Assembly (NCBI RefSeq): GCF_037201915.1
Contig: NZ_CP147505.1
Coordinates: forward strand, 3,038,001 to 3,102,000
DNA from: Haloplanus sp. CK5-1
GTDB taxonomy: Archaea; Halobacteriota; Halobacteria; Halobacteriales; Haloferacaceae
Reading direction: 5' to 3'
Length of the DNA: 64,000 bases
The notes below the pieces were generated by a model. The model worked only from the letters and a program-made list of their open reading frames with translations, had not been told where the DNA came from and did not search any database. Made by a program: the position numbers and the translations under genes. Each line of letters begins with the position of its first letter. Positions within the stretch are counted from its first letter, which is position 1. Of the stretch, positions 1 through 64,000 are shown piece after piece.

Positions 1-1
1 G

Positions 2-427
2 GTCGCGGCGAGTGCCTCCCTGCTCGTGACCGGTGCGATGTACCTCTTCGGCGTGCCGTGGAATCCGCTGACGATCACGATGTCGTCGCTGACGCTCGGT
101 ATCGGTATCGACTACGGCGTCCACGTCTTCGAGCGGTTCGAACACGAACTGCTCGACCGCGGGCAGTCACCGCTGGACGCCGTCGCGACGGCTGTGGCGA
201 AACTCTCCCGGCCCATCGTCGGATCGAGTCTCACCACCATCTTCGGGTTCGGGATCCTGACGTTCTCCCGGTTCCCAGTGCTCGCGAACTTCGGCGTGAC
301 GACCGTCTTCGCCATCGGACTGTCGCTGTTCGCCGCGTTCGTCATCCTCCCGGCCACCCTCAGCGTCGTTCGTGTCGTCGATCCCGAACGCACAGGCGGC
401 GAGGTGGACGACTCGACGGGGCGTTAA
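2..427 (+). CDS. RND/MMPL family exporter, C-terminal fragment
   Basis: The gene is cut by the window start; only about 141 C-terminal residues are visible. They form alternating hydrophobic segments with the turn GIGIDYGVHVFERFEHE, the loop seen after transmembrane helix 4 of RND/MMPL permeases, and a later FGFGILTFSRFPVLANFG segment typical of the closing helices. RND/MMPL proteins use the proton gradient to export lipids or small molecules across the cytoplasmic membrane. The tail after the last helix is short and acidic. It ends four bases inside the convergent regulator gene. The substrate cannot be told. Confidence 0.85.
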   Translation, partial: VAASASLLVTGAMYLFGVPWNPLTITMSSLTLGIGIDYGVHVFERFEHELLDRGQSPLDAVATAVAKLSRPIVGSSLTTIFGFGILTFSRFPVLANFGVTTVFAIGLSLFAAFVILPATLSVVRVVDPERTGGEVDDSTGR

Positions 428-825
428 TCGACCGACTGCGGCGTCGCGTCCCGTTGCTCGTATTTCTCTTCGAACTCCGTGATGAGTTGCCCCATCTTCG
501 CGTACCAGTCGTTCAGGAGACGCTGCATGTCGTCCGCGATGTTCGAGGGATCGGTCGGATTGTAGACGTGGTAGTAGCCGCCCTGATCGTAGTTGATCTG
601 TTCTTTCTGGATGAATCCGGCTTGGAGGAGTCGCTGGACGGCCCGGTACGCGGTCGATCGTTCGCGGTCGACGGCGTCGGCGATCTCGTCGACGGTGAGT
701 GGCTCGTCGTCGGTTACGAGCGCCTGGAACACGTCCCTGTCGAGCTGTTTGAGCCCGTGAAAACACTCGAGGAGCCCCTCACACTCCATATCCTGGCGGA
801 GTTGTTCGGACATCGAATCCGGCAT
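424..825 (-). CDS. Winged-helix transcriptional regulator, TrmB-like
   Basis: A 133-residue protein starting MPDSMSEQ. Residues about 25-80 form a winged helix-turn-helix (LTVDEIADAVDRERSTAYRA is the recognition part), followed by an amphipathic C-terminal helix (about 95-128) probably used for dimerisation. I place it in the TrmB/MarR-like DNA-binding group of haloarchaea. I chose the ATG at 825 because an AT-rich TATA-like stretch (853-863) lies about 33 bases upstream; longer frames run through that promoter. An inverted repeat TGTGT-N7-ACACA at 863-879 lies just beyond the TATA box, so autoregulation is plausible. Effector and targets are unknown; the neighbouring exporter is one candidate. 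Confidence 0.75.
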   Translation of the reverse strand: MPDSMSEQLRQDMECEGLLECFHGLKQLDRDVFQALVTDDEPLTVDEIADAVDRERSTAYRAVQRLLQAGFIQKEQINYDQGGYYHVYNPTDPSNIADDMQRLLNDWYAKMGQLITEFEEKYEQRDATPQSVD

Positions 826-1269
826 CTTACGACGACGTAGGGGCCCCCCGATGAAAATATTTGTGTATGAAAAACACACTCCTGCGCGATTCACACGCCG
901 AGACCGGTCCCGACTCACGCAGTTCGTCGTCCCACATCCCGAACACCACCGGTAAACCGCTCCGGGCAGTATTTTTGTGTGTCTCCTATACTACGGACGT
1001 CTGACTGTCCGGAGACGTCGCCAGAACGGAAACCGCACTCTCGCCGGAGGGGACGAAACGGGGGCACTACTCCCGTGCAACGTGGGCGTCGACGGGACCG
1101 AAGACGGGACGACCGGCGTGAGTGCGGTCGATCCGGCGGCTCTTCTCGGCGTCGTCGGCGACGACGCCTTCGCTCACACGGAGTCAATATATTGTAGTAG
1201 AAAAACAATACTCCGAAGGGTCCGTCGTCGGAACGGGCGACTTATGACCCGAGCGGCCACAGGACGGAT
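826..1269. other. 444-bp intergenic region with three AT-rich inverted repeats
   Basis: I see no convincing gene here. AT-rich islands interrupt GC-rich DNA at about 853-886, 968-992 and 1186-1215. Each holds an inverted repeat: TGTGT-N7-ACACA (863-879), AGTAT-N15-ATACT (968-992) and TATTGT-N9-ACAATA (1190-1210). The first and third also share the string GAAAAACA followed closely by ACTCC. The first is near the regulator promoter. A TATA-like gacttatgac at about 1239-1248 serves the PUA gene. The other two islands have no obvious gene to serve. Confidence 0.5.
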
Positions 1270-1749
1270 ATGGAGGTCAAATCGCGCCACCACCTGCGGA
1301 GCGACGAGATCCGGGAGTTGGAAGCGACCCTCGAAGCGGCGCTGGGCGTCGACCTCGACGGCGAGACGTACGAGCGCGTCGACCTCGTCGGCACCGAGTT
1401 CGATCTGGTGCTCGTCGACGGCGACCCACAGGTGTTCGTCGTCGACGACGAATCCTTCCTGACGGTCCGTGGGGCGAACGCCTACCCACCGGAGCGACGG
1501 GTCGTCACCGTCGACGCCGGTGCCGTCCAGTTCGTCAGCGACGGCGCGGACGTGATGCGCCCCGGCATCGTCGACGCCGACGAGGTGATCGATCCGGGCG
1601 ACCTGATCGTCGTCGTCGAGGAGACACACGGCAAGGCGCTCGCGGTCGGGCGCGCACTCGAACCGGGGGCGGACCTACCGGGCGAGTCCGGCAAGGTCGT
1701 CGAGTCGGTCCACCACGTCGGCGACGACCTCTACGAGTTCTCGGTCTGA
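1270..1749 (+). CDS. PUA-domain RNA-binding protein
   Basis: A 159-residue protein whose C-terminal half (about 80-155) is a PUA domain: VVTVDAGAVQFVSDGADVMRPGI, then DADEVIDPGDLIVVVEE and the closing GKALAVGRAL. PUA domains bind structured RNA and occur in pseudouridine synthases, archaeosine transglycosylases and ribosome-linked factors. The N-terminal half (MEVKSRHHLRSDEI) matches the stand-alone archaeal form related to MCT-1-type proteins. There is no enzyme domain, so it is an RNA-binding factor, perhaps in tRNA handling or translation. A TATA-like element 27 bases before the ATG suggests a leaderless transcript. The 3' end overlaps the convergent DUF1028 gene by 19 bases. Confidence 0.8.
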   Translation: MEVKSRHHLRSDEIRELEATLEAALGVDLDGETYERVDLVGTEFDLVLVDGDPQVFVVDDESFLTVRGANAYPPERRVVTVDAGAVQFVSDGADVMRPGIVDADEVIDPGDLIVVVEETHGKALAVGRALEPGADLPGESGKVVESVHHVGDDLYEFSV

Positions 1750-2396
1750 TCGTCGGCGTACCGCTCCACCGCCCGTTCGTACCCTCGCTTCGCGCGCCGG
1801 TACGTCTCTCGGAGGTCGGCTATCGGCGCGTCGCTGGCGTCGACCCGGAGGTCGTCGTACAGCGTCGTCGCCCCGTCGGTCCGCCGGACGGCGACCGCCG
1901 CGCTCCCGGTCGGTAGCTCCCGACGGTCGCCACCCGCCCGTTCCCCGGCCGCGAGCGCGGTGAGCAGGCGAACCGCGAGCGGCGCGTCCCGCTCGTTCTC
2001 GCGGAACGCCCGCGACACCGCCTCCAGCACAGCCTCGTCCGACAGCGACGTGCCGGCGACGCCGTACCTCTCGTCCGCGACGTGACCCGCCACTGCCCGG
2101 CAGTCGTCGCCAGTGTGACCGTCTACATTGGCGGCGTCGACGCCGTGGACCTGTCGGCGTGGTGCCGCGGCGTCGCCGAGGGCATCCGAGAGCGAGCGGC
2201 CGTCGGCGAGGGCGTCGAGACACCGCCGACCCACGTCCGCGTCGGTCACCCCGGCGGTGGCGACGGCCCCGTCCTCGCTCGCGTGCGTGGCGACGCTCCC
2301 GACCGCCGGGAGGCGGGCCGCCGCGGCGACGCCGAACCGGTAGGCCCCGTCCGGACCATCCTCCAGTCGATCCCGGGCACAGATGCTGTAGGTCAC
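1731..2396 (-). CDS. DUF1028 family protein (putative Ntn-type hydrolase)
   Basis: A 221-residue protein beginning MTYSICARD, the family hallmark; the Thr or Ser near the start would be the nucleophile if it is an N-terminal nucleophile hydrolase as proposed for the fold. Later segments fit the family: AVGSVATHASEDGAVAT, the VHGVDAANVDGHTG turn, and a glycine-rich GVAGTSLSDEAVLEAV. The C-terminal 40 residues form a charged helix. The physiological substrate of DUF1028 proteins is not known to me. The gene diverges from sepF, sharing a 105-bp promoter region, and is convergent with the PUA gene. Confidence 0.7.
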   Translation of the reverse strand: MTYSICARDRLEDGPDGAYRFGVAAAARLPAVGSVATHASEDGAVATAGVTDADVGRRCLDALADGRSLSDALGDAAAPRRQVHGVDAANVDGHTGDDCRAVAGHVADERYGVAGTSLSDEAVLEAVSRAFRENERDAPLAVRLLTALAAGERAGGDRRELPTGSAAVAVRRTDGATTLYDDLRVDASDAPIADLRETYRRAKRGYERAVERYADDQTENS

Positions 2397-2501
2397 GGTC
2401 GGGGCACACGCTCCGAAGGGAAAAAGCCGTCCGGGATCCGGGCCGTCCGACCCTCGGCGTCTGACGCAAGAACTAATGAGGCGGTAGGCCCACTACGGAC
2501 C

Positions 2502-2852
2502 ATGGGCATCATGAGCAAGATCCTCGGCGGCGGCGGCAGCCACAGCACCGAGGACTACGTCGAACTGAACCTCGACGACTTCGACACGACCCGGGCCGAC
2601 GCGGACATGCAGGTCCGCCTCGCCGAGATCAGCGAACAGCGCGACGCCATGGCGATCAAGGACGCCGTCTACGATGGTGACCTCGTCATCGCGGACATCA
2701 CGCGACTGAGCCCGAGCGACAGCGTCGTCGACCGAGTACTCGAGGACCTCCGGCAGGTCGCCCGCGAGCGGGACGGCGACGTGATCGTCAAAGACGACGA
2801 CCAGATCATCGTCACGCCGAAGGGTGTGAAGATCGGTCGCGAGAAACTGTAG
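2502..2852 (+). CDS. sepF: SepF, cell division FtsZ membrane anchor
   Basis: A 116-residue protein. It begins with a short amphipathic membrane-targeting stretch ([12 protein letters not shown]), then a variable linker, then the compact SepF core (about 40-116) with [20 protein letters not shown] and a closing [16 protein letters not shown]. Archaeal SepF sits under the membrane and recruits FtsZ to the division site. Length and order match archaeal SepF. The start at 2502 is supported by a TATA-like aactaatga 27 bases upstream; the reading frame is open much further upstream but that part is antisense to the DUF1028 gene. uvrA follows 82 bases downstream in the same direction. Confidence 0.9.
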
Positions 2853-2934
2853 CGCCGGGCGTCGGCCAGACGCGAGCTCCCGCAGTCTCGGGAACCGACA
2901 GGGTTTCACTCGTCGCGCACCCAGTCGGGCGTAG

Positions 2935-5922
2935 ATGAAGGAGTACATCGAGGTTCGCGGGGCCGAGGAACACAACCTCAAGGACCTCGACGTCCGCATC
3001 CCCCGCGAGGAGTTCAGCGTCGTCACAGGGCTGTCCGGATCGGGGAAGTCCTCGCTCGCCTTCGAGACGGTGTACGCCGAGGGGCAACGCCGCTACATCG
3101 AGTCCCTCTCCGCGTACGCCCGCAACTTCCTCGGGCAGATGGACAAACCGCAGGTCGAGAGCGTCGAAGGACTCTCGCCCGCCATCTCCATCGACCAGAA
3201 GAACGCAGCCAACAACCCCCGGTCCACGGTGGGGACCGTCACGGAACTGCACGACTATCTCCGTCTGCTGTACGCCCGCGTCGGCACGCCCCACTGTCCC
3301 GAGTGTGGCCGCGAGGTGGGCGAACAGAGCCCGGGCCAGATGGTGAGTCGCCTCCTCGATCTGCCCGAGGGGACGAGGGCGAAACTCTGTGCGCCCATCG
3401 TCCGCGACCAGAAGGGAGCCTTCGAGGACCTGTTCGACGAACTCGTGAGCGAGGGGTACAGCCGCGTCGAGGTGGACGGCGATCCCTACGACCTCACCGT
3501 CGACCGTCCGGACCTCGACGAGAACTACGACCACACGGTCGACGTGGTGGTCGACCGGGTGAAAGTCGACCCCGACGCCCGGTCGCGGATCGTCGACTCC
3601 GTCGAGACGGCCCTCGGGGAGGCCGGGGGCGTCCTGAAAGTGATCCTGCCGGACCCACCCGCGAGGATCGAACTCGGCGGCGCGACGGCTCGGTCGACCG
3701 GTGATTTGGCCGCCGTCGACGCCGACGGCGACGAGGACGGCGCAGCCGACGACGTCCCGGACCGCCTCGTCGTCGAGTTCTCCGAGGCGTTGGCCTGCAC
3801 CCACTGTGGCATCGACATCCCGGAACTCGAGACGCGGAGTTTCTCCTTCAACAGCCCCCACGGGGCCTGCCCGGAGTGTGAGGGGATCGGGAACACGAAA
3901 GCGGTCGACGCCGACCTCGTGGTACAGGACCCGAGCAAGCCGCTGAAGAACGTCTTCGAGCCGTGGAGTTACAACCGGTCGTACTACCGCCGCCAACTCG
4001 ACTCGCTGGCCCGCCACTTCGACGTCGACCTCGACACCCCCTTCGAGGACCTCGATCCGGCGGTGCGAGAGGCGTTCCTCCACGGCACCGACGAGGAGGT
4101 GCTCTTCGAGTGGACGACCAAGAACGGTGTTCGGCGCAAGCGCGAACCGTTCGAGGGCGTGATCGGCAACCTCGAACGCCGCCACGTCGAGACGGACTCC
4201 GACAACACCCGCGACCACATCGAGGAGTTCATGGCCGTCACCACCTGCGGAGCCTGCGAGGGGACTCGCCTCAAGCCCGCCTCGCGTGCCGTCCTCGTCG
4301 ACGGCACCCCGATCACCGAGGTGAACCGCATGAGCATCGGCGACGCCCTCGACCACTTCGAGGGGTTGGAGTCGTCGCTCTCCGACCGGGACCGCACCAT
4401 CGCCGAGGAGATCCTGAAGGAGATCCGCGCCCGCCTCGGCTTCATGACCGAGGTTGGACTGGACTACCTCACCCTCGACCGCGAGGCGTCGACCCTCTCG
4501 GGTGGCGAGTCCCAGCGCATCCGCCTCGCCACACAGGTCGGGTCCGGGCTGGTCGGCGTGCTGTACGTCCTCGACGAACCCTCCATCGGCCTCCACCAGC
4601 GGGACAACGACCGCCTCCTCGACACCCTCGAAGGGTTGCGGGACCTCGGGAACACGCTCCTGGTCGTCGAACACGACGAGGAGACGATGCGCCGCGCCGA
4701 CAACGTCATCGACATGGGCCCCGGGCCGGGTCGCCGCGGCGGCGAGGTGGTCGTCCAGGGCGACTTCGACGACGTGGTCGATTGTGACGACTCGATCACC
4801 GGCGACTACCTCGCCGGTCGACGGGGGATTCCGGTGCCCGAGGAGCGCCGCGACCCCGGCGACGGCCGCCTCACGATCCGCGGGGCGCGCCAACACAACC
4901 TCACGGATCTCGACGTCTCCATCCCCGTCGGCGAGTTCGTCGCCGTCACGGGCGTCTCCGGGTCGGGCAAGTCGACGCTGATCAACGACGTGCTCTACAA
5001 GGGGCTGGCCCGCGGGATGAACGACAACACCTCCGTCGACCCCGGCGACCACGACGCCATCGAGGGGATGGACGCCATCGAGACGGTGCGGCTGATCGAC
5101 CAATCACCCATCGGGCGCACGCCCCGGTCGAACCCCGCCACCTACACCGGCGTCTTCGACCACGTCCGCGAACTGTTCGCGGAGACGGAGCTCGCGACCC
5201 AGCGGGGCTACCAGAAGGGTCGCTTCTCGTTCAACGTCAAGGGCGGTCGCTGCGAGGAGTGTGGCGGCCAGGGCACGGTCAAAATCGAGATGAACTTCCT
5301 CTCGGACGTCCACGTCCCCTGCGAGGAGTGTGGGGGCGCGCGCTACAACGACGAGACGCTGGACGTCACCTACAAGGGGAAGACCATCGCCGACGTCCTC
5401 GACATGGAGGTCGACGAGGCCCTCGAGTTCTTCTCCGCCAACCCCGGCATCCGCCGCCGTCTCGAACTCTTACGGGACGTGGGGCTGGGATACATGCGAC
5501 TGGGCCAGCCCTCGACGACCCTCTCCGGCGGCGAGGCCCAGCGGGTCAAACTCGCCGAGGAGTTGGGCAAGAAGGACTCCGGCGAGACGCTCTATCTGCT
5601 GGACGAACCCACCACCGGACTCCACTCCGAGGACGAGCGCAAACTGATCGAGGTGCTCCACCGCCTCGCCGACGCGGGCAACACGGTGGTCGTCATCGAA
5701 CACGAACTCGACCTCGTCAAGAACGCCGACCACGTGATCGACCTCGGCCCGGAGGGTGGCGAGGCCGGCGGCCGGGTGGTCGCGACGGGGACGCCCGAGG
5801 AGGTCGCCCGCGTCGACGACTCCCACACCGGGCGCTACCTCCGGGACCTCCTGCCGGACGTCGACCTCGACGGGCCGCGGTCGGACCGGCGGAAGCCGGC
5901 CACGCCCGCGGACGACGACTGA
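2935..5922 (+). CDS. uvrA: UvrABC excision repair protein A
   Basis: A 995-residue ABC-type ATPase that scans DNA for bulky lesions and loads UvrB in nucleotide excision repair. Domains are in canonical order: first Walker A GLSGSGKS (32-39), the first zinc module (CPECGREV and later CTHCGID, CPECEG), signature [12 protein letters not shown], Walker [11 protein letters not shown], second Walker [10 protein letters not shown] (about 673), second zinc finger CEECGGQG...CEECGG, second signature [15 protein letters not shown] and [10 protein letters not shown]. An acidic insertion near residues 255-275 ([12 protein letters not shown]) is a halophilic feature. Length is normal for the family. Bacterial-type uvrABC was acquired by haloarchaea long ago. 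Confidence 0.97.
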
Positions 5923-5942
5923 CCGACCCCCGCGTCACGCCG

Positions 5943-6437
5943 TCACTCGTCCGGGGGGCCCTCGATAAGCTCGTCCGCGTCGCCCTCCATAAGCTCGTCC
6001 GTGTCGCCCTCGATAAGCAGGCCGATCGCTACGATGTCGAGGTAGACGCGGGAGAAGTCGCTTTTCGCGAGGGCCCAGCCGTCCATCTGCTGCCAGGCCG
6101 TCTGGAACTCGTCGACGACGGCGTCGAGTCGGTCGACCGTCTCCGGATGCTCCCGTCGCCACCGTCGAACCGTCTCGGCGTCGGGGCCGGAGTCACCCAG
6201 AAACGAGACGAGCCCGTCGTCGGCCAGTTCGGAGAACAAGGCCTCGACGTCGGGGCGGATCTCGTTGTACGACCGGGCCGCGGACGCGACGTCGGGCACC
6301 ACGTCGCGGTCGGGGTCGACGTCGGTCGTGACGTACTCGATCGTGATCGGATCCTCGTGATCCGGGTGTGTGAGTTCGAACCCCTCGTCGATCCGTTCGA
6401 TCGCTTCGATCTCGAGCTCCGCCGGCTCGTCGGACAT
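5943..6437 (-). CDS. Acidic hypothetical protein with C-terminal 8-residue repeats
   Basis: A 164-residue soluble, acidic protein beginning MSDEPAELEIEAIERIDEG. I recognise no family. The middle (about 60-140) looks helical. The C-terminus ends in tandem copies of an octapeptide, EGD(T/A)DEL(M/I), encoded by a 24-bp DNA repeat at about 5957-6018; such repeats expand and contract by slippage. The ATG at 6437 follows an AT-rich stretch (tcccacctccgacg then ttataa-like aataaaatca on the opposite strand), the probable promoter; longer frames read through it. It is convergent with uvrA, 20 bases apart. Confidence 0.65.
   Translation of the reverse strand: MSDEPAELEIEAIERIDEGFELTHPDHEDPITIEYVTTDVDPDRDVVPDVASAARSYNEIRPDVEALFSELADDGLVSFLGDSGPDAETVRRWRREHPETVDRLDAVVDEFQTAWQQMDGWALAKSDFSRVYLDIVAIGLLIEGDTDELMEGDADELIEGPPDE
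5957..6018. repeat. 24-bp tandem repeat within a gene, about 2.6 copies
   Basis: The core gccctc(g/c)ataagctcgtcc followed by g(c/t)gtc recurs at 24-bp spacing. Copies differ at only a few positions, suggesting recent duplication. It encodes the octapeptide repeats of the hypothetical protein on the minus strand. Confidence 0.8.
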
Positions 6438-6586
6438 GTTATCCGACGCGTCGGAGGTGGGACTAATAAAATCACGGCCCGGCTCCGACGTGGGCCCCGA
6501 ACCGCCCGTTCCGTCGGAGTGAAAACCCCCGAGAGCAAACGGTGTGGCGTGATGGACGCCGACCGACCCGCCGACCGGATCGACGG

Positions 6587-7984
6587 ATGAACGTCCGCGT
6601 CCGCGGCATCTACACGACCGCACTCACTCGCCGGTTCCTCGACGCCGGACACGACGTGGTCGCCGCGTCCGACCCCATCCGCGAGCGCTTCGACGCCGAC
6701 TTCGGGACCGACCCCCACGACGTCGCCGTCGAGACGACCGACGACCGACAGGGTGTCGGCGTCGCCGGCGACCCCGACGCCGTCGAGGAGGCGGTCGACC
6801 GTCTCCGTGTCGCCCGCGACACGTTCGCGTGGCCCTCGCCGACCCCGCGGGACGCCGTCTTCGACGCCCGCGTGACCGAGACGCTCGGGAGCGGCGCGGT
6901 CTGTGACCTGGGCGACGCCGACGGCTTCCTCCCCTTCGGCAACGTCGACGACCACGTGACCGAGGGCGACGAACTCCGGGTACAGGTCGTCGAGTCGGCC
7001 GCGCCGTGGATCGACCGCCGGCCCGTCCTCGACGCCGGGGTTCGAGTGCGTGCGGGGCCGGCGACGCTCGTCCGGGGCGAGTCGGGGATCACGGTCGACG
7101 CCCGAGACGACCGGGCCGCCCGCGAACTCGCGGGCATGACCGACCTCCTCGGGATCGACCCACCCGACGGTTGGGGCCTCCGCTGGGCCGACGCCGCGAC
7201 CGACGCCGACATGGGGGCACTGGAGGCGGCGCTCTCGACGACGGTCGGCCGCGCCGAGACCGCCGAGTCGGCGCTCGACTCGCCGGTCGACCCCTCGCGC
7301 CGGGTCGCCACCCCCGCCGCGACGACGTGGGTGTGGTTCGGCCGTGAATCGCGGTTCGCCCTCGATACCGACCGCCGCGAGGTGACGACGACGATGCCCG
7401 GCCACCACCGCGTGAAGGCGGGGTCCGAGGAGGCGAGTCGAGCCGTCGACTTCGTCGAGGCGTTGGGTGGGGCCGACGGCGACGACTTTCCCTTCGTCCC
7501 GGTGACGGACACCTTCGGCCCCGTCGCGGGCGACACCGTCCGAATCGACCACGGCAAACCCGACGGTCGCCGGATCGTCCTCGGGCGGGCGGAGGTGACC
7601 GACCGCGACCCCGACGGCACGCTCACCCTCCGCCGGGAGATGACCGGCGGCGGCACGTACGACGCCCTCGGCGTCGACCGCGAGGCCGGCGACGTGGCGG
7701 TCACGAAGGTCCGCGAGGGGCGGTGGTGGTATCCGACGGTGTACCGGGGCGACGACGGCAAGCGCAGGGGAACGTACGTCAACGTCTGCACGCCCGTCGA
7801 GGCGTTCCCCGACGCCGTCCGCTACGTCGACCTCCACGTCGACGTGGTGAAGGGGCCGGACGGCGAGGTGCGCCGCGTCGACGACGACGAACTCGACGCG
7901 GCGGTCGAGGCGGGGCTGGTGGCCGAAGCGCTGGCGGAGAAGGCCCGGTCGGTCGCGTCGGGGCTGGTCGAGGCTCTACAGTAG
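6587..7984 (+). CDS. FAU-1/AU-1 type RNA-binding protein (ribonuclease E/G-like, DUF402)
   Basis: A 465-residue protein. The N-terminal third resembles the S1-like part of RNase E/G proteins (FLPFGNVDDHVTEGDELRVQVVE, about 112-135). The C-terminal part is a DUF402 domain with the conserved WWYPTVYRGDDGKRRGTYVNVCTPVE and YVDLHVDVVKGPDGEVRRVDDDEL. The archaeal FAU-1 family binds AU-rich RNA and has been linked to 5S rRNA maturation. The start MNVRVRGIYTTALT at 6587 is the family start; the frame is open further upstream without support. It is likely monocistronic. Confidence 0.85.
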   Translation: MNVRVRGIYTTALTRRFLDAGHDVVAASDPIRERFDADFGTDPHDVAVETTDDRQGVGVAGDPDAVEEAVDRLRVARDTFAWPSPTPRDAVFDARVTETLGSGAVCDLGDADGFLPFGNVDDHVTEGDELRVQVVESAAPWIDRRPVLDAGVRVRAGPATLVRGESGITVDARDDRAARELAGMTDLLGIDPPDGWGLRWADAATDADMGALEAALSTTVGRAETAESALDSPVDPSRRVATPAATTWVWFGRESRFALDTDRREVTTTMPGHHRVKAGSEEASRAVDFVEALGGADGDDFPFVPVTDTFGPVAGDTVRIDHGKPDGRRIVLGRAEVTDRDPDGTLTLRREMTGGGTYDALGVDREAGDVAVTKVREGRWWYPTVYRGDDGKRRGTYVNVCTPVEAFPDAVRYVDLHVDVVKGPDGEVRRVDDDELDAAVEAGLVAEALAEKARSVASGLVEALQ

Positions 7985-8282
7985 CGATCGAAACTGTTTG
8001 CACAGCCGATCGTCCAGCGGCAGGCGAGCAGGTGTACGACGACTTCCATACCTGATTGGGGGTGTTGTGTTGTGCGCCACCCCGCCGCCGACGCGACGAC
8101 TTGCGGGGCGTCGGCGTGGACGAGCGTCGCGGTGCGGGTCGCGTTCCGGCGGCTGGTCCTGTCGACGACCGTCGACGCGAAGCCGTCCCAGCGGGGGTGT
8201 CTCGGTGCGGTGGGCGCCGATTCGTAGCCGGTCCGAGGCCCCACGACGGTCCTGACGTCGTCGCGCCGAGATACGCCGCCAT
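7985..8282. other. 298-bp intergenic region, no supported gene
   Basis: Between FAU-1 and the UspA gene. It begins with a short hairpin, ACAGT-N10-ACTGT, just after the FAU-1 stop, which may help termination. A minus-strand reading frame crosses it but then continues antisense through the end of the FAU-1 gene; its composition is unlike the neighbours. It could be a decayed gene or a dispersed intergenic repeat; the sequence alone does not decide. Confidence 0.4.
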
Positions 8283-8729
8283 CTACTCCGTGCCGGTGCG
8301 GACGTACAGCGTCGGGCAGGGGGCGTCGAGCATGATCGACTGGGCGACGCTCCCGAAGATGGCCTTGCCGGCCGGCGTGCGTTCGCGGCCGCCGACGACG
8401 ACGATGTCGGCGTCGTGGGCCTCGGCGAGGTCGACCATCGTCTCCCCGGGGTCGCCGACCTCCCCGCGGATGGTGTACTCGATGTCCGCATCCTCCAGCA
8501 CCTTCACGAGGTCGCGAACCGCCGTGTTGCGCTCGGCTACCTCGTCAGGCATCGCGTCGTCGAGGTTGAGTTTCGAGCGTGAGACGTCGAATCCCTCCTC
8601 CGTGTACCCGTGGGCGAGCACCACGTCGGCGCCCGCTGGCCCCGCGATGTCGACGGTCTCTTCGGCGAGTCGTTCGACGCGTTCGTGATCCTCCGGTCCG
8701 ATCGCGACCAGGATGGTCTCTAAGGCCAT
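8283..8729 (-). CDS. Universal stress protein, UspA family
   Basis: A 148-residue single-domain protein beginning MALETILVAIGP. It has the Usp alpha/beta fold pattern: first strand ETILVAIG, a central helix, strand DIVVVGG and the ATP-binding loop G-x2-(R)-x8-G-x-(S) in GGRERTPAGKAIFGSVAQSI, followed by CPTLYVR. The loop spacing fits the ATP-binding subgroup. Proteins of this family accumulate in stress and bind adenosine nucleotides; the specific role is unknown. It is divergent from the SDR gene, with an 81-bp shared promoter region. Confidence 0.9.
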   Translation of the reverse strand: MALETILVAIGPEDHERVERLAEETVDIAGPAGADVVLAHGYTEEGFDVSRSKLNLDDAMPDEVAERNTAVRDLVKVLEDADIEYTIRGEVGDPGETMVDLAEAHDADIVVVGGRERTPAGKAIFGSVAQSIMLDAPCPTLYVRTGTE

Positions 8730-8810
8730 GCCCGATCGATTCACGGGCCTGATACAAACCGTTACCGCCGGGACCAGTACGATTTTGCGGCCGCTCCCCC
8801 ATGCCTCCGT

Positions 8811-9548
8811 ATGCTCACGACGGATCTCTCCGACCGGGTGGCGCTGGTGACTGGGAGCGCGTTGGGTGTCGGCCGGGAACTCGCCCTCTCGATGGCCGAC
8901 GCCGGCGCGTCGGTCGCCGTCCACTACCACACCAGCGCCGAGGACGCGCGCGCGACGGCGGCCGTCGCCCGCGAGGCGAGCGGGTCGGCCACGACCGTCC
9001 AAGGCGACGTGACCGACCCCGACGAGGTGGACGCCATGTTCGAGGCGGTCGAGGCCGACCTCGGGACGGTCGACCTACTCGTCAACAACGTCGGTGACTT
9101 CGCCCCCCGCCACTGGGAAGACCTCGACTTCGAAACGTGGAACCGGGTGCTGGAGACGAACCTCAACGGCACGTACCTCTGCTCGAAGCGGGCACTCCCC
9201 GCGATGCGCGAGGCGGGGTTTGGCCGCATCGTCAACGTCGGCTACGCCGGGACGGAGAAGGCGCTCGTCTACCCGAAGAACTTCCCCTACCTCGTCGCGA
9301 AGACGGGCGTCATCATGTTCACGCGGATGCTCGCGAACGACACGACCGAGGACGGCATCACCGTCAACTGCCTCTCACCGTACGTCGTCGAGAACTCCGA
9401 CGAGTTCCCCGACGAGGCCCCACGGGGCCGGTGGGCCTCCTTCGCCGACCTTCGGCAGGTGCTCTTCTTCTTCCTCGATTCCGACAGCGGCTACGTCAGC
9501 GGCGAGAACGTGGAGATAGACGGCGGGTGGATTCCCGAAGCGCTCTGA
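8811..9548 (+). CDS. Short-chain dehydrogenase/reductase
   Basis: A 245-residue classical SDR with a Rossmann fold. The cofactor motif TGSALGVGREL is at 14-24, DVTD at about 66, NNVG (usual NNAG) at about 90 and the catalytic YLVAK at about 160. The position that normally holds the catalytic Ser, in the strand before the Tyr, reads VNVGYAGTEK, with Gly-Tyr-Ala-Gly and no Ser. C-terminal features SPYVVENSDEF and SGYVSGENVEIDGGW are normal for FabG-like SDRs. The GYAG/ENS subgroup reminds me of pteridine or quinonoid reductases, but the substrate is not assignable. Confidence 0.85.
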   Translation: MLTTDLSDRVALVTGSALGVGRELALSMADAGASVAVHYHTSAEDARATAAVAREASGSATTVQGDVTDPDEVDAMFEAVEADLGTVDLLVNNVGDFAPRHWEDLDFETWNRVLETNLNGTYLCSKRALPAMREAGFGRIVNVGYAGTEKALVYPKNFPYLVAKTGVIMFTRMLANDTTEDGITVNCLSPYVVENSDEFPDEAPRGRWASFADLRQVLFFFLDSDSGYVSGENVEIDGGWIPEAL

Positions 9549-9551
9549 GCG

Positions 9552-9944
9552 TTACGCGTTCGGCACGTCGTCGGGGTCGTCCTCGACGGAGCGTTTCATC
9601 GAGTCGCGCCGCGACTTGGCGTCCCGCTTGGTCACCTCCAAGAGGAAGTCGTTCTTGGCGTTGACGGCGTCTTCGGCGGCGTCGGCGTTGCCCTCGGCGA
9701 TCACGTCCGCGGCGTCGCGCTCCTCGAAGTGGACGGCCAGTCTGTCCTTCTTGCTGCTGTACTCCGCGGCACCGGCGACGATGCGCTCGAAGACGGGGTT
9801 GTCGGGGTCCTCGACGACGTAGAGTTCGTGGCCGTCGACCTCCTCGGTGCCCGTCACCGTGCCGAAGTAGCTCTCGATCGTTCCTTTCAGATCCGGCGCG
9901 TTCTCCTCCAGCGTCTCCCCACGACGCATCTTGTACTTCTTCAT
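9552..9944 (-). CDS. DUF5611 family protein
   Basis: A 130-residue acidic protein beginning MKKYKMRRGE. Conserved parts are PDNPVFERIVAGAAEYSSKKDRLAVHFEERD and AKNDFLLEVTKRDAKSRRDSMKR, which I recognise as a haloarchaeal family of unknown function (DUF5611). It is soluble, has no cysteines and no enzyme motifs. It lies downstream of the DUF7093 zinc-finger gene in the same direction with a 45-base gap, so the two may be co-transcribed. It is convergent with the SDR gene, 3 bases apart. Confidence 0.7.
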   Translation of the reverse strand: MKKYKMRRGETLEENAPDLKGTIESYFGTVTGTEEVDGHELYVVEDPDNPVFERIVAGAAEYSSKKDRLAVHFEERDAADVIAEGNADAAEDAVNAKNDFLLEVTKRDAKSRRDSMKRSVEDDPDDVPNA

Positions 9945-9989
9945 AGGGGGTGCTTCGAACAGCGCCGGTTTACCAGTTTCGTCCTTCCC

Positions 9990-10904
9990 TCACCGCTCGG
10001 TAATGTACGACTTGTGACACTCCGGGCAGATGTCGCCAGCACGCATCGAGGATCCACCGGCCGCGCGGGCGTAGCCACAGTTGGGGCAGAAAAACTCCGT
10101 CGCCGTCCCGTCACGGTCGTCGCCGATCGGTTCCACCTCGTCGGCGGCGACGAACTGCTTGTCGGTGGTCGACGACGAGACCGACCCGTTCGTGGCCGCG
10201 CCCCCACGCTCGTCCTCGGCCGTCGTCGACCCCCCGACCGTCGCCGCGGGCGGATCGACGTCACTCGGTTCGGCGTCGAACCCTTCGTCTTCTCCCTCCG
10301 GTTCGGGCCAATCGTCGCCGGAACCGACGACGGTCGACCCGTCGGTCGCGTCGGGACCCGTCGAGTCGCCCGTGGACGGATCCGGTTCGGGCCCGGAGTC
10401 CGATCCGTGCGCGGCGGGCCACTCGCCGTGCCCGCGGTCCTCGCTCGACCCATCGTCGTCGTCGAGGATGATCGCGTCGTCGACGCTCCCGGTTCCGTCG
10501 TCGGGGTCAGAGTCGGAGTCGGAGTCGGCCTCCGCAATCACCGGTTCCGGCTCCGAATCGGGCTCCGGCTCGGACGCCGACCCGAGCTCTTCGGACTCAC
10601 CCACGGTCGGGTCGCCGCCATCGCCGGTGCCGTCGTCGGCGACGGCTTGCCCGTCGGTCGGTCCGTCGCCTTCCCCGAGGTCGGGCGTCACACCGTCGCT
10701 GCCCAGTCCCGTCGCCATCGTCTCGTCGGCAGGGCCCTGCACCGGCCGGACCTCCTTGTTCTCGCTGACGATCCGGCGCTCCCCACACCGGTCGCACATC
10801 TCGACGGTCCGGTAGGTCACCACCACTTCGTCACCCCGCTCCTCGCGCTCGCGCTCCACCTCGCGGTTCGCGTACTCGTGTCCCAGCAGGCACCTGAGTC
10901 CCAT
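9990..10904 (-). CDS. Zinc-ribbon protein with long acidic linker (DUF7093-like)
   Basis: A 304-residue protein in three parts. Residues 1-55 (MGLRCLLGHEY...MCDRCGERRIVSENKEV) form a first Cys/His zinc site. Residues about 60-255 are a low-complexity acidic linker very rich in Asp, Gly, Ser and Pro, with an SDSDSDPDD run. Residues about 265-304 are a C-terminal zinc ribbon, CPNCGYARAAGG...CPECHKSYI, similar to RNA polymerase subunit M/TFIIS-like ribbons. I think this is the haloarchaeal DUF7093 family. It probably bridges two partners through the two zinc modules. The divergent small gene at 11007 shares its promoter region. Confidence 0.7.
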   Translation of the reverse strand: MGLRCLLGHEYANREVEREREERGDEVVVTYRTVEMCDRCGERRIVSENKEVRPVQGPADETMATGLGSDGVTPDLGEGDGPTDGQAVADDGTGDGGDPTVGESEELGSASEPEPDSEPEPVIAEADSDSDSDPDDGTGSVDDAIILDDDDGSSEDRGHGEWPAAHGSDSGPEPDPSTGDSTGPDATDGSTVVGSGDDWPEPEGEDEGFDAEPSDVDPPAATVGGSTTAEDERGGAATNGSVSSSTTDKQFVAADEVEPIGDDRDGTATEFFCPNCGYARAAGGSSMRAGDICPECHKSYITER

Positions 10905-11006
10905 TGGAGTCCGGTAGCGGGCACTACACCAAAAGCGTCCGTCAGACGCGCGTCGGACGCGTCGCCGTCGGTACAGGTAAGCCGTCCGCGGCCGTTAGCC
11001 CCGCGT

Positions 11007-11306
11007 ATGAAGGCCAAGCGGGAGTTCCGGGACCGGCCGGACGTGCAAGTGGCAGTCCTCGACGAGTTGGTCGACCGCCGCGAGGAGGGAATGACCGTGT
11101 TCGAACTCCGTGCGGCCGCCGACCTCGACATCGACACGCTCGAGGGCGCGCTCGCCGACCTGAAAGACGACTCGCTCATCTCGGTCGAGGCCACCGACGG
11201 CCGGACGGTCGTCCTCCCGGACGACCGCGTCGTCCCCGATCCGGCCGATCCGCCGGACGACGACGGGAGCCTGGTCGACGCCGTCCGCGACCGCCTCGGG
11301 CTCTGA
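11007..11306 (+). CDS. Small winged-helix-like protein (DUF6432-like)
   Basis: A 99-residue protein starting MKAKREFRDRPDVQVAVLDEL. The pattern of three helices and a wing (GMTVFELRAAADLDIDTLEGALADLKDDSLISVEATDGRTVVLPD) fits a winged helix like those in MarR regulators. I recognise it as a haloarchaeal DUF6432-type protein. The start was chosen at 11007 because the frame upstream is antisense to the zinc-ribbon gene. It is followed after 43 bases by the YgfZ-like gene in the same direction. It could be a DNA-binding regulator or a structural winged helix. Confidence 0.65.
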   Translation: MKAKREFRDRPDVQVAVLDELVDRREEGMTVFELRAAADLDIDTLEGALADLKDDSLISVEATDGRTVVLPDDRVVPDPADPPDDDGSLVDAVRDRLGL

Positions 11307-11349
11307 TCGACCGCGTCGCTTTTTCCTCCCGGCCGCCTACGCACGCCCG

Positions 11350-12474
11350 ATGACACGCGGCCTCCACGCCGACTACGGCGCCGAGTTCGAGACGCGCGGC
11401 GGACGCACGGTCGTCGCGCACTACGGTCGCCCAGAGCGGACCCACCTCGCGGTCCGCAACGGCGTCGGCGTCATCGAGATGGGCTACGGCGTCGTCGTCG
11501 TCGAGGGAGGAGACGCCGTCGACTACGTCGACAACGCCGTCTCCAACCGCGTCCCGGACGCCGACGGCGAGGGGTGTTACGCACTCCTGCTCGACCCACA
11601 GGGCGGGATCGACACCGACCTGTACGTCTACAACGCCGGGGAACGGCTCCTCTGTTTCACGCCGCCGGCCCGCGCCGAACCCCTCGCGGCCGACTGGAGC
11701 GACAAGGTGTTCATCCAGGACGTGTCGATCCGCGACGCCACCGACGACTTCGCTGTCTTCGGCGTCCACGGACCGAACGCGACGGAGACGCTCTCGACTC
11801 TGTTGGCCGGAGCGACGATTTCGGAGGCGCCACTCACGTTCGTCCGCGGCTCGATCGCCGACGCCGGCGTGACGGCCGTCTCGACGGACGACCCGACCGG
11901 GGAGACGGGCTACGAGGTGGTGTGCGCGGCCGACGACGCCGAGTCCGTCCTCGACTCACTGCTCACCCGTGGTACCCCGACGACGCCCGTCGGCTACCGG
12001 ACGTGGGAGACGCTGACGCTGGAGGCGGGGACGCCGCTGTTCGAGACCGAACTCGACGGCCGGATTCCGAACGTCGCGGGCGTGCGAAACGCCCTCGACT
12101 TCGACAAAGGGTGTTACGTCGGCCAAGAGGTCGTCTCCCGCGTCGAGAACCGGGGCCGCCCGAGCAAACGGCTGGTCAACCTCCTCCTCCTTCCCGACGC
12201 CGATGCCGATTCGGTGGTACCAGACACCGGTGCGGCGGTGCTCGACGGCGACGCCAGCGTCGGGGAAGTGACTCGTGGCGCCGCGAGTCCATCACTCTCT
12301 GGGCAACCGATCGCGCTCGCGTACGTCGATAGCGACGCGTACGAACGTGACGATCCCCTCGATCTCGACCTCGACCTGGGCGTGCGCGTCGACGGCGACG
12401 TGGTGAACGCGGCGTTCAGCGATCTCCCCTTCGTCGAGGGGAGCGGCCGATCGGCCCGCCGCCCCAGTTACTGA
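11350..12474 (+). CDS. YgfZ/GcvT family folate-binding protein
   Basis: A 374-residue protein of the aminomethyltransferase fold. It carries the YgfZ signature K-G-C-Y-x-G-Q-E (residues about 255-262, FDKGCYVGQEVVSR), found in folate-dependent iron-sulfur cluster assembly factors and not in true glycine-cleavage T proteins. Other fold markers are the N-terminal GVIEMGYGVVVVEG and VFGVHGPNAT. It may assist iron-sulfur enzyme maturation. A role as a glycine-cleavage GcvT is less likely because no gcvH or gcvP is nearby and the YgfZ motif is intact. It overlaps the convergent reductase gene by 7 bases. Confidence 0.82.
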   Translation: MTRGLHADYGAEFETRGGRTVVAHYGRPERTHLAVRNGVGVIEMGYGVVVVEGGDAVDYVDNAVSNRVPDADGEGCYALLLDPQGGIDTDLYVYNAGERLLCFTPPARAEPLAADWSDKVFIQDVSIRDATDDFAVFGVHGPNATETLSTLLAGATISEAPLTFVRGSIADAGVTAVSTDDPTGETGYEVVCAADDAESVLDSLLTRGTPTTPVGYRTWETLTLEAGTPLFETELDGRIPNVAGVRNALDFDKGCYVGQEVVSRVENRGRPSKRLVNLLLLPDADADSVVPDTGAAVLDGDASVGEVTRGAASPSLSGQPIALAYVDSDAYERDDPLDLDLDLGVRVDGDVVNAAFSDLPFVEGSGRSARRPSY

Positions 12475-13601
12475 CCGTCCTCGCCGTCGGTGGGCGACGG
12501 GTCGCTCCCCGAGGGGAGGAGTCCCGAGGCGACCGCCCGGAGGTGACGCGCCGAGAGGAGCGACGTGGGACGGTCCATGTGGACGCCGATTTCGCCGTCG
12601 AGCGCCCACAGGCCGAGACGTTGGATCGGCTCCGGGAGCGAGTACGCCCGCCGAATCAGGTGGCCGAGTCCGATCTCCCGACGCAGGTCGTCGCGCCACG
12701 CCCGTTCGTAGTCGGCGAGCGTCGAGGGGTCCGCGGGATCGATCGTCTCGGCGGCGTGGTCCGCGGCGATCATACCGTAGAGGATGCCCCCGCCGGTGAA
12801 GGGTTTGGTCTGGGCGGCGGCGTCGCCGAGGAGGAAGACCCGGTCGCCGGTCACCGTCTCCGGCGGCCCGATCGGGATGCCACCCGAACAGCGGCGGTCC
12901 GTTTCGACGCCGTAGGCGTCGGTCAGGCGGTCGAACGCCTCGGTCACCTCGACGCCCGGCGGCGCGGCGAGGCCGTACTCGACGCCCGCCTCGCCACGGG
13001 GGATGCGCCACGCGAAAAAGCGCGGCACCGTCAGGTGGACGTCGACGAAGTCGCCGTCGTCGGGGGTGTCGTCGAAGGCGAGGACACCGTGGAGTCGCTC
13101 GGCCGGTTCGGGGAGGCCAGCCTCGCGGCGCACCCGCGAGACGGGGCCGTCACAGCCAGCGACCAGTCGTGTCTCGAACGTGACCGTCCCGCCGTCGGCG
13201 CTCGCGGTCACGGTCACCCCGTCGGCGCGTTCTTCGACCCCCGTGACCGTGTGGCCCTCGCGCACGTCGGCCCCGGCCCTCCGTGCGGCGTCGGCGAGCG
13301 TCCGGTCAAGTTCGACCCGATCGATGACGTTCGACACCTCCTCGGACTCGTAGAAAGGATAGGCCCGCGACTCCGGGCCGCCGAGGTGGAAGTTCGCGCC
13401 GTACACCCGGTTTTGCCGCAGGCGGTGCTCGGCGTCGTCGGGGACGTACTCCCAGACGTCCGTGCTGACGTGGCCCGAACAGGCGAGCGGTGTGCCGACC
13501 GTCCCCTTCTCCAGAGCCAGGACGTCGTACCCGGCCTCGGCCGCCCGGCGGGCGAAGCGTGCGCCCGCCGGTCCGACGCCGACCACGACGAAGTCGTACA
13601 T
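12468..13601 (-). CDS. Geranylgeranyl reductase family FAD-dependent oxidoreductase
   Basis: A 377-residue flavoprotein. The dinucleotide-binding motif GVGPAGARFARRAAEAGYDV is at residues 7-26, followed by LEKG. A second FAD motif, GDRVFLLGDAAAQTKPFTGGGI, lies at about 258-280 and is typical of geranylgeranyl reductases that saturate archaeal isoprenoid lipid chains. The Cys in LACSGHVS (about 41) lies in the usual active-site loop. Several paralogues exist in haloarchaea, so lipid or menaquinone side-chain reduction are both possible. The ATG at 13601 starts the Rossmann motif at the expected place. The promoter region is shared with prsW. Confidence 0.85.
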   Translation of the reverse strand: MYDFVVVGVGPAGARFARRAAEAGYDVLALEKGTVGTPLACSGHVSTDVWEYVPDDAEHRLRQNRVYGANFHLGGPESRAYPFYESEEVSNVIDRVELDRTLADAARRAGADVREGHTVTGVEERADGVTVTASADGGTVTFETRLVAGCDGPVSRVRREAGLPEPAERLHGVLAFDDTPDDGDFVDVHLTVPRFFAWRIPRGEAGVEYGLAAPPGVEVTEAFDRLTDAYGVETDRRCSGGIPIGPPETVTGDRVFLLGDAAAQTKPFTGGGILYGMIAADHAAETIDPADPSTLADYERAWRDDLRREIGLGHLIRRAYSLPEPIQRLGLWALDGEIGVHMDRPTSLLSARHLRAVASGLLPSGSDPSPTDGEDGQ

Positions 13602-13685
13602 ACCGGCTCTTCCGCCGCGCCGAGACAAATAGTCGGCGGTCCCGACGGCCAAGGGATTAACCCTCGGGACGCCGACGAGTGACGT

Positions 13686-14696
13686 ATGTCGCGCAGACGG
13701 GACCCGGTCGAGGAACGCGCCGACGACGCCACGGACCTTTACGACGTCGCTACGTGGGAGCGGCGCGGCCCACTCGACGCCGTCGCGTCCGGCATCTACC
13801 GCGTCTCCGTCGCCTCGGCCCGCCTGTTCGTCGTCGGCGTCGCACTCCTCATCCTCGTCGCTATCGGCGGGTTGAGCGCGCTGACCGACCCACAGATCGG
13901 GGTGTTGACCGCCCTTTCGGCCATCCCCGCGCTCGCGCTCACCGTCTACGTCCGCTACTCGGACGTGACGTCCAACGAACCCCTCTCCCTGCTCGTCGCC
14001 ACGTTCTTGCTCGGCGTCCTGACGGCCAACTTCGCCGCGGTCCTCAACTCCTACACCCGCGGGCTCTTCGCCGGCCTCGGCTTCCTCGGGACAGTCCTCT
14101 TTTTCTTCCTCGTCGTCGGCCCCGTCGAGGAGACGGTGAAGCTCCTGGCCGTGCGCCTCTACGCCTACGGCACCGACAGTTTCGAGGCCGTCGTCGACGG
14201 GGCGGTGTACGGTGCGGTCGCCGGACTGGGCTTCGCCACCATCGAGAACGCCCTCTATATCACCCAGAGCGTCGACGTCGCACCGGCCACCGCCGGACTC
14301 GGCATCATCGGGGCCGGCGGCGGCATCACCGCAATCCGCGCGCTGGCCGGACCGGGCCACGTCATCTACTCCGCCTTCGCGGGCTACTACCTCGGCCTCG
14401 CGAAGTTCAACCCGCGGAACCGTGGCCCCATCGTCGTCAAGGGACTGCTCATCGCCACGCTCATCCACGCCACCTACAACGCCACGGTCGGTATCGCCTC
14501 GGGGCTGATCGGGTTCGCGACCGGCCTGCCACAACTCCCCGCCTTCCTGGTGTACGTCCTCATCTACGACGGCATCTTCGGGCTGATCCTCTTCCGGAAG
14601 ATCCGGCGGTACAACCAAACCTACCGGACGGTCCACGAGGACGAGGCGGCCGAGGAGTCGGTCGTCGAGTCCGAGGTGACGGAGTTCGACCCCTAA
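13686..14696 (+). CDS. PrsW family intramembrane metalloprotease
   Basis: A 336-residue polytopic membrane protein with about eight transmembrane segments. The PrsW motifs are all present: the glutamate pair in VGPVEETVKLLAVR (about 142-155), FATIENALYI with a further Glu, the His in GHVIYSAFAGYYLGLAKF and the final His in LLIATLIHATYNA. In bacteria PrsW cleaves membrane-anchored anti-sigma factors; archaea lack those, so the substrate here is unknown. A TATA-like gattaacc 28 bases before the ATG indicates a nearly leaderless transcript. It overlaps the convergent riboflavin synthase gene by 4 bases. Confidence 0.9.
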   Translation: MSRRRDPVEERADDATDLYDVATWERRGPLDAVASGIYRVSVASARLFVVGVALLILVAIGGLSALTDPQIGVLTALSAIPALALTVYVRYSDVTSNEPLSLLVATFLLGVLTANFAAVLNSYTRGLFAGLGFLGTVLFFFLVVGPVEETVKLLAVRLYAYGTDSFEAVVDGAVYGAVAGLGFATIENALYITQSVDVAPATAGLGIIGAGGGITAIRALAGPGHVIYSAFAGYYLGLAKFNPRNRGPIVVKGLLIATLIHATYNATVGIASGLIGFATGLPQLPAFLVYVLIYDGIFGLILFRKIRRYNQTYRTVHEDEAAEESVVESEVTEFDP

Positions 14697-15274
14697 ACCA
14701 GTCGCTCGACGTACTTCGCCACCACGTCCACCTCGACGTGGACGGGGTCGCCAGCCGCCTTTTCGGAGAGCGTCGTCAGGTCGTACGTCGTCGGGATGAT
14801 CGCGACCGACACCGTCCCGGCGTCGTCGTCGAGCGCCGCGACGGTGAGGCTGATGCCGTCGAGCGCGATGGAGCCCTTCGAGACCACGTAGCGCCGCAGG
14901 TCGTCGGGGAGGCCGAACGTGAACCGCCAGTCGTCGCCGACCCGCTCGACCGCCTCGACCGTCGCGACGCCGTCGACGTGGCCCTGGACGACGTGGCCGT
15001 CGAACCGTCCCTCCGCGGGCATGGCGCGTTCGAGGTTGACCGCGTCTCCGATCGCGACGCTCCCGAGGTACGTCTTCTCGACCGTCTCCTCGGCGAGGAA
15101 CACCTCGAACCAGTCGTCGTCGTGGCGTTCGACCGTGAGACAGGCGCCGCTCACGCTGATCGACTGGCCCTCCGCGACGGCGTCGAAGCCGTGGCACAGG
15201 CGGAGGCGACGACCCCCGTCGGCGTCGTCGACGCCGATCACTTCTCCCGTCCCCTCGACGATGCCCGTGAACAT
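14693..15274 (-). CDS. ribE: Riboflavin synthase, alpha-chain type
   Basis: A 193-residue enzyme made of two similar lumazine-binding beta barrels. It starts MFTGIVEGTGEV, the family signature, with ISVSGACLTVER in the first barrel and GHVVQGHVDGVATVE and SIALDGISLTVAAL in the second. It dismutates two molecules of 6,7-dimethyl-8-ribityllumazine to riboflavin. This is the bacterial-type trimeric enzyme, unlike the unrelated archaeal RibC; its presence in haloarchaea points to an old transfer. The ATG at 15274 gives the canonical N-terminus. No other riboflavin genes are in the window. Confidence 0.92.
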   Translation of the reverse strand: MFTGIVEGTGEVIGVDDADGGRRLRLCHGFDAVAEGQSISVSGACLTVERHDDDWFEVFLAEETVEKTYLGSVAIGDAVNLERAMPAEGRFDGHVVQGHVDGVATVEAVERVGDDWRFTFGLPDDLRRYVVSKGSIALDGISLTVAALDDDAGTVSVAIIPTTYDLTTLSEKAAGDPVHVEVDVVAKYVERLV

Positions 15275-15365
15275 ACCAGCCCGTCGGGGACGGCCGGAGT
15301 AAGGGGTTGCGATCCAGCCGACGCGAAGCGGCGACGCTTTGGGGCGGCGCGCCGTAGCCACCACT

Positions 15366-15626
15366 ATGCGACTCGGGATCATCGAGACGGTCGGGCTGGC
15401 GGCGTCGCTGATCTTCGCCATCCCGCTCGGTCTGTTCGGGATCGAGAGCCTCCTCTCGGGCCGCCCGGCGCTCGGGGGCGGCCTCGTCGTCGTCGCGGTC
15501 CTGATGGTCGTGCTCCCGCGTCGGCTCACGACCCCCGCCGACCTGCCGGGCGCGGTCGTCGAGCGGGTCGTCGGGAGCGCGGTGAAAGAGCCCGACGCCG
15601 ACGACGAGGAGCGTCGTACCGACTGA
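15366..15626 (+). CDS. Small membrane protein (DUF7533-like)
   Basis: An 86-residue protein with two hydrophobic helices (about 5-27 and 33-52) around a short loop, then a charged C-terminal tail in the cytoplasm. The sequence MRLGIIETVGLAASLIFAIPLGLFGIE and VLMVVLPRRLTTPADL recalls a small haloarchaeal family that I believe is DUF7533; function unknown. The ATG at 15366 has a TATA-like gctttggg 26 bases upstream, supporting this start and a leaderless transcript. It runs towards the M24-like gene on the opposite strand with a 54-base gap. Confidence 0.65.
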   Translation: MRLGIIETVGLAASLIFAIPLGLFGIESLLSGRPALGGGLVVVAVLMVVLPRRLTTPADLPGAVVERVVGSAVKEPDADDEERRTD

Positions 15627-15680
15627 CCGTCGTCACACACCCGGTCGCGGGATCACTGGCGATCGGGGTGTCGAACCGTT

Positions 15681-16367
15681 TCACTCGCTACTGTCGTACG
15701 CCCCCGTCGACAGCGACGTCGGCGTCGACCCGAGCGGTCGACAGCCCGACTCGGTGACCGTGTAACACGTCCCGATCCGGACGCGGCCGCGATCCGTCTC
15801 GGTCGCGATCGGATCGAGGACGAAGACGTCGCCGGCGTCGAGGGAGTCGTCCGTCGAGAAGTCGAGGACCCGGCTCCCGACCGACCGCGCCACGGGGCCG
15901 TCGGCTGCGAGGCCGTACGCCCCCAGTTCGGCGATCGCCTCGTCGACGACCCGTCGGGCGGGCAGTCCGGGTTCGACGACCCGTCGGACGGCGTCGTGTG
16001 CCATGCCGACCGCGACGGCGGCCCGACGCTCCCACCCGCCGCGCCCGTCGACGACGAACGTCCGCGATAGCGGGCCGGCGACCCCGTCTACCCGGGGTTC
16101 GAGGGCGACACGTACCGGACGTCCAGCAGCCAGTTCTCCCGCGGGTTCGACGGTCGTCGCGCCCGACGGGTCGCCGCCCGCCCGGCGTACCCCGCCGTCG
16201 GCGACGGTCGCCAGTCGGTCGGCCGTGAGCGGGTCGCCGTCGACGCGCAGGTGGCCGTCGGCCGGCGTCGCGGCCGCGAGTTCGACCGCGGCGGCGACGA
16301 CGCCGGCGTCGGCGGAGTCGAGTGCGGATTCGACCGCTCGCGCCGCGGCGTCGGCCCCGCCCGTCAC
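15681..16367 (-). CDS. Degenerate peptidase M24 (pita-bread) family protein
   Basis: A 228-residue protein with the layout of M24 aminopeptidases: PLSRTFVVDGRGG matches the SDITRTF strand, AVRRVVEPGLPARRVVDEAIAELGAYGL matches the helix pair, and RVRIGTCYTVTESGC matches the closing RIEDTVLVTEDGC. The metal ligands look lost: the usual first Asp region reads EPRVDG, the second Asp is Leu, the GHGxGxxxH box is absent and the closing Glu is Gly. It is probably a binding module, not a peptidase. The GTG start at 16367 overlaps the UvrD stop as GTGA, so the two are translationally coupled. Confidence 0.65.
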   Translation of the reverse strand: MTGGADAAARAVESALDSADAGVVAAAVELAAATPADGHLRVDGDPLTADRLATVADGGVRRAGGDPSGATTVEPAGELAAGRPVRVALEPRVDGVAGPLSRTFVVDGRGGWERRAAVAVGMAHDAVRRVVEPGLPARRVVDEAIAELGAYGLAADGPVARSVGSRVLDFSTDDSLDAGDVFVLDPIATETDRGRVRIGTCYTVTESGCRPLGSTPTSLSTGAYDSSE

Positions 16368-18208
16368 GCCTCGGGTTCGGGGACCGGCGTGGACTGGGCC
16401 TCCTCCAGCATCGCCTCGACGTCCTCGTCGCGGAGTTCGTCGTGCAGGAGGACGCTGATCGGGAGGGTCGGTGCGCCACCGATCAGGTTCTCGAGGAGGA
16501 CGAGTCGCTCCCGGGCACGACTCATCCCGACGTAGAACACGCGGCGCTCGTTGTCGGTCAGCAGGGGGACGGGACTCGTGTGGGCGGTGAACTCCTCGAC
16601 GCCGGCCACGTCGGTCGGGTCGTCGACGCTCGCCGCCATCTGCTCGACCACCTTCTCCGTGAGGTCCGTACAGACGAACACGTGGTCGGCCTCCCGGCCC
16701 TTCGCGGAGTGGATGGTGCCGACGCGGACCCGACTTGGATCCATCCCGTGGTAGTCGCCCTCGAAGTAGGCGTCGACGGCGTCGCGCTGGAAACTCGTCA
16801 CCTTCCGGAGCATGTCCCCCGCGGCGCTCCGCCCGGGCATGAAGGGGACGTGGTCCTCGACGACGTCGGCCGGCACCTCGAGTTCGGTGATGTCGTCGGC
16901 GTCGGCCGCCTCCTCGCGGTCGTCGAGGTAGTCGTAGAAGTCGTCGCGCTCGTTCGTCCCGAACGCCGACTCCTGGAGCATGTCGGCGAGGCGGCGCGCC
17001 TCCAGTCCGTCGATCGATTCGCCCGCTTCTACCTTCTCGACGGCACGAACGTACTGCGTGAGGCGGTCGGTCCACATCCGCTGGTCGGTCATCATCGAGA
17101 AGGGGATTCCTTTCGGGAGGAAGTCGTCGATGAACTGGAACATCTGGTAGCGGGCCCGGAAGAGGATCATCAGCGTCTCGTCGGTGGTGTCGACGGTGTG
17201 TTTCACGTTCCGCACCACCTCGAACATCGAGGGGTTCTGGATCCCCTCGACGACGCCACCCTCCTTGCGGGGGTTGAGGTCCTTCTCCTGGCGGACGTCG
17301 ATGTGACGGATCTCCCGATTGACGACGTTGAGGATGCGCGACGGGAGCCGATAGGAGTTGGGCAGGACCACGTCCTCGTCGACCGCCGCGTCGAGCAGAA
17401 TGCTGGGATCGGCCCCCTGCCACGCGTACACCACCTGGTCGTCGTCGCCGGCGATCAGGACGCCCTCCATGTGGGGTTTCCACTCCTCGAACACCCCGTG
17501 TTGGAGGGTGGTGATGTCCTGAAACTCGTCGATGACGAGGTAGTCGACGTGGGGAACCAGCGACCGCTCGGCCACCCGCTCCAGCATGTCGGCGAAGCCG
17601 ACGAGTCCGTGTTCGCCCTTGTAGGCGCGCCAGGCGCGGATCACCTGTGGCACGTCGATCCGCTCGTCGTCCGACGGCCACGTCGGGGTGTACTTGTTCC
17701 CCTCTTGGGCGTTCGGATCCCGGTCCGGGGGGAGTCGCACCGTCTCGACGTCCCACTGGAAGGGCACGTCGTACCAGTCGGCCACGTCGCGCTGGGTGCG
17801 CTGGAGCCACTGGCTGGTGGCGATGATCTTGTTGCCGAGGGTCGTCGACCGGGCCGTCCGTCGGCCGGCCCCACCGTACTCGTCCTCGAACTCGACGCCG
17901 TACTCCTCGCAGAACTCCTTCTTGTCGCTCTCGCCGACCACGTCCCCGCGGGAGAGATCCAGCAGTTCGTACGCCTTCGCGTGCATCGTACAGACGTTGC
18001 CTTGGAGCGCCCGCGGCGACGTGTCCAGTCGCTCGGCGAGGCGTTCCCGGACCTCGGCGGCGGCGGCGCGCGTGTAGGAGACGACCAACACGTCGCGAAC
18101 GTCGACGTCGTCGTCCTCGAGGAGTTCGTCGACCCGGTCGAGGAGGGCGGTGGTCTTCCCGCTGCCGGGGCCACCGAAGAGACGGGTGACCGTCGCGTCG
18201 TCACTCAT
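16364..18208 (-). CDS. UvrD/Rep/PcrA family DNA helicase
   Basis: A 614-residue superfamily 1 helicase. Motifs in order: Walker A FGGPGSGKTTALLDR (11-25), Ia SYTRAAAAEVRERLAERL, II VIDEFQDITTLQHG, III GDDDQVVYAWQGADP, IV SYRLPSRILNVVN, V VRVGTIHSAKGREADHVFV and VI RRVFYVGMSRARERL. It unwinds DNA 3' to 5' using ATP. It is shorter than bacterial UvrD (about 720), mainly because the 1B/2B accessory insertions are reduced, as usual in haloarchaea. The M24-like gene is coupled downstream through a 4-base overlap. A zinc-finger gene lies upstream, 57 bases away in the same direction. Confidence 0.92.
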   Translation of the reverse strand: MSDDATVTRLFGGPGSGKTTALLDRVDELLEDDDVDVRDVLVVSYTRAAAAEVRERLAERLDTSPRALQGNVCTMHAKAYELLDLSRGDVVGESDKKEFCEEYGVEFEDEYGGAGRRTARSTTLGNKIIATSQWLQRTQRDVADWYDVPFQWDVETVRLPPDRDPNAQEGNKYTPTWPSDDERIDVPQVIRAWRAYKGEHGLVGFADMLERVAERSLVPHVDYLVIDEFQDITTLQHGVFEEWKPHMEGVLIAGDDDQVVYAWQGADPSILLDAAVDEDVVLPNSYRLPSRILNVVNREIRHIDVRQEKDLNPRKEGGVVEGIQNPSMFEVVRNVKHTVDTTDETLMILFRARYQMFQFIDDFLPKGIPFSMMTDQRMWTDRLTQYVRAVEKVEAGESIDGLEARRLADMLQESAFGTNERDDFYDYLDDREEAADADDITELEVPADVVEDHVPFMPGRSAAGDMLRKVTSFQRDAVDAYFEGDYHGMDPSRVRVGTIHSAKGREADHVFVCTDLTEKVVEQMAASVDDPTDVAGVEEFTAHTSPVPLLTDNERRVFYVGMSRARERLVLLENLIGGAPTLPISVLLHDELRDEDVEAMLEEAQSTPVPEPEA

Positions 18209-18265
18209 GGTCGTTGCACACGCCCCGAAGTGTGATAAACGGCGTGGCTCGCCCGGTTGCCGGTC

Positions 18266-18451
18266 TCAGGCCGCCGGGTCCCACCCACAGACCGAGCAGT
18301 CGGTGGCCGACTCCTCGTGGAGTGCCCCACAGTCCGGGCACTGTAGCTTGTTATAGGATCGTTCCCAGCGTACCGGTGTCGTCTCGTGGCCGTTGTCCGC
18401 GAGGAACTGGTCGAACAGTTCGTCGTCGTGTTCGCTGGGTCCGGCTGCCAT
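18266..18451 (-). CDS. Small zinc-finger protein (HVO_0416-like family)
   Basis: A 61-residue protein starting MAAGPSEHDDELFDQFL. The C-terminal half is a zinc ribbon with two CxxC knuckles, CPDCGALHEESATDCSVCGW. I recognise it as the haloarchaeal HVO_0416 family; function unknown, but its place upstream of uvrD hints at a link with DNA or RNA transactions. An in-frame ATG at 18460 is an alternative start three codons earlier. A 15-bp palindrome covers that upstream ATG (18460-18474) and is likely part of the promoter. Confidence 0.75.
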   Translation of the reverse strand: MAAGPSEHDDELFDQFLADNGHETTPVRWERSYNKLQCPDCGALHEESATDCSVCGWDPAA

Positions 18452-18459
18452 ACACGTCA

Positions 18460-18474
18460 TGGTATGTCATACCA
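18460..18474. promoter_or_regulatory. 15-bp palindrome before the zinc-finger gene
   Basis: TGGTATG-T-CATACCA is a perfect 7-bp inverted repeat around one base. It lies 9-23 bases upstream of the chosen start of the small zinc-finger gene and would cover the transcription start, a typical repressor operator position. An AT-rich aagtagt on the minus strand just upstream may be the TATA box. Confidence 0.5.
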
Positions 18475-18539
18475 CTACTTAGTCGTATTGGTGTGGGTAA
18501 GTGTGACACATCGCTCCGCGAACGTCCGCCGGATCGACG

Positions 18540-20039
18540 CTATCGGTCGATATCGTACAGTTCGGTGTACTTCTCGGTCGCGTAGTCGACGAACGCGTCG
18601 GCGGCGACGTCGGAACCGGTGGCTCGCCGGACGAGTTCGTTCGTCTCGAAGCGCTTGCCGTGGCGGTGGATCCGGTCGGTCAGCCACTCGTGGAGTGGGT
18701 CGAACTCGCCCCGCCGGATCGAGTCGTCGAGGCCGTCGACGTCGCGGTCGGCGGCGTCGAACAGTTGGGCGGCGATCACGCTCCCCAGCGAGTAGGTGGG
18801 GAAGTAGCCGAAGTTGCCGTGCGACCAGTGGATGTCCTGGAGACACCCCTCGGCGTCCGTCTCGGGCCGGACGCCCAGATACGACGCCATCTTCTCGTTC
18901 CAGACGGCCGGCACCTCCGCCACGTCGAGGCCGCCTCGGATCAGGTCGCGTTCGATCTCGAACCGGAGGACGATGTGGAGGTGGTAGGTGAGTTCGTCGG
19001 CCTCGACCCGGACGAGGTTCGTGGGGTCGACGGCGTTGACCGCCTCGTACGCCTCGCGGACGCTCACGTCGCCGACGTCCAAGTGGTCGCGAACCCGCGG
19101 GAGGCACCGCTCCCAGAACGCCGTCGACCGGCCGACGTGGTTCTCCCACAGGCGCGACTGTGACTCGTGGATCGAGAGGTCCCGCGCCTCGCCAAGTGGC
19201 GACCCGTAGGCGTCGTCGGGCAGGCCGAGCGTGTAGGTGGCGTGGCCGAACTCGTGGATCGTCGAGAGCAACGCCCCCATCGGATCCGACTCGTCGTAGC
19301 GGGTGGTGATCCGGGCGTCGTACGTCGTCCCCGTCGAGAACGGATGGGGTGCGGCGTCGAGGCGTCCCCGCTCCCAGGGGTAGCCTAGGTCGTCCAAGAC
19401 GTCCCGCATCAGCGCCTCCTGTCGGTCGGCCTCGAACGTCCCGGCGAAGGCGTCGGTCGCGAGGTCGGCCTCGGACGCCCGAACGCCGTCGACGAGGGGT
19501 ACCACCGCCTCCCGGAGCGTCGTCAACACCTCCTCGGCGTGTTCGAGGGGAAGGCAGGGTTCGTACTCCTCGAACAGCACCTCGTAGGGGTCGCGGTCGG
19601 GGTCGATATGCTCGGCGTAGCGGCGCTTGAGGTCGAGCAGTTCCTCGAGGTGGGGGGCGAACGTCTCGAAGTCGTCGTCCGTCCGGGCCTCGCGCCACGC
19701 GGTCAGCGCCTCCGAAGAGGCGGCCGAGATGCGCTCGACCAGTTCCGTCGGGACCCGGACCGCGCGTTCGCGTTCGCGGCGCACCTCGCGGACGACCGCC
19801 CGTCGCTCGTCGGGGAGGTCGGCGGCCTCCAAGTCGTCGAGGAGCCCACCGAGTTCGTCGGCCGTGAGCAGGTCGTGTTCAACCGCCGAGAGCGCCGAGA
19901 GCTGTCGTGACCGGGCGGGCGTCCCCTTTTCGGGCATCATCACCTGCTGGTCCCAGGAGAGCAGTTCGCCGGCGTGGGAGACGTTCGCGATCCGACCCAC
20001 CCGGTCGAGCAGGTCGTCGTACGCGGTCGTGTCGCTCAT
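18540..20039 (-). CDS. Carboxypeptidase M32 (Taq type)
   Basis: A 499-residue metallocarboxypeptidase that removes C-terminal residues from peptides. The zinc motif HEFGH is at about 261-265, followed by the third ligand in DLSIHESQSRLWEN and the conserved HFSTGTTYD-like block (HPFSTGTTYDARITTRYDE). The N-terminus SHAGELLSWDQQVMMPEKGTPARS is diagnostic for M32. Length is normal (about 500). The ATG at 20039 was chosen over the open upstream frame because the latter crosses the divergent promoter and the inverted repeat at 20085. It likely recycles peptides in the cytoplasm. Confidence 0.93.
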   Translation of the reverse strand: MSDTTAYDDLLDRVGRIANVSHAGELLSWDQQVMMPEKGTPARSRQLSALSAVEHDLLTADELGGLLDDLEAADLPDERRAVVREVRRERERAVRVPTELVERISAASSEALTAWREARTDDDFETFAPHLEELLDLKRRYAEHIDPDRDPYEVLFEEYEPCLPLEHAEEVLTTLREAVVPLVDGVRASEADLATDAFAGTFEADRQEALMRDVLDDLGYPWERGRLDAAPHPFSTGTTYDARITTRYDESDPMGALLSTIHEFGHATYTLGLPDDAYGSPLGEARDLSIHESQSRLWENHVGRSTAFWERCLPRVRDHLDVGDVSVREAYEAVNAVDPTNLVRVEADELTYHLHIVLRFEIERDLIRGGLDVAEVPAVWNEKMASYLGVRPETDAEGCLQDIHWSHGNFGYFPTYSLGSVIAAQLFDAADRDVDGLDDSIRRGEFDPLHEWLTDRIHRHGKRFETNELVRRATGSDVAADAFVDYATEKYTELYDIDR

Positions 20040-20084
20040 GCCCGGACCAGGGACCCCGCGGTAATCAACCCCGCGCCGTCCCCG

Positions 20085-20109
20085 GGTGTTACCACCGAGT
20101 GGTAACACC
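20085..20109. promoter_or_regulatory. Perfect 11-bp inverted repeat, operator candidate
   Basis: GGTGTTACCAC-CGA-GTGGTAACACC. It stands between the divergent M32 and NRAMP-like genes, ending 22 bases before the NRAMP-like ATG and 45 bases before the M32 ATG. The position over the NRAMP-like core promoter suggests a dimeric metal-responsive repressor such as a DtxR-family protein, but the motif is not one I can assign. Confidence 0.65.
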
Positions 20110-20131
20110 TATACGGGCGAGGCGTCCACCG

Positions 20132-21451
20132 ATGGGCATGACCGACGACGCGGCCGCCGGATTCACCGAACGGATCGAAGGGTACGCCACCGAGATGGGG
20201 CCGTCGTGGATCGCCGGGGCCATCGCCGCGGGGCCGGCCACCATCGCCAGCCTGGTGACCGGGGGCGCGCTCTTTGGCTACGGCCTCCTCTGGGTGGTCG
20301 TGCTCTCCGCGGGCGCGGGGGCGCTCGTCCAGTACCTGTCGATGCGGCTCGGTCTCCTCACCGAACGCGGCATCGTCGCCGTCGTCGAGGACCACCTCGG
20401 GACCACCTGGGCCTGGCTGCTCGTCGCCGACGCGGTGATCGCCGCCGGCGTCGCCCAACTCGTCATCATGAAGACCGTCGCGACGGTGTCCGCGACGGTG
20501 ACGGGAATCGACGCCCGGATCTGGGGCGTCGCCTGGGCGCTCGTCCTCGCGCTCGGACTGGCCGGCCGAGGGTATCGCTTCCTCGAACTGGCCGCGAAAC
20601 TCCTCGTCTCGCTGGTCGTCGTTGCCTTCGTCGCCAGCCTGTTCGTCGTTCCCGTCGACTACGGCGCGGCGGCGTCCGGACTGGTCCCCAGCGTGCCCTC
20701 CGGGGGCGCGCTCGTCGCGGCCGGCATCCTCGGCGGTGCGGTCCACATCACGCTCATCACGATGCAGTCGTACACGATGCGCTCACGTGGATGGACCCGC
20801 GACGACTACGGGACCGCCTCCTTCGACGTCGGCGCGTCGATGCTCGTCGCGTTCGGAATCTACAGCCTCGCCATCTTCCTCGTGGCCGCGAGCGTCCTCA
20901 CGCCCGACGACCCCTCGACTGCGGTCGGGGCGGCGCAGGCACTCGGCCCGCTGGTCGGCGCGAACGCCAAGTGGCTGTTCCTCGTCGGACTCTGGGGGGC
21001 CGCCGTCTCCACGCTCGGGGGCAACACTATCGTCCCACCCTTCCTGCTGGCCGACAAACTCGGCTGGGGAACCACCATCGAGGACTCCCGCTACCGCTGG
21101 CTACTGGTCGCGACGGCGCTCCTGTCTGCGCCGGGCGCGTTCATCGGCGGTGCCGTCATCGGCCAACTCGTCCTCGTCCTCGCCGTCGGCACCGTCGGCA
21201 CCCCCTTCGCCATCGCCATCGTCCTCTACCTGCTGAACTCCGACGCGGTGGCCGACCGGAACTCCCGCCTCGCCAACGTCGGGGGCGTCGCGCTGTTGCT
21301 CGTCACCGGCGCGCTCGCGGCCAACTTCGTCCGGGAGCAGGTCGGCGGCGGCGTCGACCCGCTCACCGGGTTCGTGCTCGCCTTCGCCGTCGCGCTCGGC
21401 GTCGCCATGGCGGGGCTTGGCGCCAAGTACGCCATCGAAGAGGTCGGCTGA
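20132..21451 (+). CDS. NRAMP-family transporter with non-canonical metal site
   Basis: A 439-residue membrane protein with about 11 transmembrane helices and NRAMP landmarks: EMGPSWIAGAIAAGPATIASLVTGGALFGYGLLWVV in helix 1 and YRWLLVATALLS later. The metal signatures are altered. The DPGN of helix 1 reads AAGPATIA (32-39) and the helix 6 MPH region reads HITLITMQSY (about 207-216). True manganese or iron NRAMPs need these residues; NRAMP-related proteins without them can carry other substrates. So the ion is uncertain. The start at 20132 (or the ATG two codons on) follows a perfect inverted repeat. A P-loop gene follows at once. Confidence 0.8.
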   Translation: MGMTDDAAAGFTERIEGYATEMGPSWIAGAIAAGPATIASLVTGGALFGYGLLWVVVLSAGAGALVQYLSMRLGLLTERGIVAVVEDHLGTTWAWLLVADAVIAAGVAQLVIMKTVATVSATVTGIDARIWGVAWALVLALGLAGRGYRFLELAAKLLVSLVVVAFVASLFVVPVDYGAAASGLVPSVPSGGALVAAGILGGAVHITLITMQSYTMRSRGWTRDDYGTASFDVGASMLVAFGIYSLAIFLVAASVLTPDDPSTAVGAAQALGPLVGANAKWLFLVGLWGAAVSTLGGNTIVPPFLLADKLGWGTTIEDSRYRWLLVATALLSAPGAFIGGAVIGQLVLVLAVGTVGTPFAIAIVLYLLNSDAVADRNSRLANVGGVALLLVTGALAANFVREQVGGGVDPLTGFVLAFAVALGVAMAGLGAKYAIEEVG

Positions 21452-21458
21452 GCCGCCC

Positions 21459-22022
21459 GTGAGCGACCCCGATCCCACCGTCCCGCGCTCGGGAACGACG
21501 CTGATCCTCGGGCCGTCGAACGCGGGCAAGACTCGCCTGACCGCCCGCGCGCTCGCCGACTGGCTGGACCGCGAGGGGACCGAGGGGGTCGTCGTCTTCG
21601 AGTTCGCGCCCGAAATCGAGCGCGACGGACGGGTTCTGGGCGGCCGTCTCGACCGTTTCTACACCCCGCCACGCGGCGTGTGGACGGGCGTCCTCGACGC
21701 CCACGCCCCCAGAGCGGCCGCCGACTCGCCCGAGGAGGCGGTCGACCTCGCGGCCGACAACGCCCGCCGTGCGACCCGCCTGTTCGACGCCGCGCCCGCC
21801 GACCCCCGTGCCGTGTTCGTCAACGACGCAACCATCCCCTTCCAGCACGACGAGGGCGACCCCGACCGCCTGCTCGACTACTGTGCGACCGCCGAGATAG
21901 CCGTCCTGAACGCGCTCGCGGGCGACGCCATCGCCGGCGACGACGCCGTCTCGCGTGTCGAGCGACGGACGCTGTCGGCGTTCCGCGGTGGCGTCGATCG
22001 GGTGCTCGAACTGGACGGCTGA
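21459..22022 (+). CDS. P-loop NTPase
   Basis: A 187-residue protein with a Walker A motif GPSNAGKTRLTARAL (about 17-31) and a plausible Walker B-like strand AVFVNDATIPF (about 118-128). No further signature lets me name the family; size and motif resemble small ATP-binding kinases or chaperone-like NTPases. The GTG start at 21459 lies 7 bases after the transporter stop, so the two genes form an operon; the reading frame upstream of the GTG overlaps the transporter and is rejected. A link to transporter regulation is possible but only by position. Confidence 0.65.
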   Translation: MSDPDPTVPRSGTTLILGPSNAGKTRLTARALADWLDREGTEGVVVFEFAPEIERDGRVLGGRLDRFYTPPRGVWTGVLDAHAPRAAADSPEEAVDLAADNARRATRLFDAAPADPRAVFVNDATIPFQHDEGDPDRLLDYCATAEIAVLNALAGDAIAGDDAVSRVERRTLSAFRGGVDRVLELDG

Positions 22023-22037
22023 TCGTCGCGCCGACCG

Positions 22038-22499
22038 TCACGCCACGCCCCTCGACTCCCCCTCGACGAACGTCCCGTCGGCACAGTTCGGACACGATTC
22101 CCCCACCAACTCGCTCAGCGTGTCCACTCGCCCGCCGCCACAGTCGGGACAGCGGCGCTCGTCCCGCTCCGTGTCCAGTTCGAACTGCGCGAGGCAGTCA
22201 CGACAGACGCAGTAGGCGTTGAAGCCGGTTCGCGCCTCTCGCCGCTCCTCGGAGGGGTTTTCGCCCAGTACGCGCTCCACGGTGACGTGTTCCATCGGGT
22301 GGGGGCAGACGACCCGCGTGTACCCGTCGGCCTCGACCTCCTCGATCGGCGTCCCGCATCCGCCACAGGAGTCTTCGCTCTCGTCGACGGCCTCACCACA
22401 CGCCGCACAGACCTTCGCTTGTACGTACATGTACCCACCCCACCCGCTGGGCATCGTGAACTCGCACGTATCACAGTGGTACTCGTGGATCGGTGGCAC
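22038..22499 (-). CDS. Multi-zinc-ribbon protein, unknown function
   Basis: A 153-residue protein with four probable zinc knuckle pairs: HCDTCEF, CAACGEAVDESEDSCGGCG, CVCRDCLAQFELDTERDERRCPDCGGG and ESCPNCADG, plus a lone CPHPMEH. I do not recognise a named family. The GTG at 22499 is the likely start (VPPIHEYHCDTCEF); an ATG at 22559 in the same frame would add 20 residues read through the orphan insertion-sequence end. It is convergent with the P-loop gene, 15 bases apart. The upstream promoter region has been reshaped by mobile DNA. Confidence 0.6.
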   Translation of the reverse strand: MPPIHEYHCDTCEFTMPSGWGGYMYVQAKVCAACGEAVDESEDSCGGCGTPIEEVEADGYTRVVCPHPMEHVTVERVLGENPSEERREARTGFNAYCVCRDCLAQFELDTERDERRCPDCGGGRVDTLSELVGESCPNCADGTFVEGESRGVA

Positions 22500-22520
22500 A
22501 CCTGCGCCGTCGCACGCACA

Positions 22521-22539
22521 GTCGCTAGTTGTCCACTCT
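22521..22539 (+). repeat. Orphan copy of the ISH3-type element end
   Basis: GTCGCTAGTTGTCCACTCT is the exact reverse complement of 24017-24035, which is the right end of the insertion sequence with its flank. Further inward, CAAGAG(T/A)CC(G/A)GTT is also shared. It lies 111 bases outside the left end of the element and just upstream of the zinc-ribbon gene. Probably the scar of an older related insertion. Confidence 0.7.
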
Positions 22540-22649
22540 ATCGATAGCGCCGGTGGCAAGAGTCCGGTTTAACACGATAAGAAGGCCGAAACGAGACGAA
22601 TTCCACTCCTGACGCTGCACCGAGTTAGAAAAATATCAAATACTTGGCT

Positions 22650-22664
22650 GTTGTCCGCTGTGGC
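22650..22664 (+). repeat. Left terminal inverted repeat of the ISH3-type element
   Basis: GTTGTCCGCTGTGGC, matching the reverse complement of 24014-24028 with two mismatches. Confidence 0.75.
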
Positions 22665-22708
22665 AGTTATTTCGACGACCGTCAAAAGATAGCTGTCGCT
22701 GTTCGCCA

Positions 22709-22732
22709 GCCTCGCTTCAGCCGAAGCGAGGC
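22709..22732. terminator. Stem-loop after the transposase stop
   Basis: GCCTCGCTTC-AGCC-GAAGCGAGGC, a perfect 10-bp stem with a 4-base loop, starts 4 bases beyond the minus-strand transposase stop. It could end transcription, block read-through from outside, or be a transposase-binding structure. Confidence 0.6.
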
Positions 22733-22735
22733 GGC

Positions 22736-23929
22736 TCAGCCGAGTCCGTGCTCGTATCCTGGTGGTAACCCTTCACTGTTTGTCCGATGCTTTTGCTTCC
22801 AGCCGAGCTCATCGTCTAACACCTGCTCGATCCCGTGGAGAAACCCATCACTGAACGTGAAATCTGTCGGGAGTGCTCGCCCGCCACGCCGTGGCCGGGC
22901 GAGCACTGCCCATTGCAACACGAGCCACAACTGCTCCAACAGGAACCCGACACCCACGTAGAAGAGCCGAATTATCGTCGATGGCGTCGTTGTCAAAGCA
23001 CGCGCTTCGCGGAACTTCTCATAGCTCTTCTCGATCCGTGACCGATGGTTGTAGACCTGCGCCACTTGCTGCGGCGTGCGGTCTTCCAGACCGTACGCCG
23101 CGTAGCCCGTTTGTTTGAGCCCTGATTTTCCACGATCACCGTTCTGGTAGGTGACGTTCACTGCCAGCGGATACGTCTGTTCGTACTCTTTGTCTTCACA
23201 GACCGTCTCTTCTGTCATATGCGAAGCAGTGACAGCAAGTTTCTCCCGGAGCGAGTCTTTCCGGGTTATGACCGGAAAGACTGGCGGTGCTGTCTCCCGA
23301 AGAACACCGATTAACTCCCCGACGAAGGCGTCTCTGTCCATGAGGATCTGGTCGGTCTCGAATGGATATGTCTCGACGCGGGCGAGCACGCGCTCGACCG
23401 CGTCGGCCTTGCTGTCCTCGCCATCAACTGGTTCAACTGCCAGTGTTAGTGGCTTTCCCTGCGCGATGACGAACGCAGTACAGTACCGGTGACACTTCGT
23501 GGTTCCGTCCCGTGCTTCCATTCTCCTGAACTCGTCCTCGTCGTCTGGATGACCGTGGAACGGATTGTCCATGAAGTCCAGACAGATGGTTCTCGACCCG
23601 CCGCGGTCGAGAACCGTCATTGCCACCAGTGCGAGGATATCGTTGACAGCATCGAGCATCGGCTCTTTCTCCAGGGTGTGCAACCAGTCCATCACTGGCT
23701 CGCGGTTTGGCGTGTCCTCAGTATTCGTTGTGACGCCGTTGACTGAGGTTGTGTCAACAGCAGCTCGTAAGACGACTTCCATGATCTCCTCGGAATCGAG
23801 GCCAGAGCCCTCGATTCCTTCCATCGGTATCAGCTCAAGCAACTCCATGCTAAGAGACTTCAACTGGCTGTTCGAAATGTACTCGTCCGGATCTGTGAGG
23901 ATGCGTTTGAGTTTTGGTAGCCTCATCAC
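22736..23929 (-). CDS. ISH3-family DDE transposase
   Basis: A 397-residue transposase. The probable catalytic triad is Asp in ICLDFMDNPFHG (about 135), Asp in ILMDRDAFVGEL (about 198) and Glu in YNHRSRIEKSYEKFRE (about 297); the Y-x2-R-x3-E-x6 pattern of the third motif is characteristic of IS4/ISH3-like enzymes. The C-terminus PRRGGRALPTDFTF also matches this group. The frame is intact, so the element may still be active. Base composition is lower in G+C than neighbouring genes, consistent with mobile DNA. Confidence 0.88.
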   Translation of the reverse strand: MMRLPKLKRILTDPDEYISNSQLKSLSMELLELIPMEGIEGSGLDSEEIMEVVLRAAVDTTSVNGVTTNTEDTPNREPVMDWLHTLEKEPMLDAVNDILALVAMTVLDRGGSRTICLDFMDNPFHGHPDDEDEFRRMEARDGTTKCHRYCTAFVIAQGKPLTLAVEPVDGEDSKADAVERVLARVETYPFETDQILMDRDAFVGELIGVLRETAPPVFPVITRKDSLREKLAVTASHMTEETVCEDKEYEQTYPLAVNVTYQNGDRGKSGLKQTGYAAYGLEDRTPQQVAQVYNHRSRIEKSYEKFREARALTTTPSTIIRLFYVGVGFLLEQLWLVLQWAVLARPRRGGRALPTDFTFSDGFLHGIEQVLDDELGWKQKHRTNSEGLPPGYEHGLG

Positions 23930-23948
23930 GCATCCATCCGGACGGCGG

Positions 23949-23973
23949 CTGAATCAGGCGACTGATTCAGTCG
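23949..23973. repeat. Overlapping stem-loops before the transposase gene
   Basis: CTGAATCA-GGCGAC-TGATTCAG (23949-23970) overlaps a second palindrome CGACTGA-T-TCAGTCG (23959-23973). They sit about 20 bases upstream of the transposase ATG and can form two alternative hairpins. They may bind transposase or shield the start codon from outside transcription. Confidence 0.6.
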
Positions 23974-24013
23974 CGTCATTCTGATCACTACGTGTCAGCA
24001 ACTGGTCTCTTGA

Positions 24014-24028
24014 GCCAGAGTGGACAAC
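24014..24028 (-). repeat. Right terminal inverted repeat of the ISH3-type element
   Basis: GCCAGAGTGGACAAC; the reverse complement matches the left end at 13 of 15 positions. Its outer flank TAGCGAC is also shared, inverted, with the orphan end at 22521. Confidence 0.75.
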
Positions 24029-24128
24029 TAGCGACAGTAGTTAATGGCTCGCGTCGGGGCGGTCCGCCGGCCACCAAGCGTATCCCCGTCAGAGCCCGAG
24101 TACCAACCGTGATATCGATCCTATCCCG

Positions 24129-25022
24129 GTGGACACGAGCGTACCGGACGGAGACACGGTTCCACGGAGTGGGGTCGTGAGACGCCGTTCTTTCGTCGCG
24201 ACGGCGGCCGGACTCGGCACCGCGGCACTCGCCGGCTGTTCCGGCGGCGACGATGGGGAGAGCGACGGCGACGGCACCGACGGTGGCAGTGGAGGGAGCG
24301 GCGGCGACGGCACCGACGCCGGCGGTGGGGGGAGCGCGGTCGGTACCTTCCGTCTCCTCGTCAGCGACCAGCCGGCGGCCATCGGGGACTTCGACTCGCT
24401 CTCCGTGACTCTCTCTTCGGCCCGCGTCTTTCGGACCGAGGCGGACGAGACGGTTACCCCGGCGGCGGTGAACGCGACGACGACGGCGACGTCGACACCG
24501 GTGACCGAAACCGAAACCGAGGCCGACGAGGACGACGGCGAGGGCCGCGGGTTCGTCGAGTTCGACCTCGACGGCGTCACGGTCGACCTCACGCAGGTGG
24601 TCGGCGACCGGGCCGTTTCGGTCTTGGAGTCGGAACTCGAAGCGGGGCGGTACTCGGGCATCGAACTCCGCGTCGAGAACGCCGAGGGCGTCGTCGACGG
24701 CGACACCGTCGACGTGATGGTTCCCAGCGACCGCCTCCGCATCGTCAGACCCTTCGAGGTCGCCACGGACACCGAACTGTCGTTCGTCTTCGACATCAAC
24801 GTCGTTCAAAAGGGCCCGCGGGGCGGCTACAACCTCCTGCCCGTCATCGGGAAGAGCGGCGTCGTCGGCGAGGATATCGACGTCGAGGAGGTCGGCTCGG
24901 ACGAGGACGACGCGGACGACAAAGAGGATTCGACGGCGACGCCGACCGACGACTCGACGGCGATGCCGACCGACGGAAGCGACACCTCCGACGACGGCGG
25001 GTCGAACGAGACGGCGACCTGA
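24129..25022 (+). CDS. Tat-exported lipoprotein with DUF4382 domain
   Basis: A 297-residue protein. It has a twin-arginine signal with lipobox, VVRRRSFVATAAG then AALAGC (residues about 17-37), so it is exported folded and anchored by a lipid on the cysteine. A Gly/Asp-rich linker follows. The core (about 72-245) is a DUF4382-type domain: FRLLVSDQPAAIGDFDSLSVTLSS, DLTQVVGDRAVSVLESELEAGRYSGIELRVENA and NLLPVIGKSGVV. A low-complexity acidic, Thr/Ser-rich tail ends it. Function unknown, probably extracellular binding. The GTG at 24129 or one at 24177 may be the start. The upstream region abuts the insertion sequence. Confidence 0.75.
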   Translation: MDTSVPDGDTVPRSGVVRRRSFVATAAGLGTAALAGCSGGDDGESDGDGTDGGSGGSGGDGTDAGGGGSAVGTFRLLVSDQPAAIGDFDSLSVTLSSARVFRTEADETVTPAAVNATTTATSTPVTETETEADEDDGEGRGFVEFDLDGVTVDLTQVVGDRAVSVLESELEAGRYSGIELRVENAEGVVDGDTVDVMVPSDRLRIVRPFEVATDTELSFVFDINVVQKGPRGGYNLLPVIGKSGVVGEDIDVEEVGSDEDDADDKEDSTATPTDDSTAMPTDGSDTSDDGGSNETAT

Positions 25023-25034
25023 GACCGACGACCG

Positions 25035-26123
25035 CTACGCCGTCGCGCCGAGGGGCGACTCGGCGACGGCACGGTAGAGCCGTTCGCACCGCTCGATCAC
25101 TTCCACCGAGACGCTCTCCTCGCCGGTGTGTGCCTCGCCGGGTTCTGCCGCCCCACAGACCACACACGTCGTCCCCGCGCCGGCCAACCACCCCGCATCG
25201 GTGGCGTGGGGTTTGACGACCCGTTCGGGGTCGCCCTCCTGGGCCACCCGCGCCGCCTCGACGGCCGTCTCCGCGAACGCGGCGTCGTCGCAGGCCATCG
25301 GCGGGAGGTCCTGGTCGACGACCCACTCGACGCCCGCTATCGATTCGGTTCGGGAGAGCGCCGCCCGGTCGCCGGGCACCGTCCGCTCGTCGACGGTGAC
25401 GGCACACGACTCGGGGATCACGTTCCACGCGGAGCCACCCTCGATTTCGGTGACTGCGACGCTCCCCCGCACCTCGTGGCCGAGCACCGTCGCCGCCGGC
25501 GCGTCCAGATTCCGGACGACGTCGACGGCGTCGCAGGCGCGGTAGACGGCGTTCTCGCCCGCCTCGGGTTCGCTCGCGTGGGCGCTCTCGCCCGCGACGT
25601 GGAGCGTGCTCCCCCGCCGACCCTTGTGGGCGACGGCCACGTCCGTGACGCCGGGCGCGGAGTAGCCGGTCGACCCCTCGCCGACGACGGCGTAGTCGGG
25701 GGCGAAGCCGTCGTCGATGGCCGCGCGAGCACCGACCCCTCCCTGTTCCTCGCCCGCGAAGGAAGCGAGGACGAGTTCCTGCGCGGGGTCGGCGTCCCGA
25801 AAGGCGATCATCGCCGCCGCCAGACTCCCCTTCATGTCCGCGGTCCCGCGGCCGTACAGCCGTCCGTCGCGCTCCTCGACGGTGTACCCACCGTCGTCGT
25901 CGACCTGACGGTCGGCCGGCGGCACCACGTCGTGGTGCCCGACGAGGGCGAGGGTAGCGGTGCCCGCACCGCGGCGCGCGATCACGTTCCCGGCGTCGTC
26001 GCGCGTCACCGTCGCGTCGGTCTCCGCGCGGAGCCACGATTCGACGGCGTCGCCCGCCGCGCGTTCGTCCTCGTGGCTCGGGACCGAAGCGAGTCGGCGC
26101 GTCAGATCCGAGGTGTCGCTCAT
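25035..26123 (-). CDS. M20 family metallopeptidase/deacylase (ArgE/DapE-like)
   Basis: A 362-residue zinc hydrolase. Metal and catalytic residues are visible: His and Asp in LVGHHDVVPP (about 64-73), bridging Asp in YGRGTADMKGS, catalytic Glu pair in FAGEEQGG (about 127-134), and later ligands in DAGWLAGAG and the C-terminal GEAHTGEESV. These enzymes deacylate N-acyl amino acids (ArgE, DapE, LysK) or cleave dipeptides; no lysine or arginine genes are adjacent, so the substrate is open. The start at 26123 (MSDTSDLTRRL) is three codons inside the longest frame. Convergent with the lipoprotein gene. Confidence 0.85.
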   Translation of the reverse strand: MSDTSDLTRRLASVPSHEDERAAGDAVESWLRAETDATVTRDDAGNVIARRGAGTATLALVGHHDVVPPADRQVDDDGGYTVEERDGRLYGRGTADMKGSLAAAMIAFRDADPAQELVLASFAGEEQGGVGARAAIDDGFAPDYAVVGEGSTGYSAPGVTDVAVAHKGRRGSTLHVAGESAHASEPEAGENAVYRACDAVDVVRNLDAPAATVLGHEVRGSVAVTEIEGGSAWNVIPESCAVTVDERTVPGDRAALSRTESIAGVEWVVDQDLPPMACDDAAFAETAVEAARVAQEGDPERVVKPHATDAGWLAGAGTTCVVCGAAEPGEAHTGEESVSVEVIERCERLYRAVAESPLGATA

Positions 26124-26222
26124 AGCCCCCACAGGGGTGTCGCCCCCTTAGGCCCTGTCGGTCGTGTGGTCACTGGATCGCCGCTTGAATACGCTTATCC
26201 GTCTCGCTCCCCGAAATCCGGC

Positions 26223-28109
26223 ATGAACATCGTCCCGGACACGAGCGCGGTCGTCGACGGCCGCGTGTCCGAACGCGTCGAGTCGGGGGCCTACGAGGGA
26301 GCGACGATCACCGTTCCCGAGGCCGTCGTCGGCGAACTCGAGTGGCAGGCCAACGAGGGCCACGATACCGGCTGGGAGGGAATCGAGGAACTCCAGCGGT
26401 TGGTCGACCTCGCCGCGGACGGCACGATCACCGTCGAGTACCACGGCGCACGACCCGACGCCGGACAGAAGCGCGACGCCGACGAGGGGGAGATCGACGC
26501 CCTCGTCCGCGACGTCGCCGACGACCTCGACGCCACGTTGCTGACCAGCGACGTGGTGCAGGCGGAAGTCAGTCGGGCGAAGGGACTCGACGTCGAGTAC
26601 GTCGAACCGCAGGGCCGCGATGAGGGCGGCGACGACGGCCTCGACATCGAGGAGTTCTTCGACGAGACGACGATGAGCGTCCACCTCCGCGCGGGGGCGA
26701 AGCCCAAGGCCAAGCGCGGCGCCATCGGCGACATGCACTACGAGACCATCCGCGACGGGGAAACCTCCGAGGCGGAGATGAAGGAGTTCGCCCACGACGT
26801 CGCGGAGACGGCGCGGGCCAGCCCCGACGGCTTCGTCGAACTCGACGAACCCGGGATGACCATCGTCCAGTACCGCGACTACCGGATCGCCGTCGCCCGG
26901 CCACCGTTCGCCGACGGCTTCGAGATCACGGCCGTCCGCCCCATCGTCAAGACCGACCTCGACGACTACGAGTTCGCCGAGGACCTCAAGGAACGCCTGC
27001 TCGAACGGCAACGTGGCGTCCTCATCTCCGGTGCGCCCGGCGCGGGGAAGTCGACGTTCGCACAGGCTGTCGCCGAGTTCCTCGCCGACCACGACAACGC
27101 GGTCAAGACGATGGAGAAACCCCGCGACCTGCAGGTCGGCTCCGACATCACCCAGTACACCGCCCTCGGGGGCGACATGGCCAAGACCGCCGACTCCCTG
27201 TTGCTGGTCCGTCCGGACTACACCATCTACGACGAGGTGCGCAAGACCGACGACTTCGAGGTGTTCGCGGACATGCGCCTCGCCGGTGTGGGCATGGTCG
27301 GCGTCGTCCACGCCACCCGCGCCATCGACGCCCTCCAGCGACTCGTCGGCCGGGTGGAACTCGGCATGATCCCGCAGGTGGTCGACACGGTGGTCTACAT
27401 CGAGGCCGGAAGCGTCGACACCGTCTACGACGTGACGACCGAGGTGAAGGTGCCCGAGGGGTTGACCGCCGAGGACCTCGCCCGGCCGGTCATTCAGATC
27501 ACGGACTTCGAGACCGGCACACCCGCCTACGAGATATACACCTTCAACCGGCAGGTCGTGACCGTCCCCCTCGAGGGCGACGAGGGGAGCGAGACGGGCG
27601 TCTCCCGCCTCGCGCGCAAGGAGGTCGAACGCGAGATCAGATCCATCGCTCGCGGGCACGTCGAGGTGGAGTTGAAGGGGCAAAACGAGGCCGTCGTCTA
27701 CGTCGAGGACGACGACATCTCCTACGTCATCGGGAAGGGCGGCGGCCGGATCAGCGACGTGGAGGATCGCCTCGGCATCAGCATCGACGTCCGCACCCTC
27801 GACGAACGGCCGTCGGGTGGCGGGGGAAGCGGGGCCGGAAGTGGTAGTGGTGGGAGCGGCGGTCGGTCGTCCGGGAGTCGGGGCGGAACGGTCGTCACAC
27901 CCGAGGTCACCTCCCGGCACGTCGTCGTCGACATCGAGGACGGCGTCGACGTCGGCGAGACGGTCGAGGTGCGGGCCGACGACGAGTATCTGTTCACCGC
28001 GACAGTCGGTCGTGGCGGGGAGATACAGGTGTCACGCGGCAGCGCGATCGCCGACGAACTCGAAGCCGCGATCGATCACAAACGGCGGATCACCGTCCAC
28101 CCGGCCTAG
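26223..28109 (+). CDS. PIN-domain, VirB11-like ATPase and KH fusion protein
   Basis: A 628-residue protein with three modules. Residues 1-130 are a PIN/VapC-like nuclease domain (MNIVPDTSAVVDGRV, VPEAVVGELE, TLLTSDVVQAEVSRAKG keep the acidic residues). Residues about 195-480 are a type II/IV secretion-like ATPase with Walker A GAPGAGKST (about 270-278) and DYTIYDEVRKTDD (about 331). Residues about 490-530 are a KH RNA-binding domain with GxxG in VIGKGGGRISD, followed by a Gly/Ser linker and a small C-terminal beta domain. It probably acts on RNA in an ATP-dependent way; the target is unknown. TATA-like gcttatcc 26 bases upstream suggests a leaderless transcript. Confidence 0.85.
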   Translation: MNIVPDTSAVVDGRVSERVESGAYEGATITVPEAVVGELEWQANEGHDTGWEGIEELQRLVDLAADGTITVEYHGARPDAGQKRDADEGEIDALVRDVADDLDATLLTSDVVQAEVSRAKGLDVEYVEPQGRDEGGDDGLDIEEFFDETTMSVHLRAGAKPKAKRGAIGDMHYETIRDGETSEAEMKEFAHDVAETARASPDGFVELDEPGMTIVQYRDYRIAVARPPFADGFEITAVRPIVKTDLDDYEFAEDLKERLLERQRGVLISGAPGAGKSTFAQAVAEFLADHDNAVKTMEKPRDLQVGSDITQYTALGGDMAKTADSLLLVRPDYTIYDEVRKTDDFEVFADMRLAGVGMVGVVHATRAIDALQRLVGRVELGMIPQVVDTVVYIEAGSVDTVYDVTTEVKVPEGLTAEDLARPVIQITDFETGTPAYEIYTFNRQVVTVPLEGDEGSETGVSRLARKEVEREIRSIARGHVEVELKGQNEAVVYVEDDDISYVIGKGGGRISDVEDRLGISIDVRTLDERPSGGGGSGAGSGSGGSGGRSSGSRGGTVVTPEVTSRHVVVDIEDGVDVGETVEVRADDEYLFTATVGRGGEIQVSRGSAIADELEAAIDHKRRITVHPA

Positions 28110-28387
28110 TCACATTCGACGCAGGCGGCGTCCGCCTCGCCGACCTCGGCCAGTTTCGCCTCGTTCAACTGGTAGAGGTTCTGTCGGGCGTCGGCGAAGT
28201 AGACGTCCTCGTCGACGACACCGAGTTCTTCGAGGCGTTCGAGCGCGTACCGCACCGTCCGGGCCGACAGCATCGATTCCTCGACGATCCCCTTCTGGGT
28301 CAGCGACCCGTTGTATTCGAGGACCTTGAAGACCAGTTTCGCGCTCGGCGGAAGGTCGTCCAGACCCTCCTCGTCAGTTCCTGGCAT
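28106..28387 (-). CDS. Winged-helix regulator, MarR-like
   Basis: A 93-residue protein. Residues about 10-70 form a winged helix: LPPSAKLVFKVLEYNGSLTQKGIVEESMLSARTVRYALERLEELGVV, the recognition helix being ARTVRYALERL. The C-terminus ends in a Cys pair, ACVECD, which might bind a metal or be redox active. The start at 28387 (MPGTDEEGL) is preferred; the frame extends upstream into the divergent promoter. It may control the acyl-CoA synthetase gene transcribed away from it. It overlaps the convergent PIN-ATPase gene by 4 bases. Confidence 0.75.
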   Translation of the reverse strand: MPGTDEEGLDDLPPSAKLVFKVLEYNGSLTQKGIVEESMLSARTVRYALERLEELGVVDEDVYFADARQNLYQLNEAKLAEVGEADAACVECD

Positions 28388-28463
28388 TACGTAACTGGAA
28401 CGCCGCCACCGGCATAAATGTTCACCGACCGGTCGGGTCGTGAATAGTGCCGCAACTTCCATC

Positions 28464-28470
28464 ATTAATA
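28464..28470 (+). promoter_or_regulatory. TATA box of the acyl-CoA synthetase gene
   Basis: ATTAATA is centred 28 bases before the ATG at 28495, placing the transcription start at or next to the start codon. This predicts a leaderless mRNA and decides the start. Confidence 0.6.
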
Positions 28471-28494
28471 CTCGACGGATATCGACTTGTGTCT

Positions 28495-30603
28495 ATGGGT
28501 GTACAAGACACACGTCGAAAGCTCGACCCGCTGTTCGATCCCGACTCGTTGGCCATCGTCGGCGCCAGTCCCGACTCGTGGTACGCCTCCCGAATCACGG
28601 ACAACCTCCTGTCGTACGGCTACGACGGCGACGTCTACCTCGTCAACCCCAACCGTGAATCGGCGTGGGACCGCCCCTGCCACGACTCCCTTTCGGCGCT
28701 GCCCGAGACGGTCGACCTCGCCGTCGTGGTCGTCCCCCGGGAACACGTCGTCGACGTGGTCGAGGAGGCCGCCGAAGTGGACGTACCGACGGCACTGGTC
28801 ATCTCGACGGGCTTCAGCGAGGCCGACGAGCGGGGGGCCGAACTCGAGGCGGACCTCGACGCGGTCGTCTCGGACGCCGACATCGACGTCGCCGGGCCGA
28901 ACTGCATCGGCCTCGCGAACGCCAGCGAGGGGACGGTACTGACCGGGCTGTGTTCGCGCCAACCCGAACCGGGGCGGATCGGCCTCGCGAGTCAGTCCGG
29001 GGCGCTCTCCTTCGCCACCTTCTTCGAGAACGCCGCCGACGAGGACACACACTTCTCCCACGTCGTCTCGACCGGGAACGAGGTCGACCAGAGCCTCGCG
29101 GACTACGTCGAGTACATGGCCGCCGACCCGGACTGCGAGGTGATCTGTACGTACATCGAAGGGGTGACCGAGCCACGGCGGTTCATCGAGGTGGCCCGGG
29201 AGACGGTGGCGACGGGGACACCCGTACTGGCGGTGAAAGTCGGGAGTTCGGACGTGGCGCAGGCGGCCGCCGAGTCACACACCGGATCGCTGACCGGCAA
29301 CGACGCCGTGTGGGACGCCGCCTTCGGACAGGCGGGCATCGAGCGCGTGCCGGACATCCCGGACCTCACGACGCGGGCCCAGGCCCACGCGGCGTTCGAT
29401 CCGCCGGACTCCGATCGCGTCTGTGTCGCCTCGACCAGCGGCGGCCTCGCCACGCTGCTCGCCGACCTCGCCGAGGACCGGGGTCTCGAACTCCCGGAGT
29501 TGACCGAGGAGACGGAGACGGCGCTGCTCGAGATGGACGACCTGCTCACGTTCGGCGAACTCCACAACCCGGTCGACATCCGCGCCGCCGGCGCGGAGGT
29601 GTTGACCGAGGTCGCCGCGGAACTGTTCGACGACGACCGCTTCGACTCCTACGTGTTCGGCATCGGCCTTTCGGCGGTGGACGAGGACGCCGACGCCATC
29701 GCCGACCGCCTGCTCGAAGTCGGCAGGATGACCGACGACCCCGTCATCTTCCTGTGGACGGGCCGAACGGAGCCGGGCAGCCTCGACGACCCTCAGCCCT
29801 ACGAGCGCGTCCGCGCCGAGTATCCGCTGTTCTACGAGCCCGGCAAGTCCATCGACGCGTTGGCGTCGCTCGTCAACTTCGACGAGGCGCGCGACCGACT
29901 CGTGGGCCGGCCGCCGTTCGAACTCGACGACCGTCCGTCGGCCGACCTCCCGAGCGACAGCACGCTCACGTGGTCGCAGTCGACGTCGCTGCTCGAGGAT
30001 TACGGGGTCGATCTGCCGGCGACGCGGTCGGCCACGTCGAGCGAGGAGGCCGCCCGCTACGCCAGTGGGATCGGGACGCCGGTCGTGATGAAAGTCGACT
30101 CGCCGGACGTAGCCCACCGCAACCGGATCGGGGCGGTTCGGGTCGGCGTCGACTCCCCCGCGGAGGCACAACGGGCCTACGAAGAGATCGTCGCGAACGT
30201 CTTCGAACACGACTCCGAGGCGAAGATCGAGGGCGTCCTCGTCCAGGAGATGGTCGACAGCGGGGTCGAGGCGCTGGTCGGCGCGTCCCAAGATCCGAAC
30301 CTCGGGCCGGTCGTCACGCTCGGCTCCGGCGGGACCCAGGTCGAGGCCCTACAGGACACCACCCATCTCGTCGCACCGTTCGGCAAAGGCGACGCCTACG
30401 GTGCGCTCGATCGGACGGACCTCCCCGACAAGTTCGACCACGAGTTCGGCCCGGACGCGTCGCTGGACAGCCTCGCGGGCCTCATCACCAAGATCGGCAA
30501 TCTCGTGGCGAAGCGACGGGACGTGGCCGAACTCGACCTCAACCCGGTGATGGTGCGCCCGGAGCGGAGCGTCTGTGTGGACGCGTTCGTTCGAACCGAC
30601 TGA
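28495..30603 (+). CDS. Acetate/acyl-CoA ligase, ADP-forming, fused alpha-beta
   Basis: A 702-residue enzyme that makes ATP from acyl-CoA, ADP and phosphate, the usual archaeal route of acetate formation. The alpha part is N-terminal: CoA-binding LAIVGASPDSWYASRI (about 18-33), VAGPNCIGLANAS, ASQSGALSFATF and the phosphohistidine loop AAESHTGSLTGND (about 260). The beta part is C-terminal, an ATP-grasp domain with TPVVMKVDSPDVAHRNRIGAVRVG and VLVQEMVDSGVEALVGASQDPNLGPVV. Fused alpha-beta forms are typical of haloarchaea. A paralogue for branched acyl groups cannot be excluded. The divergent MarR-like gene is a candidate regulator. Confidence 0.92.
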   Translation: MGVQDTRRKLDPLFDPDSLAIVGASPDSWYASRITDNLLSYGYDGDVYLVNPNRESAWDRPCHDSLSALPETVDLAVVVVPREHVVDVVEEAAEVDVPTALVISTGFSEADERGAELEADLDAVVSDADIDVAGPNCIGLANASEGTVLTGLCSRQPEPGRIGLASQSGALSFATFFENAADEDTHFSHVVSTGNEVDQSLADYVEYMAADPDCEVICTYIEGVTEPRRFIEVARETVATGTPVLAVKVGSSDVAQAAAESHTGSLTGNDAVWDAAFGQAGIERVPDIPDLTTRAQAHAAFDPPDSDRVCVASTSGGLATLLADLAEDRGLELPELTEETETALLEMDDLLTFGELHNPVDIRAAGAEVLTEVAAELFDDDRFDSYVFGIGLSAVDEDADAIADRLLEVGRMTDDPVIFLWTGRTEPGSLDDPQPYERVRAEYPLFYEPGKSIDALASLVNFDEARDRLVGRPPFELDDRPSADLPSDSTLTWSQSTSLLEDYGVDLPATRSATSSEEAARYASGIGTPVVMKVDSPDVAHRNRIGAVRVGVDSPAEAQRAYEEIVANVFEHDSEAKIEGVLVQEMVDSGVEALVGASQDPNLGPVVTLGSGGTQVEALQDTTHLVAPFGKGDAYGALDRTDLPDKFDHEFGPDASLDSLAGLITKIGNLVAKRRDVAELDLNPVMVRPERSVCVDAFVRTD

Positions 30604-30695
30604 CACGGGGCGCGGTGTCCCGGTCTCGACGCGCAGCGTGCGGTCCGATTCGGCGTATCGAACGCCTTTTCATGTCCGGCGCCGCAGAGTCGTGT

Positions 30696-31010
30696 ATGGC
30701 TACGGAAACGCAGACGGGGCTCACCGGACACGTCCGCGGGGTGACCGTCACCACGCTCGCGTGTCTCGCCGGCGTCGCGGCGAGCGTCGCCGCCGCCGCC
30801 GTCGTCGGGACCGGCTCCGGGGCTGCCTCCGACACCCGGGCGCTCGCGTTCTTGGTGGCCGCCGTCGCCGGCCAGTACCCACTGTTGAAGGCCGTCGGCG
30901 TCGACGTCTCCGACTTCGGGGCGAAAGACCACCTCTACGTGGCGTTCATGACGTTCACGCTCTGGTTCATCAGTTTCGCGATCCTGCTCACCACCGGCGC
31001 GACCGTCTAA
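30696..31010 (+). CDS. EMC6-like membrane protein
   Basis: A 104-residue protein with three hydrophobic segments (about 20-40, 48-63, 80-100) and the conserved GAKDHLYVAFMTFTLWFISFAILLTTGATV end. It resembles the haloarchaeal EMC6-like family, related to a small subunit of the eukaryotic ER membrane complex. A role in membrane protein insertion is possible. The ATG at 30696 is supported by a TATA-like cctttt 28 bases upstream; an in-frame ATG at 30672 is an alternative. ABCE1 starts 2 bases after its stop, so the two are co-transcribed and probably co-translated. Confidence 0.75.
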   Translation: MATETQTGLTGHVRGVTVTTLACLAGVAASVAAAAVVGTGSGAASDTRALAFLVAAVAGQYPLLKAVGVDVSDFGAKDHLYVAFMTFTLWFISFAILLTTGATV

Positions 31011-31012
31011 CC

Positions 31013-32842
31013 ATGGCCGACGACAGCATCGCGGTCGTCGACCTCGATCGGTGTCAACCCGACCGCTGCAACTACGAGTGTGCGAACTTCTGTCCGCCAA
31101 ACCGGACCGGCGAGGAGTGCATCGTCACTCTCGAAGAGCGCCACGACGACCCCGACCTCTACGACGGCGATCCGGCCCAGATCAGCATCTCCGAGGAGCT
31201 CTGTCTCGGCGAGACCTGCGGCATCTGCGTCGAGAAGTGTCCCTTCGACGCCATCGAGATCATCAACCTCCCACAGGAGTTAGAGGACGACCCGATCCAC
31301 CAGTACGGCGAGAACGCCTTCCGGCTCTACGGCCTGCCCGTCCCCGAATCCGGGACGGTCACCGGGCTCCTCGGCCCGAACGGCATCGGGAAGTCCACCG
31401 CCGTCCACGCGCTGGCGGGCGAGACAGTCCCCAACCTCGGCCGGTACGACGACGCCCCCGCGTGGGAGACGGTGCTCGACCGCTACCGCGGGACGGCGCT
31501 CCAGACCTACCTCGAACGCCTGATCGACGACGAGGTGGCCGTCGCGCGCAAACCCCAGTACGTCGACCGCATCCCCGACCAGGTCGACGGGACGACGAGT
31601 GACTTGCTCGCTGGGACGGACGAACGCGGCGTCGTCGACGAGTTGGTCGACCGCCTCTCGATCCGGCCGGTGATCGACCAGCCGATCGACACGCTGTCGG
31701 GCGGCGAACTCCAGCGAGTGGCGCTGGCGGCGACGCTCGCCCGCGACGCCGACTTCTACTTCCTCGACGAGATCACCCCCTACCTCGATATCGGGCAACG
31801 GGTGACTGCGGCCCGCCTCGTCCGCGAGCTGGCCGACGAGGAGGACCGCTCGATGCTCGTGGTCGAACACGACCTCGCCGTCCTCGACCTCCTCGCCGAT
31901 ACGATCCACGTCGCCTACGGTGAACCCGGCGCGTACGGCGTCGTCACCGACCCCAAGTCGGTGCGCAACGGCATCAACGAGTATCTCCGGGGCTACCTCG
32001 ACAACGAGAACATGCGTATCCGCCCCGACGAGATCACCTTCGAGCAGCATGCGCCCCGCGAATCGGTGGACGGGACGCCCCTGATCGAGTACCCCGACCT
32101 GCACAAATCGTACGGCGAGGGCGAGTTCTCGCTGTCGGTCGACGCCGGCACCATCTACCGCAGCGAGGTGCTCGGCGTGGTCGGCCCGAACGGCATCGGG
32201 AAGTCGACGCTCGCGAAACTGTTCGCGGGGTCGCTCACCCCCGACGGGGGCGACCTCGATTTCAACCCGGACATCGCCTACAAACCCCAGTACGTCGAGG
32301 TCGACCAGCCGATGCGGGTCGACACGTTCCTCTCCTCGATCACGGACGACTTCGGTACCTCGTTCTGGAACACGGAGATCGCCCGACCCCTGCAGTTGGA
32401 CCGGATCATGGAACAGCAGTTGACGGACCTCTCGGGTGGGGAGCGCCAGCGCGTCGCCATCGCAGCCTGCCTCTCGGAGGAGGCCGACCTCTACCTGCTG
32501 GACGAACCCTCCGCCCACCTCGACGTCGAGCAGCGGGTGCAGGCCACCACCGCCATCCGCCGGTACGCCGAGAACCACGACGCCACCGCAATGGTGATCG
32601 ACCACGACATCTACATGATCGACCTGCTGGCCGACCGCCTGATGGTGTTCGACGGCGAACCCGCCCAGCGCGGCCACGCCTCGACCCCACAGGACATGCG
32701 CTCGGGGATGAACGACTTCCTCGCGGATCTGGACATCACCTTCCGGCGCGACGAGCGGACGGGGCGTCCCCGCATCAACAAGCCCGACAGCCAACTCGAC
32801 CGCAAGCAGAAGCGCCAGGGCGAGTACTACTACACGCCCTGA
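31013..32842 (+). CDS. ABCE1/RLI ribosome recycling ATPase
   Basis: A 609-residue soluble ABC protein that splits ribosomes after termination, together with aPelota and aRF1. The N-terminus holds two 4Fe-4S clusters: CQPDRCNYECANFCPP and CLGETCGICVEKCPF. Two ATPase domains follow: Walker A GPNGIGKSTAVHAL (about 121), signature LSGGELQRVALAA and FLDEITPYLD; then GPNGIGKSTLAKL (about 391), LSGGERQRVAIAA and LLDEPSAHLD. Length and order match all archaeal RLI proteins, and the protein is essential in archaea. It forms a pair with the EMC6-like gene. Confidence 0.97.
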   Translation: MADDSIAVVDLDRCQPDRCNYECANFCPPNRTGEECIVTLEERHDDPDLYDGDPAQISISEELCLGETCGICVEKCPFDAIEIINLPQELEDDPIHQYGENAFRLYGLPVPESGTVTGLLGPNGIGKSTAVHALAGETVPNLGRYDDAPAWETVLDRYRGTALQTYLERLIDDEVAVARKPQYVDRIPDQVDGTTSDLLAGTDERGVVDELVDRLSIRPVIDQPIDTLSGGELQRVALAATLARDADFYFLDEITPYLDIGQRVTAARLVRELADEEDRSMLVVEHDLAVLDLLADTIHVAYGEPGAYGVVTDPKSVRNGINEYLRGYLDNENMRIRPDEITFEQHAPRESVDGTPLIEYPDLHKSYGEGEFSLSVDAGTIYRSEVLGVVGPNGIGKSTLAKLFAGSLTPDGGDLDFNPDIAYKPQYVEVDQPMRVDTFLSSITDDFGTSFWNTEIARPLQLDRIMEQQLTDLSGGERQRVAIAACLSEEADLYLLDEPSAHLDVEQRVQATTAIRRYAENHDATAMVIDHDIYMIDLLADRLMVFDGEPAQRGHASTPQDMRSGMNDFLADLDITFRRDERTGRPRINKPDSQLDRKQKRQGEYYYTP

Positions 32843-32907
32843 TCGGTCGTGTGCGGCATAGACACGACCGCTTCAGCGTTAGGTCGGTGGCGGCCGAGTG
32901 GTGACGT

Positions 32908-33042
32908 ATGGAGACCGAGACTTGCGACACGACGGCGACGGACGCGTCTGAGACGACCCCCGAACGCCCGGAGTTTCGGGGCTGTGCCGTCTGTTATTCG
33001 GTCGAACTGGCCGTCTACGCGGTACGACGGGCGCGGCGCTGA
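32908..33042 (+). CDS. Possible small 44-residue protein
   Basis: A reading frame METETCDTTATDASE... ending in a basic helix CAVCYSVELAVYAVRRARR's worth of residues: an acidic Thr-rich first half, a CAVC knuckle (about 26-29) and a basic C-terminus. Its composition and layout resemble small haloarchaeal zinc-binding microproteins, but only one CxxC and one further Cys are present. It lies alone between ABCE1 and the site-2 protease, same strand. There is no clear TATA box at the usual distance. It may be chance; it fills an otherwise empty 321-bp gap. Confidence 0.3.
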   Translation: METETCDTTATDASETTPERPEFRGCAVCYSVELAVYAVRRARR

Positions 33043-33163
33043 CCGGTCGGCCCGGTCGCCCGAGACCCTCGAATCGTCCAGTTCGACCGACTCGTACCCC
33101 ACGAACGCCACCCAGCGTTCGACGCCCAACCGATACTAGTGTCTGGGACCCATACGACGGCCG

Positions 33164-34264
33164 ATGGACGACCAACCGCTTCCGAGCGACCTCCCCGACC
33201 CGGACTCGCTCGGGGACTCGTTTCTCGTCTACGAGGTCGAGGTCGGTGACGATCAGGTGCTGTACTACGGCGACCTCGCCGGTGCGAAGGAGGCCGTCCT
33301 CCGGACGCTCTCCCCCCGGTTTCGCGAGCGCGGCTACCGCGTCTCGCTGGAGTACCGGATGGGGGAGCACGTCCTCGTCGCGACGGAGCGGTCCACGGGG
33401 ATAGACGGTATCCCGTGGACGAACGTCGTGTTGTTCGGTCTGACGGTGTTGACGACGCTCTACGCCGGATCGCAGTGGTACGGGATCGACGTGGCCGCCG
33501 ACCCGCTCGCCATCGTGGGGGCGTGGCCCTTCGCCCTGTCCGTCGTAGGCGTCCTCGCGGTCCACGAACTGGGCCACTACGTCTTCAGTCGCTACCACGA
33601 CGTCGAGGCGACGCTCCCCTACTTCATTCCGATCCCGAGCATCCTCGGCACACTCGGGGCGGTGATCCGGATGAACGACACCATCCCCGACCGTCGGGCG
33701 CTGTTCGACATCGGCGTCGCGGGGCCGCTGGCCGGCCTCGTCGCGACCGTCGTCGTCACCGCGGTCGGCGTGTCGTTGCCGCCCGTCCCGGTGAGCGAGG
33801 GGAGCGTCGTCGCCGGCCTCGACATCGGCTACCCGCCGCTCGTCGCCGGCATCGCGGCGCTCCTGGGTGAGCCACTGGCCTACGGCGACGGCCGGATGGT
33901 CAACCCGGTCGTCGTCGGCGGCTGGGTCGGGGCGTTCGTGACCTTCCTCAACCTGCTCCCCGTCGGCCAACTCGACGGTTCCCACGTGACCCGTGCGTTG
34001 CTCGGGGAGCGGATCGGTACGATCCAGCGAGCCGTCCCGGTCGGCCTGTTCGGCCTCGCCGCGTACCTGTTCGTCTTCGAGAACGGTCGGGGGGCACAGC
34101 TCTGGGCGCTCTGGGGGGTGCTGTCGCTCCTCTTCCTGCGGGGCGGCACCGCGACGCCGATGGACGAAACCTCGGTCGACCGGACCCGATGGGTTATCGG
34201 TGGGGTGACGCTCCTCCTCGGGCTGTCGTGTTTCACACCGATTCCCATCGCGATCACCGGGTGA
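33164..34264 (+). CDS. Site-2 protease, M50 family intramembrane metalloprotease
   Basis: A 366-residue membrane protein with an N-terminal cytoplasmic domain of about 85 residues and six or more transmembrane helices. Zinc motif HELGH (VLAVHELGHYVFSRYHDVEATLPYFIP, about 130-134) and the distal NLLPVGQLDGSHV motif are both intact. The GTLGAVIRMNDTIPDRRALFDIGVAGPLAG block is also typical of archaeal S2P. It cleaves membrane-anchored proteins, often regulators; no substrate is encoded beside it. TATA-like gatactag 27 bases upstream of the ATG predicts a leaderless transcript. Confidence 0.92.
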   Translation: MDDQPLPSDLPDPDSLGDSFLVYEVEVGDDQVLYYGDLAGAKEAVLRTLSPRFRERGYRVSLEYRMGEHVLVATERSTGIDGIPWTNVVLFGLTVLTTLYAGSQWYGIDVAADPLAIVGAWPFALSVVGVLAVHELGHYVFSRYHDVEATLPYFIPIPSILGTLGAVIRMNDTIPDRRALFDIGVAGPLAGLVATVVVTAVGVSLPPVPVSEGSVVAGLDIGYPPLVAGIAALLGEPLAYGDGRMVNPVVVGGWVGAFVTFLNLLPVGQLDGSHVTRALLGERIGTIQRAVPVGLFGLAAYLFVFENGRGAQLWALWGVLSLLFLRGGTATPMDETSVDRTRWVIGGVTLLLGLSCFTPIPIAITG

Positions 34265-34407
34265 GACGGCCGTCCCCATCCGGATGGTCGCCGACAGCGA
34301 GTCGTGTAGGAGTCACTGTGTACTCGCTTTCTTGTCCACGAATTCCCGAAGTAGGGGATCACCCTGAGTTCCGCACGCTTTAGGTCGACGCCACTCGACC
34401 ATCTCAC

Positions 34408-35253
34408 ATGAGCGCCTTCTTCGATCGCCTGCACGATCGGATCGACCGCGTCGACAGCGTCGTCTCGGTCGGCCTCGACGCCGACCCCGACCGAATCCCC
34501 GACTTCCTCACCGACCGCGACCTGCCGCGCTGGGCGTTCAACCGCCGGATCATCGACGCCACGCACGATCACGCCGCCTGCTACAAGCCAAACGCCGCCT
34601 TCTACGAGGACGCCGACGGCTGGCGGGCACTCCGGGAGACGATAGCCTACGCCCACGGCAAGGACGTCCCCGTCTTACTGGACGCCAAGCGCGCGGACAT
34701 CGGCAACACGTCCCGGCGATACGCCGGGCTGCTCGACACCGCCGACGCCATCACGGTCAACCCCTACATGGGCCGGGACTCGCTCGACCCGTTCCTCTCC
34801 CGGGAGGACGCGGGCGTGTTCGTCCTCTGTCGCACCTCGAACCCCGGTGGTGCGGACCTGCAGGACCTCGAACTCGCCTCGGGCGAACCGCTCTACCGGC
34901 GGGTGGCGGCGCTCGCCGACCTGTGGAACGAACACGGCAACGTCGGCCTCGTCGTCGGCGCGACGGCACCCGAGGAGCTCGAACGGCTCCGCGAGGAGGT
35001 GCCCGACATCCCCTTCCTCGTTCCCGGCGTCGGGGCCCAGGGCGGCGACGTCGAGGCGGCCGTCGAGTACGGCCTTGCCGACGGCGTCGGCCTCGTCAAC
35101 TCCTCTCGGGGCATCATCTTCGCCGGTGAGCAGAGCTCACCGAGCTCCCGGACGGAATCCGGGGACGCCCCCCGAGACGACGAGGCGGCGTACTTCGGCG
35201 CGGCCGGCGAGGCGGCGAAGCGACTCAAAACACGCCTCAACCGGCACCGCTGA
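34408..35253 (+). CDS. pyrF: Orotidine 5'-phosphate decarboxylase
   Basis: A 281-residue TIM-barrel enzyme that makes UMP, the last step of pyrimidine synthesis. The catalytic DAKRADIGNTSRRYA (about 92-106) holds the Lys-x-x-Asp charge network, VSVGLDADPDRIPDFL is the N-terminal strand and VPGVGAQGGDVEAAV the phosphate-binding loop, closed by GLVNSSRGIIFAG. It belongs to the longer subfamily 2 type rather than the short archaeal type. TATA-like gctttagg 27 bases upstream fits a leaderless mRNA. The small zinc-finger gene is convergent, 6 bases away. Confidence 0.95.
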   Translation: MSAFFDRLHDRIDRVDSVVSVGLDADPDRIPDFLTDRDLPRWAFNRRIIDATHDHAACYKPNAAFYEDADGWRALRETIAYAHGKDVPVLLDAKRADIGNTSRRYAGLLDTADAITVNPYMGRDSLDPFLSREDAGVFVLCRTSNPGGADLQDLELASGEPLYRRVAALADLWNEHGNVGLVVGATAPEELERLREEVPDIPFLVPGVGAQGGDVEAAVEYGLADGVGLVNSSRGIIFAGEQSSPSSRTESGDAPRDDEAAYFGAAGEAAKRLKTRLNRHR

Positions 35254-35259
35254 GCCCGG

Positions 35260-35412
35260 TCAGTCGTCGCCCATCCGCGTGCCCCCGGCACAGTCCACAC
35301 ACAGGCCCGTCCCCCGTTCGTAATGCTCCGTGCAGACGGTCGCCCCGCAACTCCCACAGGAGTGTCTCGCCGTCGCGCTCTCGCAAACCTGACAGATAGT
35401 TGTGACGCTCAT
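35260..35412 (-). CDS. Small 50-residue double zinc-finger protein
   Basis: A 50-residue protein, MSVTTICQVCES..., with six cysteines and two histidines: CQVC (7-10), SCGSCG (19-23), VCTEHYE (27-32) and LCVDCAGG (38-44). The spacing gives two interleaved zinc sites, resembling small treble-clef or AN1/B-box-like fingers found in haloarchaeal microproteins. It lacks any other domain. The ATG at 35412 is divergent from the J-domain gene. Function unknown; such proteins are often adaptors or RNA-binding factors. Codon usage matches its neighbours. Confidence 0.7.
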   Translation of the reverse strand: MSVTTICQVCESATARHSCGSCGATVCTEHYERGTGLCVDCAGGTRMGDD

Positions 35413-35501
35413 AGTTCACGTATGCCACGGTACGGTTTCACCCTTTGGGCGGGACATCAGCGGGCGAGACGCTTACGGTCGTGGGAGACGGAGGCGACGG
35501 T

Positions 35502-35999
35502 GTGGACAGGGACCGACTCGTGCTCGGCCTCGCCGCGGTGTTCGCCGGCATCACGGTCGTGCTCGTGGTGCTCGCGTTCGTCCGTCAGCTATTCCTGCTG
35601 TTTCTGGCGCTTCCCTTCGGTCTGACGACGTACCTCATGTGGCACCACGCGACGGGGCGACTGGCGGCCCGCACCCGACGACGGGCGCGGGCGAACGGCA
35701 GTACCGGGTCGCGGCGCTCTCCGGGCGGGTTCGGCGCGACGGCCGGTGGGCGCGGGAGCCGTAACCGTCGCGCCGGTCGAACCACACAGGGCGGTCGGAC
35801 CGGCGGGGCGAGCGCACCCGACGACACCCCGACCCGGCGCGAGGCCTACGAGACGCTCGGTCTGGAGCCCGGTGCGGGCGAGGACGCGGTCCGACGGGCC
35901 TACCGGTCGAAGGTCAAGGACGTCCACCCCGACACGGAGGAAGGTGACGAGGAGGCGTTCAAGCGCGTGAATCGCGCGTACGAGCGGCTCCGTGGCTGA
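35502..35999 (+). CDS. Membrane-anchored J-domain (DnaJ-like) protein
   Basis: A 165-residue protein. Residues about 5-45 form one or two transmembrane helices (LVLGLAAVFAGITVVLVVLAF and LFLLFLALPFGL). A basic, Gly/Arg-rich linker follows. Residues about 110-165 are a J domain: REAYETLGLEPGAGEDAVRRAYRSKVKDVHPDTEEGDEEAFKRVNRAYERL, with the HPD motif that stimulates DnaK ATPase. The domain is C-terminal, unlike classical DnaJ. I chose GTG 35502 because gcttacgg lies 29 bases upstream; GTG 35481 is an alternative. It could recruit DnaK to the membrane. Confidence 0.8.
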   Translation: MDRDRLVLGLAAVFAGITVVLVVLAFVRQLFLLFLALPFGLTTYLMWHHATGRLAARTRRRARANGSTGSRRSPGGFGATAGGRGSRNRRAGRTTQGGRTGGASAPDDTPTRREAYETLGLEPGAGEDAVRRAYRSKVKDVHPDTEEGDEEAFKRVNRAYERLRG

Positions 36000-36064
36000 A
36001 ATAGTGTGATAACAGTACCCAAACGACGGAAAGCGTTTTGCCGAGTGGTTCCATACCACGGTGC

Positions 36065-37663
36065 ATGACCGCCGATCGGGCCGTCCTTCGGGAGGCCCTC
36101 GAACGCGGCGAGGAGGAGGGGGGGCCGATCGAGTTCAAGGAACGACTGTCCCGCGACGTCCACTTGGCCGACGGGCGCATGGAGAGTCTGGCCGCACAAC
36201 TCCGCCACCGGATGCTGTCCGGCGACGGCGAGGCGACGTACGTCGTCGGCGTCACGGACGCCGGTCGGGTCGCCGGCATCTCCCCGTCGTCGTTCTCGGA
36301 GTCCATGGACGTCCTCTCCTTGCTCGCGGAGGAAGCAGGCGCACACATCGAGGACGTGGAGACGTGGGGCGTCGGCGGCGACGACGGCGACGGACTGGTC
36401 GGCGTCGCCACCGTCCGCGAGGGCGGTATCCTCGACACCGACGACTCCCACATCGTCGTCGGCACCGCCGGCCACGTCGACCACGGCAAGAGCACGCTCG
36501 TCGGGACGCTCGTCACGGGGCAGGCCGACGACGGCGAGGGCGGCACCCGCGGCTACCTCGACGTCCAGCCCCACGAAGTCGAGCGGGGCCTCTCGGCGGA
36601 CCTCTCCTATGCGGTGTACGGCTTCGACGATTCGGGGCCGGTGCGGATGGACAACCCCCACCGCAAGACCGACCGTGCCCGGGTCGTCGAGGAGGCCGAC
36701 CGCCTCGTCTCGTTCGTCGACACCGTCGGCCACGAGCCGTGGCTCCGGACGACGATCCGGGGACTCGTCGGGCAGAAACTCGACTACGGGCTGTTGACCG
36801 TCGCCGCCGACGACGGCCCGACCGACACGACGCGCGAGCACTTGGGGATCCTGCTCGCGACCGAACTGCCGACGATGGTGGCGATCACGAAGACCGACCT
36901 CGTGAGCGAGGAGCGCGTCGAGGAGGTCGAACGCGCCGTCGAACGCCTCCTTCGAGACGTCGAGGAGACGCCGCTCCGGATCGAACGCCACGGCGTTGGG
37001 ACCGCCGCCGAGGAGATCGGGGACGTGGTGCCCATCCTGAAGACCAGCGCCGTCTCGGGAACCGGGCTGGACGCCCTCGACGACCTGTTCGAACGCCTCC
37101 CCAAGACCAACGGCGACGACGGCGAGTTTCGGATGTACATCGACCGGACGTACTCGGTGACCGGCGTGGGAGCCGTCGCCTCCGGCACCGTCAACTCCGG
37201 CACCGTCGAGGCGGGCGACGACCTCCTCCTCGGGCCGATGGCCGACGGCTCCTTCCGCGAGGTCGAGGTGCGCTCCATCGAGATGCACTACCACCGCGTC
37301 GACCGCGCCGAGGCCGGCCGCATCGTCGGCATCGCGCTCAAGGGCGTCGCGGAGGCGGAGATCGAGCGTGGGATGACCCTCCTGCCCGCCGACGCCGATC
37401 CCACGCCGGTCCGCGAGTTCGAGGCCGACGTGGTCGTCCTCAACCACCCGACCCGCATCGGCACGGGCTATGAACCCGTCGTTCACCTCGAAACGGTCAG
37501 CGAGGCGGCCGTCTTCCGCCCCGAGGACGGGCACCTCCTCCCCGGCGACCACGGGACCACGACCGTCGAGTTCAAATTCCGACCCTACGTGGTCGAGGAG
37601 GGCCAGCGGTTCGTCTTCCGCGAGGGCCGGAGCAAGGGCGTGGGGACGGTCACGGACGTGTAG
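36065..37663 (+). CDS. GTPBP1-like translational GTPase
   Basis: A 532-residue GTPase of the EF-Tu/SelB superfamily. After a 130-residue N-terminal domain, G1 [15 protein letters not shown] lies at about 133-147, G3 reads DTVGHEPWLRTT (instead of DxxGH with Pro), G4 is TKTD and two beta-barrel domains follow (MYIDRTYSVTGVGAVASGTVNSG; GHLLPGDHGTTTVEFKFRPYV). This matches archaeal relatives of eukaryotic GTPBP1, thought to act in mRNA surveillance or tRNA delivery. The start MTADRAVLREAL at 36065 has a TATA-like element 28 bases upstream. An insertion sequence begins 45 bases after the stop. Confidence 0.85.
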   Translation: MTADRAVLREALERGEEEGGPIEFKERLSRDVHLADGRMESLAAQLRHRMLSGDGEATYVVGVTDAGRVAGISPSSFSESMDVLSLLAEEAGAHIEDVETWGVGGDDGDGLVGVATVREGGILDTDDSHIVVGTAGHVDHGKSTLVGTLVTGQADDGEGGTRGYLDVQPHEVERGLSADLSYAVYGFDDSGPVRMDNPHRKTDRARVVEEADRLVSFVDTVGHEPWLRTTIRGLVGQKLDYGLLTVAADDGPTDTTREHLGILLATELPTMVAITKTDLVSEERVEEVERAVERLLRDVEETPLRIERHGVGTAAEEIGDVVPILKTSAVSGTGLDALDDLFERLPKTNGDDGEFRMYIDRTYSVTGVGAVASGTVNSGTVEAGDDLLLGPMADGSFREVEVRSIEMHYHRVDRAEAGRIVGIALKGVAEAEIERGMTLLPADADPTPVREFEADVVVLNHPTRIGTGYEPVVHLETVSEAAVFRPEDGHLLPGDHGTTTVEFKFRPYVVEEGQRFVFREGRSKGVGTVTDV

Positions 37664-37697
37664 GGTTCCGTCTCGACGGCTCTCCCCCAAGATACTT

Positions 37698-37707
37698 ATC
37701 GCCTCTA
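37698..37707 (+). repeat. Target-site duplication, left copy
   Basis: ATCGCCTCTA, identical to 38777-38786 in direct orientation. It marks the insertion site of the 1,069-bp element. Confidence 0.9.
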
Positions 37708-38776
37708 GAGGGTGTCATAGAACTCTTCTCACACCGTGATGATTGTGCTTCCCGGATTGTCTCCGCGTTCGTAGTTGGTGATTGCGACGACGAGGCGCAG
37801 ACACAACGCGAGGAACACCTGCGCTCGTGCATGGACGCGGCCTCGGGCGTGCGTTCGCCCGAGGCCGCAGCCCTTGACTGATTCGTTGGTTCGTTCGACG
37901 CCACTCCGGCGGTTGTACGTCTCGTCTAGCGTTGATTGCTTCAGCTGAACGTCGTTGCTGTGTTTTTCAATGCGGTCTTCTACCCTGTACTCGATATCTT
38001 TCGGGTCGTCGGTGTTTCGTGGATTGTACGGAGCGACTGGCACGACCCCTGCGGCCAGCAGGTGGTCGTGCCAGTCGAGCGTGTCGTAGGCACTGTCTCC
38101 AAGCATCCACATCGGTTTCCCGACGGCGAGCGCGTCACGCGTGACGCGCATCGCCGTCTCTTCTGGTGCTTGTTTGCTCTCGGTGAACTCGGCTGCAATC
38201 GGGATCTTTTGCCCGGTTGAGACGATCGTGCAGCCGTAGCCGTAGTAGTACTCGTCATCGGTTGGATCATAGCACTTCGATGCGTCTGGATCGGCGGGCA
38301 TCGCTCTCACGTCGGTTGAATCGATAGAATACGTCAAGTCGAGCAGGCCCCGCAAGGCGGCCTGCTCGACGAGATGGTCGAAGACCCGGTCAACAACGTG
38401 CTCAAGATCAGTGAGGAATCGATCGACCGCGTCTCTCGACGGCGGTCGATCGAAGCTACAGCTGAGCCAGACAACGGTGTTGTTCAGTTCTCGTGCAACC
38501 GGACGGATACCGTAGATGTTCTTGTAATAGCAATGGAGAAAGCCACGCATCATCTCGGGCGGCTCAAGATCTCGTGTTCGCCCCGTCTCCGCCGGGGCGA
38601 ACACGTCGAACCCTTCAAGAAACTCGAAGGAGAGGTGCTCGAACAACGCCAACGTCTCCGTTTCCACGGCATTGAAGAACGATTCTACCGAAGGATCATC
38701 TTGCAGGGTCGCTGAACTCATTCCACCTCAGCGTTCACCCTGCTCTTTGGTATGCGAACTGTTCTATGACACCCTC
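37708..38776. mobile_element. Complete 1,069-bp insertion sequence with perfect ends
   Basis: The termini are perfect 16-bp inverted repeats, GAGGGTGTCATAGAAC (37708-37723) and GTTCTATGACACCCTC (38761-38776). They are flanked by a perfect 10-bp direct repeat ATCGCCTCTA. One intact transposase lies inside on the minus strand. Identical ends and duplication suggest a recent insertion. A 10-bp duplication fits several IS4/IS5-related haloarchaeal groups; I cannot name the element. It separates the GTPBP1-like gene from the S-layer gene, ending right at the S-layer promoter. Confidence 0.95.
37729..38721 (-). CDS. DDE transposase (IS4/IS5-like)
   Basis: A 330-residue transposase. The likely catalytic residues are Asp in YSIDSTDVRAMPADPDA (about 137), Asp in MLGDSAYDTLDWHDHL (about 210) and Glu in NRRSGVERTNESVKGCG (about 283), the R-x3-E spacing being typical of IS4/IS5 enzymes. 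The YYYGYGCTIVSTGQKIPIAAEFTESKQ strand pair is the RNase H-like core. The N-terminal FLHCYYKNIYGIRPVARELNN is the DNA-binding region. The frame is intact, so the element is potentially active. The frame starts 40 bases inside the right terminal repeat. Confidence 0.88.
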   Translation of the reverse strand: MSSATLQDDPSVESFFNAVETETLALFEHLSFEFLEGFDVFAPAETGRTRDLEPPEMMRGFLHCYYKNIYGIRPVARELNNTVVWLSCSFDRPPSRDAVDRFLTDLEHVVDRVFDHLVEQAALRGLLDLTYSIDSTDVRAMPADPDASKCYDPTDDEYYYGYGCTIVSTGQKIPIAAEFTESKQAPEETAMRVTRDALAVGKPMWMLGDSAYDTLDWHDHLLAAGVVPVAPYNPRNTDDPKDIEYRVEDRIEKHSNDVQLKQSTLDETYNRRSGVERTNESVKGCGLGRTHARGRVHARAQVFLALCLRLVVAITNYERGDNPGSTIITV

Positions 38777-38786
38777 ATCGCCTCTA
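38777..38786 (+). repeat. Target-site duplication, right copy
   Basis: ATCGCCTCTA, directly followed by the TTTAAA of the S-layer promoter. Confidence 0.9.
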
Positions 38787-38796
38787 TTTAAAACAG
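38784..38796 (+). promoter_or_regulatory. TATA box of the S-layer gene
   Basis: CTATTTAAAACAG. The TATA core TTTAAA starts at 38787, one base after the insertion-sequence duplication. It predicts transcription starting near 38,812-38,815 and a leader of about 70 bases before the ATG at 38883; long leaders are known for haloarchaeal S-layer genes. The element bearing the duplication keeps 10 bases of the original upstream sequence. Confidence 0.65.
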
Positions 38797-38882
38797 TAGT
38801 CACCCCTACCACTGTGGCCAGACCTCCCGTCACGCCACGATCAGGTACGGCAGAGCGGTTCCACATACGATACAAGCAACAT

Positions 38883-41800
38883 ATGACGGACTACAACGAC
38901 AAGATCCGCGCGGTCGTCCTCGCGGCGCTCATGGTGTTCTCGGTTTTCGCCGGCACCGTGGCGCTCTCGGGGTCGGCTACCGCGACTGTAGACACTATCA
39001 ATGGTGACGCCGCCACTGAAGACGTCGAGATTGGGCAGAGCCAAGTGACACAGAACGTAGTGTTCGACGTAACGATCGACGGTCAATCAAACACGGAGAC
39101 GGTCAACATCAACGTATCGGAGGCCACCGATGCCGGATCCAGTATCGAGGATCTCGATGCCGGCAACGTCACGGTCGGTGGCACTGACTCCGCCGAGGTC
39201 AGCCTCGGGACCATCAACAACGACCTCGGGGCGGGCGACCCGAACATCGACATCGACCTCCAAGACGATACTCAAGACGGTACCTCCCACACCGTCACGA
39301 TAACCGCCACGCTGACACACGACACCGGCAGTATCAGTTCGGAATCGAGTCCGAACACGTACAACATTACGAACACGACTGGTACTACTGGGACGGCTAG
39401 TGGGACGGTCGACTTCGCCTTCCAAGACACGACCGCCCCGACGGTCGTCATCAACAGCGTCTCCCCGACTTCTCCCGGTCAGTACGGCACCGTGACCGTC
39501 GACTACAACCTGACGGACGCGGGTACCGGCGTCGACACCACGGGGTCGGTTACGAACCTGACGCTAGAGGACAGCGACGGCGACAAGATCGCCGACACCA
39601 GCCTGACGACTGGAACCAATCAAGAGACGACGTTCGATCTCACGAACCTCGCCGGCGGCGAGGCGGCGCCCGGGACGCTCACGCTGGAACTCAACGGGAC
39701 GGACAGCGACTCCGTCACCGATCCAGAGACGGCGTCGCCCATCGACACCAGCGCCTCGGTGACGGGCGTCGGCAGCGACAATCGCGCGCTGTACACGAAC
39801 GGGACCGGCACCTTCGACACTCGTGACGGTACGGGCGTCGTCTTCGACGGCGCGGACGTGTTCCAGGGTGAGGAAGACATCGAGTTCGGCGGGCCCACCT
39901 CCCTGACGGGTGTCAGCGGTGACGCCGAGGGCCAGACCCTCCAGCTTCCGGTCAGCCAGAGCCAGGCGACTGGACAGTACGACGAGGACGGCCCGGACGT
40001 GTTCCGAAACGGCGATAACGTCGGCGTGACAGTGCTCGAACCGCGTGTCACCACCTTCGACATCGAGAACAACAACGGCGAGGACATCTCGGGCAGCTCG
40101 GTCCCGCAAGGTCAGACGGACGAGCGCGGCGCGGGTGACCTCACCGTCGTTGCCGACTACAACTACAACCAGGCCGAGGACCTCGAACTCACCGTCGAGA
40201 ACGAAGACGGTCTCGACGTGACCGGCGACGCTATCGACGGCAACGCTAACGCCTTCGAGAACTCCAACGGCGAGGTCACTTGGGACCTCGACCTCTCGGA
40301 CCTCAACACGGGGACGTTCACCATCGAAGTCGCTGGCTCGGACGACCTCGACTTCGGTAGCGCAACCGAGTCGACGACGGTCACCGTGACCGGCGACGAC
40401 GACGTCACGCTCGACCTCGCATCCGATTCGGTCACGCGCGGACAGGACGTGACCTACACGATCCGCGGGTCGAACGCCGGCGACACGCACGCTATCGCCA
40501 TCAGCGGCGATGACTTCCGCGACAACGCGAACAACCGCGACCGGATCTTCCGCGATGTCGGTGACGTCGAATACCGCGGCTACAACGCGAGCAGCGACGT
40601 CGCGTGGGCCGTCGTTCAGATCGACGACGACACCGGTGTCGGCGTCGGTCAGGTCGACACGAGCCAACTCGACACGACTGACGTCGACGTCGACCTCTAC
40701 GCGTCGTCCAACATCGACCTTGCGACGGCCGGCACGGCCGAATTCGACGCGAACAACACGATCGCGAACAACGACCCCGAGGACGACCCCTCGCTAGAAG
40801 TCGAAGAGGGTGAAGTCTCGGTCAACACGCCCGGCGAAACCTACGTTGTCGGCAGCGAAGTCGACATCAACGGCACGGCCTCGGAAGGCATCGAAGACGT
40901 CGCCTTCTACGTCCGTCGCCAGGGCGAATACAAGCTCCTCGAACTCGACAGCAACGCGGACCCGCAGACGACGATCTCCGTCGACGCGGACGACACCTTC
41001 GAGAAAGAGGACGTCGTGCTGAGCGAACACGGCGGCAACGGGAACGACCTCCTGTCCCAGCCGGGCACCTACCGCTTCGGTGTCATCGACGCCGCTGACG
41101 TGAACGGTACGTCGGGTACCACTCCGAGCGTCAACGTCTCGGCGTTCAACACGGGCACGAGCTCGCAGAAGTCCCTCCGTGTCGTCGACACGGAACTGGA
41201 AGCGAACTTCCAGACGGTCGGCGGCCAGGTCTCGACTGATGACGATGTCATCAACGTGACCGGGACGTCGCTGGGTTCGCAGACGGTCGCGTTCCTCTTC
41301 ATCGACGAACGTGGGAACGTCGCGTACACCAGCGTGACCACGGACGACGACAACACGTTCGAAGAGGACGAACTCGACATCAGCGGTGACAACAACATGG
41401 ACCTCGCTGAAGGGCAGGTCAGCGCCCACGCACTCACGGCCGGGCGCGACGGCTCCTTCGGTGACGGTGAACTCCCCGGATCCAACACCGGTGACGACAC
41501 CTACACGAACCTCTCGAACTTCGTTGACGAGCTCAACGACCAGTCGCTGACGGGCGACCAGGCACGAGCACGCGTCCTGGATCAGACGACCGAAGCAGTC
41601 GCGAGCGACGACCGGGTGGTCACCTCGACCTTCCGGCTTGCGGACTCGCAGTCGACGATCCAGAGCGTCTACCCCGAAGGCATGGAAGCCTCGGGCGTCA
41701 ACCCGGTCGGCGTCGACGACACGATGGTCGTCGAAGGCGCGACCAACCTCCGTCCGGACGACAACTCGATCACCGTCGAACTCATGACGCAGGAGGGCGA

Positions 41801-42185
41801 CTCGGTCGCACTGACGACGACCGACGAGTGGTCCTACGACGGTCAGTGGATGGTCTCCCTCGAACTCGAGGACGTGCAGACGGGCACGTACGACATCGAG
41901 GCCGACGACAGCTACAACACTGACGTCACCGAGGTAGAGATCGTCCAGAACCGCCAGACTGCGACGCCGGAGCCGACGGACACGCCGGAACCGACGGCAA
42001 CGGACACGCCGGAACCGACGGACACGGCGAGGGACACACCCGAGCCTGACACGGCGACGGACACGCCCGAACCGGACACGGCGACCGCAACGCCGACGTC
42101 CGAGGGCGGCCCCGGCTTCGGTGCGGTCATCGCGGTCATCGCGCTCTTGGCGGCTGCGCTGCTGGCCGTCCGACGCGACAACTAA
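38883..42185 (+). CDS. csg: S-layer glycoprotein with PGF-CTERM anchor
   Basis: A 1,100-residue secreted glycoprotein that forms the cell-wall lattice. Residues 1-34 are the halo surface-glycoprotein signal (MTDYNDKIRAVVLAAL..., cleaved near SGSATA). The mature part is acidic, Thr/Asp/Asn-rich, with many N-glycosylation sequons (NVS, NVT, NIT, NLT, NGT) and repeated beta-sandwich-like units; a BGTF-type domain lies near 935-1018 (TNLRPDDNSITVELM...). A Thr/Pro stalk (about 1027-1070) precedes the C-terminal GGPGFGAVIAVIALL helix and RRDN, the PGF-CTERM signal recognised by archaeosortase ArtA. The start at 38883 is preferred: the frame upstream runs into the insertion-sequence end. Codon usage is biased towards GAC/AAC/ACG, as expected for an abundant protein. 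Confidence 0.95.
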   Translation: MTDYNDKIRAVVLAALMVFSVFAGTVALSGSATATVDTINGDAATEDVEIGQSQVTQNVVFDVTIDGQSNTETVNINVSEATDAGSSIEDLDAGNVTVGGTDSAEVSLGTINNDLGAGDPNIDIDLQDDTQDGTSHTVTITATLTHDTGSISSESSPNTYNITNTTGTTGTASGTVDFAFQDTTAPTVVINSVSPTSPGQYGTVTVDYNLTDAGTGVDTTGSVTNLTLEDSDGDKIADTSLTTGTNQETTFDLTNLAGGEAAPGTLTLELNGTDSDSVTDPETASPIDTSASVTGVGSDNRALYTNGTGTFDTRDGTGVVFDGADVFQGEEDIEFGGPTSLTGVSGDAEGQTLQLPVSQSQATGQYDEDGPDVFRNGDNVGVTVLEPRVTTFDIENNNGEDISGSSVPQGQTDERGAGDLTVVADYNYNQAEDLELTVENEDGLDVTGDAIDGNANAFENSNGEVTWDLDLSDLNTGTFTIEVAGSDDLDFGSATESTTVTVTGDDDVTLDLASDSVTRGQDVTYTIRGSNAGDTHAIAISGDDFRDNANNRDRIFRDVGDVEYRGYNASSDVAWAVVQIDDDTGVGVGQVDTSQLDTTDVDVDLYASSNIDLATAGTAEFDANNTIANNDPEDDPSLEVEEGEVSVNTPGETYVVGSEVDINGTASEGIEDVAFYVRRQGEYKLLELDSNADPQTTISVDADDTFEKEDVVLSEHGGNGNDLLSQPGTYRFGVIDAADVNGTSGTTPSVNVSAFNTGTSSQKSLRVVDTELEANFQTVGGQVSTDDDVINVTGTSLGSQTVAFLFIDERGNVAYTSVTTDDDNTFEEDELDISGDNNMDLAEGQVSAHALTAGRDGSFGDGELPGSNTGDDTYTNLSNFVDELNDQSLTGDQARARVLDQTTEAVASDDRVVTSTFRLADSQSTIQSVYPEGMEASGVNPVGVDDTMVVEGATNLRPDDNSITVELMTQEGDSVALTTTDEWSYDGQWMVSLELEDVQTGTYDIEADDSYNTDVTEVEIVQNRQTATPEPTDTPEPTATDTPEPTDTARDTPEPDTATDTPEPDTATATPTSEGGPGFGAVIAVIALLAAALLAVRRDN
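41958..42100 (+). repeat. Tandem repeats encoding the Thr/Pro stalk
   Basis: Units of acgccggaaccgacggac and variants encode TPEPTD-like repeats just before the C-terminal anchor. Such repeats set stalk length and are likely O-glycosylated. Confidence 0.8.
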
Positions 42186-42198
42186 GCTAACGACGACT

Positions 42199-42215
42199 GA
42201 CCGCCGGTAGCGGTC
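42199..42215 (+). terminator. Possible terminator of the S-layer gene
   Basis: GACCGC-CGGTA-GCGGTC hairpin begins 14 bases after the S-layer stop and is followed by a T-rich stretch (tttctttcc, 42226-42234). Confidence 0.45.
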
Positions 42216-42286
42216 ACCCGACGCGGTTTCTTTCCGTGGACGCGACTTCCAAAACCGATATCCTGCTCTGCCACGATTGGAGAGCC

Positions 42287-42619
42287 ATGACCGATCTGAT
42301 GTCCGGCGAACCCGGAAACCGCCCGTACGGCGGCACCTGCCCGGCGTGCAAACGCGAGTACCGGCACGCGATCACGTTCACCCGCGACGGCGCGATCCGG
42401 GGCGATATCTCGGGCGACATCTGCATCACACCCGGCTACCTGTTCGCCCACTCCGAGATCACCGTCACCGACCCCGACGACGACTTCCCGACAAAGGAGG
42501 TCGGCGGGATGGGCAACCGACGGGAAGTGCCAGTCGAGAAGACGGACGTCTCCGGGGTGTGGGTCTCCGACGGCGACGAGACGGACCCGTTCGTGCTCCC
42601 CGACGACGGCGAGAACTGA
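42287..42619 (+). CDS. Conserved hypothetical protein with Cys-pair motif
   Basis: A 110-residue acidic protein starting MTDLMSGEPGNRPYGG. A CPACKREYRH motif (about 18-27) could bind zinc with a further Cys (ICITPG, about 45). I recognise no family. The middle (TFTRDGAIRGDISGDICITPGYLFAHSEITVTDPDDDFP) looks like a beta-rich fold. It follows the S-layer gene by 101 bases and runs towards the next gene, 23 bases away. I do not know whether it is linked to the cell surface. An in-frame start 17 codons earlier is less likely. Confidence 0.55.
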   Translation: MTDLMSGEPGNRPYGGTCPACKREYRHAITFTRDGAIRGDISGDICITPGYLFAHSEITVTDPDDDFPTKEVGGMGNRREVPVEKTDVSGVWVSDGDETDPFVLPDDGEN

Positions 42620-42642
42620 CCCCGCACTCGGCTCCGATCGGA

Positions 42643-43353
42643 TCAGATCAGCAGTTGCGACGGATCGACGGGGCGCTCGAACCGTCGACAGGCCTCCCGG
42701 AGTGCGTCGAGCGTGAACGTCACCTCCGCATCGTACTTCTCGACGGGGACCCCGTACTCGTCGGCGCCGACGCGTTCGAGGAATCGATACGAAGAGACGA
42801 CGACGCGCCGTTCGGGCACCGTGAGGAACAGCCGAGCGTCGGGGTCCCAGTCGAACCGTTCGTCGGTGTACGCCGGATCGTGGGGCCACGCGAAGACGGC
42901 GTTCTCGCGGATCGTCCCCTCGAACCGACTGGCACGGTCCCGGTCGTGGGCGTGGGGTGGGTACTCGATTCCGGTCGCGAGGATGCGCTCTTTCAGTCGC
43001 TCGCTTCGAGCGTAGTGGACCACCGCCACCCACCCGTCCGCCGGGTCGACGGGTCGGGTTCGGTGCACCCGGACTGGCGTCCCCGTCGGAACGATAACCT
43101 CGACACGCGGGCCGGCGTACGACAGCGTTTTCGCCGGCGGGTAGTTCAAGAGCGCCGTGAACCGCTTCTTCCGGACGTACTCGTGTACCGAGTACCGACA
43201 GCCGTGGGAACAGCGCCACTCGTCGCCGTCGAGTACTCCATCCGACGCCGGACAGTCGTAGCACGTCTCGGGGTAGCAGTACGCACAGAGCGTCCCCTCA
43301 GGGACCGGCGTGCGACAGCACAGACACCTCGACCGCGTGTCGGTCGACGGCAT
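42643..43353 (-). CDS. Hypothetical protein with N-terminal zinc knuckles
   Basis: A 236-residue protein. The N-terminus (8-50) has many cysteines, CLCCRTPVPEGTLCAYCYPETCYDCPAS and CSHGC, enough for two zinc sites. The remaining 180 residues form a domain I do not recognise, rich in beta strands: VEVIVPTGTPVRVHRTRP, GWVAVVHYARSERLKERILATGIEYPPHAHDRD and LFLTVPERRVVVSSYRFLERV. The start at 43353 is supported because the frame upstream is spacer DNA. It may bind nucleic acid or protein through the zinc part; function unknown. Confidence 0.6.
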   Translation of the reverse strand: MPSTDTRSRCLCCRTPVPEGTLCAYCYPETCYDCPASDGVLDGDEWRCSHGCRYSVHEYVRKKRFTALLNYPPAKTLSYAGPRVEVIVPTGTPVRVHRTRPVDPADGWVAVVHYARSERLKERILATGIEYPPHAHDRDRASRFEGTIRENAVFAWPHDPAYTDERFDWDPDARLFLTVPERRVVVSSYRFLERVGADEYGVPVEKYDAEVTFTLDALREACRRFERPVDPSQLLI

Positions 43354-43601
43354 TCGACGTGTCCGACTGGCGGGGGGCGGCGTAAACAATCTTTCTGCAG
43401 ACAGGGGGGTGTCTGGCGCGGTCGTGGTGGTCGCTCTCGTTTCCTGAGCGACCGGCAAAGTAGGGATGGGCTCGGCGGGAGTCCCGCGAGCGAACGCAGT
43501 GAGCGAAGGAAATGGACTCGCCGGGAGTCCCGCGAGCGACCGAAGGGAGCGAGTGGGACTACGGCGAGTCCACGACTGAACGAACGAAGTGAGTGAAGAA
43601 G
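43354..43601. repeat. Spacer with tRNA 3'-end fragments and GAGCGA-type repeats
   Basis: TGGACTCGCCGGGA, the last 14 bases of tRNA-Ala in reverse, recurs at 43513-43526 and a degenerate form at about 43469-43481. Both are followed by GTCCCGCGAGCGA and GAGCG-type short repeats; an inverted GGCGAGTCCA lies at 43563-43572. A small hairpin GGTCGCT-N11-AGCGACC is at 43429-43453. No gene is seen. The repeats suggest duplication of the tRNA end, perhaps by past integration. Confidence 0.6.
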
Positions 43602-43673
43602 TGGACTCGCCGGGATTTGAACCCGGGGCCTCTTCCTTGCGAAGGAAGCGATCTGCCACTGATCTACGAGCCC
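43602..43673 (-). tRNA. tRNA-Ala (anticodon CGC)
   Basis: 72 bases on the minus strand. The acceptor stem GGGCTCG pairs with CGAGTCC, the anticodon stem is CTTCC/GGAAG with loop TTCGCAA giving anticodon CGC (reads GCG), and the T arm is CCGGG-TTCAAAT-CCCGG. CCA is not encoded, as usual. No intron. A TATA-like gtacttgtaagctt at 43697-43710 is about 30 bases upstream. Confidence 0.93.
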
Positions 43674-43751
43674 GCACTCGAACCCAGCCGTCGGGCGTAC
43701 TTGTAAGCTTCTGTTCCGGGCGGAAAAACGCCTTAGCGCCGTGGCCCGCGG

Positions 43752-44060
43752 TCAGTCCTCGAGGACGATCTCGATACTGACGTCGTTGGGCACCTGGATG
43801 CGCATGAGCTGGCGCAGTGCGCGTTCGTCCGCATCGATGTCGATCAGCCGCTTGTGGACGCGCATCTCCCAGTGCTCCCAGGTGGCAGTCCCCTCGCCGT
43901 CGGGGGACTTCCGGGACGGGACTTCGAGCGTCTTCGTGGGCAGCGGGATCGGACCGCTGAGGCTGACTCCCGTCTTGCTCGCGATCTCGCGAACTTCGTC
44001 GCAGATCCCGTCGAGGTCCTCGGGGCTCGTGCCCGCCAGACGAACGCGTGCTTGCTGCAT
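43752..44060 (-). CDS. rps10: Ribosomal protein uS10
   Basis: A 102-residue protein of the small ribosomal subunit head. Diagnostic parts are [68 protein letters not shown] and [17 protein letters not shown]. Length is normal for archaeal S10. Its ATG directly abuts the aEF1A stop (44060/44061), the conserved archaeal order aEF1A-rps10, so the two are one transcript. tRNA-Ala follows downstream on the same strand after 78 bases. Confidence 0.97.
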
Positions 44061-45326
44061 CTATCGTTCGTTGACCGAGAGCACTTTGCCGGCCGCGATG
44101 GTCTGACCCATGTCGCGGATGGCGAAGCTACCGAGCTCGGGGATCTCCGAGGACGGCTCGAGGCTGAGGGGCTTCTGTGGTCGCACCGTGACGACCGCGG
44201 CGTCGCCGGACTTGATGAAGTCCGGGTCCTCCTCGGCGACCTCGCCGCTCGCGGGATCGAGCTTCTGGTCGATGGACTCGATGGTACACGCGACCTGTGC
44301 CGTGTGGGCGTGGAAGACCGGCGTGTAGCCCGCCGTGATCACGGAGGGGTGCTGCATGACGACGACCTGCGCCTGGAACGTCTCGGCGACCGAAGGCGGG
44401 TCGTCGGCCGGACCACAGACGTCACCGCGGCGGATGTCGTCCTTGCCGATGCCACGGACGTTGAACCCGACGTTGTCGCCGGGGCCGGCCTCGGGCACCT
44501 CTTCGTGGTGCATCTCGATGGTCTTGACCTCGCCACCGACGTCCGAGGGCTGGAACGACACGTTGTCGCCGACGTTCATGATACCCGTCTCGACGCGGCC
44601 GACCGGGACCGTCCCGATACCGGAGATGGTGTAGACGTCCTGGATGGGGAGGCGAAGCGGCGCGTCCGTCGGCGGCTCCGTCTCGGGCAGGTCGTTCAGG
44701 GCCTCAAGCAGCGTCGGCCCGTCAAACCACTCCATGTTCTCGGACTTCTCGGCGACGTTGTCGCCCTCGAAGGCCGAGATGGGGATGAACGAGGCGTCCT
44801 CGGTGCCGAACCGGACCTGCTTGAGGAGCTGCTTGACCTCTTCGACGACCTCGTTGTAGTCAGTCTCGCCGTAGTCGACGAGGTCCATCTTGTTGACGCC
44901 GATGATCAGTTCGTTGATCCCGAGCGTCCGCGCGAGGAAGACGTGCTCGCGGGTCTGGGGCGCGACGCCGTCGTCGGCCGCGACGACGAGCACCGCGTTG
45001 TCCGCCTGGGAGGCGCCCGTGATCATGTTCTTCACGAAGTCACGGTGGCCCGGACAGTCGACGATGGTGAAGAAGTACTCGTCGGTGTCGAACTCCTGGT
45101 GGGCGATGTCGATGGTGACCCCGCGCTCGCGCTCCTCGGCGAGGTTGTCCATCACGTAGGCGAACTCGAAGCCGCCCTTGCCCTTCTCTTCGGCTTCCTC
45201 TCGGTACTGCTCGATTACGTGCTCGGGGACCGACCCTGTCTCGAACAGGAGTCGGCCGACGAGCGTGCTCTTGCCGTGGTCGACGTGGCCGATGATGGCC
45301 AAGTTCTGGTGCGGTTTGTCACTCAT
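44061..45326 (-). CDS. tef1a: Translation elongation factor aEF1A (EF-Tu)
   Basis: A 421-residue GTPase that brings aminoacyl-tRNA to the ribosome. G1 GHVDHGKS is at 13-20, the switch [17 protein letters not shown] follows, G3 is [12 protein letters not shown] and G4 NKMD. Domains II and III ([42 protein letters not shown]) are complete. The preferred start is MSDKPHQNL at 45326; four codons further upstream are open. A TATA-like stretch (45361-45367) lies about 38 bases upstream. rps10 follows with no gap. Confidence 0.98.
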
Positions 45327-45485
45327 GGTGGGAATCACGCGCTAAGGCGCTTGGTGAGGAGTATTTTGCCCGATTCACCTAAAACCATTTCGATACGCAT
45401 CACAGACGCTCGGGTCGCGGTCGGGCGATTTGTGACACCGTCCCGCACGATCACGGGACGGGGCTGCGTCGCGTCGACGCCGACC

Positions 45486-46439
45486 TCACTCCAACCGGCC
45501 CACGTCCGAGAGGATCGCCGTCGCCGTCTCCGGCCCGCCGGCACCCCGGCCGCTGAGGTGCAGCTGGCCGGCATTGACCGTCTCGAACTGGACGATGTTT
45601 CGCGTACCCGTGACCGCCAGCGCGTCGTGTTGCGGGACGAGACGCGGACCGACACGGACGCCCTCGGCCGTCGCCTCGCCGATGAGGCGGACCGTCCGGC
45701 CGTCCTCGCGCGCCAGTTCGAGAGCGCTCGCCGGGAGGTCGCGAATCCCCTCGACCGAGGCGTCCTCGAGGCTGTACACCCGATCGCCCCCGCTGAGCAC
45801 GTTCGCCAGGATGACGAACTTCAGCGCCGCGTCGGTCCCCTCCACGTCGAAGGCGGGGTCGGCCTCGGCAACGCCGAGGTCCTGTGCCTCGGCGAGGACG
45901 TGTTCGTAGCCCAATCCCTCGGCGGCCATCCGCGAGAGGACGAAGTTCGCCGTCCCGTTGAGGACGCCCCGGGTGGCCGTGATCTGGGACGGGCCGAAGT
46001 CGGCGATGGTCGAGAGGATCGGAATCGCGCCGCCGACGGCCGCCTCGAACTGCACCGTCCCCTCGCTTTCGGCTTCGAGCGCCATCAGGTCGCCGTACCG
46101 CTCGGCGACGGGACCCTTGTTCGCGAGCACCGCGTGACGGTCCCGCGTCAGCGCCGCCGCGACGTGGGAGAACCCGGGTTCGGCGTTGCCGAGCGTCGTC
46201 GGCGTCGCCTCGACCAGGACGTCGTAGTCGGCCGACAGCGCGTCTTCGGGATCGCCGGTGCCGACAACGCCCTCGCGTTCCTTGCGGTCGAAGACCGCGT
46301 CGGCGTCGATACCGTCGGGATCCACGGCGGCCGAACTGGAGTCGGCCACCGCGGTCACGACGTGGCCGTACTCGGGCGCGAGGTCGACGACCGATCGACC
46401 GACCGCACCGACGCCGATCACCGCGATGTCGAGGCTCAT
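45486..46439 (-). CDS. hom: Homoserine dehydrogenase
   Basis: A 317-residue enzyme reducing aspartate semialdehyde to homoserine, the branch point to threonine, methionine and isoleucine. The cofactor motif AVIGVGAVGRSVVDLA is at 5-20, the catalytic region reads VLANKGPVAERYGDLM, and GGAIPILSTIADF and GVLNGTANFVLSRM (about 160-175) are the substrate-binding blocks. It has no ACT domain of its own, unlike many homoserine dehydrogenases; the ACT protein encoded just upstream probably supplies it. ATG at 46439 overlaps the ACT stop as ATGA. Confidence 0.95.
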   Translation of the reverse strand: MSLDIAVIGVGAVGRSVVDLAPEYGHVVTAVADSSSAAVDPDGIDADAVFDRKEREGVVGTGDPEDALSADYDVLVEATPTTLGNAEPGFSHVAAALTRDRHAVLANKGPVAERYGDLMALEAESEGTVQFEAAVGGAIPILSTIADFGPSQITATRGVLNGTANFVLSRMAAEGLGYEHVLAEAQDLGVAEADPAFDVEGTDAALKFVILANVLSGGDRVYSLEDASVEGIRDLPASALELAREDGRTVRLIGEATAEGVRVGPRLVPQHDALAVTGTRNIVQFETVNAGQLHLSGRGAGGPETATAILSDVGRLE

Positions 46440-47011
46440 TCCGACACCTCCACGAGCGGTTCGATGACGTCGAGACCCTTGCTGTCGGCGATGTCGCGGA
46501 CGTGGTCGAACACCTCGTCCGTGCGACCGGTGCGGGTCGCCAGCCGCAGGCGGGCGCTCGACGCCCCGTTGCGACCCTGATGGGCAGACAGCGAGAGGTC
46601 CGAGAGCGTCGCGTCCGTGCTCGACTCGATGCAGCGAAGCGTATCGGAGAGGTCGGTGTCGACGATGTCGCCGACCAACAGGAGCGTCAACTGCTCGCCG
46701 TACCGCTCCGCGCCAGCCTGGACGACGTTGACACCCTCCTCGCGGAGCGCCTCGACGATGCTCTCGAAGCGATCCGGCGGACACTCCACGTCGACCTCGA
46801 CGGGGATGTGTCCCCGTGGCGTGAGGTTGCCGCGTTCGTGGAAGATCGACAGCAGGTTGCCGCCGTTGTCGGCGATGGGGCGAAGCGCCGATAGCAGTTC
46901 GCCCGGCTTGTCGACGAGTTCCAGCCGGATCGTGTGCGTCTGTGGTCGCTCGCCACCGTCGGTTCGCTCACCCTCTTCGTCCTCGTCGGTGGTGACTGCC
47001 TCGTCGGGCAT
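46436..47011 (-). CDS. ACT-domain amino acid-sensing protein, partner of hom
   Basis: A 191-residue protein. After an acidic 24-residue tail, residues about 25-100 form an ACT domain: HTIRLELVDKPGELLSALRPIADNGGNLLSIFHERGN, with GHIPVEVDVEC as the second strand. Residues about 105-190 form a second regulatory-like domain (GEQLTLLLVGDIVDTDLSDTLRCIESS; RLATRTGRTDEVFDHVRDIADSKGLDVIEPLVEVSE). ACT domains bind amino acids and tune biosynthetic enzymes, so feedback control of hom is likely. The 4-base ATGA overlap with hom implies coupled, roughly equal synthesis. A 39-codon leader frame ends exactly at its ATG. Confidence 0.88.
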   Translation of the reverse strand: MPDEAVTTDEDEEGERTDGGERPQTHTIRLELVDKPGELLSALRPIADNGGNLLSIFHERGNLTPRGHIPVEVDVECPPDRFESIVEALREEGVNVVQAGAERYGEQLTLLLVGDIVDTDLSDTLRCIESSTDATLSDLSLSAHQGRNGASSARLRLATRTGRTDEVFDHVRDIADSKGLDVIEPLVEVSE

Positions 47012-47131
47012 TCAGGCCGTCACCCCCACGGCACGACCCGTCGGCCGAATAATTGTGATCGGCGACGGGGACGGACCGCGGGGTAGCTCCGTGCCGACAC
47101 GTCGACTGCCGGTGGTCGTGCCGCTAGGCAT
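47012..47131 (-). CDS. 39-codon leader ORF upstream of the ACT-hom pair
   Basis: A small frame starting MPSGTTTGSRRVG and ending ...ITIIRPTGRAVGVTA, in the same frame as the ACT gene, with its TGA immediately followed by the ACT ATG. Seven of 39 residues are Thr and three Ile, products of the pathway that hom feeds. A TATA box (TTATAC, 47153-47158) is centred about 25 bases before the small ATG, so the transcript would start at or near that ATG and the ACT gene would be read by termination-reinitiation. This could be a regulatory leader peptide. Chance is possible because Thr is common in this genome. Confidence 0.45.
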   Translation of the reverse strand: MPSGTTTGSRRVGTELPRGPSPSPITIIRPTGRAVGVTA

Positions 47132-47152
47132 GGTACACACTGTGCCAAGGGA

Positions 47153-47158
47153 GTATAA
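47153..47158 (-). promoter_or_regulatory. TATA box of the leader/ACT/hom transcript
   Basis: TTATAC on the minus strand within tcttatactc, centred about 25 bases upstream of the leader ATG (47131). A second AT-rich site, acaattattc at 47047-47056, could instead serve the ACT gene alone with a short leader. Confidence 0.5.
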
Positions 47159-47194
47159 GACAGCATCGGTCGATCCTCGGCGTCGAGGTGGCGG

Positions 47195-48376
47195 TCAGAC
47201 CGAGGCAGGACCCGTCGCGGACGGCCGCCCCGCGTCGACGGTCGCCGGAGGGTCGGCGCGCTCCTGGGTGAGAGTGACGACGGTCCAGCCGTCGTCCGTC
47301 CTAAAGGAGAGGGAGCCACCTGCCGACTCGGCGACCGAGCGTGCGACCCAGAGGCCGAGGCCGCTGCCGTGTGTGAGTTGTGTGATCTGCGTCTCGCCCG
47401 TGATCACGTCGCGCTCGTCCGCGGGGATGCCGGACCCGTCGTCGGCGACGTGGACACGAACCTCGTTGCCGTCGGCCGCGGCCGTGACGCGGACCCGCGA
47501 CCCGCCGTGTTCGACGGCGTTCTCGACCAGTTCCGCGAGCGCCGTCTCGACGTCCTCGTCGGCCCACATCCACAGGTCGTCGGGCACGTCGACGGTGATA
47601 TCGACGTCACCGACGAGTCGGGTGTCGTCGACGGCGGCCGCGACGGCGTCGCCGACGTGCAGGCGCGCGTTCGACGCCGAGTGTCGGTCTAGGGCGTCCA
47701 CCAACACTTTGGACTTGTCCGCCAACTCGCCCACGTCCCGCGACCGTCGGGTGAGCGTCGCGGCGACGTCCGACAGCGGCGACTCGTCGAGTTCGGCCGC
47801 CAACCGCTCGGAGTGGCCGACGAGCACCGTGGCGTCGTTGCGGAGGTTGTGTCTGAGGACGCGGCTCAGGACGGCGAGTTTCTCCCGTTCGCGGGCCAAC
47901 TGCTCGGCCCGTACCCGTCTGGCGTCGTGGACGCCGATGATGACGTGGGCGGCGGCGCTGATCGCGAGGACGTTCCCGGCCGCCAAGGCGTCGGCCACGC
48001 TCACCGTTCCGAGTGTCCCTCGATAGACGCCGTGGAACAAGAGTACGGACCCCAAGACGACCAGACCGAGGACGTTCCACGCCGCGATCCGAACCGCGTT
48101 CGGCGTCGAGAAGCCACTGCGGTACAGCGCCGCGCCGGCGGCGAGAAGCCCGAGACAGACGACCCCCCCGAGGACCGCGAGCCCGGCACCGACGACGGGG
48201 CGGGACCCCACGAGGAACGGCGCGAGGTTCGGGGCGAGGAGGGCGACACCGGTCAGACTGACCGCGGAGCAGGCACCGAAGCGCGCGAGGCGTTCCCGCC
48301 GTCGACCGCCGGGGCTCGGTCCCGGCTCGAACAACCGGACGAGCGCCCGGTCGAGACGAGTGAATAACTCTGTCAT
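47195..48376 (-). CDS. Membrane sensor histidine kinase
   Basis: A 393-residue protein with several N-terminal transmembrane segments (about 35-160) and no recognisable extracellular or PAS domain. The kinase core has the H box VLRHNLRNDATV (about 190), N box LAELVENAVEHGG (about 285), G1 DDGSGIPADE and G2 THGSGLGLWVARSVAESAGG. The HNLRN H-box is typical of haloarchaeal kinases. It would phosphorylate a response regulator, none of which lies nearby (orphan). The start MTELFTRLD at 48376 places the first helix correctly. It lies downstream of aEF2, with an 80-base gap. Confidence 0.9.
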   Translation of the reverse strand: MTELFTRLDRALVRLFEPGPSPGGRRRERLARFGACSAVSLTGVALLAPNLAPFLVGSRPVVGAGLAVLGGVVCLGLLAAGAALYRSGFSTPNAVRIAAWNVLGLVVLGSVLLFHGVYRGTLGTVSVADALAAGNVLAISAAAHVIIGVHDARRVRAEQLAREREKLAVLSRVLRHNLRNDATVLVGHSERLAAELDESPLSDVAATLTRRSRDVGELADKSKVLVDALDRHSASNARLHVGDAVAAAVDDTRLVGDVDITVDVPDDLWMWADEDVETALAELVENAVEHGGSRVRVTAAADGNEVRVHVADDGSGIPADERDVITGETQITQLTHGSGLGLWVARSVAESAGGSLSFRTDDGWTVVTLTQERADPPATVDAGRPSATGPASV

Positions 48377-48455
48377 CGGTCCGACGTCGGACGGATCGAT
48401 GATGAAAGTACGCACCGAATTATCGCGAGTGAAGAACGAAAGGCGGCGAGCGGCG

Positions 48456-50645
<2,190 letters not shown>

Positions 50646-50682
50646 TACCACTCCATTCCGCTAGGAGGGTCAAAAGGGTAGT

Positions 50683-50701
50683 GTTTTGCCGGAGGCAAAA
50701 C
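50683..50701. promoter_or_regulatory. Perfect 8-bp inverted repeat upstream of aEF2
   Basis: GTTTTGCC-GGA-GGCAAAAC, 38-56 bases before the aEF2 ATG on the minus strand. It overlaps the probable TATA region (AT-rich AAAAC arms). It could be an operator or a paired promoter for divergent transcription. Confidence 0.5.
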
Positions 50702-50808
50702 GCCCGAGTTCCACCGTCTACCCGGCCGTGCCATCCGATACCACGCCATTCGGCAGCGCTCGACCGATCGCAACCGTCTTACGCGTCTGGCGCGTGGTAA
50801 CGACAAGC

Positions 50809-51576
50809 ATGGATCTCCGAATACGGGGCGCCACACCCCCCGATCCGTTTCTCAGCGCCGCCGACCTCCTCTCGACCGAACACGACCTCGACAGCCCGGT
50901 CGAGGTGCAGGTCCGGGACGACCCTGACGAGCGGACCTGGGCGGCCCACTACGACGACCGCCACGTCCTCAACATCTCCGGAAAGGCCGCGACGAGCGCG
51001 ATGGCCCGCGAACTCGCGCTCCACGAACTCGCCCACATGGCGCGCTACGAACAGGGCCACGCCTCCCACACCCAGTCGACAGACGAGGCGCTCTTTCTCG
51101 CACTCTCCGGCCGGGACGTCGAGCGGCGGAAACTCACCCACTGCTACCAGATCGCCAACCACATGCGCGACATCTACGCCGACGACATCACCCTCTCGGT
51201 CGCGCCGGCGGCGAAACTCGTCCCGTTCCTCGAGTCCCAACTGGCGACCGCCGTCGCCGCCGCACCGGACCGGGAGGCCACGCGACACCCGGAGGAACGC
51301 AGAATCTCCGTCACCGCCGACCCCGACATCACCGCCGTCAACGCCGCGTTCGCCATCGGCCTCGTCGAGCGCCACGACCTGGTCGACGACGACCACCGAC
51401 TGTACGACCTCGCGCGGGCCGCGGCCACCGACGCACCCGGAGTCGGGATGGAGACGTTCAAGCGCCTCTTTCGGACCCTGGCCGACGACCCCACCGAGAG
51501 CGACTTCCGGCGCGACCTCGTGACGGCGACGCGGGCGTACGCCCTCGACGGCGAGGGCGGGCGGGCAGCCGACTAA
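50809..51576 (+). CDS. DUF5781-like protein with HELAH motif
   Basis: A 255-residue protein starting MDLRIRGATPPDPF. The motif ALHELAHMARYEQGH (about 67-81) contains HExxH, a zinc-protease signature, with STDEALFLALSGR after it. Later parts are helical (CYQIANHMRDIYADDITLS, the second candidate ligand region). I recognise it as a haloarchaeal family, probably DUF5781, of unknown function; a metallopeptidase is plausible. The ATG at 50809 is 41 codons inside the longest frame, which crosses the hairpin. Divergent from aEF2, convergent with the alcohol dehydrogenase gene (4-base overlap). Confidence 0.7.
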   Translation: MDLRIRGATPPDPFLSAADLLSTEHDLDSPVEVQVRDDPDERTWAAHYDDRHVLNISGKAATSAMARELALHELAHMARYEQGHASHTQSTDEALFLALSGRDVERRKLTHCYQIANHMRDIYADDITLSVAPAAKLVPFLESQLATAVAAAPDREATRHPEERRISVTADPDITAVNAAFAIGLVERHDLVDDDHRLYDLARAAATDAPGVGMETFKRLFRTLADDPTESDFRRDLVTATRAYALDGEGGRAAD

Positions 51577-52772
51577 GACTCTCGCCCACGCTCGGCCGCG
51601 GCGAACACCCCGATCACGTCCTCGCGGTCCATCGCCCGCGGGTTTCGTTCGATGTTGTGTTCCGAGTGTTCGAACGCGACGTCGGCGAACCGCTCGAACG
51701 TCTCACGGTCGAACGCGCCGAACGGGGCGATACTCGTCGGCACGTTTACGTCCTCCAGTAGGTCGAAGACGGCCTCGACGCTCCGATCGGCGAACGCCCG
51801 ATCCGACTCCCCCGGACGGCGGTCGACCCCGAGCAGGTCGGCGAGGTCGGCGAATCGGTCCACCTCCGCGGGCACGTTGTACCGCATCACGTGGGGGAGC
51901 AACACCCCGTTGGCGAGGCCGTGGCCCAAATCACACTCCATACCCAGCGGGTAGGTGAGCGCGTGGACCGCGCCCAACCCGGAGTTGGCGAAGGCCTGGC
52001 CCGCGAGCGTCGCCGCGAGGCTCATCCGGGCGCGGGCGGTGTCGTTGGCCGTCCCCTGTGTGACCGCTGGGCGCAGGTTCTCCGCGACGAGTTCGACGGC
52101 ACGGCGCGCGAGCGTATCCGTGTACGGCGTCCGCAGGAGGGAGACGTAGCTCTCGACGGCGTGGGTCAGCGCGTCCAGCCCCGTCGCCGCCGCGACGCCC
52201 GGTGGCATCGTCGCCGTCAGGTCGGGGTCGACCGCCGCCAGATCCGCGAACAGGTGCGGCGAGAAGGCGACCCTTTTCACCCCGCCCTCGCGCTCGTCGG
52301 CGAAGACGCCGATGTGGGTCACCTCGCTGCCCGTCCCGGCCGTCGTCGGCACCAGCGCCAGCGGCCCGGTCGGGGCGGGGACGTTGTCCATCCCGAGCAA
52401 CGCCCGGACCGGGCGGTCGGTGGCCGCGAGCGCAGCCGCGAACTTGGCCGTGTCCATCGAACTCCCGCCGCCGACGCCGACGATCAGGTCGACACTCTCG
52501 GCGGCGGCGGCCGCCTCCTCGACCATCGACAGTTTCGGCTCCGGGGCGACGCCGTCGTAGGTCGTCACGTCGACGCCAGCGGCTTCGAGGTGCGCTCGAG
52601 GCCCGTCGATGACGCCGCTCTCGGCCAGATTTCCGTCGGTGACGATCAGGGCGGCCTCGGCGTCGCGCGCCGAGGCGAACGACTCCAGTTCCGCGGTGGC
52701 GCCCGACCCGTACTCGACGTGAGCGGGGCTCTGGACCGTGTGTGACTCCGCGAGCGATCCGATGTCGGACAT
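51573..52772 (-). CDS. Iron-containing alcohol dehydrogenase
   Basis: A 399-residue group III alcohol dehydrogenase. NAD-binding GGGSSMDTAKFAA is at about 97-109, TTAGTGSEVTHIGVF follows, and the metal ligands are Asp and His in GLDALTHAVESYVS (about 200) and the two His in VHALTYPLGMECDLGHGLANG (about 268 and 282). The second His of the usual HxxxH is Tyr here, which is common in some subgroups. It reduces aldehydes or oxidises alcohols; substrate unknown. It interrupts the usual rps12-rps7-fusA order. Downstream of rps7 on the same strand, 55 bases apart, so it may be co-transcribed. Confidence 0.9.
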   Translation of the reverse strand: MSDIGSLAESHTVQSPAHVEYGSGATAELESFASARDAEAALIVTDGNLAESGVIDGPRAHLEAAGVDVTTYDGVAPEPKLSMVEEAAAAAESVDLIVGVGGGSSMDTAKFAAALAATDRPVRALLGMDNVPAPTGPLALVPTTAGTGSEVTHIGVFADEREGGVKRVAFSPHLFADLAAVDPDLTATMPPGVAAATGLDALTHAVESYVSLLRTPYTDTLARRAVELVAENLRPAVTQGTANDTARARMSLAATLAGQAFANSGLGAVHALTYPLGMECDLGHGLANGVLLPHVMRYNVPAEVDRFADLADLLGVDRRPGESDRAFADRSVEAVFDLLEDVNVPTSIAPFGAFDRETFERFADVAFEHSEHNIERNPRAMDREDVIGVFAAAERGRES

Positions 52773-52827
52773 ACCGCCACGGTGGGGCGGCGGGTGCGTT
52801 AGTTCTTCGGGAGAAGAGGGGGGACGA

Positions 52828-53451
52828 TCAGCGCGCGGCGGCGGCGACCCGCTCCGCTTCCTCTTTCTGGTTGATCGCGTAGGTGCCGACGTCGTAGTCG
52901 GCGGCACCGGTAAGCTGGTTCGCCAGCGCTTCGGCGGCGCTGGTCGGCGTCTTGTACGACCCGCGCTGGGTGCCCTCGGCGAGGAACTTCAGTGCCTGGT
53001 CGACGCGGCGCTGGGGAGCCACGTCGACGGCCTGCGGGACGGAGATGCCGCCGTACTTCAGGCGAACGGTCTCCTCGCGGGGGGCGGCGTTCTCGACGGC
53101 GGTGACGAGCACCTGTACCGGGTTCTCGTCGGTCTGCTCGTGGACGAGTTCGAACGCGTCGCGGACGATTCCCATCGCCTGCTGTTTCTTCCCGGTGTTC
53201 TCCTCGGTCTGCATCAGCCGGTTGATGAGACGCTCGACGAGCGAGATCTCGCTTTTCTGGAACTGCTTGGAGGCGTGTCGCCCCATCGTGTGGGCGATGG
53301 GTGTGACGTTGATGTACCGCTGGGTGCTGGGGTCCTCGTACGCGATGTCCGTCGTCTCCCAGACGCCGAAGAGCAACGCGTCGGGCTCCTCGTCGGTCTC
53401 TTCGACTTCCGCTTCCGCGTCGACGTCGTCGGAGGTTTCGCTCTCGGACAT
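52828..53451 (-). CDS. rps7: Ribosomal protein uS7
   Basis: A 207-residue small-subunit protein that nucleates the 30S head. After a 26-residue acidic extension (SESETSDDVDAEAEVEE), the core has PIAHTMGRHASKQFQKSEISLVERLINRLMQTEENTGKKQQAMGIV and LKYGGISVPQAVDVAPQRRVDQALKFLAEG, and ends TSAAEALANQLTGAA. The acidic tail is common in haloarchaea. Its start overlaps the rps12 stop, so the two are coupled, the standard archaeal order rps12-rps7. Confidence 0.97.
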   Translation of the reverse strand: MSESETSDDVDAEAEVEETDEEPDALLFGVWETTDIAYEDPSTQRYINVTPIAHTMGRHASKQFQKSEISLVERLINRLMQTEENTGKKQQAMGIVRDAFELVHEQTDENPVQVLVTAVENAAPREETVRLKYGGISVPQAVDVAPQRRVDQALKFLAEGTQRGSYKTPTSAAEALANQLTGAADYDVGTYAINQKEEAERVAAAAR

Positions 53452-53879
53452 TATCGAACCGGTTTCTCCGCGTTACCGCGAACGAGTTCGATGAGCGAGA
53501 CACCGTTGACCTTCTCGACCTTGTAGTTCACGCCGGAGAGGTCGCCCATCGCACGACCCTTCGCACCGCCGATGCCGGCGATGGTGACCTCGTCGTGTTC
53601 GTCGATGAAGGAGATGGCGCCGTCGCCGGGACAGAACGCCGTCACCTGCTTGCCGTTCTTGATCAGTTGGACCCGGACGCACTTCCGGATCGCGGAGTTG
53701 GGCTGTTTCGCCTCGATGCCGACCTTCTCGAGGACGATGCCCCGCGCCTGGGGCGCACCCTCGAGGGGGTCCGACTTCTTCCGAAGGCCGCGCTCGCGTC
53801 GCGCGTACTCCGAGTCGGACCACCGCCGCGTCTGGCGGTCCTTCTTGAGTTTGCGGGCCGCGTATTTGCCGTTCGCCAT
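53451..53879 (-). CDS. rps12: Ribosomal protein uS12
   Basis: A 142-residue decoding-centre protein. The signature [64 protein letters not shown] is complete, including the PNSAIRK loop that monitors codon-anticodon pairing. The N-terminus [22 protein letters not shown] is basic. TATA-like cttaagtagc (53903-53912, minus strand) is 29 bases upstream of the ATG, so the mRNA is probably leaderless. This gene starts the rps12-rps7 unit; a decayed gene lies upstream, separating it from nusA. Confidence 0.98.
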
Positions 53880-53902
53880 GGTGCCACTCGGTTCCCGGCG
53901 GA

Positions 53903-53912
53903 GCTACTTAAG
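53903..53912 (-). promoter_or_regulatory. TATA box of rps12
   Basis: CTTAAGTAGC on the minus strand, centred about 29 bases before the rps12 ATG; the purine-rich GGGAGG just before it fits a BRE. Leaderless transcription is likely. This shows rps12-rps7 has its own promoter apart from the polymerase operon. Confidence 0.6.
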
Positions 53913-54108
53913 CCTCCCTTTTCGAGTGCGCCGAAACCGGCTCAGAACACGTTAGGGCCACCGCTACTCCGATCTGAGGGGTTTTTGCGACGAGAGATGC
54001 GCCCCGGAGAGCGTCGTTGAGCACCGAAGGAGCGCCGAGAACCCGTGAGAGACGTTCCGGCGGGGCGACTGGGGAAAACTTATTCCGGTGTCGGGGTGAG
54101 GCCGGACC

Positions 54109-54429
54109 ATGCCCACCCGCCGCGCCGCCCTCGCCCTCCTCGGGCCGCCCTGTCCGGCTGTCCGACCGACATCGGCGGTGGTGACGACGACGCGACGACG
54201 CCAGTCGTCGACCGATCCGTCGGCGCCACCGGGTCGATCCCGCAGTACCAAGTCGACGCCAGCAACGCCGGCAGCGTCGACGAGCCGGTGCCATCGGGCC
54301 CGTCGGTCGCCTGGCGACGGACGCCCACCCGCTACGAGGTCCCAGCCAGTCGTCGACGGGACGGACGTCTACGTCGCCTTCGACGGCACCCTCGTGACCC
54401 TCGCCCTCGACGACGACCGATCAGGCTAA
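54109..54429 (+). pseudogene. Decayed Tat lipoprotein, PQQ beta-propeller fragment
   Basis: Three pieces in two frames make one truncated protein. MPTRRAALALLG (54109) is continued, after a one-base loss near 54143, by AALSGCPTDIGGGDDD, a twin-arginine lipobox. That frame runs on through GPSVAWRRTPTRYEVPAS, then a second shift near 54345-54352 returns to PVVDGTDVYVAFDGTLVTLALDDD. The last two parts are one blade of a PQQ-binding-like beta-propeller (SPAVVDGTVYVG-type). The gene then ends at the nusA stop; normally six or more blades follow. A TATA-like aaacttatt (54075-54083) about 30 bases upstream survives. Sequencing errors could explain shifts but not the truncation. Confidence 0.7.
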
Positions 54430-54852
54430 CTGCACGTCGTCGATGTCGTGGTGGCGGGCGGCGAGTCGACGTGCCGTCTCGATGTTCCGACCGTCGCGGC
54501 CGATAGCCGCCCCGCGGTCCGGTTCCGGCACCTCCGCGTAGGCGACGCGGTCGCCCTGTTCGCTGATCGTGACGTGTTGGACGGCCGCCGGTGCGAGGGT
54601 GTTCGCGACGAACGCCTCGGCGCGGTCGGCGTCCTCGACGAGCTCGACCGACCGACCGAGCGTCTCCTCGACGGCCTCGACGCGGCGGCCGTTCGGGCCC
54701 ACCGCTTGTCCCATCTCGCCGGCCGCGACGAGGAAGACGACACGGTCCTCCTTTTCCCCCTCGAAGACCAGACAGTCGCGGGCGGTCGCCCCCGTCTCGT
54801 CCTCGAAGCAGGCGATGAACCGGCGGTCGCGGTCCGACAGGGTAACCCGCAT
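54421..54852 (-). CDS. nusA: NusA-like KH-domain transcription factor
   Basis: A 143-residue archaeal NusA, consisting only of two KH domains. KH1 is seen in VFLVAAGEMGQAVGPNGRRVEAVEETLG (GxxG at about 52-55), KH2 in PEPDRGAAIGRDGRNIETARRLAARHHDID (about 110-139). It lacks the N-terminal domain and S1 of bacterial NusA. It is thought to bind RNA during transcription. It follows rpoA2 by 1 base (54852/54854), so it belongs to the polymerase operon. Confidence 0.95.
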   Translation of the reverse strand: MRVTLSDRDRRFIACFEDETGATARDCLVFEGEKEDRVVFLVAAGEMGQAVGPNGRRVEAVEETLGRSVELVEDADRAEAFVANTLAPAAVQHVTISEQGDRVAYAEVPEPDRGAAIGRDGRNIETARRLAARHHDIDDVQLA

Positions 54853-54853
54853 C

Positions 54854-56080
54854 CTAGTCGTCCGAGGGCTGGCTCACGTCGGGGCTGAACGACCCCATCC
54901 GGAGGTCCACGTCCCCGGTACCGATGGCGACGGGCTTGCCGACGATGACGTTCTCGATGACGCCGTCGAGTTTGTCGCGCTCCCCGTGGATCGCCGCGTC
55001 CAGCAGGTGGTTGACCGTCACCTCGAAGGCGGCACGGGCGAGCACCGACTCCTTCGATCCCGAGATGCCGTGGCGACCGATGGACTCGATGGTGCCGCGG
55101 TTCGTCATGATGTCCGCGACCAGCATCAGGTGGCGGACGTTCACGTCGTCGAGACCCTGCTCCTCGAGGGTGTCCATCGTCTCGTTGATGATGGCCTCCC
55201 GGGCCGCCTCGACGCCGAGGTTGCGGTAGATCTCGTGGATGTTGTTACACGTGGTGCGGGAGGCGTCGACGCCCTCGATCTCGATCACGTCGCCGAAGGC
55301 CGACCCCTCGGTGTAGAGGACGAACTCCTCGCCGTCGTCGAGTGTCTCCTTGCGGATGACGACGCGGGAGACCTCCTCGATCCCCTTGAACACCACGTCG
55401 CGCAGTTCCTCGACGAGTTGGAGCAGTTCGCGGTAACTCGGCTCGGAGGGGCCGAACTCGATGAGCGTCCCCTCGCGCCGGGTCGAGACGCCGAGTGCGT
55501 CCTCGATCGTCTCTGCGATCTCGGCCGCGATCTCGCCGACGTCGCCGACGGTCGGCCACCGCTCCAGCAGCGTCTCCTCGTTCAGGTCGATCTGGACCAG
55601 CATGTCCGCGACGTTCGTCGAGACGTCGCCCAGCGAGAGGATCTTCGTCGACTCGATCGACCACACAACCTCGTGGGCGCGCTCGCGGTCGCTCGCGTAC
55701 TCCTCGTCCAGATACACCGTCATCATCGGCGTGTCCGGCGTCTTCCGGGCGTCCACCAGTTCGATGAGGCGCGGCAGCCCCTGGGTCACGTCGATCTCCG
55801 CGACGCCCGCGTAGTGGAACGTGTTCATCGTCATCTGGGTTCCCGGTTCGCCGATGGACTGGGCCGACACCGTCCCCACGGGGTCGAGCGGGTCGACTCG
55901 CGTGTCGATGTACTTCGACTCGGTCGCGCGCGCAATCTCGTCGGCGCGCTCGGTCGGGACCGGCCCCCGCTCCTCGACGACCTCGTAGACGCGCTCTTTC
56001 AGCCGTCGGGGGAGTTCGGTGTCCTCGACGACCGCCTCGATGTCGTCGGTGACGTGTTCGTACTCGTCGGTCTCAGTCAT
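54854..56080 (-). CDS. rpoA2: RNA polymerase subunit A'' (RpoA2)
   Basis: A 408-residue C-terminal half of the largest polymerase subunit. It contains the bridge/trigger loop region: [53 protein letters not shown], the jaw, and the C-terminal clamp part [55 protein letters not shown]. The split from A' is universal in archaea. Its start overlaps the rpoA1 stop by 8 bases (56073-56080), so translation is coupled. Confidence 0.98.
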
Positions 56081-59012
56081 CCGACTCCACCTCCATGCCC
56101 TGGGCCTTGTTCAGACCCGGACCGGCGTACTCCGAGAGGTTCGTCGGCGGTTCGCGACTGCCGAGGAAGCGCTCTTTCTCCTCTTCGGAGTCGAACTCGG
56201 CGTCGAGGACGCGGTCCGCGATCCCGTCGACGTCGATCGGGTTGTCGTCGTTCGAGGACACCTTCACCGGACTAGTGCCGTCCTCGCCGTACTCGAACTG
56301 GACGATGGTGTCGGAGGTGTCGCGGACGGTGCCGTCGTACTGCGCCTCGAGTTCGGAGAGGGCGTTGATCAGCCGACGCTGGAGGTAGCCGGACTTCGAC
56401 GTCCGAACCGCCGTGTCGACCAGCCCCTCGCGGCCGCCCATCGCGTGGAAGAAGAACTCCCGCGGGGTGAGCCCGCCGCGGTAGGAGTTCTCCACGAAGC
56501 CGTGGGCCTCCGCCGAGAGGTCGTCCGGTTCGTAGTGACTCAGGGTGCGGTCCTCGTAGCCGCGGTTGATCCGCTCGCCCCGAACCGCCTGCTGGCCGAC
56601 ACAGCCGGCCATCTGGGTCAGGTTGAGCATCGAGCCACGGGCACCCGAGCGGGCCATGATGACCGCCGGGTTGTCCTCCTGGAAGTGGTCCTCGGCGATC
56701 TCGCCAGCGCTGTCGCGGGCCTTGCCGAGCGTCTGCATGATCTTCATCTCGAGAGTCTCGTCGACGGTCCGTCCCGGCAGCGACTCGAGTTCGCCCGCCT
56801 CGTAGGTGTCGATGAGGTCCTCGATGCGCTCGTAGGCGTTGCCGATGGCCTCGTCGACCATCTCGTCGGCCTCCTCGGGGATGGACTCGTCGTCGATCCC
56901 GAGCGAGAACCCGAAGTGCATGATCGCCCGCATCGCGAGCGCCGCGACCTCGTTGACGAACACGCGGGCGCGGGTCTCGGAGTACACCTTGGTGAGCGTG
57001 TCGACGATCTCGCCGCCGAACGCGCCGACCGCGTCCTCGTCGATGGTGCCCGAGACGAGTTGGCCGTCCTCGATCAGGACCGTGTCGCCCGCCGAACTCG
57101 TGAACTCCAGGTTGAGGTCGTCCGGCAGGAGTTCGGAGAAGACGGTGCGACCCGTCCAGTACGGCTCGCCGTCCTCCTCGCCGTCGGGGGCGGGCAGTTC
57201 GTCGACGCTCGTCGCACGCAACAGGTCGAGCGCCTGGGTCTCCGAGAAGTGGGGGTTCTCGTGGGTCAACAGGTAGGTCCCGCTGATGTGGTCCTGGATC
57301 GCCCCGATGATGTTCTCGCCGAAGCGCGGGCTGAGCATCTGCTCTTGGACGCGCATCAGGACACGCGCCTCGGCACGGGCCTCCTCGTTCTGGAGGGCGT
57401 GCATGTTCATCTCGTCGCCGTCGAAGTCGGCGTTGTACGGCGGGCAGACGGTGGTGTTCAGCCGGAACGTCTTGTACGGCATCACGACCACCTCGTGGGC
57501 CATGATCGACATCCGGTGGAGGGAGGGCTGGCGGTTGAAGACGACGATGTCGCCGTCGACGAGGTGGCGGTTGACCTCCCACCCCTCCTCGACTTTCGTC
57601 GCCAGTTCCTCACAGTTCTTCTCGGTCACCTTCAGTCGCCGGCCGTCCGGTCGGCGAACGTAGTTCGCGCCGGGGTGGCCCTCCGGGCCGTTGGCGACGT
57701 ACTGGCGGGCCTCGTCGACGTTACGCTCGGTGACGTTCAGCGTCTGGGTCATCTCCTTTGCGACCCGGTCCGGGACGCCCACCTCGTTGAGGCTGAGGGT
57801 GGGGTCCGGGCTGATGACTGTCCGGGCGGAGAAGTTGACGCGCTTGCCGGACAGGGAGCCACGGAAGCGACCCTCCTTGCCCTTCAGCCGCTGGCTGAGG
57901 GTCTTCAGCGGTCGGCCGGAACGGTGTCGGGCCGGCGGCGTTCCCGATATCTCGTTGTCGATGAACGTGGTGACGTGGTACTGGAGCAGTTCCCAGAGGT
58001 CCTCGATGATCAGTTGGGGTGCGCCGGCCTCGCGGTTCTCCATGAACCGCTGGTTGATGCGGATGATGTCGACCAGTTTGTGGGTGAGGTCGTCCTCGGA
58101 TCGCTGGCCGTTGTCCAGCGTGATCGAGGGACGAGCCGTCACCGGCGGCACCGGCAGGACAGTCAGGATCATCCACTCCGGTCGGGAACGCTCGGGGTCG
58201 ACGCCGATGACCTCGATGTCCTCGTCCGGGATGTCCTCGAACCAGTCGCGGATGTCCGAGGGCATCAGTTTGTTCATGTCCTCCTCGGTCAGGTCCACGT
58301 CGAGGACCTTCTCCAACTTCTTGCGCGTCTCGCTCTTCGGGCGGAACTCACCCGCCATGATGTCGTTGACACGGTCGAGGTCGATACCGAGTCCCTCGGC
58401 CAGTTCCTGCGGTGAGGTCCCGTCGTCGTCCTCGTCGTCGGGGTCGGGCTGCATCGCTTCGGCGATGCGCTCGGAGTAGTCGCCCGCGAGGACGTCCTGC
58501 ACCTCGTAGTAGGTGGTCGGCTTCTCGTGTTTGATGTCGTGCATCACGCCGCCACAGTCCGGGTGCGGGCAGTAGTTCTGCTTTCGCGCCTGCCGGACTG
58601 CCGCCTTCAACACGTCGTTGGGGTCGTTGCCGAGTTCCTCGGCACGCACCAGATTCTCGCGGTACTCGTCGCGTTCGTCCTCGGTGAGCGCGAGGCGCCC
58701 ACACTCCCGGCAGGTCGACCGGAGGAGCCGCCGGATGAGTTTCGTGAAGCCGACGTGGATGACGGGCGCGGCGAGTTCGATGTGCCCGAAGTGGCCGTTA
58801 CACGACCCGGAGTGTTGGCCGCAGGTTCGACACTCCAGTCCGGGGTCGATGACACCCAGACGGGGGTCCATCAACCCCATGTCGATGGGGTAGCCGTCGT
58901 CGTCGTAGGTGTCCGCGGTGATCACCTTCGTCGCGGACATGTCCCGATACGTCTCCGGGTCCATCAACCCGAACTGAATCCCGCCGATCTCTTTCGGTGT
59001 TTGCATTGACAT
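56073..59012 (-). CDS. rpoA1: RNA polymerase subunit A' (RpoA1)
   Basis: A 979-residue N-terminal part of the largest subunit with the active site. The catalytic loop [10 protein letters not shown] (about 527-536) binds magnesium. The clamp zinc site is [17 protein letters not shown] (from Cys 61) and a second is CRECGRL with CPHPDCGG. The clamp head, [16 protein letters not shown] rudder/lid and funnel regions are all present. A region near 185-230 ([13 protein letters not shown]) is an acidic insertion common in halophiles. Start at 59012 or the next ATG two codons on. Confidence 0.98.
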
Positions 59013-59014
59013 TG

Positions 59015-60841
59015 TTACACTGCGTCCTCGAGTTCCAGCCGCGGTCGGATGCCCAGCGCGATCATCTCGTCGAGGAGGAGTTTGAACGCGTAGCTCACCT
59101 CGAGTTCGTGGATGTCGTCCTCGTCGCCGGAGACGGGGTCGTACACCCGCCGCTGGTCCGTGTCTTCGACCGCGACCATGCCGGTCTCGGCGCTGATGTA
59201 GACGTTCTCGCGGTCCGAGGAGTCGAGCAGGCGTTCCTTGAGCGCCATCGCCGCCCCGTGACCGATCAGCACCTCGCGTTCCATCTCGCCAACGCGCAGG
59301 CCACCTTCGCGGGCCCGACCCTCCGTGGGCTGGCGCGTGAGCACCTGCACTGGCCCGCGAGAGCGGGCGTGCAGCTTGTTGCTCACCATGTGGTAGAGCT
59401 TGTGGTAGAAGATGGTGCCGACGAAGATCTCCGCCTCGATCTTCTCGCCGGTCACCCCGGAGTACATGACCTCCTTGCCCGAGGAGTCGAAGCCGTGGTC
59501 GACGAGTGCGTCACGGAGCTCGTCCTCGTCTTCGCCTTGGAAGGCGGTGCCGTCGACGCGCCGGCCCTCCAGCGAGCCGACCTTGCCGCCCAGCATCTCC
59601 AGCACGTGGCCGACCGTCATCCGCGAGGGGAGCGCGTGCGGGTTGAGCACCAGGTCCGGCACCAGCCCCTCCTGTGTGAACGGCATGTCCTCCTGGGGTG
59701 CGAGGTGGCCGACGACCCCCTTCTGGCCGTGGCGTGAGGCGAACTTGTCCCCGAGTTCGGGGATGCGCTCGTCTCGCACCGAGACCTTCGAGAGCTTCGA
59801 GCCGTCTTCGCCCTCCATCAGCGTGACCGTGTCGACGACGCCGTCCTCGCCGGATCGCATCGTGACGCTGGTCTCGCGGCGTTTCTGCGGACTGAGGCCG
59901 CCCATATCGTCGGGTTCCTCGAGGAACCGGGGCGGACTGGTCTTGCCCAGCAGGACGGAGTTCTCGTCGACTTTCGTCTCCGGGTTGACGAGGCCGTCCT
60001 CGTCGAGGTGCGTGTAGGCGTCCTCGCCGCGGGCACCGCGCACGTCCTGACTCGGCACCTCGAAGCGGTCCTCCTGACCGCCGGGGTAGCGCCGTTCCTC
60101 GCCCTCGTACGTCCGGAAGAAGTGGGAGCGCGCCAAGGCGCGGTCGACCGATCCCTTGTTCATGACGAGGGCGTCCTCGATGTTGAACCCCTCGTAGGAC
60201 ATGACGGCGACGACGAAGTTCTGGGCCGCCGGCCGCTCGTCGAACCCGATCTGCTCGGTGGTCTGGGTCTTGACCATCGCCAACTGCGGGTAGTGCATCA
60301 GGTGCTGGCGCGTGTCCGGCCGAATGCGGTAGTTGGCCGCCGGCAGGCCGAGCGACTGCTTCATCATCCCTGCACCCATGGTGATCCGGGGCGACGCGTT
60401 GTGTTCCGGGTAGGGGATCATCCCCGCACCGATGCCGAAGATGAGCTGTGGGTCGATCTCGAGGTGGGTGTGGCGCTCGTTGATCTCCTCCTCGTCGACG
60501 GCGACGTAGATGTCCTCCTCCTCCTCGGCGTCGATGAACTCGATGTAGCCCCTGTCGACGAGCTGTTCGAACTCGAGATCGCCACGTTCGACCGCCTCGA
60601 TCTCCTCGTCGGTGAGGAGGGGTTCGCCGTCCTCGACGACGATCAGCGGGCGACGGGCCCGGCCCGCGTCCGCGTTGACGATGACCTCGCGGGTGCGCTC
60701 CTTGACGGAGACGTTGACCATGTCGCTGACGTCGCCCCGCCGGCGCGCCTCGCGGATCTGTTCTGCAAGCTGTTCGGGGTCGGGGTGGGTGCCGACCAGA
60801 CTGCCGTTGACGTATACTTTCGCCTCGCGTGCCTGAGCCAT
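59015..60841 (-). CDS. rpoB1: RNA polymerase subunit B' (RpoB1), without cysteines
   Basis: A 608-residue C-terminal half of the second-largest subunit. The hybrid-binding and wall regions are intact: [50 protein letters not shown], and the C-terminal clamp helix [26 protein letters not shown]. The C-terminal zinc site of archaeal B', normally two Cys pairs between about 555 and 585, reads instead [36 protein letters not shown]. There is no cysteine anywhere in the protein. Gap to rpoB2 is 1 base. Confidence 0.97.
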
Positions 60842-60842
60842 G

Positions 60843-62402
60843 TTAATCCGCCATCGAGTCGACGCCTTCGATTCCGGGGATGCCTTCGACCCCCATCGAC
60901 GCCAGTTCGCGCTTGAGTCCCTGTTCGTCCTCCACGTTCTGGGAGAGCTCCATCGCCTGCGCGAAGTTCTTCACCAGACCGCAGTTCGGTCCCTCCGGGG
61001 TCTCGGAGGGGCAGATGCGACCCCACTGGGTCGCGTGCAGGTCCCGTGCCTCGAAGTGGGGCTGGGACCGACTGAGCGGGCTGCGAAGGCGCCGCAGGTG
61101 TGACAGCACGCCCATGTAGTCCGTCCGGTCGACCAACTGTGAGACACCCGACCGCCCGCCGACCCAGTTGCCCGTCGCGATGGGGTGTTCCAGCCGCTCG
61201 GTCAGCACGTCCGATCGCACGACCGTGTTGACCGTCAGCTGTCGGTTACGCATGTTCGCGCGTTCGAGTTGGTACTTCACGTCGCGGGCCAGTTTGTTGA
61301 GCGCCGTCCGGAACAGGTCCCGCATCAGGTCACCGCTGACCTTCAGGCGCTTGTTCGCGTAGTGGTCCTTGTCGTCGGCCTCTCGACGGTCGAGGGCGAG
61401 TTCGAAACACGCCTCGGCCATCCGGCAGAGGTAGTACGCCTTGTTGATGCGGACCTCCTCCTCGTCGATGCCCTCCTCGTGGAGGTGGGGCAGGAGGTAG
61501 CGGTCGATGACGTAGTTGGCGCGCTTGAGCTGGTAGTTTTTCCCCTGGCCGCCGGCGACGCGCTTACCGAGCGTCTCGATGGCCTCCTCCTCGCTCTGAA
61601 CCTCGGCCATCTCCAGATTCTCCAGCATGAACTTCACGATCTCGGGGTCGTCGCTGACGCGGTGGACGATCTCCTCGTCGGATTCGAGGCCGAGCGCCCG
61701 AACCAGCGTCACGAAGTTGATGCTCCCCGACACCGAGGGGAAGGAGACTTCGAGGATCCCCTCGCGGTTGCGCTCACAGAGGACGAGTGCGCGGTAGCCG
61801 CGGCGCTGGCTGAACGTCTTGGCGACCTGGATCTCGTCGCCGTACTTCGTGTCGTACTCCGCGAGGATCTTGTTCGGCGCGAGGTCCTCGCTCGTCATCA
61901 GCACCCGCTCGGAGCCGTTGACGATGAAGTAGCCGCCGGGGTCGACGGGGTCCTCGCCGATGTCGATCAGTTCCTCGCGCGTCAGCCCCTCGATGTTGCA
62001 CTTGCGGGAGCCGACCATGATCGGCATCCGGCCGACCTTCGTCTCGGTCGTGTCGACCGCGACTTCGTCCTCCTCCTCGCCGCCGCGGACGATGGTCATC
62101 TCCATGAACACCGGCGCGGCGTACGTGATGTTGCGGAGACGCGCCTCCTGAGGGTAGAGAAGTTCCTCGCTCCCGTCGGCCTCGCGGACCCGCGGCGTCT
62201 CGACGCGCACGTCGCCGAGTTCGACGAACACCGGTTCCTGCCCCTCCTTGTCGCCGATGTCGGTCTCGATGCGCTCCTTCTCGTCGACGACTTCCTGCAT
62301 CCCCCGGTCCAGGAAGGCGTTGAACGATCGGAAGTGGTGCTCCGCGAGTCGTTCCTGCGAGAAGTACTCCCGCGAGATAGTGCGTCGACTCTCTCGGTTC
62401 AT
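60843..62402 (-). CDS. rpoB2: RNA polymerase subunit B'' (RpoB2)
   Basis: A 519-residue N-terminal half of the second-largest subunit. Landmarks are the protrusion [45 protein letters not shown] and the fork region [52 protein letters not shown] is split into B'' and B' in halophiles and methanogens. rpoH overlaps its start by 4 bases and rpoB1 follows 1 base after its stop. Confidence 0.98.
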
Positions 62403-62629
62403 TCGACCACCAGTCGGTATACGGTTGCTCGGTCCGTCGTTCGCGAGTCGCGGACGATCTCTACGACGTCACCCGGTTCGGCCTCGTCGGGGAGCGCCGG
62501 GTCGCTCACCGTGATCTTCGGCAGGTTGGTTTTGCTGACGTTGTACTCCGACAGGACCTCGTCGACCCGGTCCGGGTCGTCGAGGACCGTATGCTCCGGA
62601 ACCAGTTTGTGTTGGCTTACGTCTACCAT
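62399..62629 (-). CDS. rpoH: RNA polymerase subunit H
   Basis: A 76-residue subunit, the archaeal counterpart of Rpb5's C-terminal domain, that contacts the jaws and aids open complex formation. [16 protein letters not shown] is the family signature and [40 protein letters not shown] the assembly domain. It starts the polymerase operon; its stop overlaps the rpoB2 ATG by 4 bases. AT-rich gataactt and ttaaatgg (62643-62690) upstream give the operon promoter. Confidence 0.97.
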
Positions 62630-62680
62630 GTGTGGAGTGGAGAAGTTATCACGAGATACTACGGCGCTATTGTAGACACA

Positions 62681-62690
62681 GCCATTTAAC
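62681..62690 (-). promoter_or_regulatory. Probable promoter of the RNA polymerase operon
   Basis: GTTAAATGGC on the minus strand, about 55 bases upstream of the rpoH ATG, predicts a leader of roughly 30 bases. A second candidate, gataactt at 62643-62650, is too close to the ATG to act as TATA box for a full mRNA. Confidence 0.45.
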
Positions 62691-62841
62691 CCTTGTCAAA
62701 AGAGGGAAGCAGGGCTAACCGACCCGCCGACGGCGTCGCGTCGCCGGGAGCGCGTCACACCATGGCACACGCCCCGCCGATACAAAGCCGTTTCGCCACG
62801 CCCCACGACACCGGTCCCCACGGCGTCTCGAGATGGCAAGT

Positions 62842-62848
62842 CTTATTT
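62842..62848 (+). promoter_or_regulatory. TATA box of tRNA-Asp
   Basis: CTTATTT, centred about 33 bases before the mature 5' end of tRNA-Asp. Confidence 0.5.
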
Positions 62849-62877
62849 CCCAGTCCCGGGTTGGTGTAGATGCGTTG

Positions 62878-62950
62878 GCCCGGATGGTGTAGTGGCCCAT
62901 CATACGACCCTGTCACGGTCGTGACGCGGGTTCAAATCCCGCTCCGGGCG
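62878..62950 (+). tRNA. tRNA-Asp (anticodon GTC)
   Basis: 73 bases. Acceptor stem GCCCGGA pairs with TCCGGGC, discriminator G. The anticodon arm is CGACC-CTGTCAC-GGTCG with anticodon GTC. The T arm is GCGGG-TTCAAAT-CCCGC. No intron and no encoded CCA. Its 3' end is repeated downstream at 63071-63096 and in degenerate form at 63901-63924, marking it as a probable integration target. Confidence 0.93.
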
Positions 62951-62952
62951 CT
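62927..62952 (+). repeat. tRNA-Asp 3'-end repeat, copy 1 (in the tRNA)
   Basis: 26 bases from CGGGTTCAAATCCCG to GGGCGCT, exactly repeated at 63071-63096. Such duplications are left by integrases that use tRNA 3' ends as attachment sites. Confidence 0.85.
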
Positions 62953-62967
62953 TTCTGTTGCGACTGA

Positions 62968-62981
62968 CTGCCGAGCGACGA
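62968..62981 (+). repeat. Flank repeat CTGCCGAGCGACGA, copy 1
   Basis: CTGCCGAGCGACGA after tRNA-Asp, identical to 63942-63955, where it again follows a tRNA-Asp-like end. So the flank was duplicated along with the tRNA end. Confidence 0.7.
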
Positions 62982-63070
62982 GCGTAGCGAGGAGCGAGGC
63001 ACGGTCGCAACGAATCGCCACAGCGGCGATTTGTACCTGAGGACGAGCGAGCACCGCGAGCGAAGTCCTC

Positions 63071-63096
63071 CGGGTTCAAATCCCGCTCCGGGCGCT
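63071..63096 (+). repeat. tRNA-Asp 3'-end repeat, copy 2
   Basis: Exact 26-base copy of 62927-62952, 144 bases downstream. Probably an attachment-site copy. The DNA to its right is lower in G+C. Confidence 0.8.
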
Positions 63097-63395
63097 CCGT
63101 ATTTTCAGCGTCTCTATCCTCATTTTGTGGATCAATCTATGGCGCATACATCGAGTAGCCGGTCGTGCGACCATGCACCAACGGTACGGTCACGGGTGAG
63201 GACTGCAGTGAACGACGAGGCCCGCCGGAGTACATCCTGTGAAGGAACACCGATGGTCGAATAGTGGCATAAATAAGTTTGCTCGCATGAGAAGCAAAAC
63301 TCATCAGCAGTCCAGAGCTAGGCCCTAGTGGCGTTTCTTTTGGCACCCAACTTCTTTTTAAATACGCACGTTTGGGAGACACGGGTGCAAGGAAA
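63097..63395. other. Intergenic stretch of lower G+C right of the repeat
   Basis: 299 bases, poorer in G+C than the rest. A frame on the plus strand (63143-63264, MAHTSSSRSCDHAPTV) has no support, and no tRNA or integrase is seen. AT-rich ataaataagttt (63269-63280) and tttttaaatac (63355-63365) are promoter-like; the second is about 36 bases before the following gene. Confidence 0.4.
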
Positions 63396-63761
63396 GTGGG
63401 AATAGATGAGTGGTTAGGAAACAGGTTCGAAAACCAGCCGGTCTCGAAAGAAGTTGGTGACGCTGCGGACGATGTTTTTCCGGACCTGTGGCAGGGGCGA
63501 GTAGCTCCCAAGTACCGACTTATGATACTGAAGGAGTTCCTCAACCGTGACGGTGAGCCGTTGAAGAGGGGGAAGAACGGGGCATATCGTACGCGGGATG
63601 AAACTCGGTTCGACCGGGCAGTCTATGCCGTGTCACAAGCCGTTGACCGGGACGGAAAGGGCACGGTTGTGGGGTGCGCCCTCAGGATGTACGACGAAAG
63701 GGACGGTGCCACTGAGGAGTTCATCCGGGACTTGGGACGAATCGAGGACAAAATCGAATAA
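63396..63761 (+). CDS. Hypothetical protein in a lower-GC segment by tRNA-Asp
   Basis: A 121-residue protein read from GTG 63396 (VGIDEWLGNRFENQP); a TTG at 63372 would add eight residues. I recognise no family. It is soluble and mixed-charge: DAADDVFPDLWQGRVAPKYRLMILKEFLNRDGEPLKRGKNGAYRTRDETRFDRAVYAVSQAV then VVGCALRMYDERDG. The YRLMILKEFL and FDRAVYAVSQAV segments look helical. G+C and codon use are below those of neighbours, and it lies between tRNA-Asp-like repeats, so it is likely acquired. A TATA-like site lies at 63355-63365. Confidence 0.5.
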   Translation: MGIDEWLGNRFENQPVSKEVGDAADDVFPDLWQGRVAPKYRLMILKEFLNRDGEPLKRGKNGAYRTRDETRFDRAVYAVSQAVDRDGKGTVVGCALRMYDERDGATEEFIRDLGRIEDKIE

Positions 63762-63900
63762 CGATACCGGCAACGGTAGCGAATCGACCGATGGCTATCA
63801 GTAGACGTCATACGCATGAGCTCACCCACCGGCAACGGACTCCGATGAGTCCAATCTCGGAGACAGCGGGGGTTTGGACTATGGGGTAAAGCGAAACTGT

Positions 63901-63924
63901 GGGGTCCAAATCCTGCTCCGGACG
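63901..63924 (+). repeat. Degenerate tRNA-Asp 3'-end repeat, copy 3
   Basis: GGGGTCCAAATCCTGCTCC then GGACG differs from the tRNA-Asp end at 4 of 24 positions. It is followed by a flank like that of the true tRNA (TTCT...CTGCCGAGCGACGA). It cannot fold into a whole tRNA because the 5' part is missing. Likely an old attachment site. Confidence 0.65.
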
Positions 63925-63941
63925 GGTTCTATCGTAACCAC

Positions 63942-63955
63942 CTGCCGAGCGACGA
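63942..63955 (+). repeat. Flank repeat CTGCCGAGCGACGA, copy 2
   Basis: Identical to 62968-62981 and at a similar distance from the tRNA-like end, so the duplicated block is longer than the tRNA end alone. Confidence 0.7.
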
Positions 63956-64000
63956 TCGACCCGAAACGCGATCCCGACGGAGTGCCACAGCGAGACGCTA

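What the first reader, a model, noticed from the sequence alone, without database searches (positions are those of the whole stretch)
20085..21451. NRAMP-like transporter lacking DPGN and MPH, beside a perfect 11-bp inverted repeat
Both metal-coordinating signatures are replaced (AAGPATIA in helix 1; HITLITMQSY in helix 6), so it should not carry Mn or Fe in the standard way. Yet a strong operator-like palindrome, GGTGTTACCAC-CGA and its complement, lies over its promoter. It may transport a different ion or be a sensor, and a P-loop NTPase is co-transcribed.
Basis: partly seen in the sequence, partly recalled or inferred. Interest (0 to 1): 0.5.

Follow-up and report, generated by a model that had tools for sequence, protein, structure and literature searches.

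The report
Vitamin B1 salvage transporter, Nramp-type
A salt-loving archaeon's gene that databases label a metal transporter is better explained as part of vitamin B1 (thiamine) salvage, because it shares its on/off switch and its genomic company with thiamine genes in many relatives; if right, a whole branch of a famous metal-transporter family may carry organic molecules instead.

Summary
The gene (20132/20138-21451, +) belongs to Pfam Nramp, yet its DPGN and MPH sites read GPAT and HIT, conserved in 45 of 45 orthologue rows, and three proton-pathway acids are also gone. The perfect inverted repeat is real. It is best read as two tandem copies, 13 bp apart, of a thiamine-gene operator: a matrix trained only on thiC promoters of other haloarchaea picks its two arms as the two best sites of the 64-kb window, and finds sites above the control 95th percentile in 27 of 43 orthologue promoters. 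The genome's own tenA and an SSS-type symporter gene carry similar sites. In relatives the gene lies beside tenA or ThiN-domain genes in at least 28 of 65 places and co-occurs with tenA (62 of 64 genomes, against 40 of 84 without it). The genome lacks thiC and encodes two HTH-ThiN (ThiR-type) regulators. The downstream P-loop gene occurs only behind this transporter (32 of 32 genomes). Best explanation: an importer of thiamine or its pyrimidine part, under a thiamine-sensing regulator, often with a dedicated P-loop partner. Substrate, direction and regulator binding are inferred. RefSeq's label "divalent metal cation transporter" is probably wrong.

The parts
20132..21451 (+). Nramp-related transporter, predicted importer of thiamine or its pyrimidine precursor (likely start ATG 20138)
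   Evidence: Pfam Nramp 244.6 bits; GPAT/HIT in place of DPGN/MPH, conserved in 45 of 45 rows; thiamine context
20085..20096 (.). operator copy 1 (GGTGTTACCACC), left arm of the inverted repeat
   Evidence: matrix trained on thiC promoters: 11.5 at 20082-20099, second best of the 64-kb window
20098..20109 (.). operator copy 2 (AGTGGTAACACC), right arm, 13 bp from copy 1, abutting the TATA-like CTATAC
   Evidence: 12.0 at 20095-20112, best of the window; 13-bp spacing is the only peak among offsets 5-30 in 27 promoters
20110..20115 (+). TATA-like element CTATAC, about 25 bp before the likely leaderless start 20138
   Evidence: read from the sequence; inference
21459..22022 (+). P-loop NTPase, obligate partner; candidate small-molecule kinase
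   Evidence: 32 of 148 genomes, all with the transporter and directly downstream of it; RecA-type fold near CobA, thymidine kinase, CobU and Rho
18540..20039 (-). divergent M32 carboxypeptidase sharing the intergenic region; a same-genus neighbour, probably not part of the system
   Evidence: Pfam Peptidase_M32 547.7 bits; absent from most other loci

Best explanation
The gene encodes an LeuT-fold transporter of the Nramp-related group that imports thiamine, or its aminopyrimidine part (HMP or a breakdown product), for vitamin B1 salvage. A ThiR-type repressor (HTH plus ThiN domain) binds the two tandem sites over the promoter when thiamine phosphates are plentiful, and lets go when they run short. 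Inside, TenA and ThiDN return the pyrimidine to the pathway. The P-loop protein, in lineages that have it, phosphorylates the imported compound and so traps it. SHOWN here by computation: loss of the metal and proton residues, conserved operator shared with thiC/tenA promoters, thiamine-gene neighbourhoods, co-occurrence with tenA, obligate P-loop partner, no ThiC hit and presence of Thi4, ThiDN, TenA and two HTH-ThiN proteins in this genome. INFERRED: the regulator's identity, substrate, direction, and kinase activity.
For: (1) Operator: a matrix from 19 thiC promoters of other haloarchaea scores 27 of 43 orthologue promoters above the 95th and 23 of 43 above the 99th percentile of 302 non-redundant control upstream regions; 0 of 100 column-shuffled matrices reach 27 (highest 14). 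The two best sites in the 64-kb window are the two arms. (2) Same genome: tenA promoter 11.4 with two half-sites 13 bp apart, SSS-symporter promoter 11.1; control 99th percentile 10.0-10.6. (3) Neighbourhoods: tenA or a ThiN-domain gene within 8 kb in 28 of 65 places; annotated tenA/thiD beside it in 5 of 10 plasmid regions opened, including a Halobaculum cluster of transporter, P-loop, symporter, two TenA, thiD and a ThiN-type protein. (4) Co-occurrence with tenA 62/64 against 40/84 (Fisher 1e-11; within-genus permutation 5e-5, the floor) and with the symporter 56/64 against 8/84. (5) No ThiC in this genome; TenA, ThiD domain and Thi4 above NCBIfam cut-offs; two HTH-ThiN proteins. (6) A second Nramp-related clade lies beside hydantoinase/oxoprolinase genes in 7 of 7 loci inspected; PxpT, a published member of the wider family, is needed for growth on 5-oxoproline (PMC13274462, passages).
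Against: No binding, uptake or growth data. 16 of 43 orthologue promoters have no site above the 95th percentile, among them 5 of 7 Haloarcula ones; some of these genes may lie inside operons. In this genome the thi4, thiDN and both HTH-ThiN upstream regions have no site, and strict single sites are not enriched genome-wide (7 against 6 for the reversed pattern). The window locus itself has no thiamine neighbour (nearest ThiN gene 61 kb, tenA 876 kb). No association with thiC presence or absence across genomes (21/64 against 26/84). Two genomes have the transporter without tenA. The symporter could be the main importer. The structure model of the transporter was too poor to inspect a binding site (pLDDT 57).
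Confidence: 0.75

Rival explanations
1. It is a divalent metal (Mn, Mg, Fe) importer with a changed coordination site that happens to be thiamine-regulated, for instance to feed Mg or Mn to thiamine-diphosphate enzymes.
For: Pfam Nramp membership; RefSeq calls all 13 annotated haloarchaeal plasmid orthologues 'divalent metal cation transporter'; the family member YcsG/MntG was reported to raise cellular Mn in B. subtilis (PMC10448178, passages); His205 and Thr207 could bind a metal.
Against: The DPGN and MPH ligands and the TM3 acids are replaced, and the TM1/TM6 replacements are invariant; genomic company is thiamine salvage.
Confidence: 0.1
2. It belongs to thiamine salvage but carries another compound of the pathway, such as the thiazole or a sulfur or amino-acid precursor, while the SSS symporter brings in HMP.
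For: Strong co-occurrence of the two transporters (56 of 64 genomes) suggests different jobs rather than replacement; both often stand near tenA.
Against: Here the thiazole branch (Thi4) is present and the pyrimidine branch (ThiC) missing, and no hydroxyethylthiazole-kinase family hit reaches its cut-off, so thiazole import has no obvious use.
Confidence: 0.1
3. It exports thiamine or a breakdown product, or senses thiamine without carrying it.
For: Direction cannot be read from sequence; EIN2-type signalling Nramp domains are known (recalled).
Against: An operator shared with biosynthesis and salvage genes predicts expression on thiamine shortage, when export makes little sense; no extra signalling domain found.
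Confidence: 0.05

Closest known systems
Canonical Nramp/MntH (SLC11; DraNramp 5kte)
   Same: Pfam family and near full-length alignment (E 6e-15).
   Different: No DPGN, no MPH, none of the three TM3 acids compared; thiamine operator; found only in one archaeal order among the genomes searched (21 of 294 in the phylum, all same order).
Nramp-related proteins (Ray, Berry and Gaudet, PMC12873925; passages seen)
   Same: Defined there as lacking the TM1/TM6 metal motifs and the proton pathway; most groups called uncharacterized.
   Different: The passages seen offer no vitamin substrate. Which of its groups this clade falls into could not be read, because the figure is not held.
PxpT/YcsG (MntG)
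   Same: Nramp-family member tied by genetics to an organic substrate, 5-oxoproline, in a regulated catabolic operon (PMC13274462, passages).
   Different: No oxoprolinase gene was recognised beside our clade; YcsG is also reported as a Mn importer (PMC10448178, passages). Sequences were not compared.
ThiR regulon of archaea (Rodionov 2017; Hwang 2017, Haloferax)
   Same: HTH-ThiN regulators and palindromic operators upstream of thiamine genes (recalled; neither paper is held; they appear in reference lists seen).
   Different: Whether those papers already list this transporter among targets could not be checked.
CobU / thymidine kinase / corrinoid adenosyltransferase (for the P-loop partner)
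   Same: Predicted RecA-type fold aligns over nearly the whole domain (CobA Z 12.2, rmsd 3.1, 143 aligned; thymidine kinase Z 12.0, 2.9, 128; CobU Z 11.4, 3.1, 135).
   Different: Rho and KaiC score as well (12.2, 11.3) and Pfam matches stay below cut-off, so no family is assigned.

Membership tests
Canonical Nramp (SLC11) metal transporters | match to the Nramp sequence family | tested here: met
   PF01566 244.6 bits, cut-off 29.8
Canonical Nramp (SLC11) metal transporters | DPGN in TM1 | tested here: not met
   GPAT, 45 of 45 rows
Canonical Nramp (SLC11) metal transporters | MPH in TM6 | tested here: not met
   H-(I/V)-T, 45 of 45 rows
Canonical Nramp (SLC11) metal transporters | acidic proton-pathway residues in TM3 | tested here: not met
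   E124, D131 and E134 align with V102, Q109 and I112
Canonical Nramp (SLC11) metal transporters | Mn/Fe transport | not testable with these tools
   needs an assay
Nramp-related proteins | Nramp homology without the TM1 and TM6 metal motifs | tested here: met
   definition from PMC12873925 passages
Nramp-related proteins | placement in a named subgroup (NRMT-like, G-motif) | not tested
   no tree with reference members was built; the published logos are not held
ThiR regulon | HTH-ThiN regulator in the genome | tested here: met
   two, in L087 and L088: HTH plus ThiN
ThiR regulon | operator shared with thiC and other thiamine genes | tested here: met
   27 of 43 promoters above the 95th percentile, 0 of 100 shuffled matrices; own tenA and symporter
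ThiR regulon | binding by the regulator | not testable with these tools
   needs EMSA or ChIP
small-molecule P-loop kinases (CobU, thymidine kinase) | family-level sequence or fold match | tested here: inconclusive
   RecA-type fold tied between kinases, CobA, Rho and KaiC; no Pfam hit over cut-off

The most novel reading that the evidence does not exclude
The haloarchaeal Nramp-related proteins, and perhaps much of that uncharacterised branch, are organic-solute carriers rather than metal carriers: one clade moves thiamine or its pyrimidine and works with a dedicated, previously undescribed P-loop kinase that traps it, a second serves hydantoin/5-oxoproline breakdown, a third sits by sugar-type dehydrogenases. 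Metal transport would then be one late specialty of the superfamily.
Probability: 0.4. Interest if true: 0.8.

Novelty: new variant of a known kind. Interest (0 to 1): 0.62.

Why it matters
Automatic annotation calls these proteins divalent metal transporters. If they carry thiamine or its pyrimidine, metal-uptake inventories of haloarchaea are wrong at this gene, and a vitamin B1 uptake route gets a candidate. It would also give the uncharacterised Nramp-related branch a testable function, help explain how metal specificity arose within an amino-acid-transporter-like fold, and offer a P-loop family as a candidate for the thiamine-phosphorylation step, for which this genome has no thiamine pyrophosphokinase hit.

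Tried and rejected
A metal operator: not pursued once the arms matched thiC promoters. One long palindrome as the operator: set aside, since perfect symmetry occurs in only 2 of 12 same-genus promoters while a two-site layout with 13-bp spacing is the rule among promoters with a site. A link to loss of thiC: no association across 148 genomes, although this genome and 10 of its 11 same-genus relatives lack ThiC. Single strict sites as a genome-wide marker: 7 against 6 in the control. The site at G000:C1:144832 lies between an alcohol-dehydrogenase-like and a histidine-kinase-like gene (names read by eye) and is held to be chance. Structure of the transporter: pLDDT 57, not used or searched. Reading the P-loop protein as a CobU from a by-eye likeness: not confirmed by profile search. 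Sigma-70 and terminator scan: nothing (not suited to archaea).

Rows dropped or choices made: the matches of about 26-28% identity (other clades) were left out of the orthologue counts, and G027's two fragments were counted as one gene; a second short G041 fragment was not counted. L034 and L035 were left out of promoter counts as repeats of L006 and L008. Twenty of the 50 thiC places listed were fetched, and one (L116) gave no start and was not used for training. The ThiN and TenA lists are truncated, so proximity counts are lower bounds. The tenA and symporter promoters were scanned over 130 bp against 100 bp for controls: 13 of 18 tenA regions exceed 6.15 (the 95th percentile); of 14 symporter regions 4 do, and one more, the window genome's own, after its start was corrected. 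One genome in the symporter list (G015, 38% identity) was left out of the co-occurrence count.

Full report
What is there. The window comes from a haloarchaeal genome whose nearest named relatives among those found are Haloplanus. The gene at 20132-21451 (+) belongs to the Pfam Nramp family (244.6 bits), but DPGN and MPH are replaced by GPAT and HIT (aligned to DraNramp), and three TM3 acids of the proton pathway are gone too. The replacing residues G34, P35, A36, T37, H205 and T207 are invariant in 45 of 45 orthologue rows, so the protein is a conserved variant and not a decayed gene. A P-loop gene follows 7 bp downstream; an M32 carboxypeptidase gene runs the other way.

The palindrome. The 25-bp perfect inverted repeat at 20085-20109 is the only match with up to three mismatches in the window and in the genome. 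Repeats of its size do occur by chance, so I tested function by comparison. Promoters of thiC, the pyrimidine-synthesis gene of thiamine, were taken from 20 haloarchaeal places; 19 gave a clear start. They share a core like AGTGRTAYCACT. Each arm of the window repeat is itself such a site (GTGTTACCAC and GTGGTAACAC). A symmetrised 18-bp matrix trained only on thiC promoters ranks the two arms first and second among all positions of the 64-kb window (12.0 and 11.5). It puts 27 of 43 orthologue promoters above the 95th and 23 above the 99th percentile of 302 non-redundant control upstream regions; 11 of 12 in the same genus and 16 of 31 elsewhere pass the 95th. None of 100 column-shuffled matrices reached 27; the highest gave 14. 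In the 27 promoters with a site the mean partner score peaks at a spacing of 13 bp and nowhere else between 5 and 30. In this genome the tenA promoter (11.4, second half-site 13 bp away) and the promoter of an SSS-type symporter (11.1) also carry sites; thi4, thiDN and both HTH-ThiN genes do not. Single strict sites are not enriched genome-wide (7 against 6 for the reversed control), so the weight rests on conservation and on the thiC-trained test.

The company it keeps. In relatives the gene sits in thiamine-salvage clusters: TenA, ThiD/ThiDN, an SSS-type symporter and ThiN-domain proteins. Of 65 places in 64 genomes, 26 have tenA and 13 a ThiN-domain gene within 8 kb, 28 either; the lists are truncated, so these are lower bounds. 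Of ten annotated plasmid regions opened (of 15 haloarchaeal hits), five have tenA or thiD beside it, and RefSeq labels the transporter 'divalent metal cation transporter' in all 13 annotated haloarchaeal hits. Across 148 genomes of the family, 62 of 64 with the gene have tenA against 40 of 84 without (within-genus permutation p 5e-5, the floor of 20,000 draws); there is no association with thiC (21 of 64 against 26 of 84). Two genomes have it without tenA. In the phylum, 21 of 294 genomes have it, all in one order.

This genome's own thiamine equipment. No ThiC, no thiamine pyrophosphokinase hit, and only a sub-cut-off hydroxyethylthiazole-kinase hit. TenA, a ThiD domain and Thi4 pass NCBIfam cut-offs. 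Three ThiN loci are present, two of them HTH-ThiN proteins of the architecture reported for the archaeal regulator ThiR (recalled; the papers are not held). So the cell appears able to make the thiazole but not the pyrimidine, and would need pyrimidine or thiamine from outside.

The partner. The P-loop protein is found in 32 of 148 genomes, every time in a genome with the transporter and directly downstream of it; 32 of 64 genomes with the transporter lack it. Its model is good (pLDDT 86.8) and shows a RecA-type fold about equally close to corrinoid adenosyltransferase, thymidine kinase, CobU, Rho and KaiC; no Pfam family reaches its cut-off. A kinase that traps the imported compound is my inference.

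How it most likely works. On thiamine shortage a ThiR-type repressor leaves the two sites next to the TATA element, the transporter (and partner) is made, thiamine or its pyrimidine enters, and TenA and ThiDN feed it into thiamine phosphate. The regulator, substrate, direction and kinase step are inferred.

Wider pattern. Two other Nramp-related clades in haloarchaea also lack DPGN. One lies beside hydantoinase/oxoprolinase genes in 7 of 7 loci inspected (five by similarity, two annotated). The other, which includes this genome's own paralogue, has Gfo/Idh/MocA-type genes nearby in three of three loci, one of them only by a weak 24% match. A distant annotated hit (H28, 29% identity to the first of these clades) has neither kind of neighbour. 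With PxpT and 5-oxoproline (PMC13274462, passages) this suggests organic substrates for more of the branch; the Mn report for YcsG (PMC10448178, passages) is counter-evidence.

Known or new. A 2026 preprint defines Nramp-related proteins as lacking these motifs and calls most groups uncharacterised (PMC12873925, passages). Searches for Nramp or haloarchaea together with thiamine terms found no paper making this link in the held library (listings only, plus passages of PMC3403918, which name ThiBPQ as a thiamine transporter). The two 2017 ThiR papers could not be read and might list the gene.

Noticed in passing
L077, L078, L079, L080, L083 (whole loci), L185, L186: Another haloarchaeal Nramp-related clade (TM1 AFIGPGTVTTAS) lies beside hydantoinase/oxoprolinase genes in 7 of 7 loci inspected, pointing to an organic substrate though RefSeq calls it a divalent metal transporter.
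   Followed up: partly
L124 5886-7145; L081; L082: This genome's only other Nramp-family gene (TM1 VVVGPGSIALST) and two relatives have Gfo/Idh/MocA-type oxidoreductase genes nearby (weak match in L082); no DPGN there either.
   Followed up: partly
window 37729-38721 and 38766-42185: A DDE transposase gene (- strand) lies 44 bp upstream of, and divergent from, a 1139-aa PGF-CTERM surface-protein gene (S-layer-like by eye); the insertion may affect its promoter.
   Followed up: no
window 37837-37868, 38338-38370, 38573-38605: Three long GC-rich perfect inverted repeats lie inside that transposase gene; two more (23254-23282, 23588-23615) lie inside the transposase-like gene at 22736-23929.
   Followed up: no
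window 36038-37663: EF-Tu-like translational GTPase (GTP_EFTU plus domains 2 and 3) with about 135 extra N-terminal residues that gave no Pfam match.
   Followed up: no
L088 4218-5246 and 7023-8201: One of the two HTH-ThiN regulator genes lies near a permease-like gene (NCS1-like by eye, no family search) whose start is unclear and which may be truncated; it could be a further thiamine-related transporter.
   Followed up: no

Follow-up and report, generated by a model that had tools for sequence, protein, structure and literature searches.

The window (the whole 64,000-nucleotide stretch of Haloplanus sp. CK5-1 DNA that was analysed) carries on its minus strand an ACT-domain protein gene and hom, which together stand at the head of threonine and isoleucine synthesis, preceded by a short open reading frame (ORF), hereafter the leader. 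No nucleotide separates the leader TGA from the in-frame ACT ATG at 47011, and hom starts within the end of ACT through an ATGA overlap. Before the promoter, a histidine-kinase-like gene of this strand ends at 47195. In ACT, the best-matching named record is a Haloplanus, at 93% identity. The hom assignment rests on a strong Pfam match and the ACT assignment on a weak one, slightly under the curated cut-off. The positions of the P2 strands in the window were set by eye, via homology to a 42-nt P2 block in other genera. The features are as follows.

47158-47153, minus strand: TATA box TTATAC of the leader promoter, 27 nt 5' of the A in the leader ATG (read from the sequence)
47012-47131, minus strand: 39-codon leader ORF, given with its stop (ATG 47131-47129, TGA 47014-47012), predicted peptide MPSGTTTGSRRVGTELPRGPSPSPITIIRPTGRAVGVTA
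47114-47128, minus strand: 5' strand of stem P1, CCTAGCGGCACGACC, codons 2-6 (cognate-duplex test and minimum-energy fold)
47088-47097, minus strand: 5' strand of putative stem P2 (outer TCGGC, inner ACGGA), coding for most of the 'VGTE' motif
47059-47075, minus strand: 3' strands of P2 (inner TCCGT 47071-47075, outer GCCGA 47059-47063), ending at the Thr/Ile codons
47048-47059, minus strand: Thr/Ile cluster ATC ACA ATT ATT (Ile-Thr-Ile-Ile), in the leader frame
47026-47038, minus strand: 3' strand of P1, GGTCGTGCCGTGG (cognate-duplex test and minimum-energy fold), overlapping the Shine-Dalgarno in Haloplanus
47020-47027, minus strand: ACT Shine-Dalgarno GGGGGTGA, within the leader end and coding for 'GV' (read from the sequence)
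46436-47011, minus strand: ACT-domain protein gene (Pfam ACT, E 1.7e-5)
45486-46439, minus strand: hom, homoserine dehydrogenase (Pfam Homoserine_dh, E 8.5e-49)

The first-pass annotation had described a 39-codon frame whose TGA directly precedes the ACT ATG in the same frame, a TTATAC about 25 bases before the small ATG (27 nt as measured here), and seven Thr and three Ile among the 39 residues, all of which were confirmed. An in-frame GTG lies 9 nt 5' of the leader ATG in the window; it is not the conserved start. Aligning relatives, the check that the annotation had proposed, showed that the ORF, the TATA spacing, the junction and the Thr/Ile codons are kept across Haloferacaceae. Within Haloplanus, the leader ORF and its TGA-ATG junction were present in 12/12 genomes, with identities of 0.91–0.96 for the leader, 0.85 for the promoter, 0.31 upstream of the promoter and 0.87 for the ACT core. 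Variable leader sites were spread evenly over the three codon positions (7/9/9) and third-codon-position identity was 0.91 in the leader vs 0.69 in ACT, indicating that the leader nucleotides themselves are constrained.

In the wider Haloferacaceae, where the leader ATG was picked solely by its distance from the TATA box and coupling was not required, the ORF ended -8 to +1 nt from the ACT start in 74 of the 77 loci with a TATA-spaced ATG. The TATA-ATG distance in these 74 coupled loci was 27–32 nt (mostly 30), and the coupled leaders came in 19 different ORF lengths. Coupling by chance would be expected in ~17% of cases per lineage (mean over shuffled sequences with a free frame, used in place of the value of 0.56 obtained if shuffles keep the frame fixed). 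Most genera have an ATGA overlap, with the leader in a different frame from ACT and still ending at the ACT start. The ACT gene was found in all genomes searched, and hom lay directly 3' of it in 109/110 loci. On these comparisons, a conserved, start/stop-coupled leader ORF before ACT-hom is very probably real.

The long leader was also found in Halobacteriaceae (L127, L128, L205). Natrialbaceae carried a 14-15 codon coupled ORF before ACT-hom (L112, L115, L117, L118, L120, L199, L206-L209), of the form M(T)T..RPQ.GG..DG and with a stop that overlaps the ACT start by 8 nt; the Thr/Ile cluster was absent from these short ORFs. No leader ORF was seen in Haloarculaceae and Halorussus, where ACT itself stands directly behind a TATA box. 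In one Haloferacaceae genus (g3; L081-L083, L085, L089, L084), an apparent short GTG-started ORF lacking the cluster replaces the leader and, as read by eye, has an ATGA overlap with ACT. Many genomes also contain a second ACT copy, ~60% identical and lacking a long leader (L090-L092).

The first-pass annotation had pointed to the Thr/Ile richness of the peptide. Thr made up 15.4% of leader codons, compared to 6.4% for ACT genes and to 6.0% and 9.0% when the leader DNA is read in its two other frames; overall richness proved not to be what matters, as most leader Thr positions drift and one cluster alone stays in place. Of 45 lineage representatives, most have ACA ACA as this cluster, which lies in the leader frame throughout, even as its distance from the leader ATG varies (codons 23-28). 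Thr/Ile codons served to place the cluster by eye, and its purity is partly by construction. Where ACA ACA is substituted, the replacements are mostly Thr/Ile codons (ATC ACA ATT ATT in the window, and ACA ATT ATC, ATA ATT or ATA ATC ACG elsewhere), and a few lineages retain a single Thr at the position. The ungapped P2 alignment comprises 19 sequences, in which 37/38 codons after the hairpin encode Thr or Ile. ACA accounted for 114/335 (34%) of Thr codons in leaders vs 106/1265 (8%) in ACT genes (Fisher p 1.4e-28, an optimistic value given that the sequences are related). A near-identical MPSGTT start is common to Haloplanus (L001-L012) and the distant genera g5/g17 (L047, L064, L069, L072, L075), which also partly share CCGATCACAATTATT at the cluster, with ACAACA in the genera between them. 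An internal TATA (ACAATTATT) was considered as a second ACT promoter and rejected, the AT-rich string not being retained in most genera, which have ACAACA there.

Comparison revealed two conserved RNA stems in the leader. P2 is a hairpin; its 5' strand corresponds to a recurrent '(I/V)(G/D)(T/A)E' motif and its 3' strand runs up to the Thr/Ile codons. In an alignment of 19 ungapped 42-mers, 85% of cells paired and 5 pairs were changed on both sides, the covariation score was reached by 0/500 shuffles, and sliding the strands lowered pairing to 28–39%. P1 pairs leader codons 2-6 with the stretch before the ACT Shine-Dalgarno. When cognate strand pairing was compared to pairing with the partners of other lineages, P1 gave z=-4.2 and P2 z=-5.3 (each 0/5000 permutations), statistics that ignore the relatedness of the sequences, and pairings of the Shine-Dalgarno were not significant in the same test. 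The single-sequence minimum-energy fold of the window recovered P1 clearly (fold z -3.2) and favoured other local hairpins over P2. A covariance model of the leader (R1), trained without Haloplanus, matched the window leader as the sole hit in its genome (E 0.0045, a rough value), and all of its strong matches among 119 Haloferacaceae genomes were at ACT-hom. No Rfam family matched the leader; the one match returned was at chance level (E 4.3). Loop nucleotides are not conserved in the manner of an aptamer, and an unpaired AC-rich stretch adjoins P2. The ACT Shine-Dalgarno was kept as GGNGGTG in most genera, and the conserved GT, GTE and GV/EV residues of the peptide are best explained as RNA-stem strands plus this Shine-Dalgarno.

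Control by leader peptides is classic for bacterial amino-acid operons. In its enterobacterial form, attenuation at the thr operon leader (thrL), a small ORF with tandem Thr/Ile codons is combined with alternative RNA stems. Like thrL, the haloarchaeal leader is a short ORF that carries tandem Thr/Ile codons, precedes the first genes of the Thr pathway and has the potential for alternative stems; it differs in having a leaderless start, a stop coupled to the start of the next gene, mostly one or two key codons in place of a long Thr/Ile run, and no terminator hairpin with a U-run. Both a leader ORF directly before a biosynthetic operon and codons for the products of the pathway are conserved in place, as in attenuators. 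No terminator-like site (hairpin plus U-run) was detected in 46400-47300, and the leader therefore falls outside the transcription-attenuation class, although it would act like bacterial leader-peptide control. The leader-peptide logic proposed in the first-pass annotation is the reading best supported by conservation. The leader peptides of erm genes are translational attenuators, and here, likewise, a ribosome stalled on the leader ORF could reshape the RNA at the start of the next gene; unlike in erm, the signal would be tRNA charging, and stop and start overlap. Release of the Shine-Dalgarno gained no support in a mask model for a single stalled ribosome, and modest support for a queue (see below).

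Among haloarchaeal systems, the leader most directly invites comparison with gene pairs coupled by termination-reinitiation, which mostly have a 4-nt stop/start overlap and an intragenic Shine-Dalgarno (Huber 2019, PMC6728339; Huber 2023, PMC10666635). The leader stop likewise overlaps or abuts the ACT start, with a Shine-Dalgarno just upstream, and by anatomy, as read from the sequence, the leader-ACT pair belongs to this group; it differs in that the upstream partner is a short leader with a Thr/Ile cluster and stems, and no enzyme gene. In H. volcanii, translational coupling was strict in 9/9 gene pairs, including that of an amino-acid-binding protein and hom, and coupled pairs showed no de novo initiation at the Shine-Dalgarno; a premature stop in ACT abolished translation of the downstream hom, a result that concerns ACT-to-hom and not leader-to-ACT coupling (PMC6728339). 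Small ORFs ahead of haloarchaeal protein genes were also surveyed in H. volcanii, where uORFs of 15-31 aa were described in 5'-UTRs of 150-250 nt (Babski 2016, PMC4983044); unlike the leader, these follow no amino-acid codon logic. In the open-access literature, to which our search was confined, we found no published case of an archaeal amino-acid leader.

We consider it probable (roughly 60%) that the leader ORF is a conserved, cis-acting element that ties ACT-hom expression to Thr/Ile decoding, and sensing of Thr/Ile by the leader is probable to the same degree. In the proposed mechanism, the transcript would begin at or beside the leader ATG, giving leaderless initiation, and ribosomes would translate ~34-60 codons, crossing P2 and the Thr/Ile tandem, which consists mostly of the rare ACA. 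They would terminate at the stop, which overlaps or adjoins the ACT start, before reinitiating with the aid of the Shine-Dalgarno inside the leader, with hom in turn coupled to ACT. If the coupling rules of H. volcanii hold, ACT and hom would be translated only by ribosomes that have decoded the Thr/Ile cluster. When charged tRNA-Thr or tRNA-Ile is scarce, a ribosome would be slowed at the cluster and, alone or with a queue, would block P2 from reforming and alter the closure of P1, such that leader translation would report Thr/Ile supply to the operon. Sequence comparison establishes the two stems, the in-frame Thr/Ile codons, the coupled ORF and its promoter spacing. Leader translation, stalling and the amino-acid response are steps that we infer, and the direction of this response (derepression under starvation) is inferred from physiology only.

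An equilibrium mask model was used to estimate the accessibility of the ACT Shine-Dalgarno and start. A stalled ribosome changed mean accessibility from 0.395 to 0.393, which leaves unsupported the idea that a stall frees these sites, and a ribosome queue gave a modest rise to 0.447. Anti-Shine-Dalgarno pairing by codons 6-10 was not significant (z -1.3). Were ACT strictly dependent on completion of the leader, stalling at Thr codons alone would lower ACT-hom expression, opposite to the expectation for starvation. The fuller reading, namely a haloarchaeal amino-acid-codon switch in which leaderless ribosomes sense Thr/Ile-tRNA charging in a leader bearing P1 and P2 and relay it by termination-reinitiation, is tentative, at slightly short of even odds; as specified, this switch would operate with neither a terminator nor Shine-Dalgarno initiation.

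Several other explanations were weighed against sensing of Thr/Ile. The leader might be a uORF that only delivers leaderless ribosomes to ACT by termination-reinitiation, with ACA a slow site of rare codons and no sensing. A ribosome-delivering uORF has been proposed in general (PMC12548453), and the short coupled ORFs without a cluster in Natrialbaceae (14-15 codons) and in one Haloferacaceae genus (GTG start) would suit such a role; however, substitutes for ACA ACA are largely Thr/Ile codons and not other rare codons, two covarying stems and constrained third positions would be superfluous for delivery, and ACT is directly leaderless in Haloarcula and Halorussus; we consider this explanation unlikely. 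Less likely again is a structured RNA regulator to which the ORF frame would be secondary, working either as a riboswitch or as an operator for the ACT protein or threonyl-tRNA synthetase. Such an element would account for the covariation of P1 and P2, the constrained third positions and the unpaired AC-rich stretch beside P2, but not for a cluster that holds the frame of the ATG despite its varying distance (codons 23-28) or for an ORF coupled to ACT in 74/77 loci, and the loops lack aptamer-like conservation and have no Rfam match.

A nascent arrest peptide, with the leader peptide itself detecting Thr or Ile from within the ribosome tunnel, is suggested by the recurring MxxGT, (G/D)TE and TT motifs and would imply conservation of the peptide rather than of codons or RNA, which is not the pattern found in the leader. 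MxxGT, (G/D)TE and GV/EV fall on stem strands or on the Shine-Dalgarno, residues are exchanged in places (for example, E for K or A, or T for I, in the leaders of relatives), and synonymous sites are constrained as much as the rest; we consider an arrest peptide very improbable, and the idea of a conserved peptide was dropped once its motifs were mapped onto P2, P1 and the Shine-Dalgarno. The first-pass annotation had also allowed for a chance ORF or for an N-terminal extension of ACT interrupted by a stop codon. GC-rich DNA often contains open frames, and about half of the shuffled sequences stayed open when the frame was fixed, but conservation in relatives excludes chance, and the leader cannot be an extension of ACT, given that in most genera it overlaps ACT by ATGA in a different frame and yet ends at the ACT start; the probability left to these two explanations is close to nil.

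Haloarchaea mostly initiate translation without 5'-UTRs. In H. volcanii, Shine-Dalgarno motifs at 5'-UTRs are not used for initiation (PMC3986360), and on both counts a translation-sensing switch in haloarchaea must be built differently from its bacterial equivalents. The leader before ACT-hom seems to be an archaeal equivalent of the leader-peptide control found in bacteria. Ten Haloferax genomes carry it, which opens it to immediate testing in H. volcanii, a genetic model.

Elsewhere in the genome of the window, no similar leader was seen at PALP-family genes (including any thrC/trpB/ilvA), chorismate-binding genes, ilvB, leuA or aspartokinase-family genes. The leuA gene (2-isopropylmalate synthase; G000:C1:1895674-1896573, minus strand, outside the window) is a candidate for programmed +1 frameshifting, for which loci L234, L240 and L246-L275 were examined. 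The frame opened by its leaderless ATG (MSHNDTEDSSGSPAGRVLPG...) is shifted by one relative to leuA (...EFFQGTL...), and in the same sense in 30/30 Haloferacaceae loci; the leuA frame is devoid of any start codon in 17/30 of these. The switch point CGAGTTCTTC is invariant (zero frame CGA GTT CTT C, in which CTT is a Leu codon), and it looks as if leuA of Haloferacaceae needs a +1 frameshift; a review of archaeal recoding makes no mention of one in leuA (PMC8211752). Haloarchaea may control amino-acid synthesis in several translation-based ways, the leader switch among them (cf. leuA). Near 1894900 on the minus strand of the same contig, an ilvB-like gene (acetolactate synthase family; L214, G000:C1), with no TATA box at the usual distance, is preceded by a 17-codon ORF, MTDSHRQPPRHRHWRTA followed by a stop, which is joined to the start of the gene by an ATGA overlap.
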